The position numbers and the translations under genes are program-made. 52,366 bases of DNA, taken from the NCBI GenBank assembly GCA_003223555.1, contig QHVM01000084.1, positions 1 to 52,366 on the forward strand, given 5' to 3'. Shown here in pieces: positions 1-52,366 of this stretch. The notes beneath the pieces are model-generated. The model was given only the letters and a program-made list of their open reading frames with translations, ran no database searches and had not been told where the DNA came from. Each line of letters starts with the position of its first letter. Positions within the stretch are counted from its first letter, which is position 1. The DNA comes from Acidobacteriota bacterium (GTDB taxonomy: Bacteria > Acidobacteriota > Vicinamibacteria > Fen-336).

Positions 1-13
1 GCTGTTCCAACTT
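1..13 (+). repeat. IS630 left terminal inverted repeat
   Basis: GCTGTTCCAACTT, identical to the reverse complement of 1133-1145. The outermost two bases are probably missing at the window edge. Confidence 0.85.
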
Positions 14-59
14 AATTAACCTAGGTCGTGCTATCCTACCCCTGGCAATAGGGGGTGGG

Positions 60-1150
60 ATGGCGAGACCAGTCCATCTTCGGGCGCTGAGCCGTGCCGA
101 GCACAAGCTCCTACGCGAGAAGCTCAAGGACCTATCCCTGTCGGTGCGGGTCCACCAGCGGTACCGGATCGTGGCCGATGTGCTGAAGGGCCACGCCGTG
201 GCGGACGTAGCGGACCGGGTCGGTTGCCACTTTACCGTCGCATACGACTGGATCCGTCGTTTCAACAAGAGCGGGTTCACGACGTTCGAGCAGGTCCCCA
301 ATCCAAGAGGACGACCACCCATCCTGAAGGCCGAGCAGCTGCGAGAGCTCGTTGAGGTAGCTCTTTCGAGCCCGGCCGAGAGGGGGCTTCCGTTTTCGAA
401 TTGGTCGGTGCCAAAGCTGTCCGAGTACTGTCGGCAGCGCCGACTGCTGCCACCCGTCACCGATGAATGGGTTCGTCGGCTCCTGCGCCGTGAAGGACTG
501 ACGGCGCAGCGGATCCGGACCTGGAAGACCTCACAGGACCCTGACTTCGACCGGAAAAAAAACGTATCCGGCGGCTCTATCGCCGGTGTCCGAAAGGTGC
601 GGCGGTAGTCTGCTTCGACGAGTGGGGGCCATTGGAACTTCGACCGATCGGCGGCGTGGCCTGGGCACGCAAAACCAGGCCCTTGCGGCGGCGCGCCACC
701 TATCGCCGCCTCAAGGGCACCGAGCAGTTCCTTGGCTTCTACGACGTCCACCGCGACTGCCTCAGCGGAATCTTTCGAAAACACAAGCGCTTGCCTGACC
801 TCTTCGAAGCCTTCTGCCGCTTGCGAGCCTGCTACCCCCGCAAGCAGCTCTTTGTAGTCATGGACAACCTCCACCAGACCCACGACCACCCGACCTTCCG
901 CCGCTTGCTCAGAAAGCTCGACATCTCCCCTGTTTGGACCCCCACCGAGTCGTCCTGGCTGAACCTCATCGAGGCCCACTTCGGCGTGCTGAGGCGCTTC
1001 ACCCTCGCCAACACCGACGACCTCGACCATGTCATCCGTCGCCGCCGCATCTACCGCTACCTGCGTTACCGCCACCGCCGACTCGGCAACACCACGCACC
1101 CGCTCAACCACATCCGCTCGGTTAGGCCGGTCAAGTTGGAACAGCACTAG
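60..1150 (+). CDS. IS630-family transposase, read through a -1 frameshift
   Basis: DDE transposase that cuts and pastes its IS at TA sites. The first frame (60-608) gives an N-terminal helix-turn-helix region (VADVADRVGCHFTVAYDWIR) and the winged linker. The catalytic half lies in the -1 frame and ends at 1150. Read through the shift at the A8 run (555-562), the protein continues K-R-I-R-R-L-Y-R-R and then CFDEWG (first Asp), VVMDNLHQTH (second Asp) and WLNLIEAHF (Glu), a complete DDE triad. The run ends in A-AAA-AAC (557-563), in phase with the zero frame, a classic -1 slippery heptamer. Programmed frameshifting and a simple inactivating indel both fit. The stop TAG consists of the target TA plus one flanking base. 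Confidence 0.85.
1133..1145 (-). repeat. IS630 right terminal inverted repeat
   Basis: AAGTTGGAACAGC, the reverse complement of bases 1-13. The repeat overlaps the last transposase codons (Lys-Leu-Glu-Gln). Confidence 0.85.
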
Positions 1151-1151
1151 T

Positions 1152-2627
1152 TCACTGGCTGATGACCGTCACGAGGGCCGATCGGCCAGCATTTCCCGCG
1201 GCGTCGAACGCCACCGCATAGAGGCTGGAGGTCCGCTTGTTCGCGGGCGGAACGCTCCAGGCGCAGATGTAAGGAGCCGTGCTCGCAGCGCACTGGAGGC
1301 GCCCGTCGACGTAGAACTCCACGCGCGCGACGCCGACATCGTCTGCGGCGTCCGCCCGGATGGTGACGGTCGATTTCCGCGCCACCGGCGCGCCATCCGC
1401 GGGAGAGGTGATCGAAACCGTGGGGGGCGTCACGTCGATCGGCGGCGGCGAAGGCAGAGGCGTGCCGTGCACCGCGAGGAACGCATCCACGCGCCCGTTT
1501 CCAAAGAGCTGGTCGAATCCAGGGTCGCCCATATCCTTGGCCGTGCCGTCGATGAGGGAGCGCGCGTCGAGACTGGTGCGGCCGCGCGACATCAGCAGGG
1601 CCCCGACGCCGGCCACGTGGGGCGTGGCCATGGAGGTGCCGCTCAGACTCTTGTACCCGCTCGGGTCGCAGAGCGTGCAGGAGCCGGTGGGCACCGAGGA
1701 GCTGATGGCGACGCCGGGGGCGGCCACGTCCAGCTCCGGACCGGTGGATGAGAAGGAAGCCCATGCATCGCGCTTGTCGACCGCGGCCACCGCCATCGAG
1801 TCGGGGAGCTTGGCGGGGTAGGTGACGGTGTCGCAGCATCCGCGGTTGCCGGCGGCCGAGACGACCAGGATGCCGGCGGCCTTGGCCGCCGCCACCGCGT
1901 CGGCCACCGCCTGGCTGTAGGATGTGCCGCCCAGGCTCATGTTGATCACCTGCATGTGGTTCGTCACGGCCCAGTCGATGCCGGCCGCGACGGTCGACCA
2001 GGATCCGGAGCCGACGGAGTTCAGCACTTTCACGGCATAGAGCTGGACCTCCGGCGCGACCCCGATGAATCCGAGCCCGTTATCGCGCGCCCCGATGATG
2101 CCGGCCACGTGGGTGCCATGGCCGTAGTCGTCGAACGGGGGCGCGGTGCTGATGAAGTTCGCGCCGTACATGCACCCCGGCGTCAGGTCCGGGTGGGTGC
2201 AGTCGATCCCGGTGTCGATGACGGCGACCTTCACGCCCAGGCCTCCCTGACCGGGAATGCAGTTGACGGCCTTGGGCGCCCCGCCCCACACGACCTCGGC
2301 GTCGATGTTCTCCACTCCGTACTCCAGCGTGTCTTCCTGCGTCCGCGCCGCATCCGGCGGGTCCAGCTCGACGTAGCGGACGAACGGGAGCTTCGAGAGG
2401 GCGACCGGGTTCCCCACGACCGCCACGGCGCGGCTGACGCCGATCTCGTGTCGGACGTTGACTCCCAGGGCCCGCAGAGCGCGGCTCGCCTGTCCGACGT
2501 TCGTGACGCCTAGGATCAAGGGCTCGTCGTCATCGGCGGCGAAGGCAAACCCCGACGCGAGCAGGGTCAGCATCATCGTCAAGAGGAAGCGAAGGCGACC
2601 ATAGCGGCAGTTGGATGGAGGGACCAT
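1152..2627 (-). CDS. secreted subtilisin-like serine protease (S8) with C-terminal Ig-like domain
   Basis: Exported peptidase of 491 aa. A signal peptide (residues about 11-30, ending AFAFA-like GFAFAA) precedes a short propeptide-like segment and the S8 domain. The catalytic triad is visible: Asp138 in AVIDTGID, His170 in GHGTHVAG and Ser332 in GTSMATPHVAG, with oxyanion Asn261 in SAAGN. Several Cys pairs (CC at 264-265, C317/C320) suggest disulfides. After a Pro-rich linker (about 390-400) comes one bacterial Ig-like domain (Big_9 type, PPTVSITSPADGAPV ... DAAGNAGRSALVTV) that probably binds surfaces. The start has AGGAG 8 bases upstream. The stop is just next to the IS630 element, but the Ig domain looks complete. 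Confidence 0.9.
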   Translation of the reverse strand: MVPPSNCRYGRLRFLLTMMLTLLASGFAFAADDDEPLILGVTNVGQASRALRALGVNVRHEIGVSRAVAVVGNPVALSKLPFVRYVELDPPDAARTQEDTLEYGVENIDAEVVWGGAPKAVNCIPGQGGLGVKVAVIDTGIDCTHPDLTPGCMYGANFISTAPPFDDYGHGTHVAGIIGARDNGLGFIGVAPEVQLYAVKVLNSVGSGSWSTVAAGIDWAVTNHMQVINMSLGGTSYSQAVADAVAAAKAAGILVVSAAGNRGCCDTVTYPAKLPDSMAVAAVDKRDAWASFSSTGPELDVAAPGVAISSSVPTGSCTLCDPSGYKSLSGTSMATPHVAGVGALLMSRGRTSLDARSLIDGTAKDMGDPGFDQLFGNGRVDAFLAVHGTPLPSPPPIDVTPPTVSITSPADGAPVARKSTVTIRADAADDVGVARVEFYVDGRLQCAASTAPYICAWSVPPANKRTSSLYAVAFDAAGNAGRSALVTVISQ

Positions 2628-2717
2628 TGTTCGATCTCCTGGTACTGCTCTCCCGAATCGCCGTGAGCGGCCGGCTGGAATTCGGCCCCGCCGCCGCGTG
2701 GTTGGGGACGACCCGCA

Positions 2718-3737
2718 TCACCTCAGCTCTCCGCGCACGGGGATGAACAGTTCAGGAAAAGCGTGATCGCTGGTCGCGATGCGGATGGACCCCGTGATCC
2801 GTCCCCGCCTCAAGCCCTCCCGGTCGAGCCCGACGTCGATCCGGAAGGTCCCGCTCTTGCCGCCCGGTGAGCGACTGATGCGGAGGAAGCCGAGATCGGA
2901 TTCGAGGGCCTTGATCTCGAACTCTCCCTCCCGCTTCTTGATCAGGACCGTCTGGGTGAGGAGCTCGAGAGTGGACGGAGCCCTGGCCAGATCGTCCAGG
3001 CTGACGGTGCCGAAGTCGACCACGTCGGGGTTCGCATAGACGTTCGTCTTGACGAAGATGTTGACGGCGATCGGGATTCGGGGACGCGTCGGGTGATCGG
3101 TGTCGAGGTAGATGGCTTCCTCGTACCGTCCGGGAGGCGCTCCCGCGGGTACCCGGAGGCGAAGCTCGTAGAGCGTCCCGGCCTCGAGCGTGACCAGCTC
3201 CGTGACGAAGAGCCGGCCGCCGCCCTCCTCCACTCGCGTGATCGCGAGGGGCCGCTGCTCATGGTTCACGATCCTGAGCTGGCCTTCCGCGCTCTCACCC
3301 GCGAACACGCTGACGAAGAACGCGGGGTAGGGAAGGAGCTCGATGGACGGCCTGACGACTCCCTTCAAGACGAGCGTGAGCGGCGCCGCCGCCGCTCGCG
3401 CGAAGCGGACGATGCCCTTGGCTTCCATCTCGCCGGCGAGCTGGCCCGTCTCCCATTCGATGCTGACGTGGCCCTCCTGGCCGGGTGGGATCAGGCCCAC
3501 GAATCTGGCCGCCATGCTCCCGGCGGACAGATCGACGCGCTCGATGGTCAGGGGAGCCGTCCCGTCGTTTCGCAGGGTGAAGGCATGGACGACTTTCTGT
3601 CCCTGGGCGACCGTGCCGAAGTCATGGCTCTGGCCCCGGGATCCGTCGGCGGCTGATTGGCCGGTCGCCGGGAGCCTGGCCAGGCACACCAGCCCGGCGG
3701 CGAGCACCGCCGGTCTCGAAAGCCTCCCCAACCGCAC
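2718..3737 (-). CDS. secreted DUF1573 protein
   Basis: 339-aa exported protein of unknown role. A signal peptide (about residues 1-27, ending ATGQS) is followed by a DUF1573 module (SHDFGTVAQGQKVVHAFTLRN, residues about 37-57). This is an ASH/MSP-like beta-sandwich found in extracytoplasmic proteins of Bacteroidota and Acidobacteriota. Two further beta-sandwich-like segments follow, one with a second VVDFGTVSLDD motif near residue 240. The start is GTG, supported by GAGGAG 7 bases upstream. It lies 90 bases upstream of the subtilase gene on the same strand. The open frame of the upstream gene runs into it, but see that entry. Confidence 0.8.
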   Translation of the reverse strand: MRLGRLSRPAVLAAGLVCLARLPATGQSAADGSRGQSHDFGTVAQGQKVVHAFTLRNDGTAPLTIERVDLSAGSMAARFVGLIPPGQEGHVSIEWETGQLAGEMEAKGIVRFARAAAAPLTLVLKGVVRPSIELLPYPAFFVSVFAGESAEGQLRIVNHEQRPLAITRVEEGGGRLFVTELVTLEAGTLYELRLRVPAGAPPGRYEEAIYLDTDHPTRPRIPIAVNIFVKTNVYANPDVVDFGTVSLDDLARAPSTLELLTQTVLIKKREGEFEIKALESDLGFLRISRSPGGKSGTFRIDVGLDREGLRRGRITGSIRIATSDHAFPELFIPVRGELR

Positions 3738-4468
3738 TCCCTGCTCCTCGGGCGGGCAGAGGGACCGGCACCGGCGCCGGCCCCCTCTGCCCTGGCAGCC
3801 CTTTCCCTACTGAGCGAGGAGATAGAGTCGAACTGCCAGAAGAAATCCTGGAGACCTCCCGAGAACAGCGCGATGCGCTCGAGGATCCCGTCACCGTTGA
3901 TATCGGCCATGAGCGAGGTCAACTCGTTGGTGACGTTCTTGAAGGTCGACTTGCTCGTGTTCCGGACGAGCACCGCGTTCTCCGTCGAGCAGACGGTCTC
4001 GCCGGTGGTCGGGTCGGTCGCACAGGTGGTCATCGTGGCCTTGCCACCCGGCTTGCCCAGGCCCCGGGCCCAGACTTCGTAGGATGCCGTGTCGCCTGCA
4101 GCGCACGGGACCAGCGTGGTGAGGTTCGTGTTGCACGGGAGCTGGAAGGCCGCTCCTTGGGCAGCGATCTTGGTGCCGACGCAGTTGAACGCGGCATCGA
4201 AGGCGTTCCCGTCGCAGACCTGGAAATCGCCCTGTCCCAGGTAGATCCGGCTCTCCACCGAATCGTCCCTGGTCCCCAGAGCGACGAAGATCGTGTGGCG
4301 GTCGGAGTCCGTCAGGGGCGCGGTCTTGCCCCTCGAGACCCCGATGATGTTGAGGTTGTAATGGGGTCCGGAGGGAGCGCCGTTACCGGCATACGCGGGC
4401 CTCACCCAGGCGCCGGCGACGACGACGGCCAGCCCGAGGGCGCACCCTGTCCTCCATGACTTGCTCAT
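3548..4468 (-). CDS. secreted unknown protein with EF-hand-like loop; 3' end probably frameshifted
   Basis: I do not recognise this family. The start at 4468 has GAGGAG upstream and opens a clear signal peptide (MSKSWRTGCALGLAVVVAG...AYA). The mature part carries several cysteines and, near residue 200, ADINGDGILERIALF, a single Ca-binding-type DxNxDGxL loop. After FFWQFDSIS the frame becomes Ala/Arg/Gly-rich and overlaps the next gene by 190 bases, which is unlikely for tandem genes. A neighbouring frame reads ...RLYLLAQ and stops at TAG 3807-3809, just before the ribosome site of the DUF1573 gene. A frameshift near 3830 is therefore likely and the real end is probably about 3807. Confidence 0.6.
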   Translation of the reverse strand: MSKSWRTGCALGLAVVVAGAWVRPAYAGNGAPSGPHYNLNIIGVSRGKTAPLTDSDRHTIFVALGTRDDSVESRIYLGQGDFQVCDGNAFDAAFNCVGTKIAAQGAAFQLPCNTNLTTLVPCAAGDTASYEVWARGLGKPGGKATMTTCATDPTTGETVCSTENAVLVRNTSKSTFKNVTNELTSLMADINGDGILERIALFSGGLQDFFWQFDSISSLSRERAARAEGAGAGAGPSARPRSRECGWGGFRDRRCSPPGWCAWPGSRRPANQPPTDPGARAMTSARSPRDRKSSMPSPCETTGRLP

Positions 4469-4793
4469 GCCTGTCTCCTCATGCACGTCCGGGTTCGCTT
4501 CTGGGCGCAACCCTTCGCCCCAAGCGTGTGCGGCCCCGCTCGTTCTCATTCCGCTGTCCCGAGGGTCCAGGGCGGCATTCGGTTGCACCCGCGGCCGGAA
4601 GGCGGCGGAGGCACCACGACCGAATTCGGAAGGTGGAGGGATCATCCGAGTGTTCAACCCGCCGAGCGTTGCCGCAAGGGCTGAGTCAGTGCTTCGCCCA
4701 GTCGACGGCACGATATCTGTTGCGTGCAGTACACGGCAATCGGGTGTTCGCCCTAGACGTGACCACCAACACGTCACGCCGCGCCGTCGTATC
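4469..4793. other. intergenic region between divergent genes
   Basis: 325 bases between the secreted unknown gene (-) and rdgB (+). It must hold both promoters. I see a short inverted pair GTGAC ... GTCAC (about 4760-4778) and no convincing -35/-10 pair. No Shine-Dalgarno sequence is visible before the rdgB ATG. Confidence 0.4.
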
Positions 4794-5411
4794 ATGCGGC
4801 GCGTGGCGGAGACGGCATTGCTGCTCGGCAGCTTCAACCCCGGCAAGCTCCGCGAGATGCGCCAGCTCCTCGAAGGGATGTCTTATCGGGTGCTGGGGCC
4901 GGCCGACGTCGGGGTGGGCGAGCCGCCGGACGAGACGGGCCGCAGTTTCATCGAGAATGCCGTGCTGAAGGCGCGCTACTACGCCGGCCAGTCGGGCCTG
5001 CTCGCGGTGGCCGACGACTCGGGCCTGTCGGTCGGCGCTCTCGGCGGCGGCCCCGGGCTCTACTCCAGCCGCTTCGGCGGGGAAGGAGCGTCCGACGACG
5101 ACCGGAACCGCCTGCTCCTCGAGCGCCTCCGCGGCGTCGCCCCGGAGCGACGCGGGGCCCGCTTCACGTCGGCGGTAGCCGTCGCGCGGGACGACCGCCT
5201 GCTGTTCCAGGCCGAGGAGAACGTCGAGGGGTTGATCGCGCAAGAGCCGCGGGGCGGCAACGGCTTCGGCTACGACCCCGTCTTCTTCTACCCGCCGTTC
5301 GGCAAGACCTTCGGCGAGCTGAGCAGGGGAGAGAAGGACCGGGTGAGCCACCGGGGCAAGTCGTTCGCTCGGCTGCGGGAGTTCCTGGGGATCCTGCCGG
5401 CTCCTCTTTGA
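4794..5411 (+). CDS. rdgB: XTP/dITP diphosphatase (RdgB/Ham1 family)
   Basis: House-cleaning nucleotide pyrophosphatase that hydrolyses dITP, XTP and ITP to monophosphates and so keeps deaminated purines out of DNA and RNA. The 205-aa protein begins MRRVAETALLLGSFNPGKLREM, matching the family start (S/T-x-N-x-x-K). It continues with FIENAVLKARYYA, the DDSGLSVGALGG metal/substrate motif, GVYSxR-like GLYSSRFGG, and NGFGYDPVF...FGKTFGEL near the C terminus. Length is normal. The longer open frame upstream is not conserved-looking; a GTG nine bases downstream is an alternative start. It converges on rph with 30 bases between stops; in many bacteria the two genes are instead co-directional. Confidence 0.92.
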   Translation: MRRVAETALLLGSFNPGKLREMRQLLEGMSYRVLGPADVGVGEPPDETGRSFIENAVLKARYYAGQSGLLAVADDSGLSVGALGGGPGLYSSRFGGEGASDDDRNRLLLERLRGVAPERRGARFTSAVAVARDDRLLFQAEENVEGLIAQEPRGGNGFGYDPVFFYPPFGKTFGELSRGEKDRVSHRGKSFARLREFLGILPAPL

Positions 5412-5441
5412 GATTCAGCCGGAGGAAGGCCGTGATGAGTG

Positions 5442-6173
5442 CTACTTCTTGAGGACGAGGTCGCCCACCACCGCCTTCTGCGCGGCGATGAGCTGCTGGA
5501 TCCCCTTGTCGGCGGCGCCCATCAGGGACCGCATCTCCTCCTCGCTGAACGGGGAGTGCTCGGCCGTGCCCTGCACCTCGACGAAGAGCCCGCGGCCGGT
5601 CTTGACCACGTTCATGTCGACGTCGGCCTTCGAGTCCTCCTCGTAGTTGAGGTCGAGCAGCACCTCGCTGCCGACCTTGCCCACCGACGTCGCGGCCACG
5701 AAGTCCAGGAGGGGCAGCTCGGCGAAGTGTCCCAGCTTCTTCATGTGGCGCAGGGCGTCGACGAGGGCCACGAAGGCGCCCGTGATGGAGGCGGTGCGCG
5801 TGCCGCCGTCGGCCTGGATCACGTCGCAGTCGACCCACAGCGTGCGCTCGCCGAGGGCCTTCATGTCCACCACCGCGCGCAGCGAGCGTCCGATGAGACG
5901 CTGGATCTCGTGGGTCCGGCCGGAGGGCTTGCCGCGGGACGCCTCGCGCTGCGAGCGGGTCGTGGTGGAGCGGGGGAGCATGCCGTACTCGGAGGTGATC
6001 CACCCCTCGCCGCCCCCCTTCAGGAAGGGAGGCACGCGGTCCTCCACGCTCACCGTGCACACCACCCGGGTGTCGCCGACCTCGATGAGGACGGAACCCT
6101 CGGCGTGCTTGATGAAGCGCGGGGTGATGGTCACCGGTCGCAGCTCGTCCGGGGCCCGTCCGTCGTTGCGCAT
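5442..6173 (-). CDS. rph: ribonuclease PH
   Basis: Phosphorolytic 3'-5' exoribonuclease that trims tRNA 3' ends and degrades structured RNA as a hexamer. From [20 protein letters not shown] onward the 243-aa protein fits the family. It contains [77 protein letters not shown] and the C-terminal NVVKTGRG...VQGTAE. The family start at 6173 has AGGGAGG just upstream. An upstream ATG at 6242 overlaps the transglycosylase stop as ATGA and would add 23 unconserved residues; I prefer 6173 on family length. It is the last gene of a GAF protein - transglycosylase - rph strand run. Confidence 0.93.
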
Positions 6174-6238
6174 GGTCCTCCCTTCGCGCCGCAGGACGGA
6201 GGGATCGATCTGCAGCTTGAAGTCGCCGATTCGGAACG

Positions 6239-8455
6239 TCATGGCGCCGAGGCCCTCTCGTCGCCTCTCGGCCCGGGGGCGAGGGCATAGAGCCGCCGGT
6301 ATTGTTCTTGATGCTCGAGGACGTTCATGACATAGGCCCGGGTCTCCACGAAAGGGATGCTCTCCACGAAGTCCTCGGCGGACATGCTCGGCCGCGCGGA
6401 CAGCCAGGACCGCACCCTCGTCGGTCCTGCATTGTAGGCCGCCAGGGCCCGCTCCACATGCCCCCCGAAGCTGTCGAGCATCTGGCGCAGGTAATGGGTG
6501 CCCAGGGCGAGGGCCGTCCCGGGGTCCTCGAGGTTCGGCGCGGGCGCCTTCCGGCGGGGGGCCGGCTTACGGCCCGCCGCGCGGCCCAGCTTGCGGCTCA
6601 CGACCCGTCCGGTGCGGGGCAGGATCTGCATGAGCCCCCGCGCGCCGGCCGTGCTGACCGCCGCGGGGTCGAAGGCGGATTCCTGCCAGATCAGGGCCGC
6701 CACCAGCGCGGGGTCGACTGCTTCCTGCCGCGCGTGGGCGACGATGGCCTGGCTGTAGTCGAGCGGATAGAGGATCTGCCAGACGCCGGCCGGCAGGTCG
6801 TCGCCCGCCTCACCGACCCACCCCGGGTAGGCCCGCTGCATGCTCACGATCGCCGAGCGGTAGTTGCCGAGCCGCCAGTCGATCCAGGCCTGGGTGGCCC
6901 GGACGGGCCCGTTCGCCGGAGCGCGCCTCAGCTCGTCGGCCGCCTCTTCCAGCCGCTCGACGAGCAGCAGCTCGCGGGCGCGGCTGAAGATCGGGTCCGG
7001 GATCTGGCCCGGCTCGCTCACCTCGGGCGGGGGAGCGGGATGGGTCGAGGAGGCGCCGCCCTCGACGAGGCCGAGCGCCTCGGCCGCCTTCTGGCCGTGG
7101 TAGCTGTGCTTGAACCGTCGCACCGCCTCCGCGTACAGCTCCGCCGCGCGATCCTTCTGGCCGAGCGCCGCCCGGGCTCGACCTGACCAGTAGAGGAAGC
7201 CCGGCGTGTAGTAGGTCGGCGGGTGGGTCTTCACCGCCCGCTCGAGCTGCTCCGCCGCGTCCGGGTAGCGGCCGTGGCGGTAGTGCCACCACCCGATCCA
7301 CCAGGCGGTCCGGTCCGCATAGCGGCCCTGCGGAAATGCATCGAGCAGGCGCTGCAGATGGGGGATGGCCTCGTCCTCCTTCATGTCCTTCAGGTAGAAG
7401 TATCCGAGGCTCAGCAGCGAGTCTTCGGCCCACAGCGTTCCCGGGTAGCGGTCGGCCACCGCGCGATAGGGCGCCGGGCTGCGCTGCTTCCTGGACTGGA
7501 TGCGCGCCCGCTCGTAGGCCGCTTCGCCCCCGAGGCGGGCGTCGGGCCCGATGGCGGCCAGCGTCGCGACCGCATCGCCTTCGCGGCCGGCGGCCGCGAA
7601 GGCCCGGCCCAGGCGCAGCCGGACCTCGTCCGACTCGTCCCCTTTGGGGGTGCGGGCGAGCAGCGACTTCAGGAGCGCCCGCGCCTCCTTGTCCTTGCCC
7701 CCGGCCAGCATGCGCTTGGCGCGGTCGAGGTCGCGCGCGCGCTGCTCGGCGGGCGACAGGGGAGTGACGTAGGCCTTCAGGGCCCGGAGCCGGGGGGCGC
7801 CCGCGATGGCTTCGGGCGAAGCGGGGAACTCGCGGTCGAGCCGGGCGAAGGCGTCGGCCGCCTCCTTCAGCTCTTTACGCGACTGGTGCATCCCGCCCAC
7901 GGCGGCCAGCGTGCCGGGCACGGAGTCGGGGCAGTCCTTCAAGGCCTGCTCGAGGAGCGCGATCCCCTTGTCGCTGCGGCCCGAAGATGCCTCGGCATCG
8001 GCCGCATCCAGCAGGGCCGGGCAGCGCAGCGGGCTGGCCGGGTACTGCTCGACGACCGAGAGATGCGCGGCGGCGGCGCGCGGGGCATCGCCGGTGTTGG
8101 CGTACGCCTCGCCGAGGGCGAAGAGCGCATAGTCGGCGAGGTGCGTCTGCCGGATGTCGGGATGGGCGAGGAAGGGAATGGCTTCGGCCGAGCGCCGTTC
8201 GTCCAGCAGCCGCAGGCCCGCTTCGAGCCGGGCGAGGCCGGAGGCCAGCGTGCCCGGATGGTCGGCGGAGACCGCCTTCAGCTCCGCAGTGCGTGGCCCG
8301 CTGCCTTCGACCGCGGCTCGAAGGGCCTCCTCGGCCGGATCGCGGGGCTGGCCCTGGAGCCAGAAGCCGGGGCCGGCCGCGCTCGACACCGTGGCCGCCG
8401 CCGCGAGGACGGAGACGCCGACGAGCGAAAGGGAACCCCTGAAGCCGACCCTCAT
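6239..8455 (-). CDS. soluble-type lytic transglycosylase with TPR-like repeats
   Basis: Periplasmic murein-cleaving enzyme of the Slt70 type (GH23), 738 aa. A signal peptide ([21 protein letters not shown]...) precedes about 500 residues of Ala-rich helical tetratricopeptide-like repeats, the superhelical doughnut of Slt70 relatives. The C-terminal catalytic domain shows [15 protein letters not shown] (catalytic Glu in QES), [13 protein letters not shown] and [13 protein letters not shown]. The linker [21 protein letters not shown] is basic and probably flexible. It follows the GAF gene by 19 bases. No strong ribosome site precedes 8455, so reinitiation from the upstream gene is likely. Confidence 0.9.
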
Positions 8456-8474
8456 CCGAAGCGCACGGCGACAG

Positions 8475-9661
8475 CTACATGGGCCCCAGGGCGCCGGCGT
8501 CGCCGCCGGCCAGGATGCGCACGAGCTCGTCGTAGAAATAGTTGGTCGAGTCGCGGACACTGCCCGGCACGCGCTCGGCGTACATCTGGCGGCCACGCTC
8601 GATGTCTTCCTTGAGCCGCTCGTAGAGGTCCTTCTGGCGGCGTCCCTCGCTGACCTTGGCCTCGTTGTAGAGCTTGATCTCGCTCACCACCAGCCGCGCG
8701 AAGGGGAGGCCGGGCTGGGCGGGGGGGGAGGAGAGGGCCGGGCGGGCGCCTGGGCCTGCTTCATGGACGCGAAGGTGCTGGCGTTGAACATGACCGTCGA
8801 GGAGCCCTCGTCGCTGCCCTGCGTCGCCGGAGGTGGGGGCGGGGTGGGCGGCCGCGGCACGCCCGCGCGCTCGCGCACCTCCTCTCCGCCGGCCCGGATG
8901 GCCGCCGCCCGCTCGGCCATGTTGCCCGTGGTGCGTCCGATGGCGGCCTTGGGCGCGCCGGAGAGCATGTCGATGATCTTCCCCGCGAAGACGACCAGGA
9001 TCTCGATGAGGTCCGCCTCCGCCGCGGGCACCTCGTCGCGCGTCGTGTCGCAGTACAGGATCGCGGCCAGCTTGTCCCGCAGGATGAGCGGCACCGCGAG
9101 GACGCCCTTGGCGGAGCCTCCGAGGCGGGAGATCGCCTGCGCGGTGCCCGGCGAGTCCTGCAGCTTCCCGCGGACGGCGGAGCGGGTGTTCTGCACGCCG
9201 CGGAAGCAGGTGTCCGCCCCCAGCGGCACGTTGACCTGCTTGAGCGCGTCCGGAGAAGGCAACCCCTTGCCGTACCATCCGATGGCGCTGGGGCCCTTGA
9301 CGATGAACATTGCCGCGCGGTCCATGTAGGTGGAGACCTCGTTGACGAGGTAGGTCAGGACTTCGCTGAGGCTGGTGCCCTTCTCGATGGCGTTCAGGGA
9401 GCCCTTCAGGCGGTCGAAGCCCGGGCCCCGCGGCGCCGCCGGGGGCGGGTTCTCCTTCAGCACCTGCACGATCGCGCGGGCGATCTCGCCCTCGTCGATC
9501 TTCTCGTCGTAGCGGGCGACGTTCTCCTGCAGCTCATCGAGGGTGCGGACGAGGTTTTCCTGATGGCGGCCGATGCTCTTCTGGATCTCCACCACCCAGG
9601 TGGCCATCTGCTGGCTGATGAGCGCCAGCGTTCTCGCCTTCAGTGCCTCTTCCAGGCTCAT
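8475..9661 (-). CDS. GAF-domain protein, split by a frameshift at a homopolymer
   Basis: Cytoplasmic protein with an N-terminal coiled-coil segment (MSLEEALKARTLALISQQMA...), then a GAF domain (about residues 95-250). The GAF domain includes YMDRAAMFIVKG, a CFRGVQNTRSAVRG loop and GVLAVPLILRDKLAAILYCD. A Pro-rich linker follows. The first frame ends at 8684, but the conserved-looking tail (FARLVVSEIKLYNEAKV...DYFYDELVRIL-type) lies in another frame and ends at 8475. The switch falls at eight G bases (8721-8728), so an indel there, biological or from sequencing, explains the break. The start at 9661 has GAGGTGAG immediately upstream. Role: probably small-molecule or redox sensing; partner unknown. 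Confidence 0.75.
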
Positions 9662-9781
9662 CTCACCTCGGAGCGCGCCGAAACCACGGCCTCTGATTGA
9701 CTTAGCGATTATCGGTGGAAGGCTCCGGGCTGTCAACGTTTTCACGAGAAGCCGCCTCACGCCGATGGGGTATCGTTGCGC

Positions 9782-10438
9782 ATGGCCGCCTCGCCGCGTG
9801 TCGTCTACCGCCGGCTCCTCCGGACACGCGGTCCTGCGGGGTGGTGGCCGGGCCGGACCGCGTTCGAGGTCTGCATCGGCGCCATCCTCGTCCAGAACAC
9901 CGCCTGGCCGAACGCCGCCCGGGCCTTGCGCGCGCTGGCCTCGCGGCGACTGCTCAGCCATCGAGCCCTGCGGGGACGGAGGGCGGAGGCGATCGCTCCC
10001 ATCATCCGCTCCTGCGGGACCTTCAACCTGAAGGCCCGGCGGGTGGCCGCCTTCGTCGATTTCCTCGAGCGCCGCTACGGCGGCCGGGCCGAAGCCATGG
10101 CGCGCCAGGAGCCGATGGAGCTGAGGCGGCAGCTCCTGGAGGTCCCGGGAATCGGACCCGAGACGGCCGACTGCATGGCGCTCTACGCGGCCGGCCATCC
10201 GCTCTTCGTGGTCGACGCCTACACGCGCCGGGTCTTCTCGCGATTGGGCCTGATCCGCGGGGACGAGAGCTACGAGGAGCTGCAGCGCTTCTTCATGCGG
10301 CGCCTCCCCGCCGACGCGTCGCTGTTCAACGACTACCACGCGCAGATCGTCGGTCTGGCCAAGGACCACTGCCGCGCGCGGCCGGTCTGCACGGCCTGTC
10401 CCCTCGACGATCTCTGTCCGAAACAAGGAATCCAATGA
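9782..10438 (+). CDS. endonuclease III-like DNA glycosylase (HhH-GPD, 4Fe-4S)
   Basis: Base-excision repair glycosylase of the endonuclease III superfamily, closest in feel to the HP0602/MagIII-type group. The 218-aa protein has AFEVCIGAILVQNTAW near the N terminus, a helix-hairpin-helix LLEVPGIGPETAD and the conserved catalytic Asp in FVVDAYTRRVFSRLG. The residue that is the beta-lyase Lys in Nth (GRKTAN) is Glu here (GPETAD), which predicts a monofunctional glycosylase. Four Cys (C-x5-C-x2-C-x5-C at CRARPVCTACPLDDLC) form the iron-sulfur cluster; Nth itself has x6 in the first gap. The stop overlaps the next start as ATGA, so the two genes are probably translationally coupled. Confidence 0.88.
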   Translation: MAASPRVVYRRLLRTRGPAGWWPGRTAFEVCIGAILVQNTAWPNAARALRALASRRLLSHRALRGRRAEAIAPIIRSCGTFNLKARRVAAFVDFLERRYGGRAEAMARQEPMELRRQLLEVPGIGPETADCMALYAAGHPLFVVDAYTRRVFSRLGLIRGDESYEELQRFFMRRLPADASLFNDYHAQIVGLAKDHCRARPVCTACPLDDLCPKQGIQ

Positions 10439-11388
10439 GCCTGCGTGTCCTCGTCGTCCTCCTTGGCGGGCTCGCCGGTGCCTGCCGGGCCGTAGTCTCC
10501 TCCGGCCCTCCGCCAGCGGTGAAGCCGCTCACGACCGAGTCTTCCAACGCGTTCTGGGCGCACTGGGGCGACGGCCGGGCCGAGATAAACGGCTATCGCC
10601 TCACCCAGCCCCGCTACGGCGCGCCGCGCACGGGCACGGCGGTGCTCATCTTCGTGACCGAGGACATGAGCGACTCGATCCGGGTCAAGGCCGACCCGGG
10701 GAAGCACCCGGCGGCGGACGTCTACCCCGTGATGAAGCTCAACGCGGTGCGCCATTTCCAGACCGGCATCTACGACTACAAGGTGATGACGTCGGCCTTC
10801 GCGCGCGTGGCGGCCGGCTGGCCGGTGGCCAAGGTCAGCTTTTCGAGCCAGGAGTGGTGCGGGCACGTCTATCACCAGCTGCTGCCGCGCACCGGCAAGG
10901 TATCCGGCATGTACCACAGCTACTTCGATGGAGAAGCCGACGGCGAGGACCAGCTCCCGCAGCCCGAAGGAGGTGTCTTCGAGGACATCGTGCCGATCCT
11001 CGCCCGGAGCTGGGGCACCACGTACCTCCAGCCGGGCGAGAGCCGCAAGGTGAGCTTCCTGCCCAGCCTCTTCCGCGCCCGATTGGAGCACCGCAAGCTC
11101 GGCTGGGGACAGGCCACCATCTCCCGCTCGGCGTCGACCTCCACCGTCGACGTGCCCGCGGGGAGCTTCGGCGTTTCCGCGTGGACGGTGGCGGAGGACG
11201 GAGGAACCACCACGACCTACCAGATCGAGGCCGCGGCGCCGCATCGGCTGGTACGGTGGTCGACCGACGCCGGGGAAGAGGGCACGCTGCTCGGCTCGAG
11301 CCGGCTCGCGTACTGGAAGCTGAACGGCCCCGGCGGCGAGTCGCACCTGGCCGAGATGGGTCTCCGGCCGGGCAGCATGCTAAAATGA
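10435..11388 (+). CDS. putative lipoprotein of unknown function
   Basis: 317 aa. The N terminus MSLRVLVVLLGGLAGAC is a lipoprotein-type signal with Cys17. I do not recognise the domain. Features include WAHWGDGRAEINGYRL, a FVTEDMSDSIRVKADPGKHP segment, SSQEWCGHVYHQL and C-terminal beta-strand-rich sequence ending HLAEMGLRPGSMLK. It overlaps the glycosylase stop by 4 bases (ATGA) although no functional link is obvious. Its last codons carry the -10 box of the tmRNA gene, so transcription of this gene and ssrA may be coupled. Confidence 0.7.
   Translation: MSLRVLVVLLGGLAGACRAVVSSGPPPAVKPLTTESSNAFWAHWGDGRAEINGYRLTQPRYGAPRTGTAVLIFVTEDMSDSIRVKADPGKHPAADVYPVMKLNAVRHFQTGIYDYKVMTSAFARVAAGWPVAKVSFSSQEWCGHVYHQLLPRTGKVSGMYHSYFDGEADGEDQLPQPEGGVFEDIVPILARSWGTTYLQPGESRKVSFLPSLFRARLEHRKLGWGQATISRSASTSTVDVPAGSFGVSAWTVAEDGGTTTTYQIEAAAPHRLVRWSTDAGEEGTLLGSSRLAYWKLNGPGGESHLAEMGLRPGSMLK
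11381..11386 (+). promoter_or_regulatory. -10 box of the tmRNA promoter
   Basis: TAAAAT (one mismatch to TATAAT) lies 8 bases before the predicted tmRNA 5' end at 11395 and overlaps the Leu-Lys-stop end of the lipoprotein gene. No clear -35 box is visible 16-18 bases upstream. Confidence 0.6.
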
Positions 11389-11394
11389 TCTTCG

Positions 11395-11752
11395 GGGGGC
11401 GTCACGGTTTCGACGGGAACGTGACCCCGAGAGAGGCAAGCCGAGCGTGGCTCCCGGCTCGTAAATCCGGGGGTAAAACCATAGCTGCCAACGATAACTT
11501 GGCGCTGGCTGCCTAACTAGCTTAGGCAACCCGTCCTGCCGGTTGCCCGCTCACGGCGGCTGGACAGGACGTCACTGAGGTGAGCTGGCCCTGGCCCTCG
11601 GTCCGGGGGCGAAAGGCGAGACCAATCGGACTAGCTGTCGCCGGTTTCGTCCGGTCTTCACGGCGGCCGCGAAAATGCAGGCTGGACTAAGCTTGTAGGC
11701 TCTCTCGTCGGCGCTTTTTCGGACGCGGGTTCGACTCCCGCCGCCTCCACCA
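11395..11752 (+). ncRNA. ssrA: transfer-messenger RNA (tmRNA)
   Basis: Ribosome-rescue RNA that tags stalled proteins for degradation. The 5' end GGGGGCG pairs with CGCCTCC (11742-11748), including a G3-U70 wobble, the alanyl-tRNA synthetase identity element. CACGGTTTCGACGGG at the 5' end, GGGTTCGACTCCC (T arm, about 11727-11739) and encoded CCA (11750-11752) are all typical. The tag frame starts at GCC 11487 after ATAGCT and ends at TAA 11514-11516, encoding ANDNLALAA. With the charged Ala the tag is AANDNLALAA, one residue shorter than that of E. coli. Length of 358 bases is normal for a one-piece tmRNA. Confidence 0.97.
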
Positions 11753-11773
11753 CTTCGGTCGCGGTGATTCCTT

Positions 11774-13069
11774 TCAGGACAGGTCCCCGCCCGGTCCGCG
11801 TTCCGACCCAGACGCGCACTCGCATGCGCGCGACCGCTTCTCCAGAAACCGCCGCTCGGTCGGGTTTCGCGCCAGCGCGAGCGCCGCCGAGAAATGCTCC
11901 CGCGCGGCCTGACGATTTCCGCGGCGCAGCTCCAGGTCGCCCATCGCGGCGGGATAGAACGGATAGCTCTTGAGCCGCTCACGACCCTCGATCGCGTGGA
12001 TCTCCTCGAGCCCCCGCTCGGGGCCGTCGCGCTGCGCGATGGCGATCGCGCGATTGAGTGCGACGACGGGCGACGGCGCGACGGCCATCAGGCGGTCGTA
12101 GAGCGAGACGATCGACTCCCAATCCGCCTCGTCCACGCTTCGCGCGCCGGCGTGCGCGGCGGCGATCGCCGCCTCGACGTGATACGCGGTGACCTCGGGT
12201 CCGGCGGCCGAGCGTTCGAGGAGCGCAAGCCCCTGCGCGACCAGCCGGGAATCCCAGCGCGATCGTTCCTGGTCGGCGAGCGGACTCAGATCACCACCCG
12301 CATCGACGCGCGCGGGGAGCCGGGCGGCGTGGAGGGACATGAGCGCGGCGAGAGCGCTCGTCTCGGGCCCCGCCGCCGGGGGATGCTCGCCCAGCAACGC
12401 CGTGAGGCGCATCGCCTCGCGGCACAGCTCGGCGCGGACGGCGGATTCGGCGGACGCCCCGTGATAACCCTCGTTGAAGAGCAGGTACAGCGCGCGCCTC
12501 ACCGCCGCCAGGCGCGGCCTGAATTCGGCATCCGCGAGATCGAAGAGGCGCTTGGAGGTCGCGAGGACCCTCTTCCCGCGCGAGATCCGCTTCTCGATCG
12601 CCGCGCGGCCGGTGAGGAACGCGCCCGCGATCTCGCTCGCCCCGAAGCCGCACAGGATGTTGAGGATGAGCGCAACCTGGGCTTCCTCCGGCAGCCGGGG
12701 GTGGCAGCACGAGAACATCATCCGCAACTGCTCGTCGCGGATCGCGGGCGAGAACGCCTCGTCGACGATGGCGGCGGTCGTCCACCCGGTCTCGAGCCGG
12801 CGGCTCAGCTCGGGTGCGAAGGTGCGCGCCGTCCGTTCGCGGCGCACGACGTCGAGCGCGCGGTTCTTCGCCGTCGCCATGAGCCACGCGGACGGGTTCT
12901 CGGGGACGCCGCGGACCTTCCAGACCTCCAGCGCGCGACAGAAGGCGTCTTGCACGACGTCTTCGGCCAGGGCCAGGTTGTGCAGGCCGAATATCCGCGT
13001 GAGCGCGGCGACCATGCGCCCCGACTCGCGCCGGAAGAGATGCTCGTCCAGGTCGGGCCGCCTCTCCAC
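11774..13069 (-). CDS. ECF42-type RNA polymerase sigma factor with C-terminal TPR-like domain
   Basis: 431-aa extracytoplasmic-function sigma factor. Sigma region 2 shows RIFGLHNLALAEDVVQDAFCRALEVW and PSAWLMATAKNRALDVVRR. Region 4 is LPEEAQVALILNILCGFGASEIAGAFL...IEKRISRGKR. A roughly 250-residue C-terminal extension (LLFNEGYHG, VVALNRAIAIAQRDGP, FYPAAMGDLELRRGNRQAAREHF) is the TPR-like domain that defines the ECF42 group. These factors have no anti-sigma and are encoded with DGPF/YCII proteins, as here. The likely start is GTG 13069, 4 bases after the reductase stop. Upstream in-frame sequence overlaps the reductase and is not sigma-like. Confidence 0.88.
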   Translation of the reverse strand: MERRPDLDEHLFRRESGRMVAALTRIFGLHNLALAEDVVQDAFCRALEVWKVRGVPENPSAWLMATAKNRALDVVRRERTARTFAPELSRRLETGWTTAAIVDEAFSPAIRDEQLRMMFSCCHPRLPEEAQVALILNILCGFGASEIAGAFLTGRAAIEKRISRGKRVLATSKRLFDLADAEFRPRLAAVRRALYLLFNEGYHGASAESAVRAELCREAMRLTALLGEHPPAAGPETSALAALMSLHAARLPARVDAGGDLSPLADQERSRWDSRLVAQGLALLERSAAGPEVTAYHVEAAIAAAHAGARSVDEADWESIVSLYDRLMAVAPSPVVALNRAIAIAQRDGPERGLEEIHAIEGRERLKSYPFYPAAMGDLELRRGNRQAAREHFSAALALARNPTERRFLEKRSRACECASGSERGPGGDLS

Positions 13070-13073
13070 GCCG

Positions 13074-13673
13074 CTAGCTCGGGCGCACGTAGCGGAGCAG
13101 GACGTTGCCCGAGGAGAACTTCCTGGCCTCCTGGAGTTCCAGCCTCGAGCTCTTCGACACTCCGCTGACCAGCGACCTGCCGCTTCCAAGGAGGATCGGG
13201 TTGACGACGAACTGATACTCGTCGATCAAGCCGTGCTGCGTGAGCTGGGACACGATGGAGCCGCTGCCGAAGACGATCATGTCGTGGCCGGGCTGCCTCT
13301 TCATGGCCTCGATCTCGCGCGGATCGAGCTCGGGGAGGAGGCGGGAGTTCCTCCAAGTGGCGTCCTTCAGGGTCCTGGAGAAGACCAGCTTGGTCGTGTC
13401 GTTCAACCAGGTCGCCATGTCACGCGTGACCGCAGATCGTCGTCCACCACCGTGGGGGTCCGGCGCGGCTCGGGAGTCGTCGACGGCCTGCGGCCAGAAT
13501 CCCGCGAAAAGCTCGTACGTCCGGCGCCCGAACAGGATCGTGTCGATGTCCGGGCTGCGCTCCCTGGACGTCTTGTATATCTCGTCGTCCTGAACGACCC
13601 AGGCCAGGTTCCCGTCGGACCCCGCAAAGTACCCGTCCGCCGTCACATTGTCGAACGTCACGATCCGTCGCAT
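13074..13673 (-). CDS. dihydrofolate reductase / RibD C-terminal-like protein
   Basis: 199-aa cytoplasmic protein of the RibD_C (YwjB-like) family, probably an NAD(P)H-dependent reductase of unknown substrate. It begins MRRIVTFDNVTADGYFAG, then DTILFGRRTYELFAGFWP, LVFSRTLKDATWRNSRLL, IVFGSGSIVSQLTQHGLIDEYQFVVNPILLGSG, the usual fold order. Start 13673 has GGAGGAG upstream. It lies between the YCII gene and the ECF42 sigma gene on the same strand. Such reductases are recurrent members of ECF42 neighbourhoods. Confidence 0.85.
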   Translation of the reverse strand: MRRIVTFDNVTADGYFAGSDGNLAWVVQDDEIYKTSRERSPDIDTILFGRRTYELFAGFWPQAVDDSRAAPDPHGGGRRSAVTRDMATWLNDTTKLVFSRTLKDATWRNSRLLPELDPREIEAMKRQPGHDMIVFGSGSIVSQLTQHGLIDEYQFVVNPILLGSGRSLVSGVSKSSRLELQEARKFSSGNVLLRYVRPS

Positions 13674-13766
13674 CGGCTCCTCCAGTCACATGGTCGTCTT
13701 GTCCCTGGTTCGTGATGGACGCGCCGGCCGCTCTTCATCCCGGCCGGGGACCGCTCCCGACCTGCT

Positions 13767-14123
13767 TCAGGACGGCGACCTCATCACCGGCCGGATCTCC
13801 ACGGACCCGCCACCCTCGAGCATCGGGCAACCGGCCGACAGCTCCACGGCCTGGGCCAGGTCACGCGCCTCGACGATGATGAAGCCCAGGACGAGGTCCT
13901 TGGCTTCGGCGTACGGACCGTCGGTGACCACCTTCTTCCTGCCCCGGACCACCTTGCCTCCGCGCTCGAGGGGCTGCCCCCGGTCCTTCAGGTGACCCTT
14001 CGCTTCCAGATCGCGTATCCAGGCCATCCACACCTGCATGCTCCGCTGCGCGCGCTCCGGAGTTCCCATGGCCTCGCGCTGTTCCGCCTCGCTGGCCCGA
14101 AAGAGATAGACGAACTCGCTCAT
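13767..14123 (-). CDS. YCII/DGPF-domain protein of the ECF42 cluster
   Basis: 118-aa dimeric alpha-beta barrel protein. It begins MSEFVYLFRASEAEQREAMG and carries the hallmark TDGPYAEAKDLVLGFIIVEA, with the DGP(F/Y)xE motif of the family. DGPF proteins are co-encoded with and regulated by ECF42 sigma factors; their biochemical function is unresolved. The start at 14123 has GAGGAGGG upstream. Ninety-three bases separate it from the reductase gene. A candidate ECF42 promoter lies 46 bases upstream, which would make the cluster self-activating. Confidence 0.85.
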   Translation of the reverse strand: MSEFVYLFRASEAEQREAMGTPERAQRSMQVWMAWIRDLEAKGHLKDRGQPLERGGKVVRGRKKVVTDGPYAEAKDLVLGFIIVEARDLAQAVELSAGCPMLEGGGSVEIRPVMRSPS

Positions 14124-14168
14124 GGTCGTGATCCCTCCTCGCCCTGCCGCCGGGCGCTTCATTTCCTC

Positions 14169-14195
14169 GACGATCGAGCCGCCGGCCCCCGGACA
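14169..14195 (-). promoter_or_regulatory. candidate ECF42-dependent promoter
   Basis: Reading the minus strand, TGTCCG (14195-14190) is followed after 17 bases by CGTC (14172-14169). This resembles the reported ECF42 motif TGTCGA ... CG(A/T)C. It lies upstream of the YCII gene, the first gene of the ECF42 module. The -35 element deviates at two positions. Confidence 0.45.
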
Positions 14196-14342
14196 TTTTT
14201 CCTTCGCGCGATTCCGGTCGGTATTCACGGCTCCTTGCCGCCGTCTTGGGCCGGACCGACATATCGTGCCCGCGGACGCGCGGACGTGACCGGAAGGCGG
14301 ACTTGCCCTAATCTTGCGTCAGGAGGCGCTTCACAGCCCCAG

Positions 14343-15170
14343 ATGACCAGCCTATCCCTACGATCCGCCGAGACGAGAGAGCCGGCGCGAGGCAGCGGCA
14401 AGGGCCTCGGCGTCCTGGTCGCCATCCTTTTTGTTGCGGTCGCGGGGCTGGGCCTGCTCGCCTACCAGTTCCTGCAGCGGACACGTGCGGTCGAGCGACA
14501 GCTGGCCAGCGTGTCCGTCAAGACGGACGAGGCGACAGCGCTCGCCCGGCAAGCCACGGATCGGGCGGTCGCCGCCGAGGCGGCGGCCCGGACGGCGGCC
14601 GAGGCACGGCGGTTGGCGGAGACGCAGACCGCCGACGCCCGCCAGCAGGCCGATGCGGCGCTCCAGGAGGCCAGCCGCGCCCGCGAGACTGCGGCTCGCT
14701 CGCAGGTCGAGGCGGACGCCATCCGCAAGAAGGCGGAGGCGGAGGTCAACCGCCTGGAGGCGGCCCTCGGCCAGATCGCGGAGACGCGTCACACGGCCCT
14801 GGGCCTGGTGATGAACCTGGGGAGCGACCACCTGAAGTTCGAGTTCGACAAGGCCGAGCTGAGGCCGGAGGATCGGGAGCTGCTGAGCCGCGTCGCCGGG
14901 ATCCTGATGACGTCGCACGACTACACGGTCTCCGTGAACGGGCACACCGACGACGTCGGCAGCGAGGCGTACAACCAGGGGCTCTCCGAGCGCCGCGCCG
15001 AAGCGGTGCGGTCCTACCTGGTGAAAGCCGGGCTGCCGGCGGAGATCTTCACGGTCCAGGGACACGGGAAGACGCTTCCGCTCGTGCGCGGCAGCTCCGA
15101 AGCGGCCCGGGCCAAGAACCGCCGCGTCGAGCTCGGCATCGTCAACACCCAGATCCGTTACGGACGCTGA
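14343..15170 (+). CDS. OmpA-family peptidoglycan-binding protein with coiled coil
   Basis: 275 aa. A single membrane segment (about residues 23-42, VLVAILFVAVAGLGLLAYQF) anchors it, followed by an Ala/Glu/Arg-rich coiled coil (about 45-150, many AEAA/ARETA heptads). The C-terminal OmpA domain (about 165-270) includes FEFDKAELRPEDRELLSRVA, NGHTDDVGSEAYNQGLSERR and GHGKTLPL...AKNRRVEL, with the Asp and Arg residues that contact diaminopimelate. It probably bridges the inner membrane and the cell wall. It converges on the TonB receptor gene. A good ribosome site is not visible at the usual distance. Confidence 0.88.
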   Translation: MTSLSLRSAETREPARGSGKGLGVLVAILFVAVAGLGLLAYQFLQRTRAVERQLASVSVKTDEATALARQATDRAVAAEAAARTAAEARRLAETQTADARQQADAALQEASRARETAARSQVEADAIRKKAEAEVNRLEAALGQIAETRHTALGLVMNLGSDHLKFEFDKAELRPEDRELLSRVAGILMTSHDYTVSVNGHTDDVGSEAYNQGLSERRAEAVRSYLVKAGLPAEIFTVQGHGKTLPLVRGSSEAARAKNRRVELGIVNTQIRYGR

Positions 15171-15207
15171 CGGCCCTCCTTCGCCTCCGACGGCCCGCCC
15201 CGGTGAC

Positions 15208-17844
15208 TCAGAAGTTGATGCGGGTCGTGAAGCCGAACGTCCGCGGCTGGTTGGTCAGGTAGAAGATGCGGGCCCGGGTCCCCCGCTCGCGGTCGAAGGC
15301 CAGCAAGGCCCGCTCGTCGGTCACGTTGTTGGCGTAGAGCGATACGTCCCACTTCTCGCGGCGGACGCCGACGCGCAGGTTGACGATGTCGTAGGCCGGC
15401 AGCTCGGGGTCGTAGGTGAAGGTGCTCTGGGTCAGCGGGCCGCCGATCGTGTTGGCCCCGAACGACAGCAGGTCCAACGTGCCGAGGTCCTGGTCGCCGA
15501 CCTGGGTGAAGCGGGAGCCGACGTGCTGGTAGCTGCCGGTCGAGTAGCCCAGCGACTGGCCCTGCATCTGCCACTGATAGGTGGCCGCGGCCGCCACCTG
15601 GAACCTGGGCACGCTCGGCAGTCGCCTTCCCTCCTCGATGCCCGACACGACGCTGACGGCGCCGTTGGCGGCGGTCGACGAGAGGGTCGACCGCAGCTCG
15701 GAATCGTTGTAGCTGCCGGAGATCGCGAAGTCGAAGTTGCGGTTCGGCGCCACCTCGAACTCCGCCTCGACACCCCGGCTGCGGGCCTTGGGCACGTTGA
15801 AGATGACGCGGGAGGAGCACGAGCCGGCGGTCACCGTCGCCTGGAGGTCCCGGATGTCCATGTAGAAGGCGGCGACGTTGAATGAACCACGGTTGTTGAG
15901 GATCCGGGACTTGGAGCCGATCTCGTAGTTCCAGGCCTTCTCGTCCTTCCACGTCTCCCGGCCGCCGAAGGTGACGAGGTCCGCGGGCGTGCACAGCGGA
16001 ACGTTCAGCGGGTCGTTGATGCCGCCCAGCCGGAAGCCCCGGGACACCTGGGCGTTCAGGTTCGTCTTGTCGCTCGCCTTGTAGCTCAGGATGAGGCGCG
16101 GCGCCACGCCGTCGGCCTTGGTGGAACCGGGCTGCGACACCAGGGACTTCCCGTTGTCGTCGTTGCCGAAGATGCCGTCGAAGATCTGCCGCTTGTCCTC
16201 GTCGAAGTGGTAGTAGCGCAGGCCTCCGGTCAGGCCCAGCCCGCCGCGGAGGGAGAGGGTCGCTTCGCCGAAGCCGGCGAACTGGTCCAGCTTGTAGCCG
16301 AGGTCGGAGAAGAACAGGCTGTCCTTGGGCGCGCGCAGTCCCTGGGTGGGGATGCCGGTGAGCGCCTCGAACCCGATCACCGGCAGGTTCTGGCCGTAGT
16401 CGCGGTCGGTGTGGCTGAAGAAGCCGCCGGCCACCCACCGGAGGCGGTCCTGGCCGCCGGACAGCCGGAGCTCCTCCGTCCACACTTTCGCCGTGGTGGC
16501 GTCGTACAGCGGCGCGTCGAGGGTGTAGACCCTCTCCGGCAGGCCGATGCTGCCGCCGGTGATGCTGGCGGTGAGCGACGTCGCGTCGCGGATGACGAGG
16601 ACGTCACGATAGTTGTAGGAGGTGATCGAGGTCAGGGCGGCGTGGCCGAAGTCGTAGTTGACGGTGAGGTCGCCGAGCGCGAACTTGTCCGTGAAGGTCT
16701 CGTCGAGCTGAGCGAACTCCTTGCGATCGCCGAGGGTCACCTTCGGGCGCGTCGTCGTGAACGGGTTGGCCAGGATGTTGAAGACGTCGATCCGGTTCCA
16801 GCCGTCCATCTTCACCTTCTGGTAGACGAACCGGGGGGTGACGGTCAGGCAATCGTTCGGAGCGATCCTGATCGCGGCCCGGCCGCCGGTCCGGTAGCCG
16901 GTGTTGACGTCCTTCTTCACGCTGAGGTCGGGCTGCACCGCGTCGATGTAGCCGCCCAGCCGGTTGTAGTACCCCGCCACGCGCAGCGCCGACTGGCCGC
17001 CCAGGGGCGCGTTGAGGCCCAGCTTGGCGCTGCCGCCCTGGTTGCCCTCGTGGATCGTGTAGCCGCCGACCTCGGCGAACCACCGCTTCACGCCGATCTC
17101 GGGCTGGTTGGTGATGTAGCGGACCGTCCCCGACAGCGAGCCGGAGCCGAACAAGGTCCCCTGGGGGCCGCGCAGCACCTCGACGCGCGACACGTCGAAC
17201 AGGTCGACGTCCGGCGTGAACAGCGACAGCGAGACGACCGACTCGTCCAGGTAGACCCCCACCTGCTCCTTGACGCCCGGCTGGTCGCGCACGATCTGGC
17301 CGGCGGAGACGCCCCGCATCGCGACCTGGCTCTGGCCGGGCCCCAGGTTCTGCACGGAGAACCCGCCTACGTTGGCGGCCACGCCCTCGATGTTCTCGAC
17401 GCCACGCCCGCGCAGGACTTCCTCGGTCGGGGCGGCGACCGAGAACGGCACGTCGGCCACGGTCTGCTCGCGCTTCATGGCCGTGACCGTGACCTCCTCC
17501 TGCAACTGCGGCTCGAGCGCGAAGTCCGCCGTCAAAGCCGCGCTGCCGTCGAGCTTGAGGTCCTTGCGCGTCTGCCGGCCGAAGCCCCTCAGCGCCACGG
17601 TCACCGAATAGACGCCGGGGGTGAGGGAAGCGGAGTAGCTTCCGTCGGCGGAGGACGTCACCGTCTGGACGGCGCCCGTCGCCTGATTGGTGATCGTGAC
17701 CGTGGCCCCCGGGACGGGCGCGCCGGTGCTGTCGCGGACCACGCCGAGGATGCGTCCGGGGGACGGCTGGGAGTAGGCGGGCGCGACGCATGCGAGGACG
17801 GTGAGCGCGACCGACATCAGGAACCGGATGCGCAGGGAAACCAT
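15208..17844 (-). CDS. TonB-dependent receptor with N-terminal carboxypeptidase-regulatory-like domain
   Basis: 878-aa outer-membrane transporter that takes up a large or scarce ligand with energy from TonB. A signal peptide (1-25) is followed by a carboxypeptidase-regulatory-like beta sandwich (ILGVVRDSTGAPVPGATVTI, about 31-110), a common N-terminal addition in Acidobacteriota and Bacteroidota. A TonB-box-like EEVTVTA precedes the plug (DVPFSVAAPTEEVLRGRGV, VEVLRGPQGTLFGSGSLSGTV). The barrel follows, ending in FGFTTRINF with a terminal Phe. Plug and barrel resemble sphingomonad-type receptors. The start has AAAGGAGGAGG upstream. The ligand cannot be told from sequence. Confidence 0.92.
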   Translation of the reverse strand: MVSLRIRFLMSVALTVLACVAPAYSQPSPGRILGVVRDSTGAPVPGATVTITNQATGAVQTVTSSADGSYSASLTPGVYSVTVALRGFGRQTRKDLKLDGSAALTADFALEPQLQEEVTVTAMKREQTVADVPFSVAAPTEEVLRGRGVENIEGVAANVGGFSVQNLGPGQSQVAMRGVSAGQIVRDQPGVKEQVGVYLDESVVSLSLFTPDVDLFDVSRVEVLRGPQGTLFGSGSLSGTVRYITNQPEIGVKRWFAEVGGYTIHEGNQGGSAKLGLNAPLGGQSALRVAGYYNRLGGYIDAVQPDLSVKKDVNTGYRTGGRAAIRIAPNDCLTVTPRFVYQKVKMDGWNRIDVFNILANPFTTTRPKVTLGDRKEFAQLDETFTDKFALGDLTVNYDFGHAALTSITSYNYRDVLVIRDATSLTASITGGSIGLPERVYTLDAPLYDATTAKVWTEELRLSGGQDRLRWVAGGFFSHTDRDYGQNLPVIGFEALTGIPTQGLRAPKDSLFFSDLGYKLDQFAGFGEATLSLRGGLGLTGGLRYYHFDEDKRQIFDGIFGNDDNGKSLVSQPGSTKADGVAPRLILSYKASDKTNLNAQVSRGFRLGGINDPLNVPLCTPADLVTFGGRETWKDEKAWNYEIGSKSRILNNRGSFNVAAFYMDIRDLQATVTAGSCSSRVIFNVPKARSRGVEAEFEVAPNRNFDFAISGSYNDSELRSTLSSTAANGAVSVVSGIEEGRRLPSVPRFQVAAAATYQWQMQGQSLGYSTGSYQHVGSRFTQVGDQDLGTLDLLSFGANTIGGPLTQSTFTYDPELPAYDIVNLRVGVRREKWDVSLYANNVTDERALLAFDRERGTRARIFYLTNQPRTFGFTTRINF

Positions 17845-17942
17845 GAAGCCTCCTCCTTTGAAGTCTCGGCCGCCGGTGTCACGGCAAGGTCTTGGCCAGC
17901 TTAGTACGGCGCGGACCTGGGTTTGTCAACCGTCGCCGGGGC

Positions 17943-18494
17943 TCAGGGCTCGGCGAGCAGCCTTTCGATCGCCGCCCGAAGCGCCTCGTAGTCGCGCCGG
18001 GCCTGCGGATCGGGCCCGTCCTCGGCGAAGATCCCGCCCGGGTGGACATGGCGGACGATGCCTCGCTTGTCGATGAGCAGCGACGAGGAGGTGAATGCCG
18101 CGTCCGGGACCCGGTCCAGCCACAGCGCGCGGAGCGCGGTCCAGTCGTCGTCCACCGCCACCGGGAACCGGAACCCGTAGGCCTCAACGTGCTGTCGGAC
18201 CTCGTCCAGGGAAGTGGGCCGGGGTCTGGGCTTCGGCGTGAACATGCCGACCACGACCAGCCCGGCCGGCCCGAACCGGCGGTGCAGCTCGTTCAGCGAA
18301 GGCGCCGTGCCCCGGCAGTACGGACACTCGGCGGACATGAAGAAACGCACCAGCACGACCTTGCCCCGCAAGCCAGCCAGGGTCAGCGGCCCGCCCTGGA
18401 CCCAGCGGTGGGCGCCCCAGTCGGGCGCGGGTCGGCCGAGGACCGCGTCACCGCTCATGAGACCGACGACGGCGAGGAGAGTGGAGAGCACCAC
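17943..18494 (-). CDS. exported thioredoxin-like (redoxin/TlpA type) protein
   Basis: 183 aa from the GTG at 18494 (18491 possible). A short hydrophobic leader (VVLSTLLAVVGLMSG) suggests export or anchoring. The redoxin fold follows: GRPAPDWG, LRGKVVLVRFFMSAECPYCRGTAPSLNELHRRFG with a CPYC active site, then SSLLIDKRGIVRHVHPGG. The cis-Pro is in the SSLLIDK region context. It is probably a thiol oxidoreductase or peroxiredoxin-like protein. The open frame extends further upstream, but that sequence is Arg-rich and not family-like. Confidence 0.75.
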   Translation of the reverse strand: MVLSTLLAVVGLMSGDAVLGRPAPDWGAHRWVQGGPLTLAGLRGKVVLVRFFMSAECPYCRGTAPSLNELHRRFGPAGLVVVGMFTPKPRPRPTSLDEVRQHVEAYGFRFPVAVDDDWTALRALWLDRVPDAAFTSSSLLIDKRGIVRHVHPGGIFAEDGPDPQARRDYEALRAAIERLLAEP

Positions 18495-18541
18495 ATCGTC
18501 ATTGTAGGGTGAGGAATGCCCGCCGACCCGGGATCCCGTCG

Positions 18542-18661
18542 GCCCACGATCACCGACTGATCGCCGGGATCTCCATGCGCCACCAGGATGACGAGACCCG
18601 GCTCTCGGAAGGCGGCGCCGTCTTCGACTCCCTCTACGAGTACTACAAGAGGAAGCGATGA
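18542..18661 (+). pseudogene. C-terminal remnant of a ChrB-like chromate-resistance protein
   Basis: The frame reads HRLIAGISMRHQDDETRLSE, then GGAVFDSLYEYYKRKR and stops at TGA 18659-18661. This resembles the C terminus of ChrB-type proteins (LIAGIS...DD...VYDALYA). No start or upstream domain is present. The stop overlaps the following ATG as ATGA, the arrangement of an intact chrB-chrA operon. Confidence 0.45.
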
Positions 18662-18895
18662 TCGACCGCCAACCGTTCACGCTCCGCGAGCTGCTCCTCT
18701 ACTTCCTGCGGCTCGGCACCACCGGCTTCGGGGGCCCGCCAGCAGTTCCGATGGCTCGACGAGCGGCAGTTCCTGGACGGGGTGGCGGTCGTGGCCCTGC
18801 TCGTCCTGACGCGCTTCAGGGGGGTGCCGGAGCCGCTGGTCATCGCGGTGGCCGGATCGCTCGGCATCCTGATCGGAGGGCCGTCTCCGCCATGA
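18658..18895 (+). pseudogene. internally deleted chromate transporter (ChrA) remnant
   Basis: From ATG 18658 the frame reads FTLRELLLYFLRLGTTGFGG, the N terminus of ChrA. After 18740 homology moves to another frame: QQFRWLDERQFLDGVAVV, also N-terminal ChrA. It then jumps to ALLVLTRFRGVPEPLVIAVA, typical of the extreme C terminus, ending at TGA 18893. Most of the roughly 400-residue transporter is missing, and at least one frameshift is present. Not functional. Confidence 0.6.
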
Positions 18896-19272
18896 GTTGC
18901 CGACACGAGCCGGATCGAGACGCTCACGGGCGCGAAGGGGATACTCGACGGGAAGGAGGGCGCCTTCAAGGTGTCGGGCTCCCCGCGCCGACCGTGACCG
19001 CGGCCGGGGTCCGGTTGACGCCGCCTCTGGACCTGACTTCCTGGGCCGCCTTCAAGCGGGCGGGCGACCACGTGATCGTCATGCGGGACCTCGTCCGCCA
19101 CCCGGAGTCGTTCCAGCTCGAGGGCTCTTCGGGCCGCATCTACGTCAACGTCGCGTCACGCCAGAAGGTCGCGGTGGCCGATGTCGACCGCCGCGCGGTG
19201 GTGGCCACCTGGCCGGTGGGCGCGGGCAGCGCCAACTTTCCGATGGCCCTGGATGCGGCGCATCATCGGCTA
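18896..19272 (+). pseudogene. remnants of a DUF1259 (LppY/LpqO-like) protein and a YVTN/YncE-type propeller
   Basis: RIETLTGAKGILDGKEGAFKVS (one frame, stopping at about 18997) continues in another frame as TVTAAGVRLTPPLDLTSWAA, then FKRAGDHVIVMRDLV. These match the order of DUF1259 proteins. The same frame then abruptly becomes HPESFQLEGSSGRIYVNV and VATWPVGAGSANFPMALD, a blade of a YVTN-type beta-propeller. Two unrelated families are joined with their middles missing, so this is decayed DNA or a deletion junction. Confidence 0.5.
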
Positions 19273-19308
19273 GCGTGCCGACGCGGACCCGTTCGCCGTC
19301 CGGATGCA

Positions 19309-20112
19309 TCAACCGAGCTGTATCTCCGGCGGCACCTCGGGATTCATGAGCGACGCGCCCCCGTCGGCGTAGATGACCTGCCCGGTGACCCAGCCGGCTT
19401 CCTCGGAGCAGAACAGCCGGACGACGTTGCCGATGTCCGCCGGGGTGCCGAGGCGCGCCATCGGGGTCCAGCCGCGGGTATGCCAGTTGCGGATCAGGTC
19501 CTGGGCCTGGGGAGGCAACGTGTTGAGGACGCTGTCCTCCGTCCAGCCGGGGCTGATCGCGTTCACGGTGATCCCGCGGCGGGCGAGGCTCACCGCGAAA
19601 TAGCGGACGAGGGACTCGAGCGCCGCCTTGGCCGAGCCCATCCCGACCCAGGGCTGGAGACTGCCCGTGCGGCTCCCTTCGGCGTAGGTGATGGCGAAGA
19701 TGCGGCCCCCCCGTCCCATGAGCGGCGCCGCCTCGCGCACGCCGACGAGGAAGGCCTTGGCCTGGGAGTCGAACGCGTTGTCCCACTGCTCCAGCGTGAT
19801 GTCCATCGGCGGCTGGAAGAAGAGCGGCACCTCGGGCCGGGCGTTGCTCACGAACACGTCGAGCTTGCCGAAATCCGCCCGCACCTTGCGGAACATCTGG
19901 GCGATCTGCTCGGGCTGCCTCACGTCGGCCTGCACGGTGAGGCCCTCGGACCCGCGCCGGCGGACCTCGGCCAGCGTGTCTTTCGCCGCCGCCTCGTTCT
20001 GGTAGTAATGGACGGCCACCTTGATACCCGCTTCGGCCAGCTTCAGCGCGATGCCTCGGCCGATTCCGCGCGAGCCTCCGGTGATGAGCGCATGAGCACC
20101 TTGCAGCGACAT
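19309..20112 (-). CDS. SDR-family oxidoreductase, FabL-like, lacking the usual active-site Tyr
   Basis: 267-aa Rossmann-fold protein. The nucleotide-binding motif TGGSRGIG is at residues 11-18. The overall pattern (LDVFVSNAR, GGRIFAITYAEGS, MGSAKAALESLVRYFAVSLA, GITVNAISPGWTED, VTGQVIYADGGASL) resembles enoyl-ACP reductase FabL and related SDRs. Relative to Lys162, the classical SDR Tyr position (158) is Met and the FabL Y-x6-K position (155) is Trp; Tyr143 is the nearest candidate. Activity is therefore uncertain. The start has AGGAGG upstream. It is divergent from the kinase gene at 20352. Confidence 0.82.
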   Translation of the reverse strand: MSLQGAHALITGGSRGIGRGIALKLAEAGIKVAVHYYQNEAAAKDTLAEVRRRGSEGLTVQADVRQPEQIAQMFRKVRADFGKLDVFVSNARPEVPLFFQPPMDITLEQWDNAFDSQAKAFLVGVREAAPLMGRGGRIFAITYAEGSRTGSLQPWVGMGSAKAALESLVRYFAVSLARRGITVNAISPGWTEDSVLNTLPPQAQDLIRNWHTRGWTPMARLGTPADIGNVVRLFCSEEAGWVTGQVIYADGGASLMNPEVPPEIQLG

Positions 20113-20295
20113 GTCCACCTCCTGAGACTGGAAGGATCTGCGAGGACCAACGCCAGAGTGTGATACAAACGCACGCCTGCTGTCGAGGGTGAACATGTTG
20201 GAGAAGCGAGGGTTGGGCGAGGCCGGACTCGCCGGGGACCCGCTCCAGGCCGGGGCCGGAAAGCGGTCAGCAGGCAGACATTGCCCTCGCGCGCT

Positions 20296-20304
20296 TGATA
20301 CAAT
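20296..20304 (+). promoter_or_regulatory. extended -10 promoter candidate for the hybrid kinase gene
   Basis: TGATACAAT fits the extended -10 pattern TGnTATAAT with one mismatch, about 48 bases before the TTG start. No well-spaced -35 box is seen. Confidence 0.45.
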
Positions 20305-20351
20305 CGACCGCAGCGTCCATAGGAAGTCCCTCCAGCGGCGAGGTGGCGCGA

Positions 20352-22697
20352 TTGGCTGAGTCCTTGCGCGTTCTCCTGGTCGAGGATTCCGCGGACGACG
20401 CTGCGCTGCTCGAGCGGGAGATCCGGCGTGGCGGGTTTGCCGCATCGATCACGCGGGTCGAGACCGAGGCCCAGTTCCTCGCCTCCGTCAGCCTGCCCTG
20501 GGACGTGGTGATCGCCGACTACGTCCTGCCGCGCTTCAGCGCCCTGGGCGTGCTTCGCCACCTGCGCCACCTGCAGATCGACGTCCCCACCATCGTCGTC
20601 TCCGGCACGGTCGGCGAGGAGGACCTGCTGCAGGCGATGAGGGCCGGCGCGCACGACTACCTCCAGAAGCAGAACCTCTCCCGCCTGGTCCCGGCTATCC
20701 GGCGCGAGGTGGGCGACTCCGCGCTCCGCCGCCGCCACCGGGAGGCCGAGGCGGCGCTGCGCGAGGCCCAAGAGCGGTTCCGCTTCGTGGTGGAGAACAC
20801 GGGCGACGCCGTCTACCGCGTCCGCTTCCCGTCCCTCGCCTACGACTACATGAGCCCGGGGATCGAGAAGCTCACCGGCTACCGGCTGGCGGAGATCACC
20901 GAGCTGGGCTTCGCGAGGCTGGTCGTCAAGGGCGGCGGGCCGGCGGCCAGCCCGGTCTCCCGCGACCAGAAGGCATGGGCGCGGGAGCTGCAGGAGCGCG
21001 GCGAGTCCTGGACCGACTACCTGATCAAGAGCAAGTCCGGAGAAGAGCGCTGGCTGGCCGATCACTCGTTCCCCTGGCGCGACGGGCAGGGGAGGCTGCT
21101 CGGCGCGGTCGGCACCCTCGTCGACGTCACGGAGCGGGCGCGGGCCGAAGAGGCCCTCCGGCGCAGCGAGGAATACTTCCGCTCGCTGATCGAGAACGCC
21201 TCCGACCTCATCCTCGTGCTCGACCGGACGGGACGGATCGTGTACGAGAGCCCGGCCGTGGAGAGGATCCTGGGCTACCGGCCCGAGGAGCGTGTCGGCC
21301 GGAGCGCGCTCGAGCTCCTGCCGGACGAGGACGGCCCGCACCTGGTCGAGACGATCAGGCGCTTGCTGGCCCAGCCCGGCCTCACCGAGTCGATCGGGAC
21401 CCGCGCCCGCCACCGCGACGGGTCGTGGCGCGACGTGGAGGCGATCGCCACGAGCCGGACCGACGAGTCCGGGGCGCCCACGATCGTCCTGAACGTGCGC
21501 GACGTGACGGACCGCAAGAGCCTGGAAGCGCAGCTCACCCAGGCCCAGAAGATGGAGGCCGTCGGGCGGCTGGCCGGCGGGGTGGCCCACGACTTCAACA
21601 ACCTCACCACCGCCATCCTGGGCTACAGCGAGCTGATGCTGCGCCGCCTGGATCCCCAGGACCCCATGCGGCGCCACGTGGCCGAGATCACCCGGGCCGC
21701 CGAGCGCGCGGCCGCGCTCACCCGCCAGCTCCTGGCCTTCTCGCGCAAGCAGCTCCTGCAGCCGCGGGTTCTCGACCTGGCCGAGGTGCTGGAACGGTCG
21801 CGCGGGCTGCTGGGGCGGCTCATCGGCGAGGACATCGAGCTCCTGACCCGCACGGCTCCGGACGTGGGCCGCGTCCGGGCCGACCCCGTCCAGCTCGACC
21901 AGGTGCTCCTGAACCTGGCCGTCAACGCACGAGACGCCATGCCCCGGGGGGGTCGCCTGGTCCTGGAGGCGAGCAACGCCGACCTCGACGACGAGTATGC
22001 CCGCGAGCACGTCACCGTGCGGCCCGGTCCCTACGTGATGCTGGCCGTCAGCGACACCGGGCACGGCATGGACAAGCAGACCCAGGAGCGAATCTTCGAG
22101 CCGTTCTTCACGACCAAGGAGCAGGGCAAGGGCACCGGGCTGGGGCTGTCGACGGTATACGGGATCGTCAAGCAGAGCGGCGGCTACGTCTGGGTCTACA
22201 GCGAGGTGGGGCGGGGGACCACATTCAAGGTCTACCTGCCCCGGGTGCAGGACGCCGCCGAGCGGGAATCGCCGCCCCGCACGGCCGAGCCCGCCGCCGA
22301 GCGCGCGGCCGCCTCGGAGACCCTCCTGCTCGTCGAAGACGACGCCTCCGTGCGCGAGCTGTTGCGCGAGCTGCTGGAGTCGGCCGGCTTCCGCGTGCTG
22401 GAGGCGTCGCGTCCGGGCGAGGCGGTCGAGATCGTGAAGTCGCGCCGGGAGCCGATCGACCTGCTCGTCACCGACGTCGTGATGCCGGAGATGACCGGGC
22501 CCGAGCTGGCCCGCCGGCTGGAGGACCTGCGGCCGGGGCTGCGCCTGCTCTTCCTCTCCGGATACACGGAGGGAGTCGTGCTCGACAAAGGACTCGTCAG
22601 CGACGGCGCCCATTTCCTCCAGAAGCCGTTCACGACGGACGCCCTGGAGGCGAAGGTGCGCGAGGTGCTGGACGCACCGGCGCGGACCGCCAGATAG
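20352..22697 (+). CDS. hybrid sensor histidine kinase: REC-PAS-PAS-HisKA-HATPase-REC
   Basis: 781-aa cytoplasmic kinase with no membrane segment. Domains in order: receiver (1-120, phospho-acceptor Asp56 in IADYVLP), PAS (about 140-265), PAS (about 272-388), HisKA with His413 (GGVAHDFNNLTT), and HATPase. The HATPase shows NLAVNARDAMP, SDTGHGMD, FEPFFTTKEQGKGTGLGLSTVYGIV. A C-terminal receiver follows (LLLVEDDASVRELL, Asp in VTDVVMPEMTG). The proposed start is TTG 20352, giving MAESLRVLLVEDS with GAGGTGG 6 bases upstream; GTG 20343 is possible. It lies 2 bases upstream of a second kinase gene, so they are co-transcribed and may form a phosphorelay. Confidence 0.92.
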   Translation: MAESLRVLLVEDSADDAALLEREIRRGGFAASITRVETEAQFLASVSLPWDVVIADYVLPRFSALGVLRHLRHLQIDVPTIVVSGTVGEEDLLQAMRAGAHDYLQKQNLSRLVPAIRREVGDSALRRRHREAEAALREAQERFRFVVENTGDAVYRVRFPSLAYDYMSPGIEKLTGYRLAEITELGFARLVVKGGGPAASPVSRDQKAWARELQERGESWTDYLIKSKSGEERWLADHSFPWRDGQGRLLGAVGTLVDVTERARAEEALRRSEEYFRSLIENASDLILVLDRTGRIVYESPAVERILGYRPEERVGRSALELLPDEDGPHLVETIRRLLAQPGLTESIGTRARHRDGSWRDVEAIATSRTDESGAPTIVLNVRDVTDRKSLEAQLTQAQKMEAVGRLAGGVAHDFNNLTTAILGYSELMLRRLDPQDPMRRHVAEITRAAERAAALTRQLLAFSRKQLLQPRVLDLAEVLERSRGLLGRLIGEDIELLTRTAPDVGRVRADPVQLDQVLLNLAVNARDAMPRGGRLVLEASNADLDDEYAREHVTVRPGPYVMLAVSDTGHGMDKQTQERIFEPFFTTKEQGKGTGLGLSTVYGIVKQSGGYVWVYSEVGRGTTFKVYLPRVQDAAERESPPRTAEPAAERAAASETLLLVEDDASVRELLRELLESAGFRVLEASRPGEAVEIVKSRREPIDLLVTDVVMPEMTGPELARRLEDLRPGLRLLFLSGYTEGVVLDKGLVSDGAHFLQKPFTTDALEAKVREVLDAPARTAR

Positions 22698-22699
22698 CC

Positions 22700-24247
22700 A
22701 TGACTTCCGTTCCCGAGAGCCTTCGCGGCGCGCACATCCTGGTCGTGGAGGACGACCCGCGGATGCGCCATACCCTGGAGATGCTGCTCAGCCAGGACTG
22801 GCGCGTCGAGGCGGTCGGCGACGGCCTGGCTGCCGTTGCGGCCGCCGTCCGTCAGGTCCCCGACCTCGTCCTCTGCGACCTCCTCCTTCCGGGCCTGGAC
22901 GGGTTCGGCGTGCTGCATCACCTGCGGGCCGACCCTCGGACGAGCCTGGTGCCCGTCATCGCCGTCTCGGGCCTCGACCAGGAGGAGGACCGCATCCGCG
23001 CGCTCGAGGCGGGGGCGGCCGACTTCCTGATCAAGCCCTTCTCGGAGCGGGAGCTGCGCGCGCGGGTGACGACCCAGCTCGAGATGACGCGCCTGCGCCG
23101 GGAGGCGCTGGAGCGACACAGCGAGGCGCGCTTCCGCGTGCTCGTCGAAGCCATCAAGGACTACGCGATCTGCCTGCTCGACAGCGAGGGCCGCATCGTC
23201 AGCTGGAGCGCCGGAGCGGAGGCGATCCACGGCTACGCCGCCGAGGAGATCCTCGGCCGGCCCTTCTCGCTCTTCCACCTGCGGGAGCCGGGCTCGACCC
23301 CCGAGCAGGCCCTCCGGCAGGCGGCCACCGAAGGCCGCTTCGAGGACGAGGGCTGGCGGTTGCGGCGGGATGGCTCGCGCTTCTGGGCCAACACCGTGAT
23401 CACGCCGATCCACGACGAGGGCGGCCCCCTTCGGGGGTTCGCCAAGATCACCCGCGATCTCACCGAAAAGAAGCGGGCCGAGGAGGAGATCGCCTGGCTC
23501 AACGCCGACCTGGAGCGGCGGGTGCGCGAGCGCACCGCGGAGCTGGAGGCCGCCAACGCCGAGATGGAAGCCTTTGCCTACTCGGTGTCCCACGACCTGC
23601 GGGCGCCGCTGCGGGCGATCGACGGCTTCAGCCAGGCCCTGACCGAAGACTGTCAGGACCGGCTGGAGCCATCCGCGGTCGATCACCTGCGGCGCATAAG
23701 AGCGGCGGCCCGGCGCATGGCGGAGCTGATCGACGGCCTGCTCGACCTGTCGCGCGTGAGCCGGGCGGAGATACGGCGCCAGGAGGTGGACCTCTCGGGG
23801 ATGGCCCGCCAGGTTGCGGATGGTCTCCAGCGCACGGCGCCGCAGCGCCGGGTGGAATGGGCGATTGCCGACGGCCTGACCGTGACCGGCGATCCACGCC
23901 TGCTGAGGCTCGTCCTCGACAACCTTCTCGAGAACGCCTGGAAGTTCACCGGCGGCCGGCCGAGCGGCCGCATCGAGGTCGGGGCGCGGTCGAACGGCGA
24001 CGGCCCCGCCTACTTCGTCGCCGACGACGGGGCGGGCTTCGACATGGCGTACGCGGGGAAGCTGTTCGGCGCCTTCCAGCGCCTCCACAGCGAGCGGGAG
24101 TTCGAGGGAACCGGGATCGGGCTCGCCACCGTGCGGCGGGTGGTCAACCGGCACGGTGGACGGATCTGGGCGGAGGCCGAGGTGGGCCGCGGCGCGACCT
24201 TCTTCTTCACGCTGCCCGCATCACCCCCGGAAAGCGGCTCGAGCTGA
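22700..24247 (+). CDS. response-regulator/histidine-kinase protein: REC-PAS-HisKA-HATPase
   Basis: 515-aa cytoplasmic kinase. Domains: receiver (about 10-130, Asp60 in LCDLLLPGLDGFG), PAS (about 140-260, GYAAEEILGRPFSLF), coiled coil ERRVRERTAELEAANAEMEA, HisKA with His298 (YSVSHDLRAPLRAIDG), and HATPase. The HATPase includes DNLLENAWKFT, DDGAGFDM, FEGTGIGLATVRRVVNRHGG. It resembles bacteriophytochrome-type kinases but with a receiver as input. It begins 2 bases after the stop of the preceding hybrid kinase. Its input receiver could be the phosphate target of that kinase. No dedicated output regulator is encoded nearby. Its last 41 bases overlap the convergent DUF1501 gene. Confidence 0.92.
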   Translation: MTSVPESLRGAHILVVEDDPRMRHTLEMLLSQDWRVEAVGDGLAAVAAAVRQVPDLVLCDLLLPGLDGFGVLHHLRADPRTSLVPVIAVSGLDQEEDRIRALEAGAADFLIKPFSERELRARVTTQLEMTRLRREALERHSEARFRVLVEAIKDYAICLLDSEGRIVSWSAGAEAIHGYAAEEILGRPFSLFHLREPGSTPEQALRQAATEGRFEDEGWRLRRDGSRFWANTVITPIHDEGGPLRGFAKITRDLTEKKRAEEEIAWLNADLERRVRERTAELEAANAEMEAFAYSVSHDLRAPLRAIDGFSQALTEDCQDRLEPSAVDHLRRIRAAARRMAELIDGLLDLSRVSRAEIRRQEVDLSGMARQVADGLQRTAPQRRVEWAIADGLTVTGDPRLLRLVLDNLLENAWKFTGGRPSGRIEVGARSNGDGPAYFVADDGAGFDMAYAGKLFGAFQRLHSEREFEGTGIGLATVRRVVNRHGGRIWAEAEVGRGATFFFTLPASPPESGSS

Positions 24248-25454
24248 CCGCGTAGCCCGGGAAGACCCGCGAGAGGTCGCGCGCCCCGAGGTGCCGGCTC
24301 AGCACCTCGCCGAGCAGGTCCCGGAAGTCCGTGGTGATGGCGAGGTCGCGTCCCTCGTAGAGCCGGTCGGGGGCGAGCCCGGGCCAACGGCCGTGGACGC
24401 GGCCGCCCCGCACGTCGCCCCCGAGGACGAAGGCGAAGCTGGCGTGGCCGTGATCGGTGCCGCGGTTGCCGTTCTCCCGCGCGGTTCGCCCGAACTCGGT
24501 CATCGTCACCACGACCACGTCCTGCATCCCGTCCCCGAGGTCCCTCCGGAAGGCGGCCAGCGCCTCGCCGAACTCCTTGAGCCGCGCGGCGAGCTGGCCC
24601 TGGACGCCACCCTCCGCCGCGTGGTGGTCCCAGCCCCCCACGTCGGTGAAAGCGACCTCCACCCCCACGTCCGCCTTCAGGAGCTGGGCGACCTGCTTCA
24701 GGCTCTCCCCGTAGCGGCCGCGGGGGTACTCCGCCCCGGGGGCGGGCTGGTAGCGGCCGGGATCGCTCTTCTTCAGGAACTGGATCGCTTCGAACGTCTC
24801 CTGTCCGGTGCCGTGCAGCACGTCATGGACCGCGCCCTCGTACATCTCCTCGAAGCCCCGGGCGGCCGGGCCGTTTCCGCCGCCGCGGAGGTCGAAGTCC
24901 CGGATGCTGGCCATGGCCACCGCCGCCGCGCGGCCGGAGAGGATGCGGGGCAGGGTCGGCGTCATCGAGACGGCCCGGAACGGCGTGGCCTCGGGGTCGG
25001 GCTGCGACTGCACGAGGCGGTTGAGCCAACCGTCCTCGGTCGCCTTCAGGCCCGGCGTCCCGCTCTCCATGAAGTCCTGGGCGTCGAAGTGCGAGCGCGT
25101 CGCGTCCGGGCTGCCGATCGCGTGCACGGGGGCGAGCGTCCCCTCCTTCCACAGCGGCAGCAGGGGCTCGAGGGCCGGATGGAGGCCGAAGAAGCCGTCG
25201 AGGTCGAGCGCGCCCTCCCGTCCGGCCCCGGGGGCGGGGATGGCGATCGTCGGCCGCATCTGCCGGTACGCGTTCTCGCCGAAAGGCACGACGACGTTCA
25301 GGCCGTCGCAGGCCCCGCGCTGGAAGACGACCACGAGCGCCTTTTTCCGTCGGCTGCCCTGCGCGTAGGCCGTGCGCAGGAGCACCCGGGGCGCCACGCC
25401 GAAGGAGACGAGGGCGAGCCCGGTCGACTTCAGGAAGATCCGCCGCGTCAGCAT
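24207..25454 (-). CDS. DUF1501 family protein, Tat-exported
   Basis: 415-aa exported protein of the sulfatase/alkaline-phosphatase-like DUF1501 family. A twin-arginine signal (MLTRRIFLKSTGLALVSFGVAPR) opens the protein. Conserved motifs include LVVVFQRGACDGLNVVVPFG, SHFDAQDFMESG, VEVAFTDVGGWDHH and TMTEFGRTARENGNRGTDHGHAS, the metal-ligand-like region. The start has AGAGGAG upstream. It follows the DUF1800 gene by 2 bases; this pair is widespread in environmental bacteria and the function remains unknown. Confidence 0.9.
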   Translation of the reverse strand: MLTRRIFLKSTGLALVSFGVAPRVLLRTAYAQGSRRKKALVVVFQRGACDGLNVVVPFGENAYRQMRPTIAIPAPGAGREGALDLDGFFGLHPALEPLLPLWKEGTLAPVHAIGSPDATRSHFDAQDFMESGTPGLKATEDGWLNRLVQSQPDPEATPFRAVSMTPTLPRILSGRAAAVAMASIRDFDLRGGGNGPAARGFEEMYEGAVHDVLHGTGQETFEAIQFLKKSDPGRYQPAPGAEYPRGRYGESLKQVAQLLKADVGVEVAFTDVGGWDHHAAEGGVQGQLAARLKEFGEALAAFRRDLGDGMQDVVVVTMTEFGRTARENGNRGTDHGHASFAFVLGGDVRGGRVHGRWPGLAPDRLYEGRDLAITTDFRDLLGEVLSRHLGARDLSRVFPGYAVSSSRFPGVMRAA

Positions 25455-25456
25455 CG

Positions 25457-27157
25457 CTATCTCCTCTGGAACTCGGGTGAGCCGAGGATGAGCCCGGCGA
25501 CGCGGGCCGGGTCGGCGGCCGCCGCCTCGCTTTCGAGCGTCTTTCGCGTCGACTCGGCGAGCCCCGACGGCACCAGCTGCGCCGCCACCGCGTCGGGATC
25601 GGAGGCCGCCGACGCCGGCACCAGGCGCGAGGCGTCCACCGACACGCCGCGGACGCGGCCGGCGGCCAGGTCGAGGGCCAGGTTCAGCCGGGCGAGCAGG
25701 CCGCTCGTCGAGACCCATGCCTCGGCGGTGTCCTTGTAGCCGGTGGGGGGCTGCTGCTGGTAGAGCGGCATCCCCATGGCCGCGATCCGCTGCGTGAGGG
25801 CCCGCGCGTCGCCGACGTCGGCCCCCGTCGCCCGGACCGCGCTCACCACGAACTCGAAGGGCGTCTTGACCTTCGCCGAGCGCGTGGCGGGGGAGAGGAA
25901 CTCGGGCGAGGTCACGATCGTCTTGACCACCGCCCGGATGTCCCCGCCGCTCTTGCGGAACGTCTCGGCGGCGCGGTCCACCAGCGCCTTCGGCGGCTCG
26001 TCGGACACGAACCGCCGCGCGAGCTTGTAGGAGACGAAGCGCGCGGTGGAAGGATGGGTGGCCAGGATGTGGATCACCTCGTCGCCCTCGTTCTTGCCCC
26101 CGCCCTTGGCGACGATGCGGTGGCCGAGCACGACCTTGTCGCCGTGGTCGTGGATCCGGTCGTTGAAGAAGAAGCTGGGCTCGCCCTGGCGCGGGTTGCG
26201 CATGGTCCAGCCGGTGAAGCAGCGGGCGACCTCGGTCACGTCCTTCTGGGTGTAGCCGCCGTCGACGCCGAGGGTGTGCAGCTCCATGATCTCGCGCGCG
26301 TAGTTCTCGTTGAGGCCGCGCTTCTGCCCCTTGCCCTGGCCCGGGGGCGCGGCCGCGGGCCGATCCCCCATGAACCAGGGACGCCGGCCGAAGGGGCCGC
26401 GGCCGAGGCGGCCGCGCGGCGGCCGGTCGCGCAGCTCAGCCGGCTGGGCGTTGGGGTCGGCGGAGAGCCAGTTGTCGAGGTAGAAGAGCATGGCCGGGCT
26501 CTCGGCAGTGGCCCGGAGCAGGTCCTCGAACTTTCCCCACGCGTGGGGGCGGATCACGTCGCGCTCGTACTCGCCGATCATGAACTTCACCGGGCCCTTG
26601 CCGGCGAAGACGTTGAAGTGGTTCATCCAGAAGTCGGCCAGCACCTCGTCGAGCTGCCGCTCGCTGTACGCGGCGCGCAGGACCTTGGCCGATTGCAGGT
26701 CCTGCACGACGTCCTGCGGGGTGCCGTCCATCCGGTCGCGGTACTTCTGCATGAACTCGCGGCGCGCCGCCCTCACCTGCTCCTCGGAGGGGTTGTTGCC
26801 CAGCTCCGCCTTCTTCTCCTGGATCTCGTTGCGCGCCTGGGGGGGGACTTCGTAGCGGGCGATGAGTTCACCCGTGGAGAGGTGAAGGGTCCGCAGGGGG
26901 CCGAGACGGGTCGCCACTGCCGGATCCGCGATGCGCTCCGGGTGGAGCTGTTGATCGATCCATTTGTCGAGCCCCATCGCGCGGACCTTCGCGACGTCGC
27001 CCGGCCGGGGACCGAAGCCGAGGCGGTTCAGGACGTGCACGATCGTGGCGTCCGGGTCGGGCGAGACCGGCAGCTTCTTCGAAGCGAGGGCGGCGGCGGG
27101 CACCGCCAGGGCCACCGCGAGGGCCAATCCGGCGGCGCGGAGGTGCGGCAGGGGCAT
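25457..27157 (-). CDS. DUF1800 family protein, secreted
   Basis: 566-aa exported protein. The signal peptide (MPLPHLRAAGLALAVALAVPAAALA) follows an ATG at 27157 with GAGGA 9 bases upstream; GTG 27172 is the alternative. Family motifs are present: HVLNRLGFGPRPGDV, VLADFWMNHFNVFAGKG, NENYAREIMELHTLGVDGGYTQKDV, RCFTGWT, HPSTARFVSYKLARRFVSD and IVTSPEFLSPATRSAKVKTPFEFVVSA. A Pro/Arg/Gly-rich low-complexity insert (about 250-280) interrupts it. It is the first gene of the DUF1800-DUF1501 pair and is divergent from a Ser/Thr kinase gene. Confidence 0.9.
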   Translation of the reverse strand: MPLPHLRAAGLALAVALAVPAAALASKKLPVSPDPDATIVHVLNRLGFGPRPGDVAKVRAMGLDKWIDQQLHPERIADPAVATRLGPLRTLHLSTGELIARYEVPPQARNEIQEKKAELGNNPSEEQVRAARREFMQKYRDRMDGTPQDVVQDLQSAKVLRAAYSERQLDEVLADFWMNHFNVFAGKGPVKFMIGEYERDVIRPHAWGKFEDLLRATAESPAMLFYLDNWLSADPNAQPAELRDRPPRGRLGRGPFGRRPWFMGDRPAAAPPGQGKGQKRGLNENYAREIMELHTLGVDGGYTQKDVTEVARCFTGWTMRNPRQGEPSFFFNDRIHDHGDKVVLGHRIVAKGGGKNEGDEVIHILATHPSTARFVSYKLARRFVSDEPPKALVDRAAETFRKSGGDIRAVVKTIVTSPEFLSPATRSAKVKTPFEFVVSAVRATGADVGDARALTQRIAAMGMPLYQQQPPTGYKDTAEAWVSTSGLLARLNLALDLAAGRVRGVSVDASRLVPASAASDPDAVAAQLVPSGLAESTRKTLESEAAAADPARVAGLILGSPEFQRR

Positions 27158-27234
27158 GGCGTTTTTCCTCACAGGCGTTTAGACCGATTTCGGGCACCAT
27201 GGTTGAGGCGCTTCCTGGCCAGTAAAGGGCTTCC

Positions 27235-28989
27235 ATGCGAACATATTCCGGCCTGCGCGATACCGCCCACATCGGCCGTTACGAGATCCGTAAGGAGCTC
27301 GGCCGAGGCATGATGGGTGTCGTCTACGAGGCCCACGACCCCGCCCTCGGCCGCACCATCGCCCTCAAGACCATCAGCCTCGCCCTCGGCGGCTCCCGCC
27401 GCGAGCGCGAGGAGTACGAGCGGCGCTTCCTGGCCGAAGCCCGAATCGCGGCGCGGCTGTCCCACCCCGGCATCGTGGTCGTCCACGACGTGGGCCGCGA
27501 CGAGCGGAGAGGCATCCTCTATATTGCGCTCGAGCACCTCCACGGCCGAACGCTGGACCAGATCATCGCCGAGAAGGACCGGCCCGACTGGCGAGAGGCG
27601 CTGCGCCTCGTGGCGCGGGTGGCCGAAGCGCTCGACTACGCGCACGGTCAGGGCGTCGTGCATCGCGACATCAAGCCGGCCAACATCATGATCCTCGCCT
27701 CCGGCCAGCCGAAGATCATGGACTTCGGGATCGCCAAGTTCGAGACGGGGCACCATACTGCGGCGGGGCAGTTCTTCGGCACGCCCCTCTACATGGCTCC
27801 CGAGCAGGCGCTCGGACAGCCGGTCGACGGACGGACCGACATCTTCTCGCTCGGGTCGGTCGCCTATACGCTGATCACCGGCCGGCCGCCCTTCGAGGCG
27901 GAGAACGTTCCGGGGGTGCTGACCCGCGTCGCCCATCAGGCGGCGAAGCCCGGGTCGGAGCTGGCGGCGGGCCTGCCGGCGGATGCCGACTACCTGCTCG
28001 ACCGAGCCATGGCCAAGGCGCCGGCCGACCGCTATCCGGCGGCCAGGATGCTCGCCGAGGATGCCGACGACGTTCGGGCCGGACGCTCGCCGCGCCATCG
28101 GGCGGGCTGGGCCATGCCAACGGTCGGCGAGAGGACGATCGCCTCGCGTCGCGAGCTGCCCGAGCCGGAGGCCGAGCTGGAGCTCGTCGACGAGAAGGCG
28201 CCCCCGCCGGCCCGCCGGCGGCGGCCTTTGAGCACCCTGCTCATATCGCTGGTGGCGGTGGCGGCGGCGTACTTCTCCCTCCATCCGGCCGACGTGCTGT
28301 TCTGGCGCGACCCGCTGGCGGCGGTGCCGGAGGCCTCGGCCGTGGCCTCGACGGCGGGGGAGCTGTCATCGGAAGTGCAGGCCCTGCTCGCGCCGAAGGC
28401 CGAGGCCCCGCCGCCGGCCGTCCCACGGCAACCCGTTCCGCCCCGCGCGTCCCCGAGCGCCCTGGCGTTAGCGGTCCCGGTCGCCGACGACCCCGGCCCC
28501 GCGCACGAAGTCCAGCCGTTTTCACCGGTGCCCGAATTCACCGTCGGCGCTCCGGAGTCGGGCCCGTCGTCCGAAAGGCCGCGGCCCGCCGAGGAGCCGC
28601 CCCTCTCCGGGCTTCCTTCGCCCGGTCCCCGGACGAGCATTGCGCCCGTGCCGCGGGACAAGCCACCGGCGCCGGGCCGGCTGGTGATCGAGTTCGAGCA
28701 TCACATCCGCAAGGGGAACCTGCAGGTCTGGGTGGACGACAAGCGGGTGCTCGACCAGGACTTCGACGGCAAGGTGGTGCACCGGATCCTTTCGCTGGAG
28801 CTGCGGAAGGGGGCCGTGCAGCAGGCGCTCACGCTCGACCCGGGGCCACACGAGGTGCGCGTCCGGGTGAGCTGGGACAAGAACGTCAAGACGTCGCGCA
28901 TCGCCGGAACCTTCCGGCCCGGCGCGACCCGGCGGCTCGATGTGGACGTGGGCCGGCTGCGGGGGAACCTGAGCCTGGCGTGGAGGTGA
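27235..28989 (+). CDS. membrane-anchored Ser/Thr protein kinase (PknB-like) with unknown extracellular C-terminal part
   Basis: 584 aa. The Hanks-type kinase domain (about 15-280) has the glycine loop GRGMMG (23-28), Lys45 in IALK, HRDIKPAN with Asp145, DFGIAKF (163-165 DFG) and YMAPEQ, so all catalytic residues are present. A basic stretch RRRRPL precedes one transmembrane helix (about 327-346, LLISLVAVAAAYFSL). About 150 residues of Pro/Ala-rich linker follow. A C-terminal beta-rich domain (VIEFEHHIRKGNLQVWVDDK ... LDPGPHEVRVRVSW) resembles PEGA-like sensor segments but without a clear PEGA motif. The start has a weak AAGGG site. Confidence 0.92.
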   Translation: MRTYSGLRDTAHIGRYEIRKELGRGMMGVVYEAHDPALGRTIALKTISLALGGSRREREEYERRFLAEARIAARLSHPGIVVVHDVGRDERRGILYIALEHLHGRTLDQIIAEKDRPDWREALRLVARVAEALDYAHGQGVVHRDIKPANIMILASGQPKIMDFGIAKFETGHHTAAGQFFGTPLYMAPEQALGQPVDGRTDIFSLGSVAYTLITGRPPFEAENVPGVLTRVAHQAAKPGSELAAGLPADADYLLDRAMAKAPADRYPAARMLAEDADDVRAGRSPRHRAGWAMPTVGERTIASRRELPEPEAELELVDEKAPPPARRRRPLSTLLISLVAVAAAYFSLHPADVLFWRDPLAAVPEASAVASTAGELSSEVQALLAPKAEAPPPAVPRQPVPPRASPSALALAVPVADDPGPAHEVQPFSPVPEFTVGAPESGPSSERPRPAEEPPLSGLPSPGPRTSIAPVPRDKPPAPGRLVIEFEHHIRKGNLQVWVDDKRVLDQDFDGKVVHRILSLELRKGAVQQALTLDPGPHEVRVRVSWDKNVKTSRIAGTFRPGATRRLDVDVGRLRGNLSLAWR

Positions 28990-29049
28990 TCGCCTCCGCC
29001 CCGCCTACCACCCGGCTCGGGGCACCTGCACGTGCACGGGCACGGCGAG

Positions 29050-30216
29050 TCAGATCGACGCCAGGAACGCCAGCAGCGCCTGCTTGTCCGACTCGGACAG
29101 GTCCTGGAACGCGGTCAGCGCCGCCGCGCCCTGGAGCCGGTGGCGTCCGATCGCCTGCGTGATCGTCGCCGCCGAGCCGTCATGGAGGTAGGGCGCGCTC
29201 TCCGAGATACCCCACAGCGGAGGCGTCCGGAACTCGTTGCCCCGCGCATCGCCCTGGATGATCCCGTCCCCCGTCCCCACGTCGTGGAGGAGGAAGTCGG
29301 AGAACGCGTCGACCGTCTGCCCGGTGATGGCCGGGAAGGGACTGACCGTGGTGAAGCCGCCGCGGTGGCAGACCGCGCAGCCGACGCTCTCGAAGAGCTG
29401 CCGGCCGCGCCGGATCTCCGCGGTCTCGTGGTCGCGGGGGGGCGGTCCGAGGAAGCGCATGAAGTCGGTGAAGCCGTCGATGTCGTTCCCGGTGTCCTCG
29501 GGGTCGTTGACCGAGTCGCACGCCGCCAGCTTCGAGAGATCGCCGTTCGGCGCGTTCTCCACCGGGAAGAGGCGGTTCGTGATCCCCATCTCGTTCAGGT
29601 AGGCGTCGCCGCTGAAGGCGAGGAGGGTCGCCTGCTGCGCCTTCCAGCCGAAGCGTCCCACCCGCGTGGCGCCGCTCGCCACGTCCACGACGTAGTGGAC
29701 GCGCCCCGCCTGCTGCGGATGGGCCGCCCCCTGTTCCGCGGCGTAGGCCTCGACCTGCGCGTCGGGGATCGCCTCGATGAGGCCGACGCCGAACAGGGGC
29801 GTGGTCTGGCGCTGCGCGATCACGTTCGCGCTGGCGGGGACCGACTCCCGGCAGTTCGGGCTGATCGCGTCGGACTGGAAGAGAGAGCCGCCCGGCAGCT
29901 CGAAATAGGACCCGTCGGCGATCCGCGCCGCGCGCGTCTCGTTGAGCGCGCGAGAGCCTCCGACCGTGGGGGTGGAATGGCACGCGGCGCACGAGATCGC
30001 GTTGAAGATCGGGCCGAGCCCCTGCGCGGCGGTCTCCGCCTGCTCGAACTCGTCCTTGCCGTCGCGGAAGAGCTTGCGCTGGTCCAGCGTGATGCCGTCG
30101 AGCGCCTTGGTGGACTGGCGCTGGCCGCCCGCGGCCGTGGAGGCCGGATCGACACTCCAGGCAAGGACGAAAGATACGGACTGGACGAGCACGAGGAAGG
30201 GTCTCGTGGCTCTCAT
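29050..30216 (-). CDS. di-haem oxidoreductase (DHOR, DUF1111) family c-type cytochrome
   Basis: 388-aa periplasmic cytochrome with a signal peptide (MRATRPFLVLVQSVSFVLAW). Two haem-binding motifs are visible: CAACHSTP near residue 80 and CAVCHRGG near residue 278. Between them, RQTTPLFGVGLIEAIPDAQV, FGWKAQQATLLAFSGDAYLNEMGITN and C-terminal RTPPLWGISESAPYLHDGSA are characteristic of the thiol-oxidoreductase-like DHOR family. It probably transfers electrons or acts as a peroxidase; the substrate is unknown. It converges on the kinase gene. Confidence 0.88.
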   Translation of the reverse strand: MRATRPFLVLVQSVSFVLAWSVDPASTAAGGQRQSTKALDGITLDQRKLFRDGKDEFEQAETAAQGLGPIFNAISCAACHSTPTVGGSRALNETRAARIADGSYFELPGGSLFQSDAISPNCRESVPASANVIAQRQTTPLFGVGLIEAIPDAQVEAYAAEQGAAHPQQAGRVHYVVDVASGATRVGRFGWKAQQATLLAFSGDAYLNEMGITNRLFPVENAPNGDLSKLAACDSVNDPEDTGNDIDGFTDFMRFLGPPPRDHETAEIRRGRQLFESVGCAVCHRGGFTTVSPFPAITGQTVDAFSDFLLHDVGTGDGIIQGDARGNEFRTPPLWGISESAPYLHDGSAATITQAIGRHRLQGAAALTAFQDLSESDKQALLAFLASI

Positions 30217-30527
30217 GGGGTCCCCCTTTCGGGGTCCAGCGGCGGTGCCCGGGCGGGCGCCCCGACGCTCCCACTCTGCTCGCCGCTTCGGGCCTGCCTG
30301 CCTCATGGGTCTCGAGGCGGCCCCGACCGGCCCCCGAACGCCGGGTTTCCGTCCCCGGCGAGACGAGAGCCTAGCCGCCTCGCCCGATGTGAAGCGATGA
30401 GTCGGATCACGGGGTGACGCGGGACACGCCCACGGCGCACGCGCAGGGCGCTCCCGCATGCGGAAGGCGCAGGAGCCTGCTAAGATAGCCCGCGTCGTAT
30501 CAAGGATTCTCTAGGGGAGGCCAGACC
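30217..30527. other. intergenic region with promoter for the amidase operon
   Basis: 311 bases between the divergent DHOR and amidase genes. The first half is GC-rich with short inverted pieces (GGGGTCCCC next to TTTCGGGGTCC). The right part holds an extended -10 box (30478-30486) and the amidase ribosome site GGGGAGG (30514-30520). No other gene is seen. Confidence 0.5.
30478..30486 (+). promoter_or_regulatory. extended -10 promoter candidate for the amidase operon
   Basis: TGCTAAGAT matches TGnTATAAT with one mismatch. The expected start of transcription near 30493 leaves a leader of about 35 bases before the proposed AUC start codon. Confidence 0.5.
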
Positions 30528-32051
30528 ATCCGGACCCGATCGCTGCTGCCCGCCGCTCTCGCCGCCATCCCGCTCGCCCTCCCCGTCCCCGCTGTGCTCG
30601 CTGCTCCCGGTGATCCCGTCGTCATGCTCCTCGAAGGAGGGGAGCGGCGGCAGATCGTTCCGATCATTCGGGGCGGGGTCGAGCTGGTGGCCATCCGTGA
30701 CCTGCTTCCGGGGCTCGGCGCCATCTCGCTCCGGGAGGACGCGCGCGCCCGCTCCCTGACGATGTCGATGGAGGGACGCGAGGTGACGCTCTACGACAAG
30801 AAAAGCCTCGCGTCGGTCGGCGGCGACCTGAGGCTGCTCTCGTCGGCGGTGATCGCCGAGGAAGGGCGCTGGCTCGTCCCGCTCGACTCGCTGGCGCGCC
30901 TGATCGGGCCGCTCCTGAAGAGGCGGGTGGACTTCCGGGCCGCCTCCCGCGTTCTGCTGGTGGGCAACGTCGACGTTCCGCGCGTCGGGGTGACGATCTC
31001 GGTATCCGGCGACGCGGTGCTCGTCATCCTCGAGGCGAGCCAGAAAGTCCCGTTCCACGTCGAGCAGGAGACGGGCCGGGTGACGGTGTCCATCCCCCAC
31101 GACGTGATCGACGTGTCCTATCAGCAGGAGCGGCTGACCGGCGGCATCGTCGACCTCATCCAGTTCCTGGGCGGCCGCGACAACACCTTCGCCTTCAACC
31201 TCGGCCAGCGCTTCCAGCAGCTCAAGGCCAGCGAGGAGCCCTCGCCGCCGCGGCTGGTGCTGGAGTTCCAGGCCAGGCCCGTGTCGGCCGGCGCGGCCCC
31301 GGTCGTTCCCAGCCCGCCGCCCGCGCCCACCGCCCCGGTCGAAGCGGCGGGCGTGCGCACGGTGGTGATCGATCCCGGCCACGGCGGAGAAGAGGTGGGG
31401 GCGAAGGGCCCGGGGGGCACGCTGGAGAAGGACGTGACCCTGGCCATCGCCCGCAAGCTGCGCGCGGCGCTGGCCAACAGCCTCGGCCTGCAGGCCTTCC
31501 TGACCCGGGACCGGGACGAGGAGATCGCGCTCGACGAGCGGTCGGCGGTGGCCAACAACTACAAGGCCGACCTGTTCGTCTCCATCCACGCCAACGCCAG
31601 CCGCAGCCAGGGGGCACGAGGCAGCGAGGTCTACTTCCTCTCCTACCAGGCGACCGACGAGGAGAGCCGCCGCATGGCGGCCGCCGAAGGCGGCGCCTAC
31701 ACGCCCGGCACGCCGGCACCGGCCAGCGGCGACCTCGCCCTGATCCTCTGGGACATGGCCCAGGCCGAGCACCTCGAGCAGTCCTCGGCCCTCGCCTCGC
31801 GCATCCAGGAGGAGCTGGCCGAGGTGACGGGCAGCCAGGGCCGCGGCGTCAAGCAGGCGCCCTTCCGCGTGCTGGTGGGGGCGGCCATGCCGGCGGTGCT
31901 GGTGGAGGTGGCCTTCATCAGCAACTCCGAGGAAGAGCGGCTGCTCGGGTCCGACGCCTACCAGGGCAAGGTCGTGGCCGCGCTCGTGCGCGGCATCGCG
32001 CGCTACCAGCAGCAGCATCGCGCAGAGCTGGGAGGCACGCACCGGCCGTGA
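30528..32051 (+). CDS. N-acetylmuramoyl-L-alanine amidase (AmiC type), probable AUC start
   Basis: Periplasmic zinc amidase that cuts the MurNAc-L-Ala bond during cell separation and wall turnover. From codon 30528 the 507-aa protein opens with a good signal peptide (IRTRSLLPAALAAIPLALP, cleaved near AVLAAPG). Copper-amine-oxidase-N/AMIN-like repeats follow (about 25-270). The Amidase_3 domain then shows VVIDPGHGGEEVG (His ligand), GGTLEKDVTLAIA (Glu), DLFVSIHANAS (His) and VLVEVAFISN (catalytic Glu). The only standard in-frame start downstream of the upstream stop is GTG 30594, which would delete most of the signal peptide. ATC 30528 sits 7 bases after GGGGAGG and is therefore the likely start. 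Confidence 0.85.
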   Translation: MRTRSLLPAALAAIPLALPVPAVLAAPGDPVVMLLEGGERRQIVPIIRGGVELVAIRDLLPGLGAISLREDARARSLTMSMEGREVTLYDKKSLASVGGDLRLLSSAVIAEEGRWLVPLDSLARLIGPLLKRRVDFRAASRVLLVGNVDVPRVGVTISVSGDAVLVILEASQKVPFHVEQETGRVTVSIPHDVIDVSYQQERLTGGIVDLIQFLGGRDNTFAFNLGQRFQQLKASEEPSPPRLVLEFQARPVSAGAAPVVPSPPPAPTAPVEAAGVRTVVIDPGHGGEEVGAKGPGGTLEKDVTLAIARKLRAALANSLGLQAFLTRDRDEEIALDERSAVANNYKADLFVSIHANASRSQGARGSEVYFLSYQATDEESRRMAAAEGGAYTPGTPAPASGDLALILWDMAQAEHLEQSSALASRIQEELAEVTGSQGRGVKQAPFRVLVGAAMPAVLVEVAFISNSEEERLLGSDAYQGKVVAALVRGIARYQQQHRAELGGTHRP

Positions 32052-32683
32052 CGTCCCGTACGGCCAACCTCGTCACCGCGGCGGGCCTGGTGTCCCTGCT
32101 GGCGGCGGTGACGCTCACCGCGCCGCGGTGGGCGCGGCTGCTCACCCGGCCGGTGGGAGGAGGCGACGAGGAGAGCGCGGAAGGCGCGGCCGAGACCGGG
32201 CCAGCGAAGGAGGAGGAGGCGGCCGGCGAGGTCGAGCGGAAGATCAACGTCAAGCTGTTCTTCCAGGCCGCCGACCGCCCGGGCCTCGTCATCGAGGAGA
32301 GGCCGGTGGCCTTCTCCACCGACCTGAGCCGCCAGCTCCGCGGCGTGGTGGAGGAGCTGGTGCGGGGCTCGAAGATCGGGCTCGGGCCGACGCTCTCTCC
32401 CGAGACCAGGGTCCTCGACGTCTTCGTGACGCCCAGGGGCGTCGCGTACGTCGACCTGTCCAAGGAGGTCGTCGCCGGCCATCCCGGCGGCTCCGAGGCG
32501 GAGCGCATGACGGTCTACTCGGTCGTCGACTCCCTCACCGCCAGCTTCCCGGGCGTCAAGCGGGTGCAGATCCTGGTGGAGGACAAGCCGGCCGAGACGC
32601 TGGCCGGCCACATCGACCTGACCCGCCCGCTCCTGCCCGACATGACGGTCCTGGCGGCTTCGGAGCTGAAGGGCACCGAATGA
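32048..32683 (+). CDS. GerMN-domain protein, membrane-anchored
   Basis: 211 aa. An N-terminal hydrophobic segment (LVTAAGLVSLLAAVTLTA) is followed by a low-complexity Glu/Ala linker. A GerMN domain (about 65-205) follows: INVKLFFQAADRPGLVIEER, LRGVVEELVRGSKIG, LDVFVTPRGVAYVDLSKEVV, YSVVDSLTASFPGVKRVQILVEDKPAETLAGHIDLTRPL. GerMN domains were named from spore germination but also occur in non-sporulating phyla next to amidases, as here, suggesting cell-envelope work. The GTG start overlaps the amidase stop by 4 bases (GTGA). Confidence 0.85.
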   Translation: MTSRTANLVTAAGLVSLLAAVTLTAPRWARLLTRPVGGGDEESAEGAAETGPAKEEEAAGEVERKINVKLFFQAADRPGLVIEERPVAFSTDLSRQLRGVVEELVRGSKIGLGPTLSPETRVLDVFVTPRGVAYVDLSKEVVAGHPGGSEAERMTVYSVVDSLTASFPGVKRVQILVEDKPAETLAGHIDLTRPLLPDMTVLAASELKGTE

Positions 32684-33852
32684 GCGTCCGGCCCTCGGCC
32701 AAGGCGGAGCGCTTCACGGAATCGGTGATCCGCGAGATGACGCGCCTCGCCCACCTGCACGGCGCGGTCAACCTCTCCCAGGGCTTCCCGGACTTCCCGG
32801 CCCCCGAGGAGGTGAAGGAAGCCGCCCGCCGCGCGGTCGCCTCGGACATCAACCAGTACGCGATCACCTGGGGCGCGCGGTCGCTGCGCCAGGCCATCGC
32901 GCGCAAGTTCGAGAGGCTCTACGGCCTCCCGGTCGATCCCGAGCGCGAGGTGACGGTGACCTGCGGCTCGACGGAGGCCATGATCGCGACGCTGCTCGCG
33001 GTGCTCGACCCCGGCGACGAGGTCGTCGTGTTCGAGCCCTTCTACGAGAACTACGGGCCCGACGCCATCCTCTCGGGCGCCGTCCCCCGCTTCGTCGCCC
33101 TCCGGCCTCCCGAATGGACGTTCGATCCCGACGAGCTGGAGCGCGCGTTCTCGAGCCGCACGCGGGCGATCATCGTGAACACGCCCAACAACCCGACCGG
33201 GAAGGTCTTCACGCGCGCGGAGCTGGAGACGATCGCCGGGCTGTGCCGCCGCCACGATGCGCTGGCGGTGACCGACGAGATCTACGAGCACATCCTGTAC
33301 GACGGCGCCGTCCACCTGCCGCTGGCCACCCTGCCGGAGATGGCCGGCCGCACGATCACCATCAACGGCATGAGCAAGACCTACAGCGTGACGGGGTGGC
33401 GCGTGGGGTGGGCCATCGCGCCGCCCCCGCTGACGAACGCCATACGCAAGGTCCACGACTTCCTCACCGTCGGCGCGGCGGCGCCGCTCCAGGAGGCGGG
33501 CGCGCTGGCCCTCGAGCTGCCGGCCGCCTATTACGAGGAGCTGGCTCGGGCCTACGACCGACGCCGGCGGCGGCTGCTCGGGATCCTCGACGGGGCCGGC
33601 TTCGACGTCTACCGGCCGCGCGGGGCGTATTACGTGATGGTCGACACCGACCGGCTCGGCTGGGACGACGACGTCGCCTTCGCGCGCCACCTGGTGGAGG
33701 AGGTCGGGGTGGCGGTGGTGCCGGGCTCTTCGTTCTATCGTGATCCCGCGTCGGGGCGGCGCCAGGTCCGCTTCGCCTTCTGCAAGAAGGAGGAGACGCT
33801 GGCCGAGGCCGAGAAGCGCCTCGCCCGCCTGCGCCCGCGGCCGCGCGCATGA
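32680..33852 (+). CDS. PLP-dependent class I/II aminotransferase
   Basis: 390-aa cytoplasmic aminotransferase of fold type I, closest in pattern to kynurenine/methionine aminotransferases (YbdL-like). Visible are VNLSQGFPDFPAPEEV, QYAITWGARSLRQAIA, VTCGSTEAMIATLLAVLDPGDEVVVFEPFYENY, IIVNTPNNPTGKVF, AVTDEIYEHILYDG and TINGMSKTYSVTGWRVGWA with the PLP Lys in SKTYS. The C-terminal VRFAFCKKEETL carries the substrate-carboxylate Arg. Substrate: probably a hydrophobic or sulfur amino acid; not certain. It overlaps the GerMN gene by ATGA and the next gene likewise. Confidence 0.9.
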   Translation: MSVRPSAKAERFTESVIREMTRLAHLHGAVNLSQGFPDFPAPEEVKEAARRAVASDINQYAITWGARSLRQAIARKFERLYGLPVDPEREVTVTCGSTEAMIATLLAVLDPGDEVVVFEPFYENYGPDAILSGAVPRFVALRPPEWTFDPDELERAFSSRTRAIIVNTPNNPTGKVFTRAELETIAGLCRRHDALAVTDEIYEHILYDGAVHLPLATLPEMAGRTITINGMSKTYSVTGWRVGWAIAPPPLTNAIRKVHDFLTVGAAAPLQEAGALALELPAAYYEELARAYDRRRRRLLGILDGAGFDVYRPRGAYYVMVDTDRLGWDDDVAFARHLVEEVGVAVVPGSSFYRDPASGRRQVRFAFCKKEETLAEAEKRLARLRPRPRA

Positions 33853-35165
33853 TCGCGCTGCTGGCCGCGTCGCTCCTGCTCGCCGCGCCCTCCGGGCCCC
33901 GCGAAGCGGAGCGGCTGGCCGCGGACGCGATACGCCTGGCGGAGCGGCAGCCCGAGGCGGCCCTGGCCCAGTCCCGCCGCGCCCTCGCCCTCACCGCCGA
34001 GTTCGATCCCAGCATCTTCGTGGCGGTCGGCCGCAAGGGCGAGGTGGTGGAGGACGAGTTCGTGCGGGCCCGCAACGAGTACCGCCGGCATCGCGCCGCG
34101 CTCTACGACGCGGTGGGGCAGTGCCTCGCCCGCCTGGGGCGGCACACCGAGGCGCGACGCTACTTCGGCCGGGGCGTCCTGCTCGAATCGAGCCCCGACC
34201 GGGTGACCCGGCTGGCCCGGGAGCTCATGGCCGAGGGCCGGGCGCGCGCCGCCTTCGACCGCCTGGCTGTCCAGTCCGCGGCCACCAAGCCCTCCGTGGA
34301 GGCCCTGGCGCTGCTCGAGCAGGCGGCCGACGCGGCCGGCATGCCGAGCGCCCAGGCCGAGATCGACCGGGCGCGACTGGCGGCGGTGGCGGGCGCGGAG
34401 GTCCGGGAAGGGCCCTTGCATCTGCCTGCCGAGGCCCGCCTGTCGTCGGGGGGTCCGCTGCGGCTCGAGGAGTCCCTGACCGTCCTGTATCTCTCCGAGA
34501 CGACCTGCCGCACCTGCTCCGCCGACCTCGAGTCCCTGAAGCGCGCCTTGCCGGCCGGTATCAGGGTCGTGATGGTGCCTCCGGCGCCCGACCAGGACGT
34601 CGCGCTGCGGCAGGTGCTCTCGCTCTACCACTACGCGTGGCCGGTGCTGGTCGGCCGCGGCGTCGCCCAGGCGCTCGGCGTGAAGCCCCCGGCGGCGCTC
34701 GTCGTCGCTCGCTCGGGCTGGGTGGGGGCCACCGTGCGACCTCCGTTCTCCGACTCGCTCGCGACCGCCGTCCGCTTGCTGTCGCGGACCGACGTGAGCG
34801 AGACGGTCCCGCGGGGGGCCTGGAACAGCCGTCCCGTGGAGCGGGTGCCGGAGCAGCCGCCGCCGGCGCTGCTGCCCGAGGGCCTCGCCCCCGGGGAGGA
34901 CCTCCCGCTTCCGGGCGCGTTCGTCGCCGGGGTGGACGCGTTCAAGGCCGGCCAGGCCCTCGAAGCGCTCCGCTTCTTCGAATCGCTGGAGAACAAGGGC
35001 GACGGGTGGCTGCTGCCGCCGGAAGGGCGCCTGGACCGGGCGCTCTGCATCGCCGCGCTCGGCGACCGCGAGGCCGCCCGCAAGTCGCTGCTGCGCATCG
35101 GCGACAGCCGCTTCCAGCAGGACGTGGACCGGGCGCTCGAGCGTGTCGGGTCCCGCAAACGTTAG
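33849..35165 (+). CDS. secreted helical-repeat protein with thioredoxin-like CxxC segment
   Basis: 438 aa, family not recognised. A short signal peptide (MIALLAASLLLAAPSG) precedes helical TPR-like sequence (about 18-180, LYDAVGQCLARLGRHTEARRYF). A central segment resembles a redoxin: ESLTVLYLSETTCRTCSADLESLKRALP with CRTC, then RVVMVPPAP and WPVLVGRGVAQALGVKPPAALVV. A further helical repeat (VDAFKAGQALEALRFFESLE, ALCIAALGDREAARKSLLRI) closes the protein. It could be a periplasmic thiol-redox scaffold. The ATG overlaps the aminotransferase stop (ATGA). Confidence 0.75.
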   Translation: MIALLAASLLLAAPSGPREAERLAADAIRLAERQPEAALAQSRRALALTAEFDPSIFVAVGRKGEVVEDEFVRARNEYRRHRAALYDAVGQCLARLGRHTEARRYFGRGVLLESSPDRVTRLARELMAEGRARAAFDRLAVQSAATKPSVEALALLEQAADAAGMPSAQAEIDRARLAAVAGAEVREGPLHLPAEARLSSGGPLRLEESLTVLYLSETTCRTCSADLESLKRALPAGIRVVMVPPAPDQDVALRQVLSLYHYAWPVLVGRGVAQALGVKPPAALVVARSGWVGATVRPPFSDSLATAVRLLSRTDVSETVPRGAWNSRPVERVPEQPPPALLPEGLAPGEDLPLPGAFVAGVDAFKAGQALEALRFFESLENKGDGWLLPPEGRLDRALCIAALGDREAARKSLLRIGDSRFQQDVDRALERVGSRKR

Positions 35166-35230
35166 GCCGGACGTGAAAGGGAGGCCGGCCTGGTGTACGC
35201 TCGGCATCCCCCAACCACAGGAGGGTCACG

Positions 35231-35506
35231 ATGCCGAAGTACGTGATCGAGCGCAGCATCCCCGGCGCCGGCAAGCTGACGGCTCAGCAGCTCCAGGGCA
35301 TCTCACAGAAGTCCTGCGGCGTGCTGCGCAACCTGGGCCCGCAGATCCAGTGGGTCCACAGCTACGTCACCGGCGACAAGATCTACTGCGTGTACATCGC
35401 GCCGAACGAGGAGCTGGTCCGGGAGCACGCGCGCCAGGGCGGCTTTCCCGCCGACCGGGTCTCGGAGGTCAAGTCGGTCATCGACCCGACCACCGCCGAA
35501 GCATGA
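35231..35506 (+). CDS. DUF4242 family small protein
   Basis: 91-aa cytoplasmic protein. It begins MPKYVIERSIPGAGKLTAQQL and includes QWVHSYVTGDKIYCVYIAPN, ELVREHARQGGFPADRVSEV, the ferredoxin-like layout of DUF4242 (nickel-binding-like) proteins. Function is unknown. The start has AGGAGGG 7 bases upstream. The stop overlaps the next gene as ATGA. Confidence 0.82.
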   Translation: MPKYVIERSIPGAGKLTAQQLQGISQKSCGVLRNLGPQIQWVHSYVTGDKIYCVYIAPNEELVREHARQGGFPADRVSEVKSVIDPTTAEA

Positions 35507-36030
35507 GCCTGCCCGTCGCGGCCCTCCTCGTGCCGGCGATGCTTGCCGCCGCCCCGCCCGCGGCGGAACGCCCGCCGACCACGCCGCGCCTCCTCGTCAA
35601 GGTGGCGGCCGAGCCGGGTCCGGGGAAGGTCCGGGCGACGTTCGAGAACCTCGCGGCCGTCCCGCTCGCGATCGAGACCGTTCCCGCGTTTGCCCTGCGG
35701 CCTTCCGACCCCGAGGATTCGGGACGGCCCGCGTTCCGCGCTCCCATCGACCTCGACACCTCCAAGCCCCTGGCCGCGAACCGGCGAGCGACGCTGAAGC
35801 TGGCCCGCCGGGAGAAGCAGACGATCGTCGTGCCGCTGGAATCGCTCTACTGGGATCACTACCAGTCCGTTTTCTGGCCCTTCCGTCCCCTGCGCAGCGT
35901 CGCGCTGCCGGGCCGTTATGACCTCGTCCTGGAGGTCCTGGACCCCGAGTCGGGCTACGTCTGGCGCTCGAATCAGATCCCGGCCGTGGTGAAGAAGACG
36001 GGCATCCTGCAGCTCGTGAAGCCCGACTAG
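35503..36030 (+). CDS. secreted protein of unknown function
   Basis: 175 aa. Signal peptide MSLPVAALLVPAMLAAAPPAA. The rest looks like one beta-sandwich (LLVKVAAEPGPGKVRATFEN, GRYDLVLEVLDPESGYVWRSN) reminiscent of intracellular-proteinase-inhibitor or fibronectin-like domains. I do not recognise a family. Translationally coupled to the DUF4242 gene. Its stop TAG and that of the opposing sortilin-like gene share the palindrome CTAG at 36027-36030. Confidence 0.7.
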   Translation: MSLPVAALLVPAMLAAAPPAAERPPTTPRLLVKVAAEPGPGKVRATFENLAAVPLAIETVPAFALRPSDPEDSGRPAFRAPIDLDTSKPLAANRRATLKLARREKQTIVVPLESLYWDHYQSVFWPFRPLRSVALPGRYDLVLEVLDPESGYVWRSNQIPAVVKKTGILQLVKPD

Positions 36031-39000
36031 CGCCCGCTCTCCTCCTCGGCCGCGGAACCGTCGTCCTTGGGAGGCTTGACGACGAGCGCCGTCTTGTCCG
36101 CGCGACCTCCGGAGGCGATCTCGACGGAGTACCGCCCCGGAGGCAGGTAGCGCTTCCGCGAGGCGTGGAGGGGATCGGCGAGGAGCTGCTGCAGGTCGGC
36201 GTCGAGCAGCGGCTTGCCGCTCGTCGCGGGGGGCTTGACGGCGGCTTCCTCCTCCGCGTCTTCTTCTTCCTCCTCCGCCGGTGGCTTGGGCTCGGCGCGG
36301 CCCTTGGCCGCCCGCGCCTTTTCCTCGAGGGCCTTCGCGCGCGCCACCGCCTCGGCGGCGTCGGCCAGCTTCGGGTCGGCGGAGAGGTCGTACTCCACGA
36401 CGTTGAGGCCGCGCTGCGCCGTGTCCGCGATCTGCTTCCAGGCGCTGCCGTTCTGGTCCTTGATGGTCACGGTCACCGCTCCGGCGCCGCCCGACCAGTA
36501 GGCGACGCGCACGATCGGTTCGTCGCGGAACCAGGTGAGGTAGGGATGCTCGCCGTAGCCGCGACCCGGATCGCCCTGGACGCTCTTGATCGGCAGGGCC
36601 ACGAGCGGCTTCGCCATCGCCTCGTCGGTGAGCTTGCGCAGCGGCGCCGCATCGGCCACGTAGACGCTGCGGCCGTGGGTGGCCAGGACGAGGTCCCCGT
36701 CGCGCGGATGGACGGCCAGGTCCTGGACCGCGACGTGAGGCAGGCCGCCGGCCAGCGCCGTCCAGCTCTTCCCGCGGTCCAGGGAGACGAGCACGCCGCA
36801 GTCCGTGCCGACATAGAGAAGATGACGGGCCTTGGGGTCCTCCCTCACGACGTTGACCGGCTCGGCGGGCAGGCCGCCGGCGAGCGGCTCCCACGTGTGG
36901 CCGTAGTCGGTCGAGCGGAAGAGGTAGGCCGCGAAGTCGTCGTTGCGGTAGCCGCTCTGCGTGACGTACACCGTCCCTTCGTCGAAGGCCGACGCCACGA
37001 CCCGGGTGATCCAGCGGTCGCTGGCGAGGCCGGCCGAGAGGTCCGTCCACGTCCCCCCGCCGTCCCGCGTGCCCCACACCTTGCCCTCGTCGGTGCCCAC
37101 CCACACGAGGCCGAAGCGCTTGGGCGACTCGGCGATCGTGGTGAGGGTGCCGAAAGGCACGTCTCCCTGCTCGCGGTCGGAGGTGAGGTCGTCCGAGAGG
37201 GCCGTCCAGGTCTCGCCGCGGTCGAAGGAGCGGTAGAGGCGGTTGGCGCCGAAGTAGAGGATCTCGCGCGAATGGGGGGAGAGGAGGAACGGGGTGATCC
37301 AGTTGTAGCGCAGCGGCTTCTCCTTCTTCGCCGCCGACAGCTCGGGGCGCGGGCGGATCTTCTCCCGGCGGCCGGCCTTGAGGTCCAGCCGCGCGGCGTT
37401 GCCGAACTGCGAGGCCGCGTAGATCACGTTGGGGTCCTTGGGATCGATGACGACCGTGCCGCCGTCGCCGCCGTAGACCTCCCGCCAGGCCGCGGGATCG
37501 CTCTTGCCCGGCTTGTAGGTCGACGGGCCCCGCATCACGCCGTTGTCCTGCAGCCCGCCGACGATGTTGTAGGGCCGGCCCGCGTCCACCGCCACCGAGG
37601 TGAACTGCCCGACCGGCAGGTTGTTGAGCTTGCTCCAGCTCTGCCCGTGGTCGTAGGAGACGTTGAGGCCGCCGTCGTTGCCCAGCACCAGGTGCGCGGG
37701 ATGGGCGGGATCGATCCACAGCGCGTGGTGGTCGCCGTGCACGCCGCGCAGGTCGAGCCCCTTCCAGGTGCGGCCGCCGTCGGTGGAGGCGAGCATGGGC
37801 ACGCCGCCGAAGTAGACGTGCTCGGGATCCTCGGGATCCACCGTGATGCGCCCGAAGTAGTAGCCGTAGGAGTAGAAGACCTTCTCGATCCGCTTCTCGT
37901 GGGTCCGCCGCCACGTCTCGCCGCCGTCGTCGGTGCGGTAGACCTCGGCCTGGACGATGTCGTTCTCGAAGAGGTCTCGGTTGGCGTCCTTGAGGTACGC
38001 GACGAGGTCGGCGACCCTGGTCTTGCCCGCCCGCATGTCCCGCTTGAGGCCGGCGGCCTTCAGGGCCTTCGGGTAGTCGTAGCGGCGCAGGAAGCGGTCG
38101 ACGAGCGCGTCGTCCAGGCGGAGGAAGGCCGCGTCGTCCAGCCCGCGCAGCCGGCGCGGGGTCAGCTCGCCGGGCGGGGTGTCCTCGTCGAAGACCTCGC
38201 CGGCCGGCCGGCGGGCCTGGTTGTCGACGACGGCGTAGAGCGTGGAGGGCCGGGACGCGGCGACGGCCAGGCCGATGCGCCCGACCGTGTCGCCGGCGGG
38301 CAGGCCCCCGCCCAGCCGCCGCCACGTGCGCCCCGCGTCGGTGGACTTCCACACCCCGCTGCCGGGACCGCTTTCCAGGAAGTTCCAGGGCGCCCGGGCG
38401 CGCTCCCACGTGGCGGCGTACAGCACGTCGGGTCTCTTCGGATCCTGGACGAGGTCGATCGCCCCCGTGCGCTCGTCGACGAAGAGCGCGCGCGTCCACG
38501 TGTCCCCGCCGTCGGTCGTCTTGTAGACCCCGCGCTCGGGATTTTCGGTGTAGAGGTGGCCCATGGCCGCCACGTAGACCGTCCGGGGGTCGCGCGGGTC
38601 GACGAGCACCCTGCCGATGTGGTGGGAGTCGGTGAGCCCGACGTTGCGCCAGGTGCGCCCGCCGTCCTCCGACTTGAAGACGCCGGTGCCCGCGTAGGAC
38701 GTGCGCGAGGAGTTGGCCTCGCCGGTGCCCACCCAGATCGTCTGCCCCTCGCCGTCGCCCAGGGCAAAGGCGCCGAGGGTCAGGGTGGACTCGGCGTCGA
38801 ACAGCGGCGTCCAGCTTCCGCCACGGTTCCCGGTGCGCCACAGCCCGCCGGAGGCGAAGGCCACCAGCAGCGCGTCCGGGTGGCTCGCGGATGCCTGGAC
38901 GTCCACCACGCGGCCGCCCTGGATCTCGGGTCCTACGCTGCGGAATCGCAGCGCGGCGAGCGGCGAGGACTTCTCCATCTCCTGCCGGCGGGCGAAGCCA

Positions 39001-39155
39001 GCCCGGCGGAGGGGAGCGTCCATCCCCAGCGTGCGCGGGTGGAACTTCTCGCGCTCCTGGGTCTTCGTGAGCGGAGGCGTCTCGCCCGGCGGTGTCTCCG
39101 CCGAAGCGAGAACGGAGAAGACGGCGGCCAGCAGGGCGACGAGGAATCGGGCCAC
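36027..39155 (-). CDS. secreted VPS10/sortilin-type BNR-repeat (glycosyl-hydrolase-like) protein
   Basis: 1042 aa. After a signal peptide (MARFLVALLAAVFSVLASA) come two seven-bladed propellers built from Asp-box repeats: S/T-x-D-x-G-x-T-W motifs such as SEDGGRTW, TTDGGDTW, STDAGRTW, TDDGGETW, STDGGRTW, SFDRGETW, TRDGGGTW, STDYGHTW, SLDRGKSW. This family is abundant in Acidobacteriota, Gemmatimonadota and Bacteroidota and often annotated as glycosyl hydrolase or sortilin, without proven activity. Near the C terminus an acidic run (PPAEEEEEDAEEEA) separates a helical part from a final beta segment (RYLPPGRYSVEIASGG) that resembles a substrate-binding sandwich. Probably surface or periplasmic. 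Confidence 0.9.
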   Translation of the reverse strand: MARFLVALLAAVFSVLASAETPPGETPPLTKTQEREKFHPRTLGMDAPLRRAGFARRQEMEKSSPLAALRFRSVGPEIQGGRVVDVQASASHPDALLVAFASGGLWRTGNRGGSWTPLFDAESTLTLGAFALGDGEGQTIWVGTGEANSSRTSYAGTGVFKSEDGGRTWRNVGLTDSHHIGRVLVDPRDPRTVYVAAMGHLYTENPERGVYKTTDGGDTWTRALFVDERTGAIDLVQDPKRPDVLYAATWERARAPWNFLESGPGSGVWKSTDAGRTWRRLGGGLPAGDTVGRIGLAVAASRPSTLYAVVDNQARRPAGEVFDEDTPPGELTPRRLRGLDDAAFLRLDDALVDRFLRRYDYPKALKAAGLKRDMRAGKTRVADLVAYLKDANRDLFENDIVQAEVYRTDDGGETWRRTHEKRIEKVFYSYGYYFGRITVDPEDPEHVYFGGVPMLASTDGGRTWKGLDLRGVHGDHHALWIDPAHPAHLVLGNDGGLNVSYDHGQSWSKLNNLPVGQFTSVAVDAGRPYNIVGGLQDNGVMRGPSTYKPGKSDPAAWREVYGGDGGTVVIDPKDPNVIYAASQFGNAARLDLKAGRREKIRPRPELSAAKKEKPLRYNWITPFLLSPHSREILYFGANRLYRSFDRGETWTALSDDLTSDREQGDVPFGTLTTIAESPKRFGLVWVGTDEGKVWGTRDGGGTWTDLSAGLASDRWITRVVASAFDEGTVYVTQSGYRNDDFAAYLFRSTDYGHTWEPLAGGLPAEPVNVVREDPKARHLLYVGTDCGVLVSLDRGKSWTALAGGLPHVAVQDLAVHPRDGDLVLATHGRSVYVADAAPLRKLTDEAMAKPLVALPIKSVQGDPGRGYGEHPYLTWFRDEPIVRVAYWSGGAGAVTVTIKDQNGSAWKQIADTAQRGLNVVEYDLSADPKLADAAEAVARAKALEEKARAAKGRAEPKPPAEEEEEDAEEEAAVKPPATSGKPLLDADLQQLLADPLHASRKRYLPPGRYSVEIASGGRADKTALVVKPPKDDGSAAEEESGR

Positions 39156-39238
39156 GAGGCGTGAGACTAAGTCGGCGCTTTCGCATCGTCAAACCCGTGG
39201 CCTTCTGGGATAGAGTCGAGCGAGCAAGGAGGTCCTCC

Positions 39239-39736
39239 ATGGCCAGCGTCCCCGCCCCCCGCGCCGTCGTCGAGACCCGCTTCGGAGAGATGGAGATCGA
39301 GCTCCTGCCCGACAAGGCTCCTGGCCACGTCAAGAACTTCGTGGACCTCGCCGGCAAGGGCTTCTACGACGGCACCACGTTCCATCGCGTCATCCCCGGC
39401 TTCATGATCCAGGGCGGCGACCCCAACACCAAGGACCGCAACGCGAGCCGCGACCGCCACGGCACCGGCGGCCCCGGCTACACGATCAAGGCGGAGTTCA
39501 ACGACGTCGCCCACAAGCGCGGAGTGGTCTCGATGGCCCGCTCGAACGAACCCGACAGCGCCGGCTCGCAGTTCTTCATCTGCGTGAAGGACTCGCCCTT
39601 CCTCGACCGGCAGTACACCGCCTTCGGGCGCGTGGTGCGCGGGATGGAAGTGGCCGACAAGATCGTCGGCGAGTCCTGCGACGCGCGCGACAACCCGAAG
39701 GAGCGCGTGGACATGAAGGTGAAGGTGGTCGGCTAG
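39239..39736 (+). CDS. cyclophilin-type peptidyl-prolyl cis-trans isomerase
   Basis: 165-aa cytoplasmic cyclophilin (no signal). It contains VVETRFGEMEIELLPDKAPG, FVDLAGKGFYDGTTFHRVIPGFMIQGGDP with the catalytic Arg in FHRV, GYTIKAEFN, KRGVVSMARS, GSQFFIC and LDRQYTAFGRVVRGMEVADKI. Catalytic Phe/Met/Gln positions are retained. The start has AAGGAGG upstream and TAGAGT (39211-39216) may be its -10 box. Confidence 0.92.
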   Translation: MASVPAPRAVVETRFGEMEIELLPDKAPGHVKNFVDLAGKGFYDGTTFHRVIPGFMIQGGDPNTKDRNASRDRHGTGGPGYTIKAEFNDVAHKRGVVSMARSNEPDSAGSQFFICVKDSPFLDRQYTAFGRVVRGMEVADKIVGESCDARDNPKERVDMKVKVVG

Positions 39737-39752
39737 CGCGGGTTCCGCGACT

Positions 39753-40298
39753 TTGCCCGACTACGTCGAGACCGAGATCAAGCTGCGCGCGCCCGCGCCC
39801 GACGCGGCCCGGGCGGCGGTGCATCGGCTCGGAGCCCGACCCGTCCGCGCCCGCCACTTCGAAGACAACGTGCTGCTCGACGACGAGGCCGGACGGCTGC
39901 GCGCCGGCGGCGTGCTCCTCCGCCTGCGGCGCACGCCGGAAGGCGGACGCCTCACCTACAAGGGCCCGCGGCTCGAGGGCGGACCGGTCAAGGCGCGGCA
40001 GGAGATCGAGGTGGCGGTGCCGGAGCCGGACACGCTCCAGTCGCTGCTGGCCGCGCTCGGCCTGAAGCCGGTCTTCCGCTACCAGAAGTATCGCGAGAGC
40101 TACGCCTGGAAAGACGTGGAGATCGTCGTGGACGAGACGCCGGTCGGCACGTTCCTGGAGATCGAAGGGCCGGAAGAGACCATCCACGCCGCCGCGGCCG
40201 CCCTCGGTTATCGGCCCGCCGACTACATCACCGCCTCCTACGGGGAGCTGTTCGCCGCCTCCGGCGGCAAGGGCGACATGATGTTCGCTGACAAATGA
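39753..40298 (+). CDS. CYTH-domain phosphatase/cyclase (class IV adenylate cyclase family)
   Basis: 181-aa protein of the CYTH superfamily (CyaB/thiamine triphosphatase). The signature ExExK appears as ETEIK (Glu6, Glu8, Lys10). GVLLRLRRT, RLTYKGPR, KARQEIEV, FRYQKYRESYAW, VEIVVDETPVGTFLEIEG and the C-terminal SYGELF supply the other tunnel residues. The reaction could be triphosphate hydrolysis or cAMP formation; sequence does not decide. The start is TTG 39753, 16 bases after the cyclophilin stop. Confidence 0.87.
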   Translation: MPDYVETEIKLRAPAPDAARAAVHRLGARPVRARHFEDNVLLDDEAGRLRAGGVLLRLRRTPEGGRLTYKGPRLEGGPVKARQEIEVAVPEPDTLQSLLAALGLKPVFRYQKYRESYAWKDVEIVVDETPVGTFLEIEGPEETIHAAAAALGYRPADYITASYGELFAASGGKGDMMFADK

Positions 40299-40311
40299 AG
40301 AAGGCAGCGGA

Positions 40312-40332
40312 GCGCCCGATTCATTCGGGCGC
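40312..40332 (+). terminator. stem-loop between CYTH and nucleotidyltransferase genes
   Basis: GCGCCCGA (40312-40319) pairs perfectly with TCGGGCGC (40325-40332) around a 5-base loop. There is no T run, so it may be a processing or stability hairpin rather than an intrinsic terminator. Confidence 0.45.
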
Positions 40333-40405
40333 GGAGCGACATGGGGGGGAGGACGAATGTCCGCGGGGGTGCTGTCGTTAGCTCTGCACCCCCCCGGATT
40401 GACGA

Positions 40406-41404
40406 ATGAAGGCGATGGTCCTGGCGGCCGGGCTGGGCCTGCGCATGCGGCCGCTCACCCTGCTGCGCGCCAAGCCCGTCCTGCCGGTGCTCAACCGCCC
40501 GCTGCTGCACTGGACGCTGGAGCTGCTGCGCCGCCACGGCGTCACCGACGTCGTCGTCAACCTCCATCACCTGCCCGCCACCGTGCGCAAGGCGGTCGGG
40601 GACGGCCGTACCCTCGGGCTGCGCGTCTCGTACTCCTTCGAGCGCGAGCTGCTGGGCACGGGCGGCGGTCCGCGAAAGGTGCGGCGCCTGCTCGGCGACG
40701 ACCCGATGCTCCTCGTCAACGGCGACGTGCTCTTCGACTTCGACCTCTCCGACCTCGTTCGCCGCCACGTGGCTTCCGCCGCGCGGGCCACCCTCGCCTT
40801 GAAGGCCCATGCCCAGGTGGAGGCCTACGGGGCCGTCGTGACCGGGCCCGGCGGCTTCATCCGCGCGCTGGCCGGGCTTCCCCGGCCGGCGCGGGGCCGG
40901 CGGCTGCTCTTCACCGGCGTGCACGTCCTGGACCCCGCCTTGCTGGACCGGTTGCCGCCGGGCCCCTCCGACAGCGTGCGTGATCTCTACGCGCGGCTGG
41001 TCGGCGAAGGCGAGCGGCTGCTCGGGGTTCGGGTCCCCGGCGCGTGGTACGATTTCGGCGACCCGTCGCTGTACCTCGCCTCCCAGCTCTCCATGATGTC
41101 GTCCGGGTTCCGGGGCGCGGGACGGGCGCGGCTCGTCCACCCCGAGGCCCGGATCCATCCGCGGGCGCGCGTCACCCGGTCGGTGGTCGGAGCGGGGGCG
41201 GTGGTGGGCGAAGGGGCGGTCGTCTCCGGTAGCGTGCTCTGGGACGGCGCGCGGGTGGGTCGCGGCGCGCGGGTCAGCGCCTCGATCGTCGCCACCGGCG
41301 CGCGGGTGGCCGACGGCGAGGCGGTGGGCCGGGCGGTGGCGCTGCCACCGAGGGGGCAGTGGGAGAGCCGGATGGCCTTGTCGCCGCCGGGGCGGAGGGC
41401 GTGA
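40406..41404 (+). CDS. nucleotidyltransferase, MurU-like (sugar-1-phosphate to UDP/NDP-sugar)
   Basis: 332 aa. N-terminal pyrophosphorylase fold: MKAMVLAAGLGLRMRPLTLL with KP (nucleotide binding), VVNLHHLP, LLGTGGGPRKV, MLLVNGDVLFDFDL (metal Asp) and YDFGDPSLYL. The C-terminal 80 residues are hexapeptide left-handed beta-helix-like (RVTRSVVGAGAVVGEGAVVSG). Because the next gene encodes an AmgK-like anomeric kinase, the pair fits the MurNAc recycling shunt in which AmgK makes MurNAc-1-P and MurU makes UDP-MurNAc. The beta-helix tail is an addition to the usual short MurU, and a mannose/glucose-1-P role is the alternative. Confidence 0.82.
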   Translation: MKAMVLAAGLGLRMRPLTLLRAKPVLPVLNRPLLHWTLELLRRHGVTDVVVNLHHLPATVRKAVGDGRTLGLRVSYSFERELLGTGGGPRKVRRLLGDDPMLLVNGDVLFDFDLSDLVRRHVASAARATLALKAHAQVEAYGAVVTGPGGFIRALAGLPRPARGRRLLFTGVHVLDPALLDRLPPGPSDSVRDLYARLVGEGERLLGVRVPGAWYDFGDPSLYLASQLSMMSSGFRGAGRARLVHPEARIHPRARVTRSVVGAGAVVGEGAVVSGSVLWDGARVGRGARVSASIVATGARVADGEAVGRAVALPPRGQWESRMALSPPGRRA

Positions 41405-42531
41405 AGGAAGACCGCGAGCGCCGCGCCGTCGTCCGCTCCGCCCGCCGGCGGGGCGGCCGGCGCTCCGCCGAGCAGCTTCCGCCGCTCTCGCCGGCGGCGC
41501 CGGAGATGTTGGCCGTCCCCGGCTTCCCGGCCGATGCGACGCCCGACGTGAGGGTCGCGCAGTTCCTCGCCGACCGCTTCGGTCCCCGCCTCGGAGACGT
41601 CAAGGTGGCCGCGCTGTCGGGCGACGCCTCCACGCGCCGTTACTACCGCATCGCCGCCGGCGGGGAGATCTCGGTGCTCTCGCTCTACCCCGAGCCCTTC
41701 GACGCCGACCAGCTTTCCTTCGTGGTCGTCCGGACCCTCATGGCCGGATGGGGGCTGCCCGTGCCCGCCATCCGCGACCTCGACGGCTCGCTGGGCATCC
41801 TCCTCCTCGAGGATCTCGGAGACCTCACGCTGCAGGAGGCGCTGAAGGGAGCCCGCGCCGCGAAGAAGAAGGAGCTGTACCGCCAGGCCATCGACCAGCT
41901 CGTCGTGCTGCAGCGGGAGGCGGCCCGCGCGCCCCAGCGGGCAGTGTGCTTCCAGGTCGCGTTCGACTTCGAGAAGCTGTCCTGGGAGCTGCACTTCTTC
42001 TGGAAGCACTTCCTGGAGGCGTACCGCAAGTGCGACCTCACCGTGGAGGACCGCGCCTCGATCGCCGACGGCTTCCACCGTCTCTCGGCCGAGATCGCCT
42101 CCTGGCCGCGGGTGCTGTGCCACCGCGACTTCCACAGCCGCAACCTGATGTCGCACGACGGCCGGCTGTGCTGGATCGACTTCCAGGACGCGCGCATGGG
42201 GCCGGTCACCTACGACCTGGCCTCCCTCCTCCGGGACTCCTACGTCGACCTCGACGAGGAGTTCGTGGCCGAGATGGCCGAGGAGTTCCGGCAGCGGGCC
42301 GCGCCCGGCGAGACGCGGGACACGTTCCAGCGGCGCTTCGAGCTGATGTCGATCCAGCGGAACCTCAAGGCCCTGGGCACGTTCGGCTACCAGGGAGCCG
42401 TGAAGGGCAGCCGCGTCTACCTGCCCTACATCCCGCGCACCCTCGCCAACGCCCGGCGCAACCTCGCCCGCCATCCCGAGCTGTCCGGCCTGCGCCGCGC
42501 GCTCGCCCACCATCTTGAAGAGCTGCGGTGA
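41401..42531 (+). CDS. AmgK-like sugar kinase (aminoglycoside phosphotransferase fold)
   Basis: 376 aa from GTG 41401, which overlaps the previous stop as GTGA; ATG 41504 would trim a basic, unconserved N terminus. The kinase fold shows LSGDASTRRYYRI, LLLEDLGDLTLQEAL, VLCHRDFHSRNLMSHDG (catalytic HRDFHxxN), LCWIDFQDARMGPVTYDLASLLRDSY (metal DFQD). DASxRRYYR and QRNLKALGTFGYQ are typical of AmgK-type MurNAc/GlcNAc anomeric kinases of the peptidoglycan recycling pathway. Adjacent MurU-like nucleotidyltransferase supports this. Confidence 0.84.
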   Translation: MKEDRERRAVVRSARRRGGRRSAEQLPPLSPAAPEMLAVPGFPADATPDVRVAQFLADRFGPRLGDVKVAALSGDASTRRYYRIAAGGEISVLSLYPEPFDADQLSFVVVRTLMAGWGLPVPAIRDLDGSLGILLLEDLGDLTLQEALKGARAAKKKELYRQAIDQLVVLQREAARAPQRAVCFQVAFDFEKLSWELHFFWKHFLEAYRKCDLTVEDRASIADGFHRLSAEIASWPRVLCHRDFHSRNLMSHDGRLCWIDFQDARMGPVTYDLASLLRDSYVDLDEEFVAEMAEEFRQRAAPGETRDTFQRRFELMSIQRNLKALGTFGYQGAVKGSRVYLPYIPRTLANARRNLARHPELSGLRRALAHHLEELR

Positions 42532-42543
42532 CGAGGCGGTGAG

Positions 42544-43842
42544 ATGAGCGAGGTGGTGCGCATCTCCGACTTCGGCCGCCACGTCGGGCAGGAAGTGCGC
42601 GTGCAGGGCTGGCTGCACAACAAGCGCTCGAGCGGCAAGATCCAGTTCCTGATCGTGCGCGACGGGAGCGGCTTCGCCCAGGCGGTGGTGGCCCGCTCGG
42701 CGGTCCCGGAAGCGGACTGGGCGGCCGCGGAGGCGGCCGGCCAGGAGTCGTCGCTCGAGCTGACCGGCCGGGTGAAGGAGGACAAGCGGGCGCCGGGCGG
42801 CCACGAGGTCGACGTCAGCGCGATCACGGTGCGGCAGGCCGTGCACGACTACCCGATCACGCCCAAGGAGCACGGTACCGCGTTCCTGATGGAGCACCGG
42901 CACCTCTGGCTGCGCTCCCCGCGCCAGCACGCGATCCTCCGGGTGCGACATGCAGTGGTGAAGGCGATCCGTGACTTCCTCGACGACGCCGGCTACACGC
43001 TGGTGGACGCCCCGATCTTCACCCCCGCCGCCTGCGAGGGCACGACGACGCTCTTCGCGGTCCCCTACTTCGACGAGGGCACCGCCTACCTGACCCAGAG
43101 CGGCCAGCTCTACAGCGAGGCCACCGCGGCCGCCCACGGGAAGGTCTACTGCTTCGGCCCCACGTTCCGGGCCGAGAAGTCCAAGACGCGGCGCCACCTG
43201 ACGGAGTTCTGGATGGTCGAGCCGGAGATGGCCTGGGCCCACCTCGAGGACGCCATCCAGCTCGCCGAGCAGCTCGTGAGCGCTCTGGTGGCGCGGGTCC
43301 TGGAGACGCGGCGTGAGGAGCTGAAGACGCTGGAGCGGGACGTGTCGAAGCTCGAGAGCGTGCAGGCGCCGTTCCCCCGGCTCCACTACGACGACGCGAT
43401 CAAGCTCATCCAGTCGAAGGGATCGCCGACTCAATGGGGAAGCGACTTCGGGGGTACCGACGAGACCATCATCGCCGAGGCCTACGAACGGCCGGTGGTG
43501 GTCCACCGGTTCCCCTCGGCGATCAAGGCCTTCTACATGGCGCCCGATCCCGAGCGGCCGGAGCTGTCCTTGTCGGCTGACGTGCTCGCTCCCGAAGGCC
43601 ATGGCGAGATCGTCGGCGGCGGGGAGCGCCTGGCCGACGGCGAGCTGCTGCTGAAGCGCATCCGCGAGCACGGCCTGCCCGAGGAGTCGTTCCGCTGGTA
43701 CCTCGACCTGCGCCGGTACGGCACCGTGCCCCACGCCGGCTTCGGCATGGGGATCGAGCGCGTCGTCACCTGGCTCTGTGGCCTCGAGCACCTGAGGGAG
43801 ACGATCGCCTTCCCGCGGATGCTGTACCGCATCTACCCCTAA
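42544..43842 (+). CDS. asnS: asparaginyl-tRNA synthetase
   Basis: 432-aa class IIb synthetase charging tRNA-Asn. The N-terminal OB fold ([26 protein letters not shown]) binds the anticodon. The catalytic core includes [80 protein letters not shown] (motif 2) and [27 protein letters not shown] (motif 3). The pattern GEGTTTLF-like CEGTTTLF and Leu/Thr choices favour Asn over Asp. It follows amgK by 12 bases and is probably co-transcribed. Confidence 0.93.
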
Positions 43843-43848
43843 CGAAAG

Positions 43849-43887
43849 AACGCAGAGGCCGCCGAGAGCTCGCAGAGACCGAAGAGG
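43849..43887 (+). repeat. CGCAGAG-type interspersed repeat, single arm
   Basis: AACGCAGAGGCCGCCGAGAG followed by CTCGCAGAGACCGAAGAGG, starting 7 bases after the asnS stop. The same wording occurs twice, as an inverted pair, in front of rimO (46866-47041). It supplies the purine-rich stretch before the next small gene. Confidence 0.55.
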
Positions 43888-43888
43888 C

Positions 43889-44092
43889 ATGATGGATCTG
43901 CTCGACGACCGGGGACGACCCGTCCGGGGACTCGGCGCCCAGGGCTGCGCCCTCTCCGAGGACGGGAAGCCGCCGGCGATCGTCAGCTTCGAGGCCATCG
44001 ACCTCGGGAAGGTGCCTCGGGTCGAGGACGAGGTTGCCGGGCCGACCCGGGAACGGATCGAGCCGCTGCGGATCACCCATCGCCCCGGCTGA
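43889..44092 (+). CDS. small unknown protein
   Basis: 67 aa, MMDLLDDRGRPVRGLGAQGC and following. Not recognised; no signal peptide. GAAGAGG lies just upstream, and its stop is 8 bases before the glycosyltransferase-like gene, so it may be co-expressed. Spaced Gly/Asp/Pro suggests a real fold rather than a shadow, but evidence is limited to position and start signals. Confidence 0.5.
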   Translation: MMDLLDDRGRPVRGLGAQGCALSEDGKPPAIVSFEAIDLGKVPRVEDEVAGPTRERIEPLRITHRPG

Positions 44093-44100
44093 GGGCCCGC

Positions 44101-45183
44101 GTGATCGTCGCGTACGTCAGCGGGCACGGCTACGGGCACGCCACGCGGACGGGAGAGGTGCTGCGGGCGATCCGGGAGCAGGCGCCGGAGGCGCCGCTCG
44201 CCGTCGTGACCTCGGGACCGGAGAGGCTCTACCGGCAGGCGGTGCCGGGGCCGTTCGTCTTTCGCGCCCTGGAGTGCGACGTGGGCGTGGCGCAGAAGGA
44301 CGCGCTCGCGATCGACGAGCCGGGAACGGCCGCGCGCTGGCGCGCATTCGCCGGGCGCCGGGAAGCGCTGGTCGAGCAGGAGGCGCGCTGGCTGCGGGCC
44401 TCAGGGACCAGGCTCGTCCTCGGTGACGTCCCGCCCCTCGCCTTCGAGGCCGCCGCCCAGGCGAGCGTGATCGCGGTGGGCCTGGCGAACTTCTCCTGGG
44501 ATTGGATCTACCGGCATCTGGCGCCCCGGCAGCCGGCGCTTCGCCAGGCCGCGCATGCGGCCGCGTCGGCCTACGGCAAGGCCGCGCTGCTGCTCCAGCT
44601 TCCCTTCACCGGCGACCTGTCGGCCTTTCCGCGACGGGAGCCGATCCCTCTCGTCGCGCGGCGGCCCCGGATGAGCCGCGCGGAGGCGAAGCGGCGGCTC
44701 GGCCTGCCGGAGGCGTCGCGGGCCGTGCTCGTCTCCTTCGGCGGCATCGGCCTGCCGGCCTTCGACCCGGTCCGGCTCGGCGCGCTGCCGGACTTCCATT
44801 TCCTGATGGACAGCGAGCGGGACGCGCTGCCCGCCAACGTCGTTACGACGAGCCCGGAACGGCTGGAGGCCCTCGGCGTCGGCTACCCGGACCTGGTGAG
44901 GGCGGCGGACGTGGTCGTCACCAAGCCCGGGTACGGCATCGTGTCCGACGCGATCGCCGCGCGGACGCGGATCGTCTACACCGAGCGAGGGGACTTTCCC
45001 GAATACCCCGTGCTCGTGGCGGAGATGCCGCGTCACGTGCCGTGCGCGCACGTCGGCAACGTAGACCTGCTCGCCGGCCGTTTGCGGGAGGCCATCGAGG
45101 ACGTGCTCGGCCGGGAAATGCCCGCGCCGCCCGATCTCGGCGGAGCGGAGGCCGCGGCGCGCCGGTTGCTGGAGCTCGCGTGA
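44101..45183 (+). CDS. glycosyltransferase-like protein resembling the N domain of L-arabinokinase
   Basis: 360 aa, GTG start. It begins VIVAYVSGHGYGHATRTGEVLRAI, the wording of the glycosyltransferase-B-like domain fused to GHMP kinases in plant L-arabinokinase. Further motifs: VLGDVPPLAFEAAAQASV, ANFSWDWIYRHL, VLVSFGGIGLPAFD and VVVTKPGYGIVSDAIAARTRIVYTERGDFPEYPVL, where GYGIVSDAI matches the NDP-sugar site of GT-B enzymes. No kinase domain follows. Donor and acceptor are unknown. Confidence 0.82.
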   Translation: MIVAYVSGHGYGHATRTGEVLRAIREQAPEAPLAVVTSGPERLYRQAVPGPFVFRALECDVGVAQKDALAIDEPGTAARWRAFAGRREALVEQEARWLRASGTRLVLGDVPPLAFEAAAQASVIAVGLANFSWDWIYRHLAPRQPALRQAAHAAASAYGKAALLLQLPFTGDLSAFPRREPIPLVARRPRMSRAEAKRRLGLPEASRAVLVSFGGIGLPAFDPVRLGALPDFHFLMDSERDALPANVVTTSPERLEALGVGYPDLVRAADVVVTKPGYGIVSDAIAARTRIVYTERGDFPEYPVLVAEMPRHVPCAHVGNVDLLAGRLREAIEDVLGREMPAPPDLGGAEAAARRLLELA

Positions 45184-45266
45184 CGAGGCCAGCGAGCGGG
45201 GCGCGGTTCACTCGCGCGAAGCGAGCGGGGTCCACGGGGTCGCGCCGCCGCGCCCCCGCTCAACAA

Positions 45267-45311
45267 GACGAAACGGGGCGGCCAGCCCATGGCTGGATAC
45301 CCCGTCTCGTC
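45267..45311. terminator. nested stem-loop between convergent genes
   Basis: Three nested stems: GACGA/TCGTC (45267-45271 with 45307-45311), ACGGGG/CCCCGT (45273-45278 with 45300-45305) and CCAGCC/GGCTGG (45282-45287 with 45291-45296, loop CAT). It lies between two convergent genes and is symmetrical, so it could act on both strands. There is no U tract. Confidence 0.6.
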
Positions 45312-45323
45312 ACTGCAGCCGGA

Positions 45324-45731
45324 CTACTTCGAGGACTTCTTGCCCGCCGTCTTCGCGGGAGCCTTGGACATCGCGGGGGCCTTCTCCAGCTTGATAGCGG
45401 TGACGTACTGATGCTCGCCCTTGTCGTTGTCCATGCAGGTCAGGGAGACCTTTTCGCCCGCCTTCAGGGTCTTGAGCCGGGCGACCGCCTTGCCGTGCAC
45501 GGGAGCCGTCTTCTCCTCGCCGTTGACCTTCACGGTGATCGTCTTGGCAGCGAAATCGGCGGAGACGACCTCACCCTCGACGGTGTGGGGCTTGAGCGCC
45601 GGCGCCTTGGCCGGAGCGGACGTCTTGGCCGTCGACTTGGAGGCCGGCTTGGAAGCCGACTTGGTGTCGGCGGCCTGCGCCGCGACGCCCGCCACCAAGA
45701 CCAGGGCCAGGGGCAAAAGGAACTTCTTCAT
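45324..45731 (-). CDS. small secreted Lys/Ala-rich protein with OB/SH3-like core
   Basis: 135 aa. Signal peptide MKKFLLPLALVLVAGVAAQAA; then a Ser/Ala/Lys/Pro-rich linker (25-48), a beta-rich core (HTVEGEVVSADFAAKTITVK, TAPVHGKAVARLKTLKAGEKVSLTCMDN, YVTAIKLEK) and a basic tail ending GKKSSK. The core has the DUF5666-like strand pattern of small exported barrels. The family is not firmly recognised. The start has AAGGAGAG upstream. A sigma-54 promoter and two palindromes lie upstream, so expression is probably conditional. The protein could be a small envelope binding protein. Confidence 0.75.
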   Translation of the reverse strand: MKKFLLPLALVLVAGVAAQAADTKSASKPASKSTAKTSAPAKAPALKPHTVEGEVVSADFAAKTITVKVNGEEKTAPVHGKAVARLKTLKAGEKVSLTCMDNDKGEHQYVTAIKLEKAPAMSKAPAKTAGKKSSK

Positions 45732-45793
45732 TTGCGATTTCTCTCCTTGTTTTAGGTGCGCAACCACATGCGACCACGCCGAGAGGATATGGA

Positions 45794-45808
45794 GCAATGC
45801 GGGTGCCA
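45794..45808 (-). promoter_or_regulatory. sigma-54 (-24/-12) promoter
   Basis: On the minus strand TGGCAC (45808-45803), 5 bases, TTGC (45797-45794). GG and GC dinucleotides are exactly 10 bases apart, as in the consensus TGGCACG-N4-TTGCW. The predicted start near 45783 leaves a leader of about 52 bases before the ATG at 45731. Confidence 0.7.
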
Positions 45809-45894
45809 GCCGGCCACCGCGGCGTTCCTGCGCTCAAGACCTTCTACACAAGCGTGTTGCGACGACGCGCCAATGGGCGAAGCGTGTGCGGGCT

Positions 45895-45908
45895 GCACCA
45901 TATAGTGC
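45895..45908. promoter_or_regulatory. palindromic upstream site 1, GCAC-N6-GTGC
   Basis: GCACCATATAGTGC. Centre about 118 bases upstream of the predicted sigma-54 start, where enhancer-binding proteins usually bind. Its arms match NtrC half-sites, but the spacer is 6 rather than 7. Confidence 0.55.
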
Positions 45909-45914
45909 ATGAGT

Positions 45915-45928
45915 GCACGATTTAGTGC
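45915..45928. promoter_or_regulatory. palindromic upstream site 2, GCAC-N6-GTGC
   Basis: GCACGATTTAGTGC. Same arms and same spacer length as site 1; centres are 20 bases apart, about two helical turns. Lies 3 bases from the stop of the neighbouring gene. Confidence 0.55.
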
Positions 45929-45931
45929 GAT

Positions 45932-46513
45932 CTACAAGCCGATCCAATCGAGGCCGTTCATCGCGTACTTCTTGATGTCCGCCTCGTATTTCCGGAAGAG
46001 GACGAGGTTTGCCGGCGGCACGCTCGCTTCGGCGGCGGTCCTGGCCCCGGCCGACCGGGCCGAGCCGGCTTCCCACGCCGTCTTGTAGATCTGCTGGACG
46101 ATGAAGCGGTATTCATCCTCGCTCATGCCGACGTCGGCCAGGGCCTGGGCCTGTGCGAGGCGCAGCTCGTTGATGAGCGCGAAGCCCTTGCGCACGTCGC
46201 CGAAGTCGGCCTGCTTCTTCTTGCTCATCGCGTCGAGCTCGTCCCGGTGGGCCTCGTACACGGCGTACACGCGCCGCCGGGCCTGGAGGAACTTCTGCAG
46301 GCGGTCCTCCGGGATGGCGCCGTCGCGAGCGGGAGTGAAACGGTTGGCGTTGGCCCTCCGCTGCAGCTCTTCGATCCGGTTCTGCTCCGAGGTGAGCTGG
46401 TGCGCCTTGTTCCTGGCCCAGAAGGCCAGCCCCCCGAGCCCCACCACGGCCGCGATGCCGCCGGCGATCAACGCGATGCCGCAGCCGAGGGCGATCTTTC
46501 CTCCCGTCCCCAC
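45932..46513 (-). CDS. single-pass membrane protein with coiled coil, unknown function
   Basis: 193 aa from GTG 46513, which has GGGAGG 6 bases upstream; ATG 46558 lacks a ribosome site. An N-terminal membrane segment (KIALGCGIALIAGGIAAVVGLGGLAFW) is followed by a charged helical region (SEQNRIEELQRRANANRFTP, RLQKFLQARRRVYAVYEAHRDELD). A conserved-looking C-terminal part ends YEADIKKYAMNGLDWIGL. Not recognised. It is divergent from the 46579 gene across 65 bases that contain TATATC/GATATA, possible back-to-back -10 boxes. Confidence 0.7.
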   Translation of the reverse strand: MGTGGKIALGCGIALIAGGIAAVVGLGGLAFWARNKAHQLTSEQNRIEELQRRANANRFTPARDGAIPEDRLQKFLQARRRVYAVYEAHRDELDAMSKKKQADFGDVRKGFALINELRLAQAQALADVGMSEDEYRFIVQQIYKTAWEAGSARSAGARTAAEASVPPANLVLFRKYEADIKKYAMNGLDWIGL

Positions 46514-46578
46514 GATCCGCCTCCCGTCCCGGAGGGAAACCGCGAAATCGTATATCATGGCCGTTCCGAGGAGGAGCG

Positions 46579-46848
46579 ATGGAACCCACCTGGCACGACG
46601 GTCTCAGCCGCACGGCGCTCGTGGAGCTGGTGGAGGGGCTGCTCCTCTCCGTGGACAAGGCGGTCCCCCGGCTCGACGCGATCTCCCACCACCTCTCGCT
46701 CATCGCGCAGCAGGGAGAGGAGTTCGAGATCCTGGGCGGCGTCAGCGACCAGGTCGCCGACCTCGGGGACGAGCTGTACGCCGCGAGCGACCGCGAGAAG
46801 CTGCGCGAGTGGGGCAACGACATCGACGCCCCCGACAAGACCCACTGA
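46579..46848 (+). CDS. small acidic helical protein, unknown
   Basis: 89 aa, MEPTWHDGLSRTALVELVEG..., predicted mostly helical and acidic, without signal or membrane segment. Not recognised. GAGGAGGAG 2 bases before the ATG is a strong ribosome site but close. Divergent from the membrane protein gene at 46513. Confidence 0.65.
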   Translation: MEPTWHDGLSRTALVELVEGLLLSVDKAVPRLDAISHHLSLIAQQGEEFEILGGVSDQVADLGDELYAASDREKLREWGNDIDAPDKTH

Positions 46849-46865
46849 TCCCGCTGTTGCCTTTT

Positions 46866-47041
46866 AACGCAGAGGACGCGGAGAACGACGGAGAGGGCGC
46901 AGAGGGACTCGGTGTGCGGCCAGGGCATGCCGGCTCCGAATGGGTACCGGTTGCGCTGACGCGCTCTCCGCGTCCGTCCTTCTCCTCTTCGTCCTCCGCG
47001 TCCTCGGACCTGTCGTTGGAACCCTCCGCGGCCTCTGCGTT
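46866..47041. repeat. CGCAGAG-type element with terminal inverted arms (MITE-like)
   Basis: AACGCAGAGGACGCGGAGA (46866-46884) is mirrored by the reverse complement of 47023-47041, AACGCAGAGGCCGCGGAGG, 17 of 19 bases equal. The interior is rich in CGCAGAG/CTCCGCG repeats. No coding capacity. It ends about 20 bases before the rimO start. Related single arm at 43849-43887. Confidence 0.6.
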
Positions 47042-47060
47042 GAATCCGTTGGCCGTGGGG

Positions 47061-48368
47061 ATGGTCAGTCTGGGCTGTCCGAAGAACCTGGTGGACGGCG
47101 AGGTCATGCTCGGCCACCTGACGCGGCGCGGGCATCGGCTCGTCACCGACCCGCGGAAGGCGGACGTGCTGGTCGTCAACACCTGCGCCTTCATCGACCG
47201 CGCCAAGCAGGAGTCGATCGACGCCATCCTGGAGATGGCCCGCGAGAAGGCGACGGGCCGGCCGCGGCGGCTGGTCGTGACCGGATGCCTCGCCCAGCGG
47301 TACGACGAGGAGCTGCGGCGCGAGATTCCGGAGATCGACGCCACGCTCGGCACGGGCCAGGTGGAGGACGTGCTGCGGGCGGTGGAGGGCGAGGCCACCG
47401 TCACCGCCGACGCCGAGCGCCGCCCGGAGTGGATCTACGACCACACCACGCCCCGCGTCCTCACGACCCCGTCCCACCTGGCCTACGTCAAGATCAGCGA
47501 GGGCTGCGACTACGCGTGCAGCTTCTGCATCATCCCCACCTTGCGGGGCGCCCATCGAAGCCGGCCGGTCGAGGACGTGGCGGCGGAGGTGGAGTCGCTG
47601 GCCGAGCGCGGGGTCAAGGAAGTCGTCCTCGTCGCCCAGGATTCGACGCGTTACGGTCTCGATCGGGGGATGCGCGACGGCCTGGCCGCGCTGCTGCGGC
47701 GGCTGGGGCGGGTCGATGGCATCCGCTGGATCCGCGTGATGTACGCCTACCCGGCGACGGTCACCGACGGCATCCTCGACGCCATCGCCGGCGAGGAGAA
47801 GGTCGTGAAGTACGTGGACATGCCGCTCCAGCACGCCAGCGAGGGGGTCCTGAAGCGCATGAGGCGGCCCACCGGACGGGGCAACCTGCTCGGGATGGTG
47901 GAGCGGGTGCGCGCGCGAGTGCCCGGAGTGGCCTTCCGTACGTCCTTCATCGTCGGCTTCCCCGGCGAGACCGAGGCCGATTTCCAGGAGCTGCTCGGCT
48001 TCGTGCGAGCGGCGGAGTTCGACCACGTGGGCGTCTTCACGTTCTCCGACGAGGAGGGGACACCGTCGTTCGAGCTTGCGGGACGGGTCCCGCCCGCGGT
48101 CAAGGAGGCGCGCCGGCGCCGCCTGCTCGCCCGGCAGAAGCGGATCTCCGCCCGCCGCAGCCGCCGCCTCGTCGGCCGGCGCGCGGAGGTGCTCGTGGAG
48201 GGCGCGCATCCCGAGAGCGACCTGCTCCTGCGCGGGCGTCTCTCGACCCAGGCCCCCGACATCGACGGGTCGGTCATCATCAACGACGGCTCGGCCGCGG
48301 CAGGCAGCTTCGTCACCTGCGAGATCACCGAGGCCCACCCCTACGACCTGGTGGCGAAGATCGTCTGA
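47061..48368 (+). CDS. rimO: ribosomal protein S12 methylthiotransferase
   Basis: Radical-SAM enzyme that methylthiolates an Asp of ribosomal protein S12. 435 aa from ATG 47061 (GTG 47055 and TTG 47040 possible). The N-terminal cluster Cys are in VSLGCPKNLVD, VNTCAFI and VTGCLAQRY. The radical-SAM motif is CDYACSFCIIP. MYAYPATVTDGILDAI, YVDMPLQHASEGVLKRMRR and FIVGFPGETEADFQEL are RimO-like, and a C-terminal TRAM domain (AEVLVEGAHPESDLLLRGRL ... ITEAHPYDLVAKI) binds S12 or RNA. No clear Shine-Dalgarno sequence; the repeat element ends just upstream. Confidence 0.93.
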   Translation: MVSLGCPKNLVDGEVMLGHLTRRGHRLVTDPRKADVLVVNTCAFIDRAKQESIDAILEMAREKATGRPRRLVVTGCLAQRYDEELRREIPEIDATLGTGQVEDVLRAVEGEATVTADAERRPEWIYDHTTPRVLTTPSHLAYVKISEGCDYACSFCIIPTLRGAHRSRPVEDVAAEVESLAERGVKEVVLVAQDSTRYGLDRGMRDGLAALLRRLGRVDGIRWIRVMYAYPATVTDGILDAIAGEEKVVKYVDMPLQHASEGVLKRMRRPTGRGNLLGMVERVRARVPGVAFRTSFIVGFPGETEADFQELLGFVRAAEFDHVGVFTFSDEEGTPSFELAGRVPPAVKEARRRRLLARQKRISARRSRRLVGRRAEVLVEGAHPESDLLLRGRLSTQAPDIDGSVIINDGSAAAGSFVTCEITEAHPYDLVAKIV

Positions 48369-48404
48369 GTCCTCGCGCGGCACGTCGATTGCAGGCAGAC
48401 CGGC

Positions 48405-49424
48405 GTGGCCGCGCCGGGACGCGACATCATCGTCGTCGGCGCTTCGGCCGGAGGCGTGGAAGCCCTCAAGCAGCTCGCCTCGGGCCTGCCGCGCGACCTG
48501 CCCGCCGCCGTCTTCGTCGTCGTGCACATCGCCCCCAGCGCGCCGATGCTGCTGCCGACGATCATCAACCGCGTCGGCACGCTGCGAGCCGAGTACGCAC
48601 GTGACGGCGAGCCGGTGCGCCCGGGCCGCATCTATCTCGCGCCGCCCGGCCAGCACCTGCTGGTGCGAGCGGACGGCGTGCGCCTGACTCGAGGGCCGCG
48701 CGAGAACCTCCACCGGCCCGCCGTCGACCCGCTCTTCCGTTCCGCGGCGCTCGCCTTCGGACCGCGGGTCATCGGGGTCATCCTCTCCGGCAACCTGGAC
48801 GACGGCACCCGCGGGCTGAGCGCGGTGAAGCGGGCCGGGGGGTTGGCGGTCGTGCAGGAACCCGGGGACGCCCTCTATCCTTCGATGCCCGCCAGCGCGC
48901 TTCACAACGTCGCCGTCGACCACCGCGTGCCGCTGGCCGAGCTGGCCCCGCTCCTGCTGCGGCTGACGGCCGCGCCGGCCGAACCGTCTCGGCCGACGTC
49001 CCAGGGCCGCATGGACCTGGCGGAGAATCGCATGAGCGAAGATCGGGAGATCGGTCACGAAGACGAGCTCGATCGCATCGGTACACGCTCGCGGTTCACC
49101 TGTCCCGAGTGCCACGGTACGCTGTGGGAGGTGGAGAGCGGGGAGCTCGTCGACTACCGGTGCCACGTCGGACACGCCTACTCGCCGGAGACGCTGTTCA
49201 CCGACCAGTCGCGCGAGCTGGAGGACTCGCTCTGGGCCGCCATCCGGAGCTTCGAAGAGAACGCCATGATGGCGGAGCGGATCGCGGAGGGCCCGCGGGG
49301 GGAAGGGCAGGAGGCGCTGCAGCAGCGCTTCCGCGAACGGGCGAAGACGGCGCGGCAGCACGCCCGGAAGCTGAGGCAGCTCGTGGACGCCATGCCCGTG
49401 ACGGCCGAAGAGGAGCCGGCCTAG
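48405..49424 (+). CDS. CheB-type methylesterase without receiver, with C-terminal zinc-ribbon-like tail
   Basis: 339 aa, GTG start. The CheB catalytic domain (about 5-195) has Ser14 (VGASAGGVEA), His41 (VVVHIAPSAP) and Asp133 (LSGNLDDGTRG), a complete triad. The normal N-terminal receiver domain is absent. The tail has TCPECHGTLWEVESGELVDY and RCHVGHAYSPETLF, CxxC...CxxxH ligands, then helices. This architecture recurs as orphan CheB in non-chemotaxis contexts. No cheR or receptor gene is nearby; the substrate may be other methylated Glu residues. Confidence 0.88.
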   Translation: MAAPGRDIIVVGASAGGVEALKQLASGLPRDLPAAVFVVVHIAPSAPMLLPTIINRVGTLRAEYARDGEPVRPGRIYLAPPGQHLLVRADGVRLTRGPRENLHRPAVDPLFRSAALAFGPRVIGVILSGNLDDGTRGLSAVKRAGGLAVVQEPGDALYPSMPASALHNVAVDHRVPLAELAPLLLRLTAAPAEPSRPTSQGRMDLAENRMSEDREIGHEDELDRIGTRSRFTCPECHGTLWEVESGELVDYRCHVGHAYSPETLFTDQSRELEDSLWAAIRSFEENAMMAERIAEGPRGEGQEALQQRFRERAKTARQHARKLRQLVDAMPVTAEEEPA

Positions 49425-49425
49425 G

Positions 49426-49701
49426 CTAGGAGGCCTCGGGATCCTCCAGCGCGGGGTCGGCCGGGCGGGCGCCCGCCGGCGCGGGGACGAAGCCCAGGGC
49501 GACGGCGACCACCGGCTCGGCCCCGCCCTGGAAGTGGCGGATCTCCACCGTCCGGCAGAGCCAGCCTCCCGGCACCTTCACCCGCCACAGGCTGACCCGC
49601 GCCGCGCGCCTTCCCCCCGGCGGCGATTCGATGACCGCCTCCCAGTCCTCGCCCCATCCCTCCGACGACAACGTCTTGCGCTGGCTGTTGGTCACGCTCA
49701 T
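49426..49701 (-). CDS. small unknown protein
   Basis: 91 aa. Begins MSVTNSQRKTLSSEGWGEDW, with a beta-rich middle (VSLWRVKVPGGWLCRTVEIRH) and an Ala/Pro-rich tail. Not recognised; no signal. GGGAGG lies 8 bases upstream of the ATG. Converges on cheB (1 base between stops) and is divergent from the esterase gene. Confidence 0.6.
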   Translation of the reverse strand: MSVTNSQRKTLSSEGWGEDWEAVIESPPGGRRAARVSLWRVKVPGGWLCRTVEIRHFQGGAEPVVAVALGFVPAPAGARPADPALEDPEAS

Positions 49702-49787
49702 TCAACCATCCTCCCCCGCCAACGACAACGATAAGATATGCCACTTCCGTCCAGCCGGAGAGCGGCACGGTCGCGGAGGAGGTGGTT

Positions 49788-51413
49788 ATGCGCCAGGTGC
49801 TCCTGTCGTGCGCGGCCCTGCTCGGATGCGTCGGGCTGCTGAGCGAGGCGCACGGAGAAGGTCCTTCGTGCGAGGGCCTGGCGCAGCTCGCGCTGCCCGG
49901 GGCGAAGATCGCTTCCGCGCAGGCGATCGCGGCCGGAGCGTTCACGCCGCCTCCGAACCTGCCGGCCTGGCTGGTCGGTGATCCGGCGGCGTACAAGGCG
50001 CTGCCGGCATTCTGCCGGGTGGTGGCCGAGTCCCGGCCGAGCGCCGATTCGGACATCGGGATCGAGGTCTGGATGCCGCTCGCGGGCTGGAACGGCCGCT
50101 TCCGGGGCCAGGGCAACGGCGGGTTCGCGGGACAGATCGACTACCGCGGCCTGGCCGCGGCGGCCGGGGCGGGCTACGCCACGGCCGGCACCGACACCGG
50201 CCATTCCGGGGCGCCGATCGATGCGACGTGGGCCCTCGGCCATCCGGAGAAGGTGATCGACTTCGGCTGGCGCGCGGTCCACGAGATGACGCGGGCCGCC
50301 AAGGCGGTGATCCAGTCGTACTACGGCAAGCGCCCGGCGCATTCGTACTTCGCGAGCTGCTCGAACGGCGGCCGGCAGGCCCTGATGGAAGCCCAGCGCT
50401 TTCCGGAGGACTACGACGGCATCCTCGCCGGCGCGCCGGCCAACTTCTGGACGCACCTGCTCACCGGCGCCCTGTCGGACGCGCAGGCCACGACGCTCGA
50501 CGAAGGCAGCTACATCCCGTCCGGCAAGCTGCCGGCGATCGCGCGCGCGGTCGACGCCGCCTGTGACGCGCAGGACGGCGTGGCCGACGGCATCCTCGAC
50601 GATCCGCGGCGGTGCCGCTTCGATCCGGCCAGCATGCTGTGCAAGGACGGGGATTCCGCCGCTTGCCTCACCGCGCCGCAGGTGACCGCGCTCGGGAAGC
50701 TCTATGCAGGCGCGCGCCACGCGGACGGCCGCCGGATCTTCCCGGGCTTCCTGCCGGGCGCGGAGGAGGGCGAGGGAGGGTGGGCGACCTGGATCACGGG
50801 CTCGGCGCCGGGCAAGAACCTGCTCTTCGCCTTCGCCAACGGGTTCTTCGCGGACATGGTGTACGAGAAGGCGGACTGGGACTACAAGACCGCCGACCTG
50901 AGCCAGGCCGTGAAGGCGGCCGACGAGAAGACCGCGCGCACGCTCAACGCCACCGATCCCGATCTGAGGCGCTTCAAGGACCGCGGCGGCAAGCTGATCC
51001 TGTATCACGGCTGGAACGACCCGGCCATCTCGGCGCTCAACACCGTCGACTACTACCAGAGCGTGCGGAGCGCGATGCGTCCGGGCGCCGTGGACCCGTT
51101 CCTGCGCCTCTACATGGTGCCCGGCGTGCAGCACTGCGGCGATGGGCCCGGGCCCAGCTCCTTCGGGCAAGGCGGCTCCACCGGGCCGGCCGATCACCGG
51201 CATAGCCTCCAGCTCGCCCTCGAGGAGTGGGTGGAGAAGGGGACGGGACCGTCGGCGATCATCGCGACCCGGTACGCGGAAGCATCTCCCGGGACCAGCA
51301 AGGGCGCGGCAGTGAAGATGACGCGGCCCTTGTGCCCCTATCCCGGAACCGCGGCGTACCGGGGTGCGGGTGACCCGAACGACGCGGCCAGCTTCACGTG
51401 CGTCGCGAGGTGA
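49788..51413 (+). CDS. secreted tannase/feruloyl esterase family hydrolase
   Basis: 541-aa exported alpha/beta hydrolase that cleaves aromatic esters of plant polymers. Signal peptide MRQVLLSCAALLGCVGLLSEAHG. Catalytic Ser in FASCSNGGRQALMEA (family GCSxGGR), Asp in LILYHGWNDPAIS and His in GVQHCGDGPG; the Cys next to Ser and His form the family disulfide. DGVADGILDDPRRCRFDP is the Ca-binding-like region. The start ATG 49788 has AGGAGGT 5 bases upstream; GTG 49782 is the alternative. TAAGAT at about 49731 could be a -10 box. Confidence 0.9.
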   Translation: MRQVLLSCAALLGCVGLLSEAHGEGPSCEGLAQLALPGAKIASAQAIAAGAFTPPPNLPAWLVGDPAAYKALPAFCRVVAESRPSADSDIGIEVWMPLAGWNGRFRGQGNGGFAGQIDYRGLAAAAGAGYATAGTDTGHSGAPIDATWALGHPEKVIDFGWRAVHEMTRAAKAVIQSYYGKRPAHSYFASCSNGGRQALMEAQRFPEDYDGILAGAPANFWTHLLTGALSDAQATTLDEGSYIPSGKLPAIARAVDAACDAQDGVADGILDDPRRCRFDPASMLCKDGDSAACLTAPQVTALGKLYAGARHADGRRIFPGFLPGAEEGEGGWATWITGSAPGKNLLFAFANGFFADMVYEKADWDYKTADLSQAVKAADEKTARTLNATDPDLRRFKDRGGKLILYHGWNDPAISALNTVDYYQSVRSAMRPGAVDPFLRLYMVPGVQHCGDGPGPSSFGQGGSTGPADHRHSLQLALEEWVEKGTGPSAIIATRYAEASPGTSKGAAVKMTRPLCPYPGTAAYRGAGDPNDAASFTCVAR

Positions 51414-51443
51414 TAGCGCGCCTCCCCGTGAGCGCAGGCTGCC

Positions 51444-51472
51444 TTGCCATTACTTGAACTCCCTGTTATCAT
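51444..51472 (+). promoter_or_regulatory. sigma-70-type promoter of the rimP-nusA operon
   Basis: -35 TTGCCA (51444-51449), spacer 17, -10 TATCAT (51467-51472); each has one mismatch to consensus. Transcription would start near 51480. Confidence 0.7.
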
Positions 51473-51499
51473 GGGTGTTCCAGCTCGGGGTGTTGCACC

Positions 51500-51527
51500 A
51501 GAGTGGGCTCGCCCCACTCTTTTTTTT
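51500..51527 (+). terminator. rimP leader attenuator-like hairpin with T tract
   Basis: AGAGTGGG (51500-51507) pairs with CCCACTCT (51513-51520), loop 5, followed by a T run to 51527. This has the form of an intrinsic terminator inside the 5' leader, like the conserved rimP leader hairpins of other bacteria. The SD AGGAGA (51528-51533) follows directly. Confidence 0.8.
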
Positions 51528-51539
51528 AGGAGAAAGAGC

Positions 51540-52016
51540 CTGGGAGGGGAAGGGGTCAAGGAAGCGGTCCAGAGGATCGCCGAACGGGTGACGGCCGGCC
51601 ACGGGTACGAGCTCGTCGACGTCGAGGTGAAGCGCGAGCCGGGCGGCCATCGGGTGCGGCTGTTCGTGGACAAGGAGGGCGGCGTCGGGCTCGACGACCT
51701 GCAGTCGGTCTCGGAGGAGGTGTCCGCCATCCTGGATGCCGAAGATCCCGTCAACAGCCCGTATACGCTGGAGGTTTCCTCGCCGGGCCTGGACCGGCCG
51801 CTGCGGGGCGAGGCGGACTATCGCCGTTTCCTCGGCCGGCTGGCCCGCATCTCCAGCTACGAGCCGGTGGACGGGCGGCGCCACTGGACCGGCCGCCTGC
51901 TCTCGGTGGAGGAAGGGGTGGTGAGCCTCGCGCTGCAGCACGAGAGCGGGGCGCAGGCCCGCATCCCGCTGGACAAGATCGCCCACGGCCGCCTGGAAGT
52001 GGAGTTCCCGAAGTGA
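51540..52016 (+). CDS. rimP: ribosome maturation factor RimP, probable CUG start
   Basis: Small-subunit assembly factor. From 51540 the protein has 158 aa, normal for the family: GVKEAVQRIAERVTAGHGYELVDVEVK, VRLFVDKEGGVGLDDLQSVSEEV, EDPVNSPYTLEVSSPGLDRPL and the C-terminal Sm-like barrel (GRLARISSYEPV...KIAHGRLEVEF). The only AUG/GUG/UUG in frame upstream of the core lie before the transcription start or inside the hairpin side. AGGAGA sits 6 bases before CTG 51540, so CUG is the most likely start. First gene of the rimP-nusA operon. Confidence 0.85.
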   Translation: MGGEGVKEAVQRIAERVTAGHGYELVDVEVKREPGGHRVRLFVDKEGGVGLDDLQSVSEEVSAILDAEDPVNSPYTLEVSSPGLDRPLRGEADYRRFLGRLARISSYEPVDGRRHWTGRLLSVEEGVVSLALQHESGAQARIPLDKIAHGRLEVEFPK

Positions 52017-52031
52017 AGGATGCCTGACTCC

Positions 52032-52366
52032 ATGGCAAATCAATTGAAGCAGCAGATAGACCAGATCAGCCGCGAGAAGAACATCAACCCCGACGTCATC
52101 ATCGCCGCCATCGAGGACGCGATCCTCACCGCGTCGAAGAAGTACTACAAGAGCGACGAGGACCTGCGCAGCCGCTTCAACGGCGAGACCGGCCTCATCG
52201 AGGTCTTCGCGGTCAAGCAGATCGTGGAGACGGTGGAGAACCCCGCCATCCAGATCAGCCTCGCGGAAGCCTGCAAGCTGATCCCGGAGTGCGAGGTCGG
52301 GCAGGAGATCGAGTTCCCCAAGCCCACCGACATCCTCGGCCGCATCGCCGCCCAGACCGCCAAGCA
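52032..52366 (+). CDS. nusA: transcription termination/antitermination factor NusA, N-terminal part
   Basis: Partial; the frame is open at the window end. It reads MANQLKQQIDQISREKNINP, DVIIAAIEDAILTASKKYYK and further, the RNA-polymerase-binding N-terminal domain of NusA (INP...AIEDAI...A-KK). EVGQEIEFPKPTDILGRIAA QTAK is the usual transition to S1. ATG 52020 in the same frame would add four residues. Fifteen bases after the rimP stop; the standard operon order. Confidence 0.9.
   Translation, partial: MANQLKQQIDQISREKNINPDVIIAAIEDAILTASKKYYKSDEDLRSRFNGETGLIEVFAVKQIVETVENPAIQISLAEACKLIPECEVGQEIEFPKPTDILGRIAAQTAK

Follow-up and report, generated by a model that had tools for sequence, protein, structure and literature searches.

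Related sigma-54 circuits

Sigma-54 is well established as a factor that serves the cell exterior (PMC3162934), and several described systems share parts of their layout with the locus reported here. The ZraSR-ZraP system of E. coli, which acts in zinc/envelope stress, has a very narrow regulon (PMC7657598). CorSR of Myxococcus xanthus joins a kinase to a regulator with receiver, Sigma54_activat and Fis-HTH domains and acts in metal homeostasis (PMC3707914). On the level of the operator, the NtrC box is a 17-bp sequence, TGCACCAnnnTGGTGCA, i.e. GCAC-N7-GTGC (PMC8743547), and the sites of FlrA-type enhancer-binding proteins (EBPs) in Desulfovibrio and Vibrio, yGTCA-N6-TGACr, are N6 inverted repeats upstream of a sigma-54 promoter (PMC4641369). 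Our literature search found no sigma-54 regulon described for Acidobacteriota.

The window analysed here, a stretch of 52,366 bp, is contig C137 of a 5.39 Mb genome (G000; Acidobacteriota, Vicinamibacteria). A switch had been predicted in it before the gene of a small secreted protein (Table 1). This switch is real and represents a newly described, conventionally built circuit. From the sequence comparisons below, we consider it likely that the window contains an RpoN promoter of a small lineage-specific regulon, in which a kinase-EBP pair encoded on contig C70 of the same genome controls secreted, probable OB-fold proteins. The finding is a new regulon built on a known plan.

As in E. coli glnA-type NtrC promoters, tandem GCAC...GTGC palindromes stand upstream of a TGGCAC-N5-TTGC element, and an NtrC-family response regulator is the candidate activator. 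However, the window sites are GCAC-N6-GTGC, one spacer base fewer than the NtrC box, as the first-pass annotation had correctly noted, and they fall outside the 17-bp definition. Moreover, the C70 EBP reaches 452 bits against a TIGR01818 cut-off of 558.6, and nitrogen genes are not among the regulated set. Because N6 repeats are known for FlrA-type EBPs, this spacing is unusual for NtrC yet not unprecedented. FlrA sites share with those of the window the N6 repeat and its place before a sigma-54 promoter, but their arm sequence differs and FlrA is a flagellar regulator.

The overall layout is reminiscent of ZraS-ZraR-ZraP, with a kinase, a sigma-54 EBP and a neighbouring gene for a small periplasmic protein together on C70, and with a predicted regulon that is likewise narrow. 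The window gene copy itself, however, does not lie beside the kinase-EBP pair, and the C70 target is located downstream on the same strand rather than divergently, with several paralogous targets. The EBP scores 419.8 against a ZraR cut-off of 760 and the kinase 195.3 against 479 for ZraS, whereas the target has no ZraP match in Pfam or NCBIfam and is predicted to adopt an OB-fold. EBP, kinase and target all fall outside ZraPSR; the system works like ZraSR-ZraP but is not a member. CorSR offers the same combination of a kinase with a receiver/Sigma54_activat/Fis-HTH regulator, but it controls a copper-tolerance gene cluster, and no metal transport genes were seen beside the targets here. PrsK/PrsR, with its RpoN-dependent PEP-CTERM genes, is also a sigma-54 two-component system for an exported-protein family. 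However, our EBP scores 418 against the PEP_resp_reg cut-off of 502.6 and our kinase 98 against 300 for PrsK; no PEP-CTERM signal occurs in the sequence of the window protein.

Table 1. Positions of the promoter, its putative operator sites and the associated genes (window positions unless a contig is given).
Feature	Position	Strand	Basis
sigma-54 -24/-12 element TGGCACCCGCATTGC	45794-45808	minus	exact match, conserved before most close homologues
Promoter-proximal putative activator site GCACCATATAGTGC (minus strand GCACTATATGGTGC)	45895-45908	minus	exact palindrome, conserved in G001 and G003
Promoter-distal putative activator site GCACGATTTAGTGC (minus strand GCACTAAATCGTGC)	45915-45928	minus	exact palindrome, 20 bp from proximal site
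Gene predicted to be regulated, 135-aa secreted protein	45324-45731	minus	ORF, alignments, AlphaFold model, Foldseek
208-aa membrane-anchored protein, neighbour and not regulator	45932-46558	minus	ORF; stop codon 3 bases from distal site
Candidate sensor kinase	L022:3457-4947 (G000:C70)		membrane-bound; HAMP, HisKA, HATPase
Candidate NtrC-type EBP	G000:C70:36946-38337		receiver, AAA+ with GAFTGA, Fis HTH
rpoN	G000:C138:181977-182450		PF04552, E 1.3e-63
tmRNA gene	11395-11752	plus	tag ANDNLALAA

The sigma-54 element and its tandem palindromes

With TGGCAY-N5-TTGC as the strict sigma-54 pattern and reversed patterns as controls, the minus-strand TGGCAC-N5-TTGC element was recovered exactly where the first-pass annotation had placed it. 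It is the sole perfect match in the window, carries GG at -24 and GC at -12 with the correct spacing, and would set the transcription start of the small-protein gene at about 45783. The proposal depended on the presence of rpoN and of EBPs in the genome, and both were found, the former as a single gene and the latter as 24 full-strength Sigma54_activat matches. The strict pattern occurs at 35 sites in the genome and at 3 in the reversed controls, so most of these sites are probably real promoters.

Upstream of the element lie the two GCAC-N6-GTGC palindromes, each of 14 bp. Their centres, at 45901.5 and 45921.5, are exactly 20 bp apart, as had been claimed, and lie 93 (proximal) and 113 (distal) bp upstream of the -24 element. 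The distances of 118 and 138 bases given previously are correct when counted from the predicted transcription start; the ATG at 45731 is farther away, at about 170 and 190 bases from the centres. By itself, the number of strict palindromes in the window (5 seen, 1.45 expected) is mildly unusual and constitutes weak evidence. In first-order simulations, a strict palindrome falls into a given 100-bp stretch with a probability of about 0.0026, and 3.7 Mb of such simulated sequence contained no pair spaced by 20 or 21 bp.

The secreted protein and its neighbour

The small-protein gene has a good Shine-Dalgarno sequence, and its product consists of a signal peptide, an Ala/Lys/Pro-rich linker and a predicted OB-fold domain (about residues 47-115). 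In the AlphaFold model, this OB-type domain is built from five strands and one helix (strands 47-59, 64-69 and 72-78, helix 82-86, strands 94-101 and 107-115) with a local pLDDT of about 90. The best Foldseek match of the model is CusF (1zeq; E 3.9e-3, TM to target 0.66), with SilF also close. On the sequence level, the Pfam CusF_Ec match is sub-threshold (18 bits, gathering 27), and a search against solved structures returned weak similarity to ribosomal S17, itself an OB-fold, alone.

As modelled, the protein resembles the periplasmic metal chaperones CusF and SilF in being small, predicted to be exported and probably of an OB-type fold. The copper ligands of CusF are His, Met-x-Met and Trp. 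Both Trp and MxM are absent from the sequence of the 135-aa protein, and so is, by consequence, the CusF copper site. Instead, Cys99, Glu106 and His107, which lie in the motif LTC-x-DN-x-KGEH, recur in many of the aligned homologues, and no efflux genes were seen adjacent. We conclude that this is probably a secreted OB-fold protein with the shape of CusF but without its copper ligands. The three recurring residues would fit a metal or some other ligand in the periplasm, and binding of such a ligand is perhaps the role of these small proteins.

Homologues were found in 10 of 60 sampled related genomes. Within G000, the window gene has paralogues on C70 and C126 and, distantly, on C29. In two distant paralogues (L021 on C29 and L020 on contig C471 of G001, the other species of the window's genus in the sample), a sigma-54 site precedes the matched segment by about 110 bp but palindromes are missing, so another EBP may control these two genes.

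The 208-aa protein encoded upstream has no Pfam or NCBIfam match. It apparently has one membrane segment, and in three genomes its gene occupies the syntenic position before the target gene; its C-terminus is conserved in G001 and G003.

A candidate activator on contig C70

The gene order on C70 is sensor kinase, EBP and then a paralogue of the window gene. An EBP also directly precedes a small-protein gene at G005:C55 and G010:C88, where it is 79-84% identical to that of C70. At G008:C20, the C-terminal part of an EBP does so, the contig ending inside the EBP gene. At all four loci, the tandem sites extend over the final codons of the EBP gene (L022:6200-6340 on C70), which means that EBP tail and operator must co-evolve. 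The peptides encoded by this operator-overlapping tail are sequences such as SAPEGAPGAPKGA. When every EBP-like locus of G000 was inspected to about 1.5 kb on either side of its activator domain, two full tandem palindromes were present at C70 only; the other relaxed pairs beside these loci are imperfect, and the reversed control gave 7.

EBP orthologues in G006, G011 and G013 have neither the sites nor an adjacent small protein, and these genomes are also devoid of close small-protein homologues. The G009 orthologue lies away from the small-protein gene, whose promoter has a weak site only. This orthologue (G009:C3:135190-136539) stops earlier and has no operator-bearing tail; directly after it comes an xseA-like gene. 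G001 has a kinase of 91% identity whose gene runs into the end of its contig, so the absence of the EBP there is probably due to an assembly gap. Based on synteny and the proximity of the sites, the two-component NtrC-type EBP of C70 is the candidate, and probably the activator, for the window promoter.

The pair could, however, serve only its own neighbour. The regulon would then be a genuine sigma-54 regulon in which a different EBP binds the GCAC sites of the window, the C70 EBP being dedicated to the GCCCC-type gene beside it. The C70 sites of G000 are indeed a GCCCC-N4-GGGGC variant and differ from those of the window in the third base of each arm (GCCC/GGGC), and the genome offers 23 other strong EBP matches. 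In G003, a 590-contig assembly, no orthologous kinase or EBP was found despite two promoters with GCAC-type palindromes and a sigma-54 element (C264, C310); either the assembly lacks the activator, or a different EBP acts in this genome. Nevertheless, we regard a different EBP as rather unlikely. The sites at the EBP 3' end are mostly of the GCAC type in G005, G008 and G010, and in G001 a GCCCC-type paralogue occurs alongside a GCAC-type gene, as in G000, so that both forms look like one motif. In addition, among the EBP loci of G000, two full tandem palindromes are confined to C70.

Conservation and spread of the promoter architecture

The matched start of most close homologues is preceded by TGGCAY-N5-TTGC within about 60-110 bp, and the majority of the genes with this element also possess GC[A/C]C-N6-G[T/G]GC-like sites farther upstream. 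The tandem spacing is 20 bp in the window and G001 and 21 bp in C70, G005, G008, G010 and G003:C310. This keeps the paired sites in helical register, as in an EBP enhancer, whose tandem palindromes stand about 70-200 bp before the promoter. In the syntenic trio of the window, G001 and G003, the proximal site, the distal CGTGC half and the C-terminus of the upstream gene align. The proximal site reads GCACCATTTGGTGC in G001 and GCACGATTCCGTGC in G003, whereas the distal site keeps its CGTGC half in the same 20-bp register, the other half being degenerate. Conservation of the sites and the -24/-12 element does not extend to the DNA that separates them.

We then combined both elements into one pattern (GCAC-N6-GTGC, 60-90 bp, then TGGCAY-N5-TTGC) with its reversed form as control. 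Across 17 genomes of the order, this yielded 6 matches and none in the control, and all 6 precede the small-protein family. Among 193 genomes of the class, there were 9 matches and 3 in the control: 6 in the window's own family (14 genomes), each before the small-protein family, and 3 in the 179 others. The latter (G119, G136, G184) stand before unrelated genes at the rate of the reversed control and look like background. A relaxed pattern matched exactly three times in G000 (C70, C126, C137), always at the small-protein family, with 4 control matches; outside this family, its matches are background no better than the reversed control. As a signature on its own, the strict tandem pair does not discriminate (1 match in G000, 1 in the control).

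The palindrome-promoter arrangement is thus above chance because it is conserved before one and the same gene family. Since the rate outside the window's family equals the control, the sequences indicate that the combination is real and, as far as the data go, limited to one family of bacteria. The predicted regulon as found comprises one small-protein family only. The expectation attached to the first-pass annotation that both palindromes and -24/-12 element are retained in orthologues was borne out and extends to paralogues. Its central proposal, a sigma-54 promoter with an NtrC-class activator, gains support from rpoN, the abundant EBPs and the conserved promoter and palindromes.

Alternatively, the palindromes might bind no activator and instead form RNA hairpins that terminate or process the transcript at the 3' end of the upstream gene. 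They begin 3 bases past its stop codon, and the minus-strand RNA folds somewhat better than shuffled sequences (z -1.9). We searched for a terminator-like site and found none, the EBP-adjacent copies lie inside coding sequence, and the spacing of the pair and, roughly, its distance to the sigma-54 element are kept across loci with unrelated upstream genes; a hairpin function is therefore very improbable. Equally remote is mere chance, in which a GC-rich genome yields such motifs and homologues share them by descent of recently diverged upstream DNA: the strict pair gives about one control match per genome and the relaxed pattern matches at control rate in several genomes, but the sites and the -24/-12 element are conserved where the DNA from one to the other is not, matches recur in paralogues with different upstream genes, and in the strict combined search they separate 6 to 0 from the control and stay family-restricted in 193 genomes.

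Proposed mechanism

In the RpoN circuit that we favour, the membrane kinase would sense a condition that is probably periplasmic or of the envelope, and would phosphorylate its NtrC-type response regulator, the C70 EBP. EBP dimers would bind the tandem 16-bp NtrC-like palindromes on one helix face; our proposed site consensus is about TGC[A/C]C-N6-G[T/G]GCA, with sites 20-21 bp apart and about 70-135 bp upstream of -24. The EBP would then oligomerise and loop to sigma-54 RNA polymerase at the -24/-12 element, where isomerisation would open the promoter. The products would be secreted, probably OB-fold proteins, of which G000 has three such paralogues. We infer binding, phosphorylation and signal from the established biology of NtrC-family activators, and the binding of the window's sites by the C70 EBP and the role of the protein are likewise inferred.

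More tentatively, and against our own leaning, the locus could be a ZraPSR-like envelope-response system that arose independently in one acidobacterial family. Such a system would be distinguished by NtrC-like N6 sites, by several paralogous secreted OB-fold effectors whose Cys/Glu-His metal site binds a new ligand, and by co-evolution of EBP tail and operator.

Operator, promoter, target family and candidate kinase-EBP pair are thereby concrete enough for in-vitro tests. The N6 operators form a natural counterpart to NtrC-type operators with N7 spacers, and the locus offers a way to learn what these small secreted proteins of soil bacteria respond to.

Many of the other strict sigma-54 sites among the 35 in G000 stand before genes whose beginnings look like those of short secreted proteins or lipoproteins, and one is followed by a gene like that of a type IV pilin (C72:52640). 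These genes suggest that RpoN of this acidobacterium has a large regulon of the exterior type. When the window was scanned with Rfam, the tmRNA gene was the only match.
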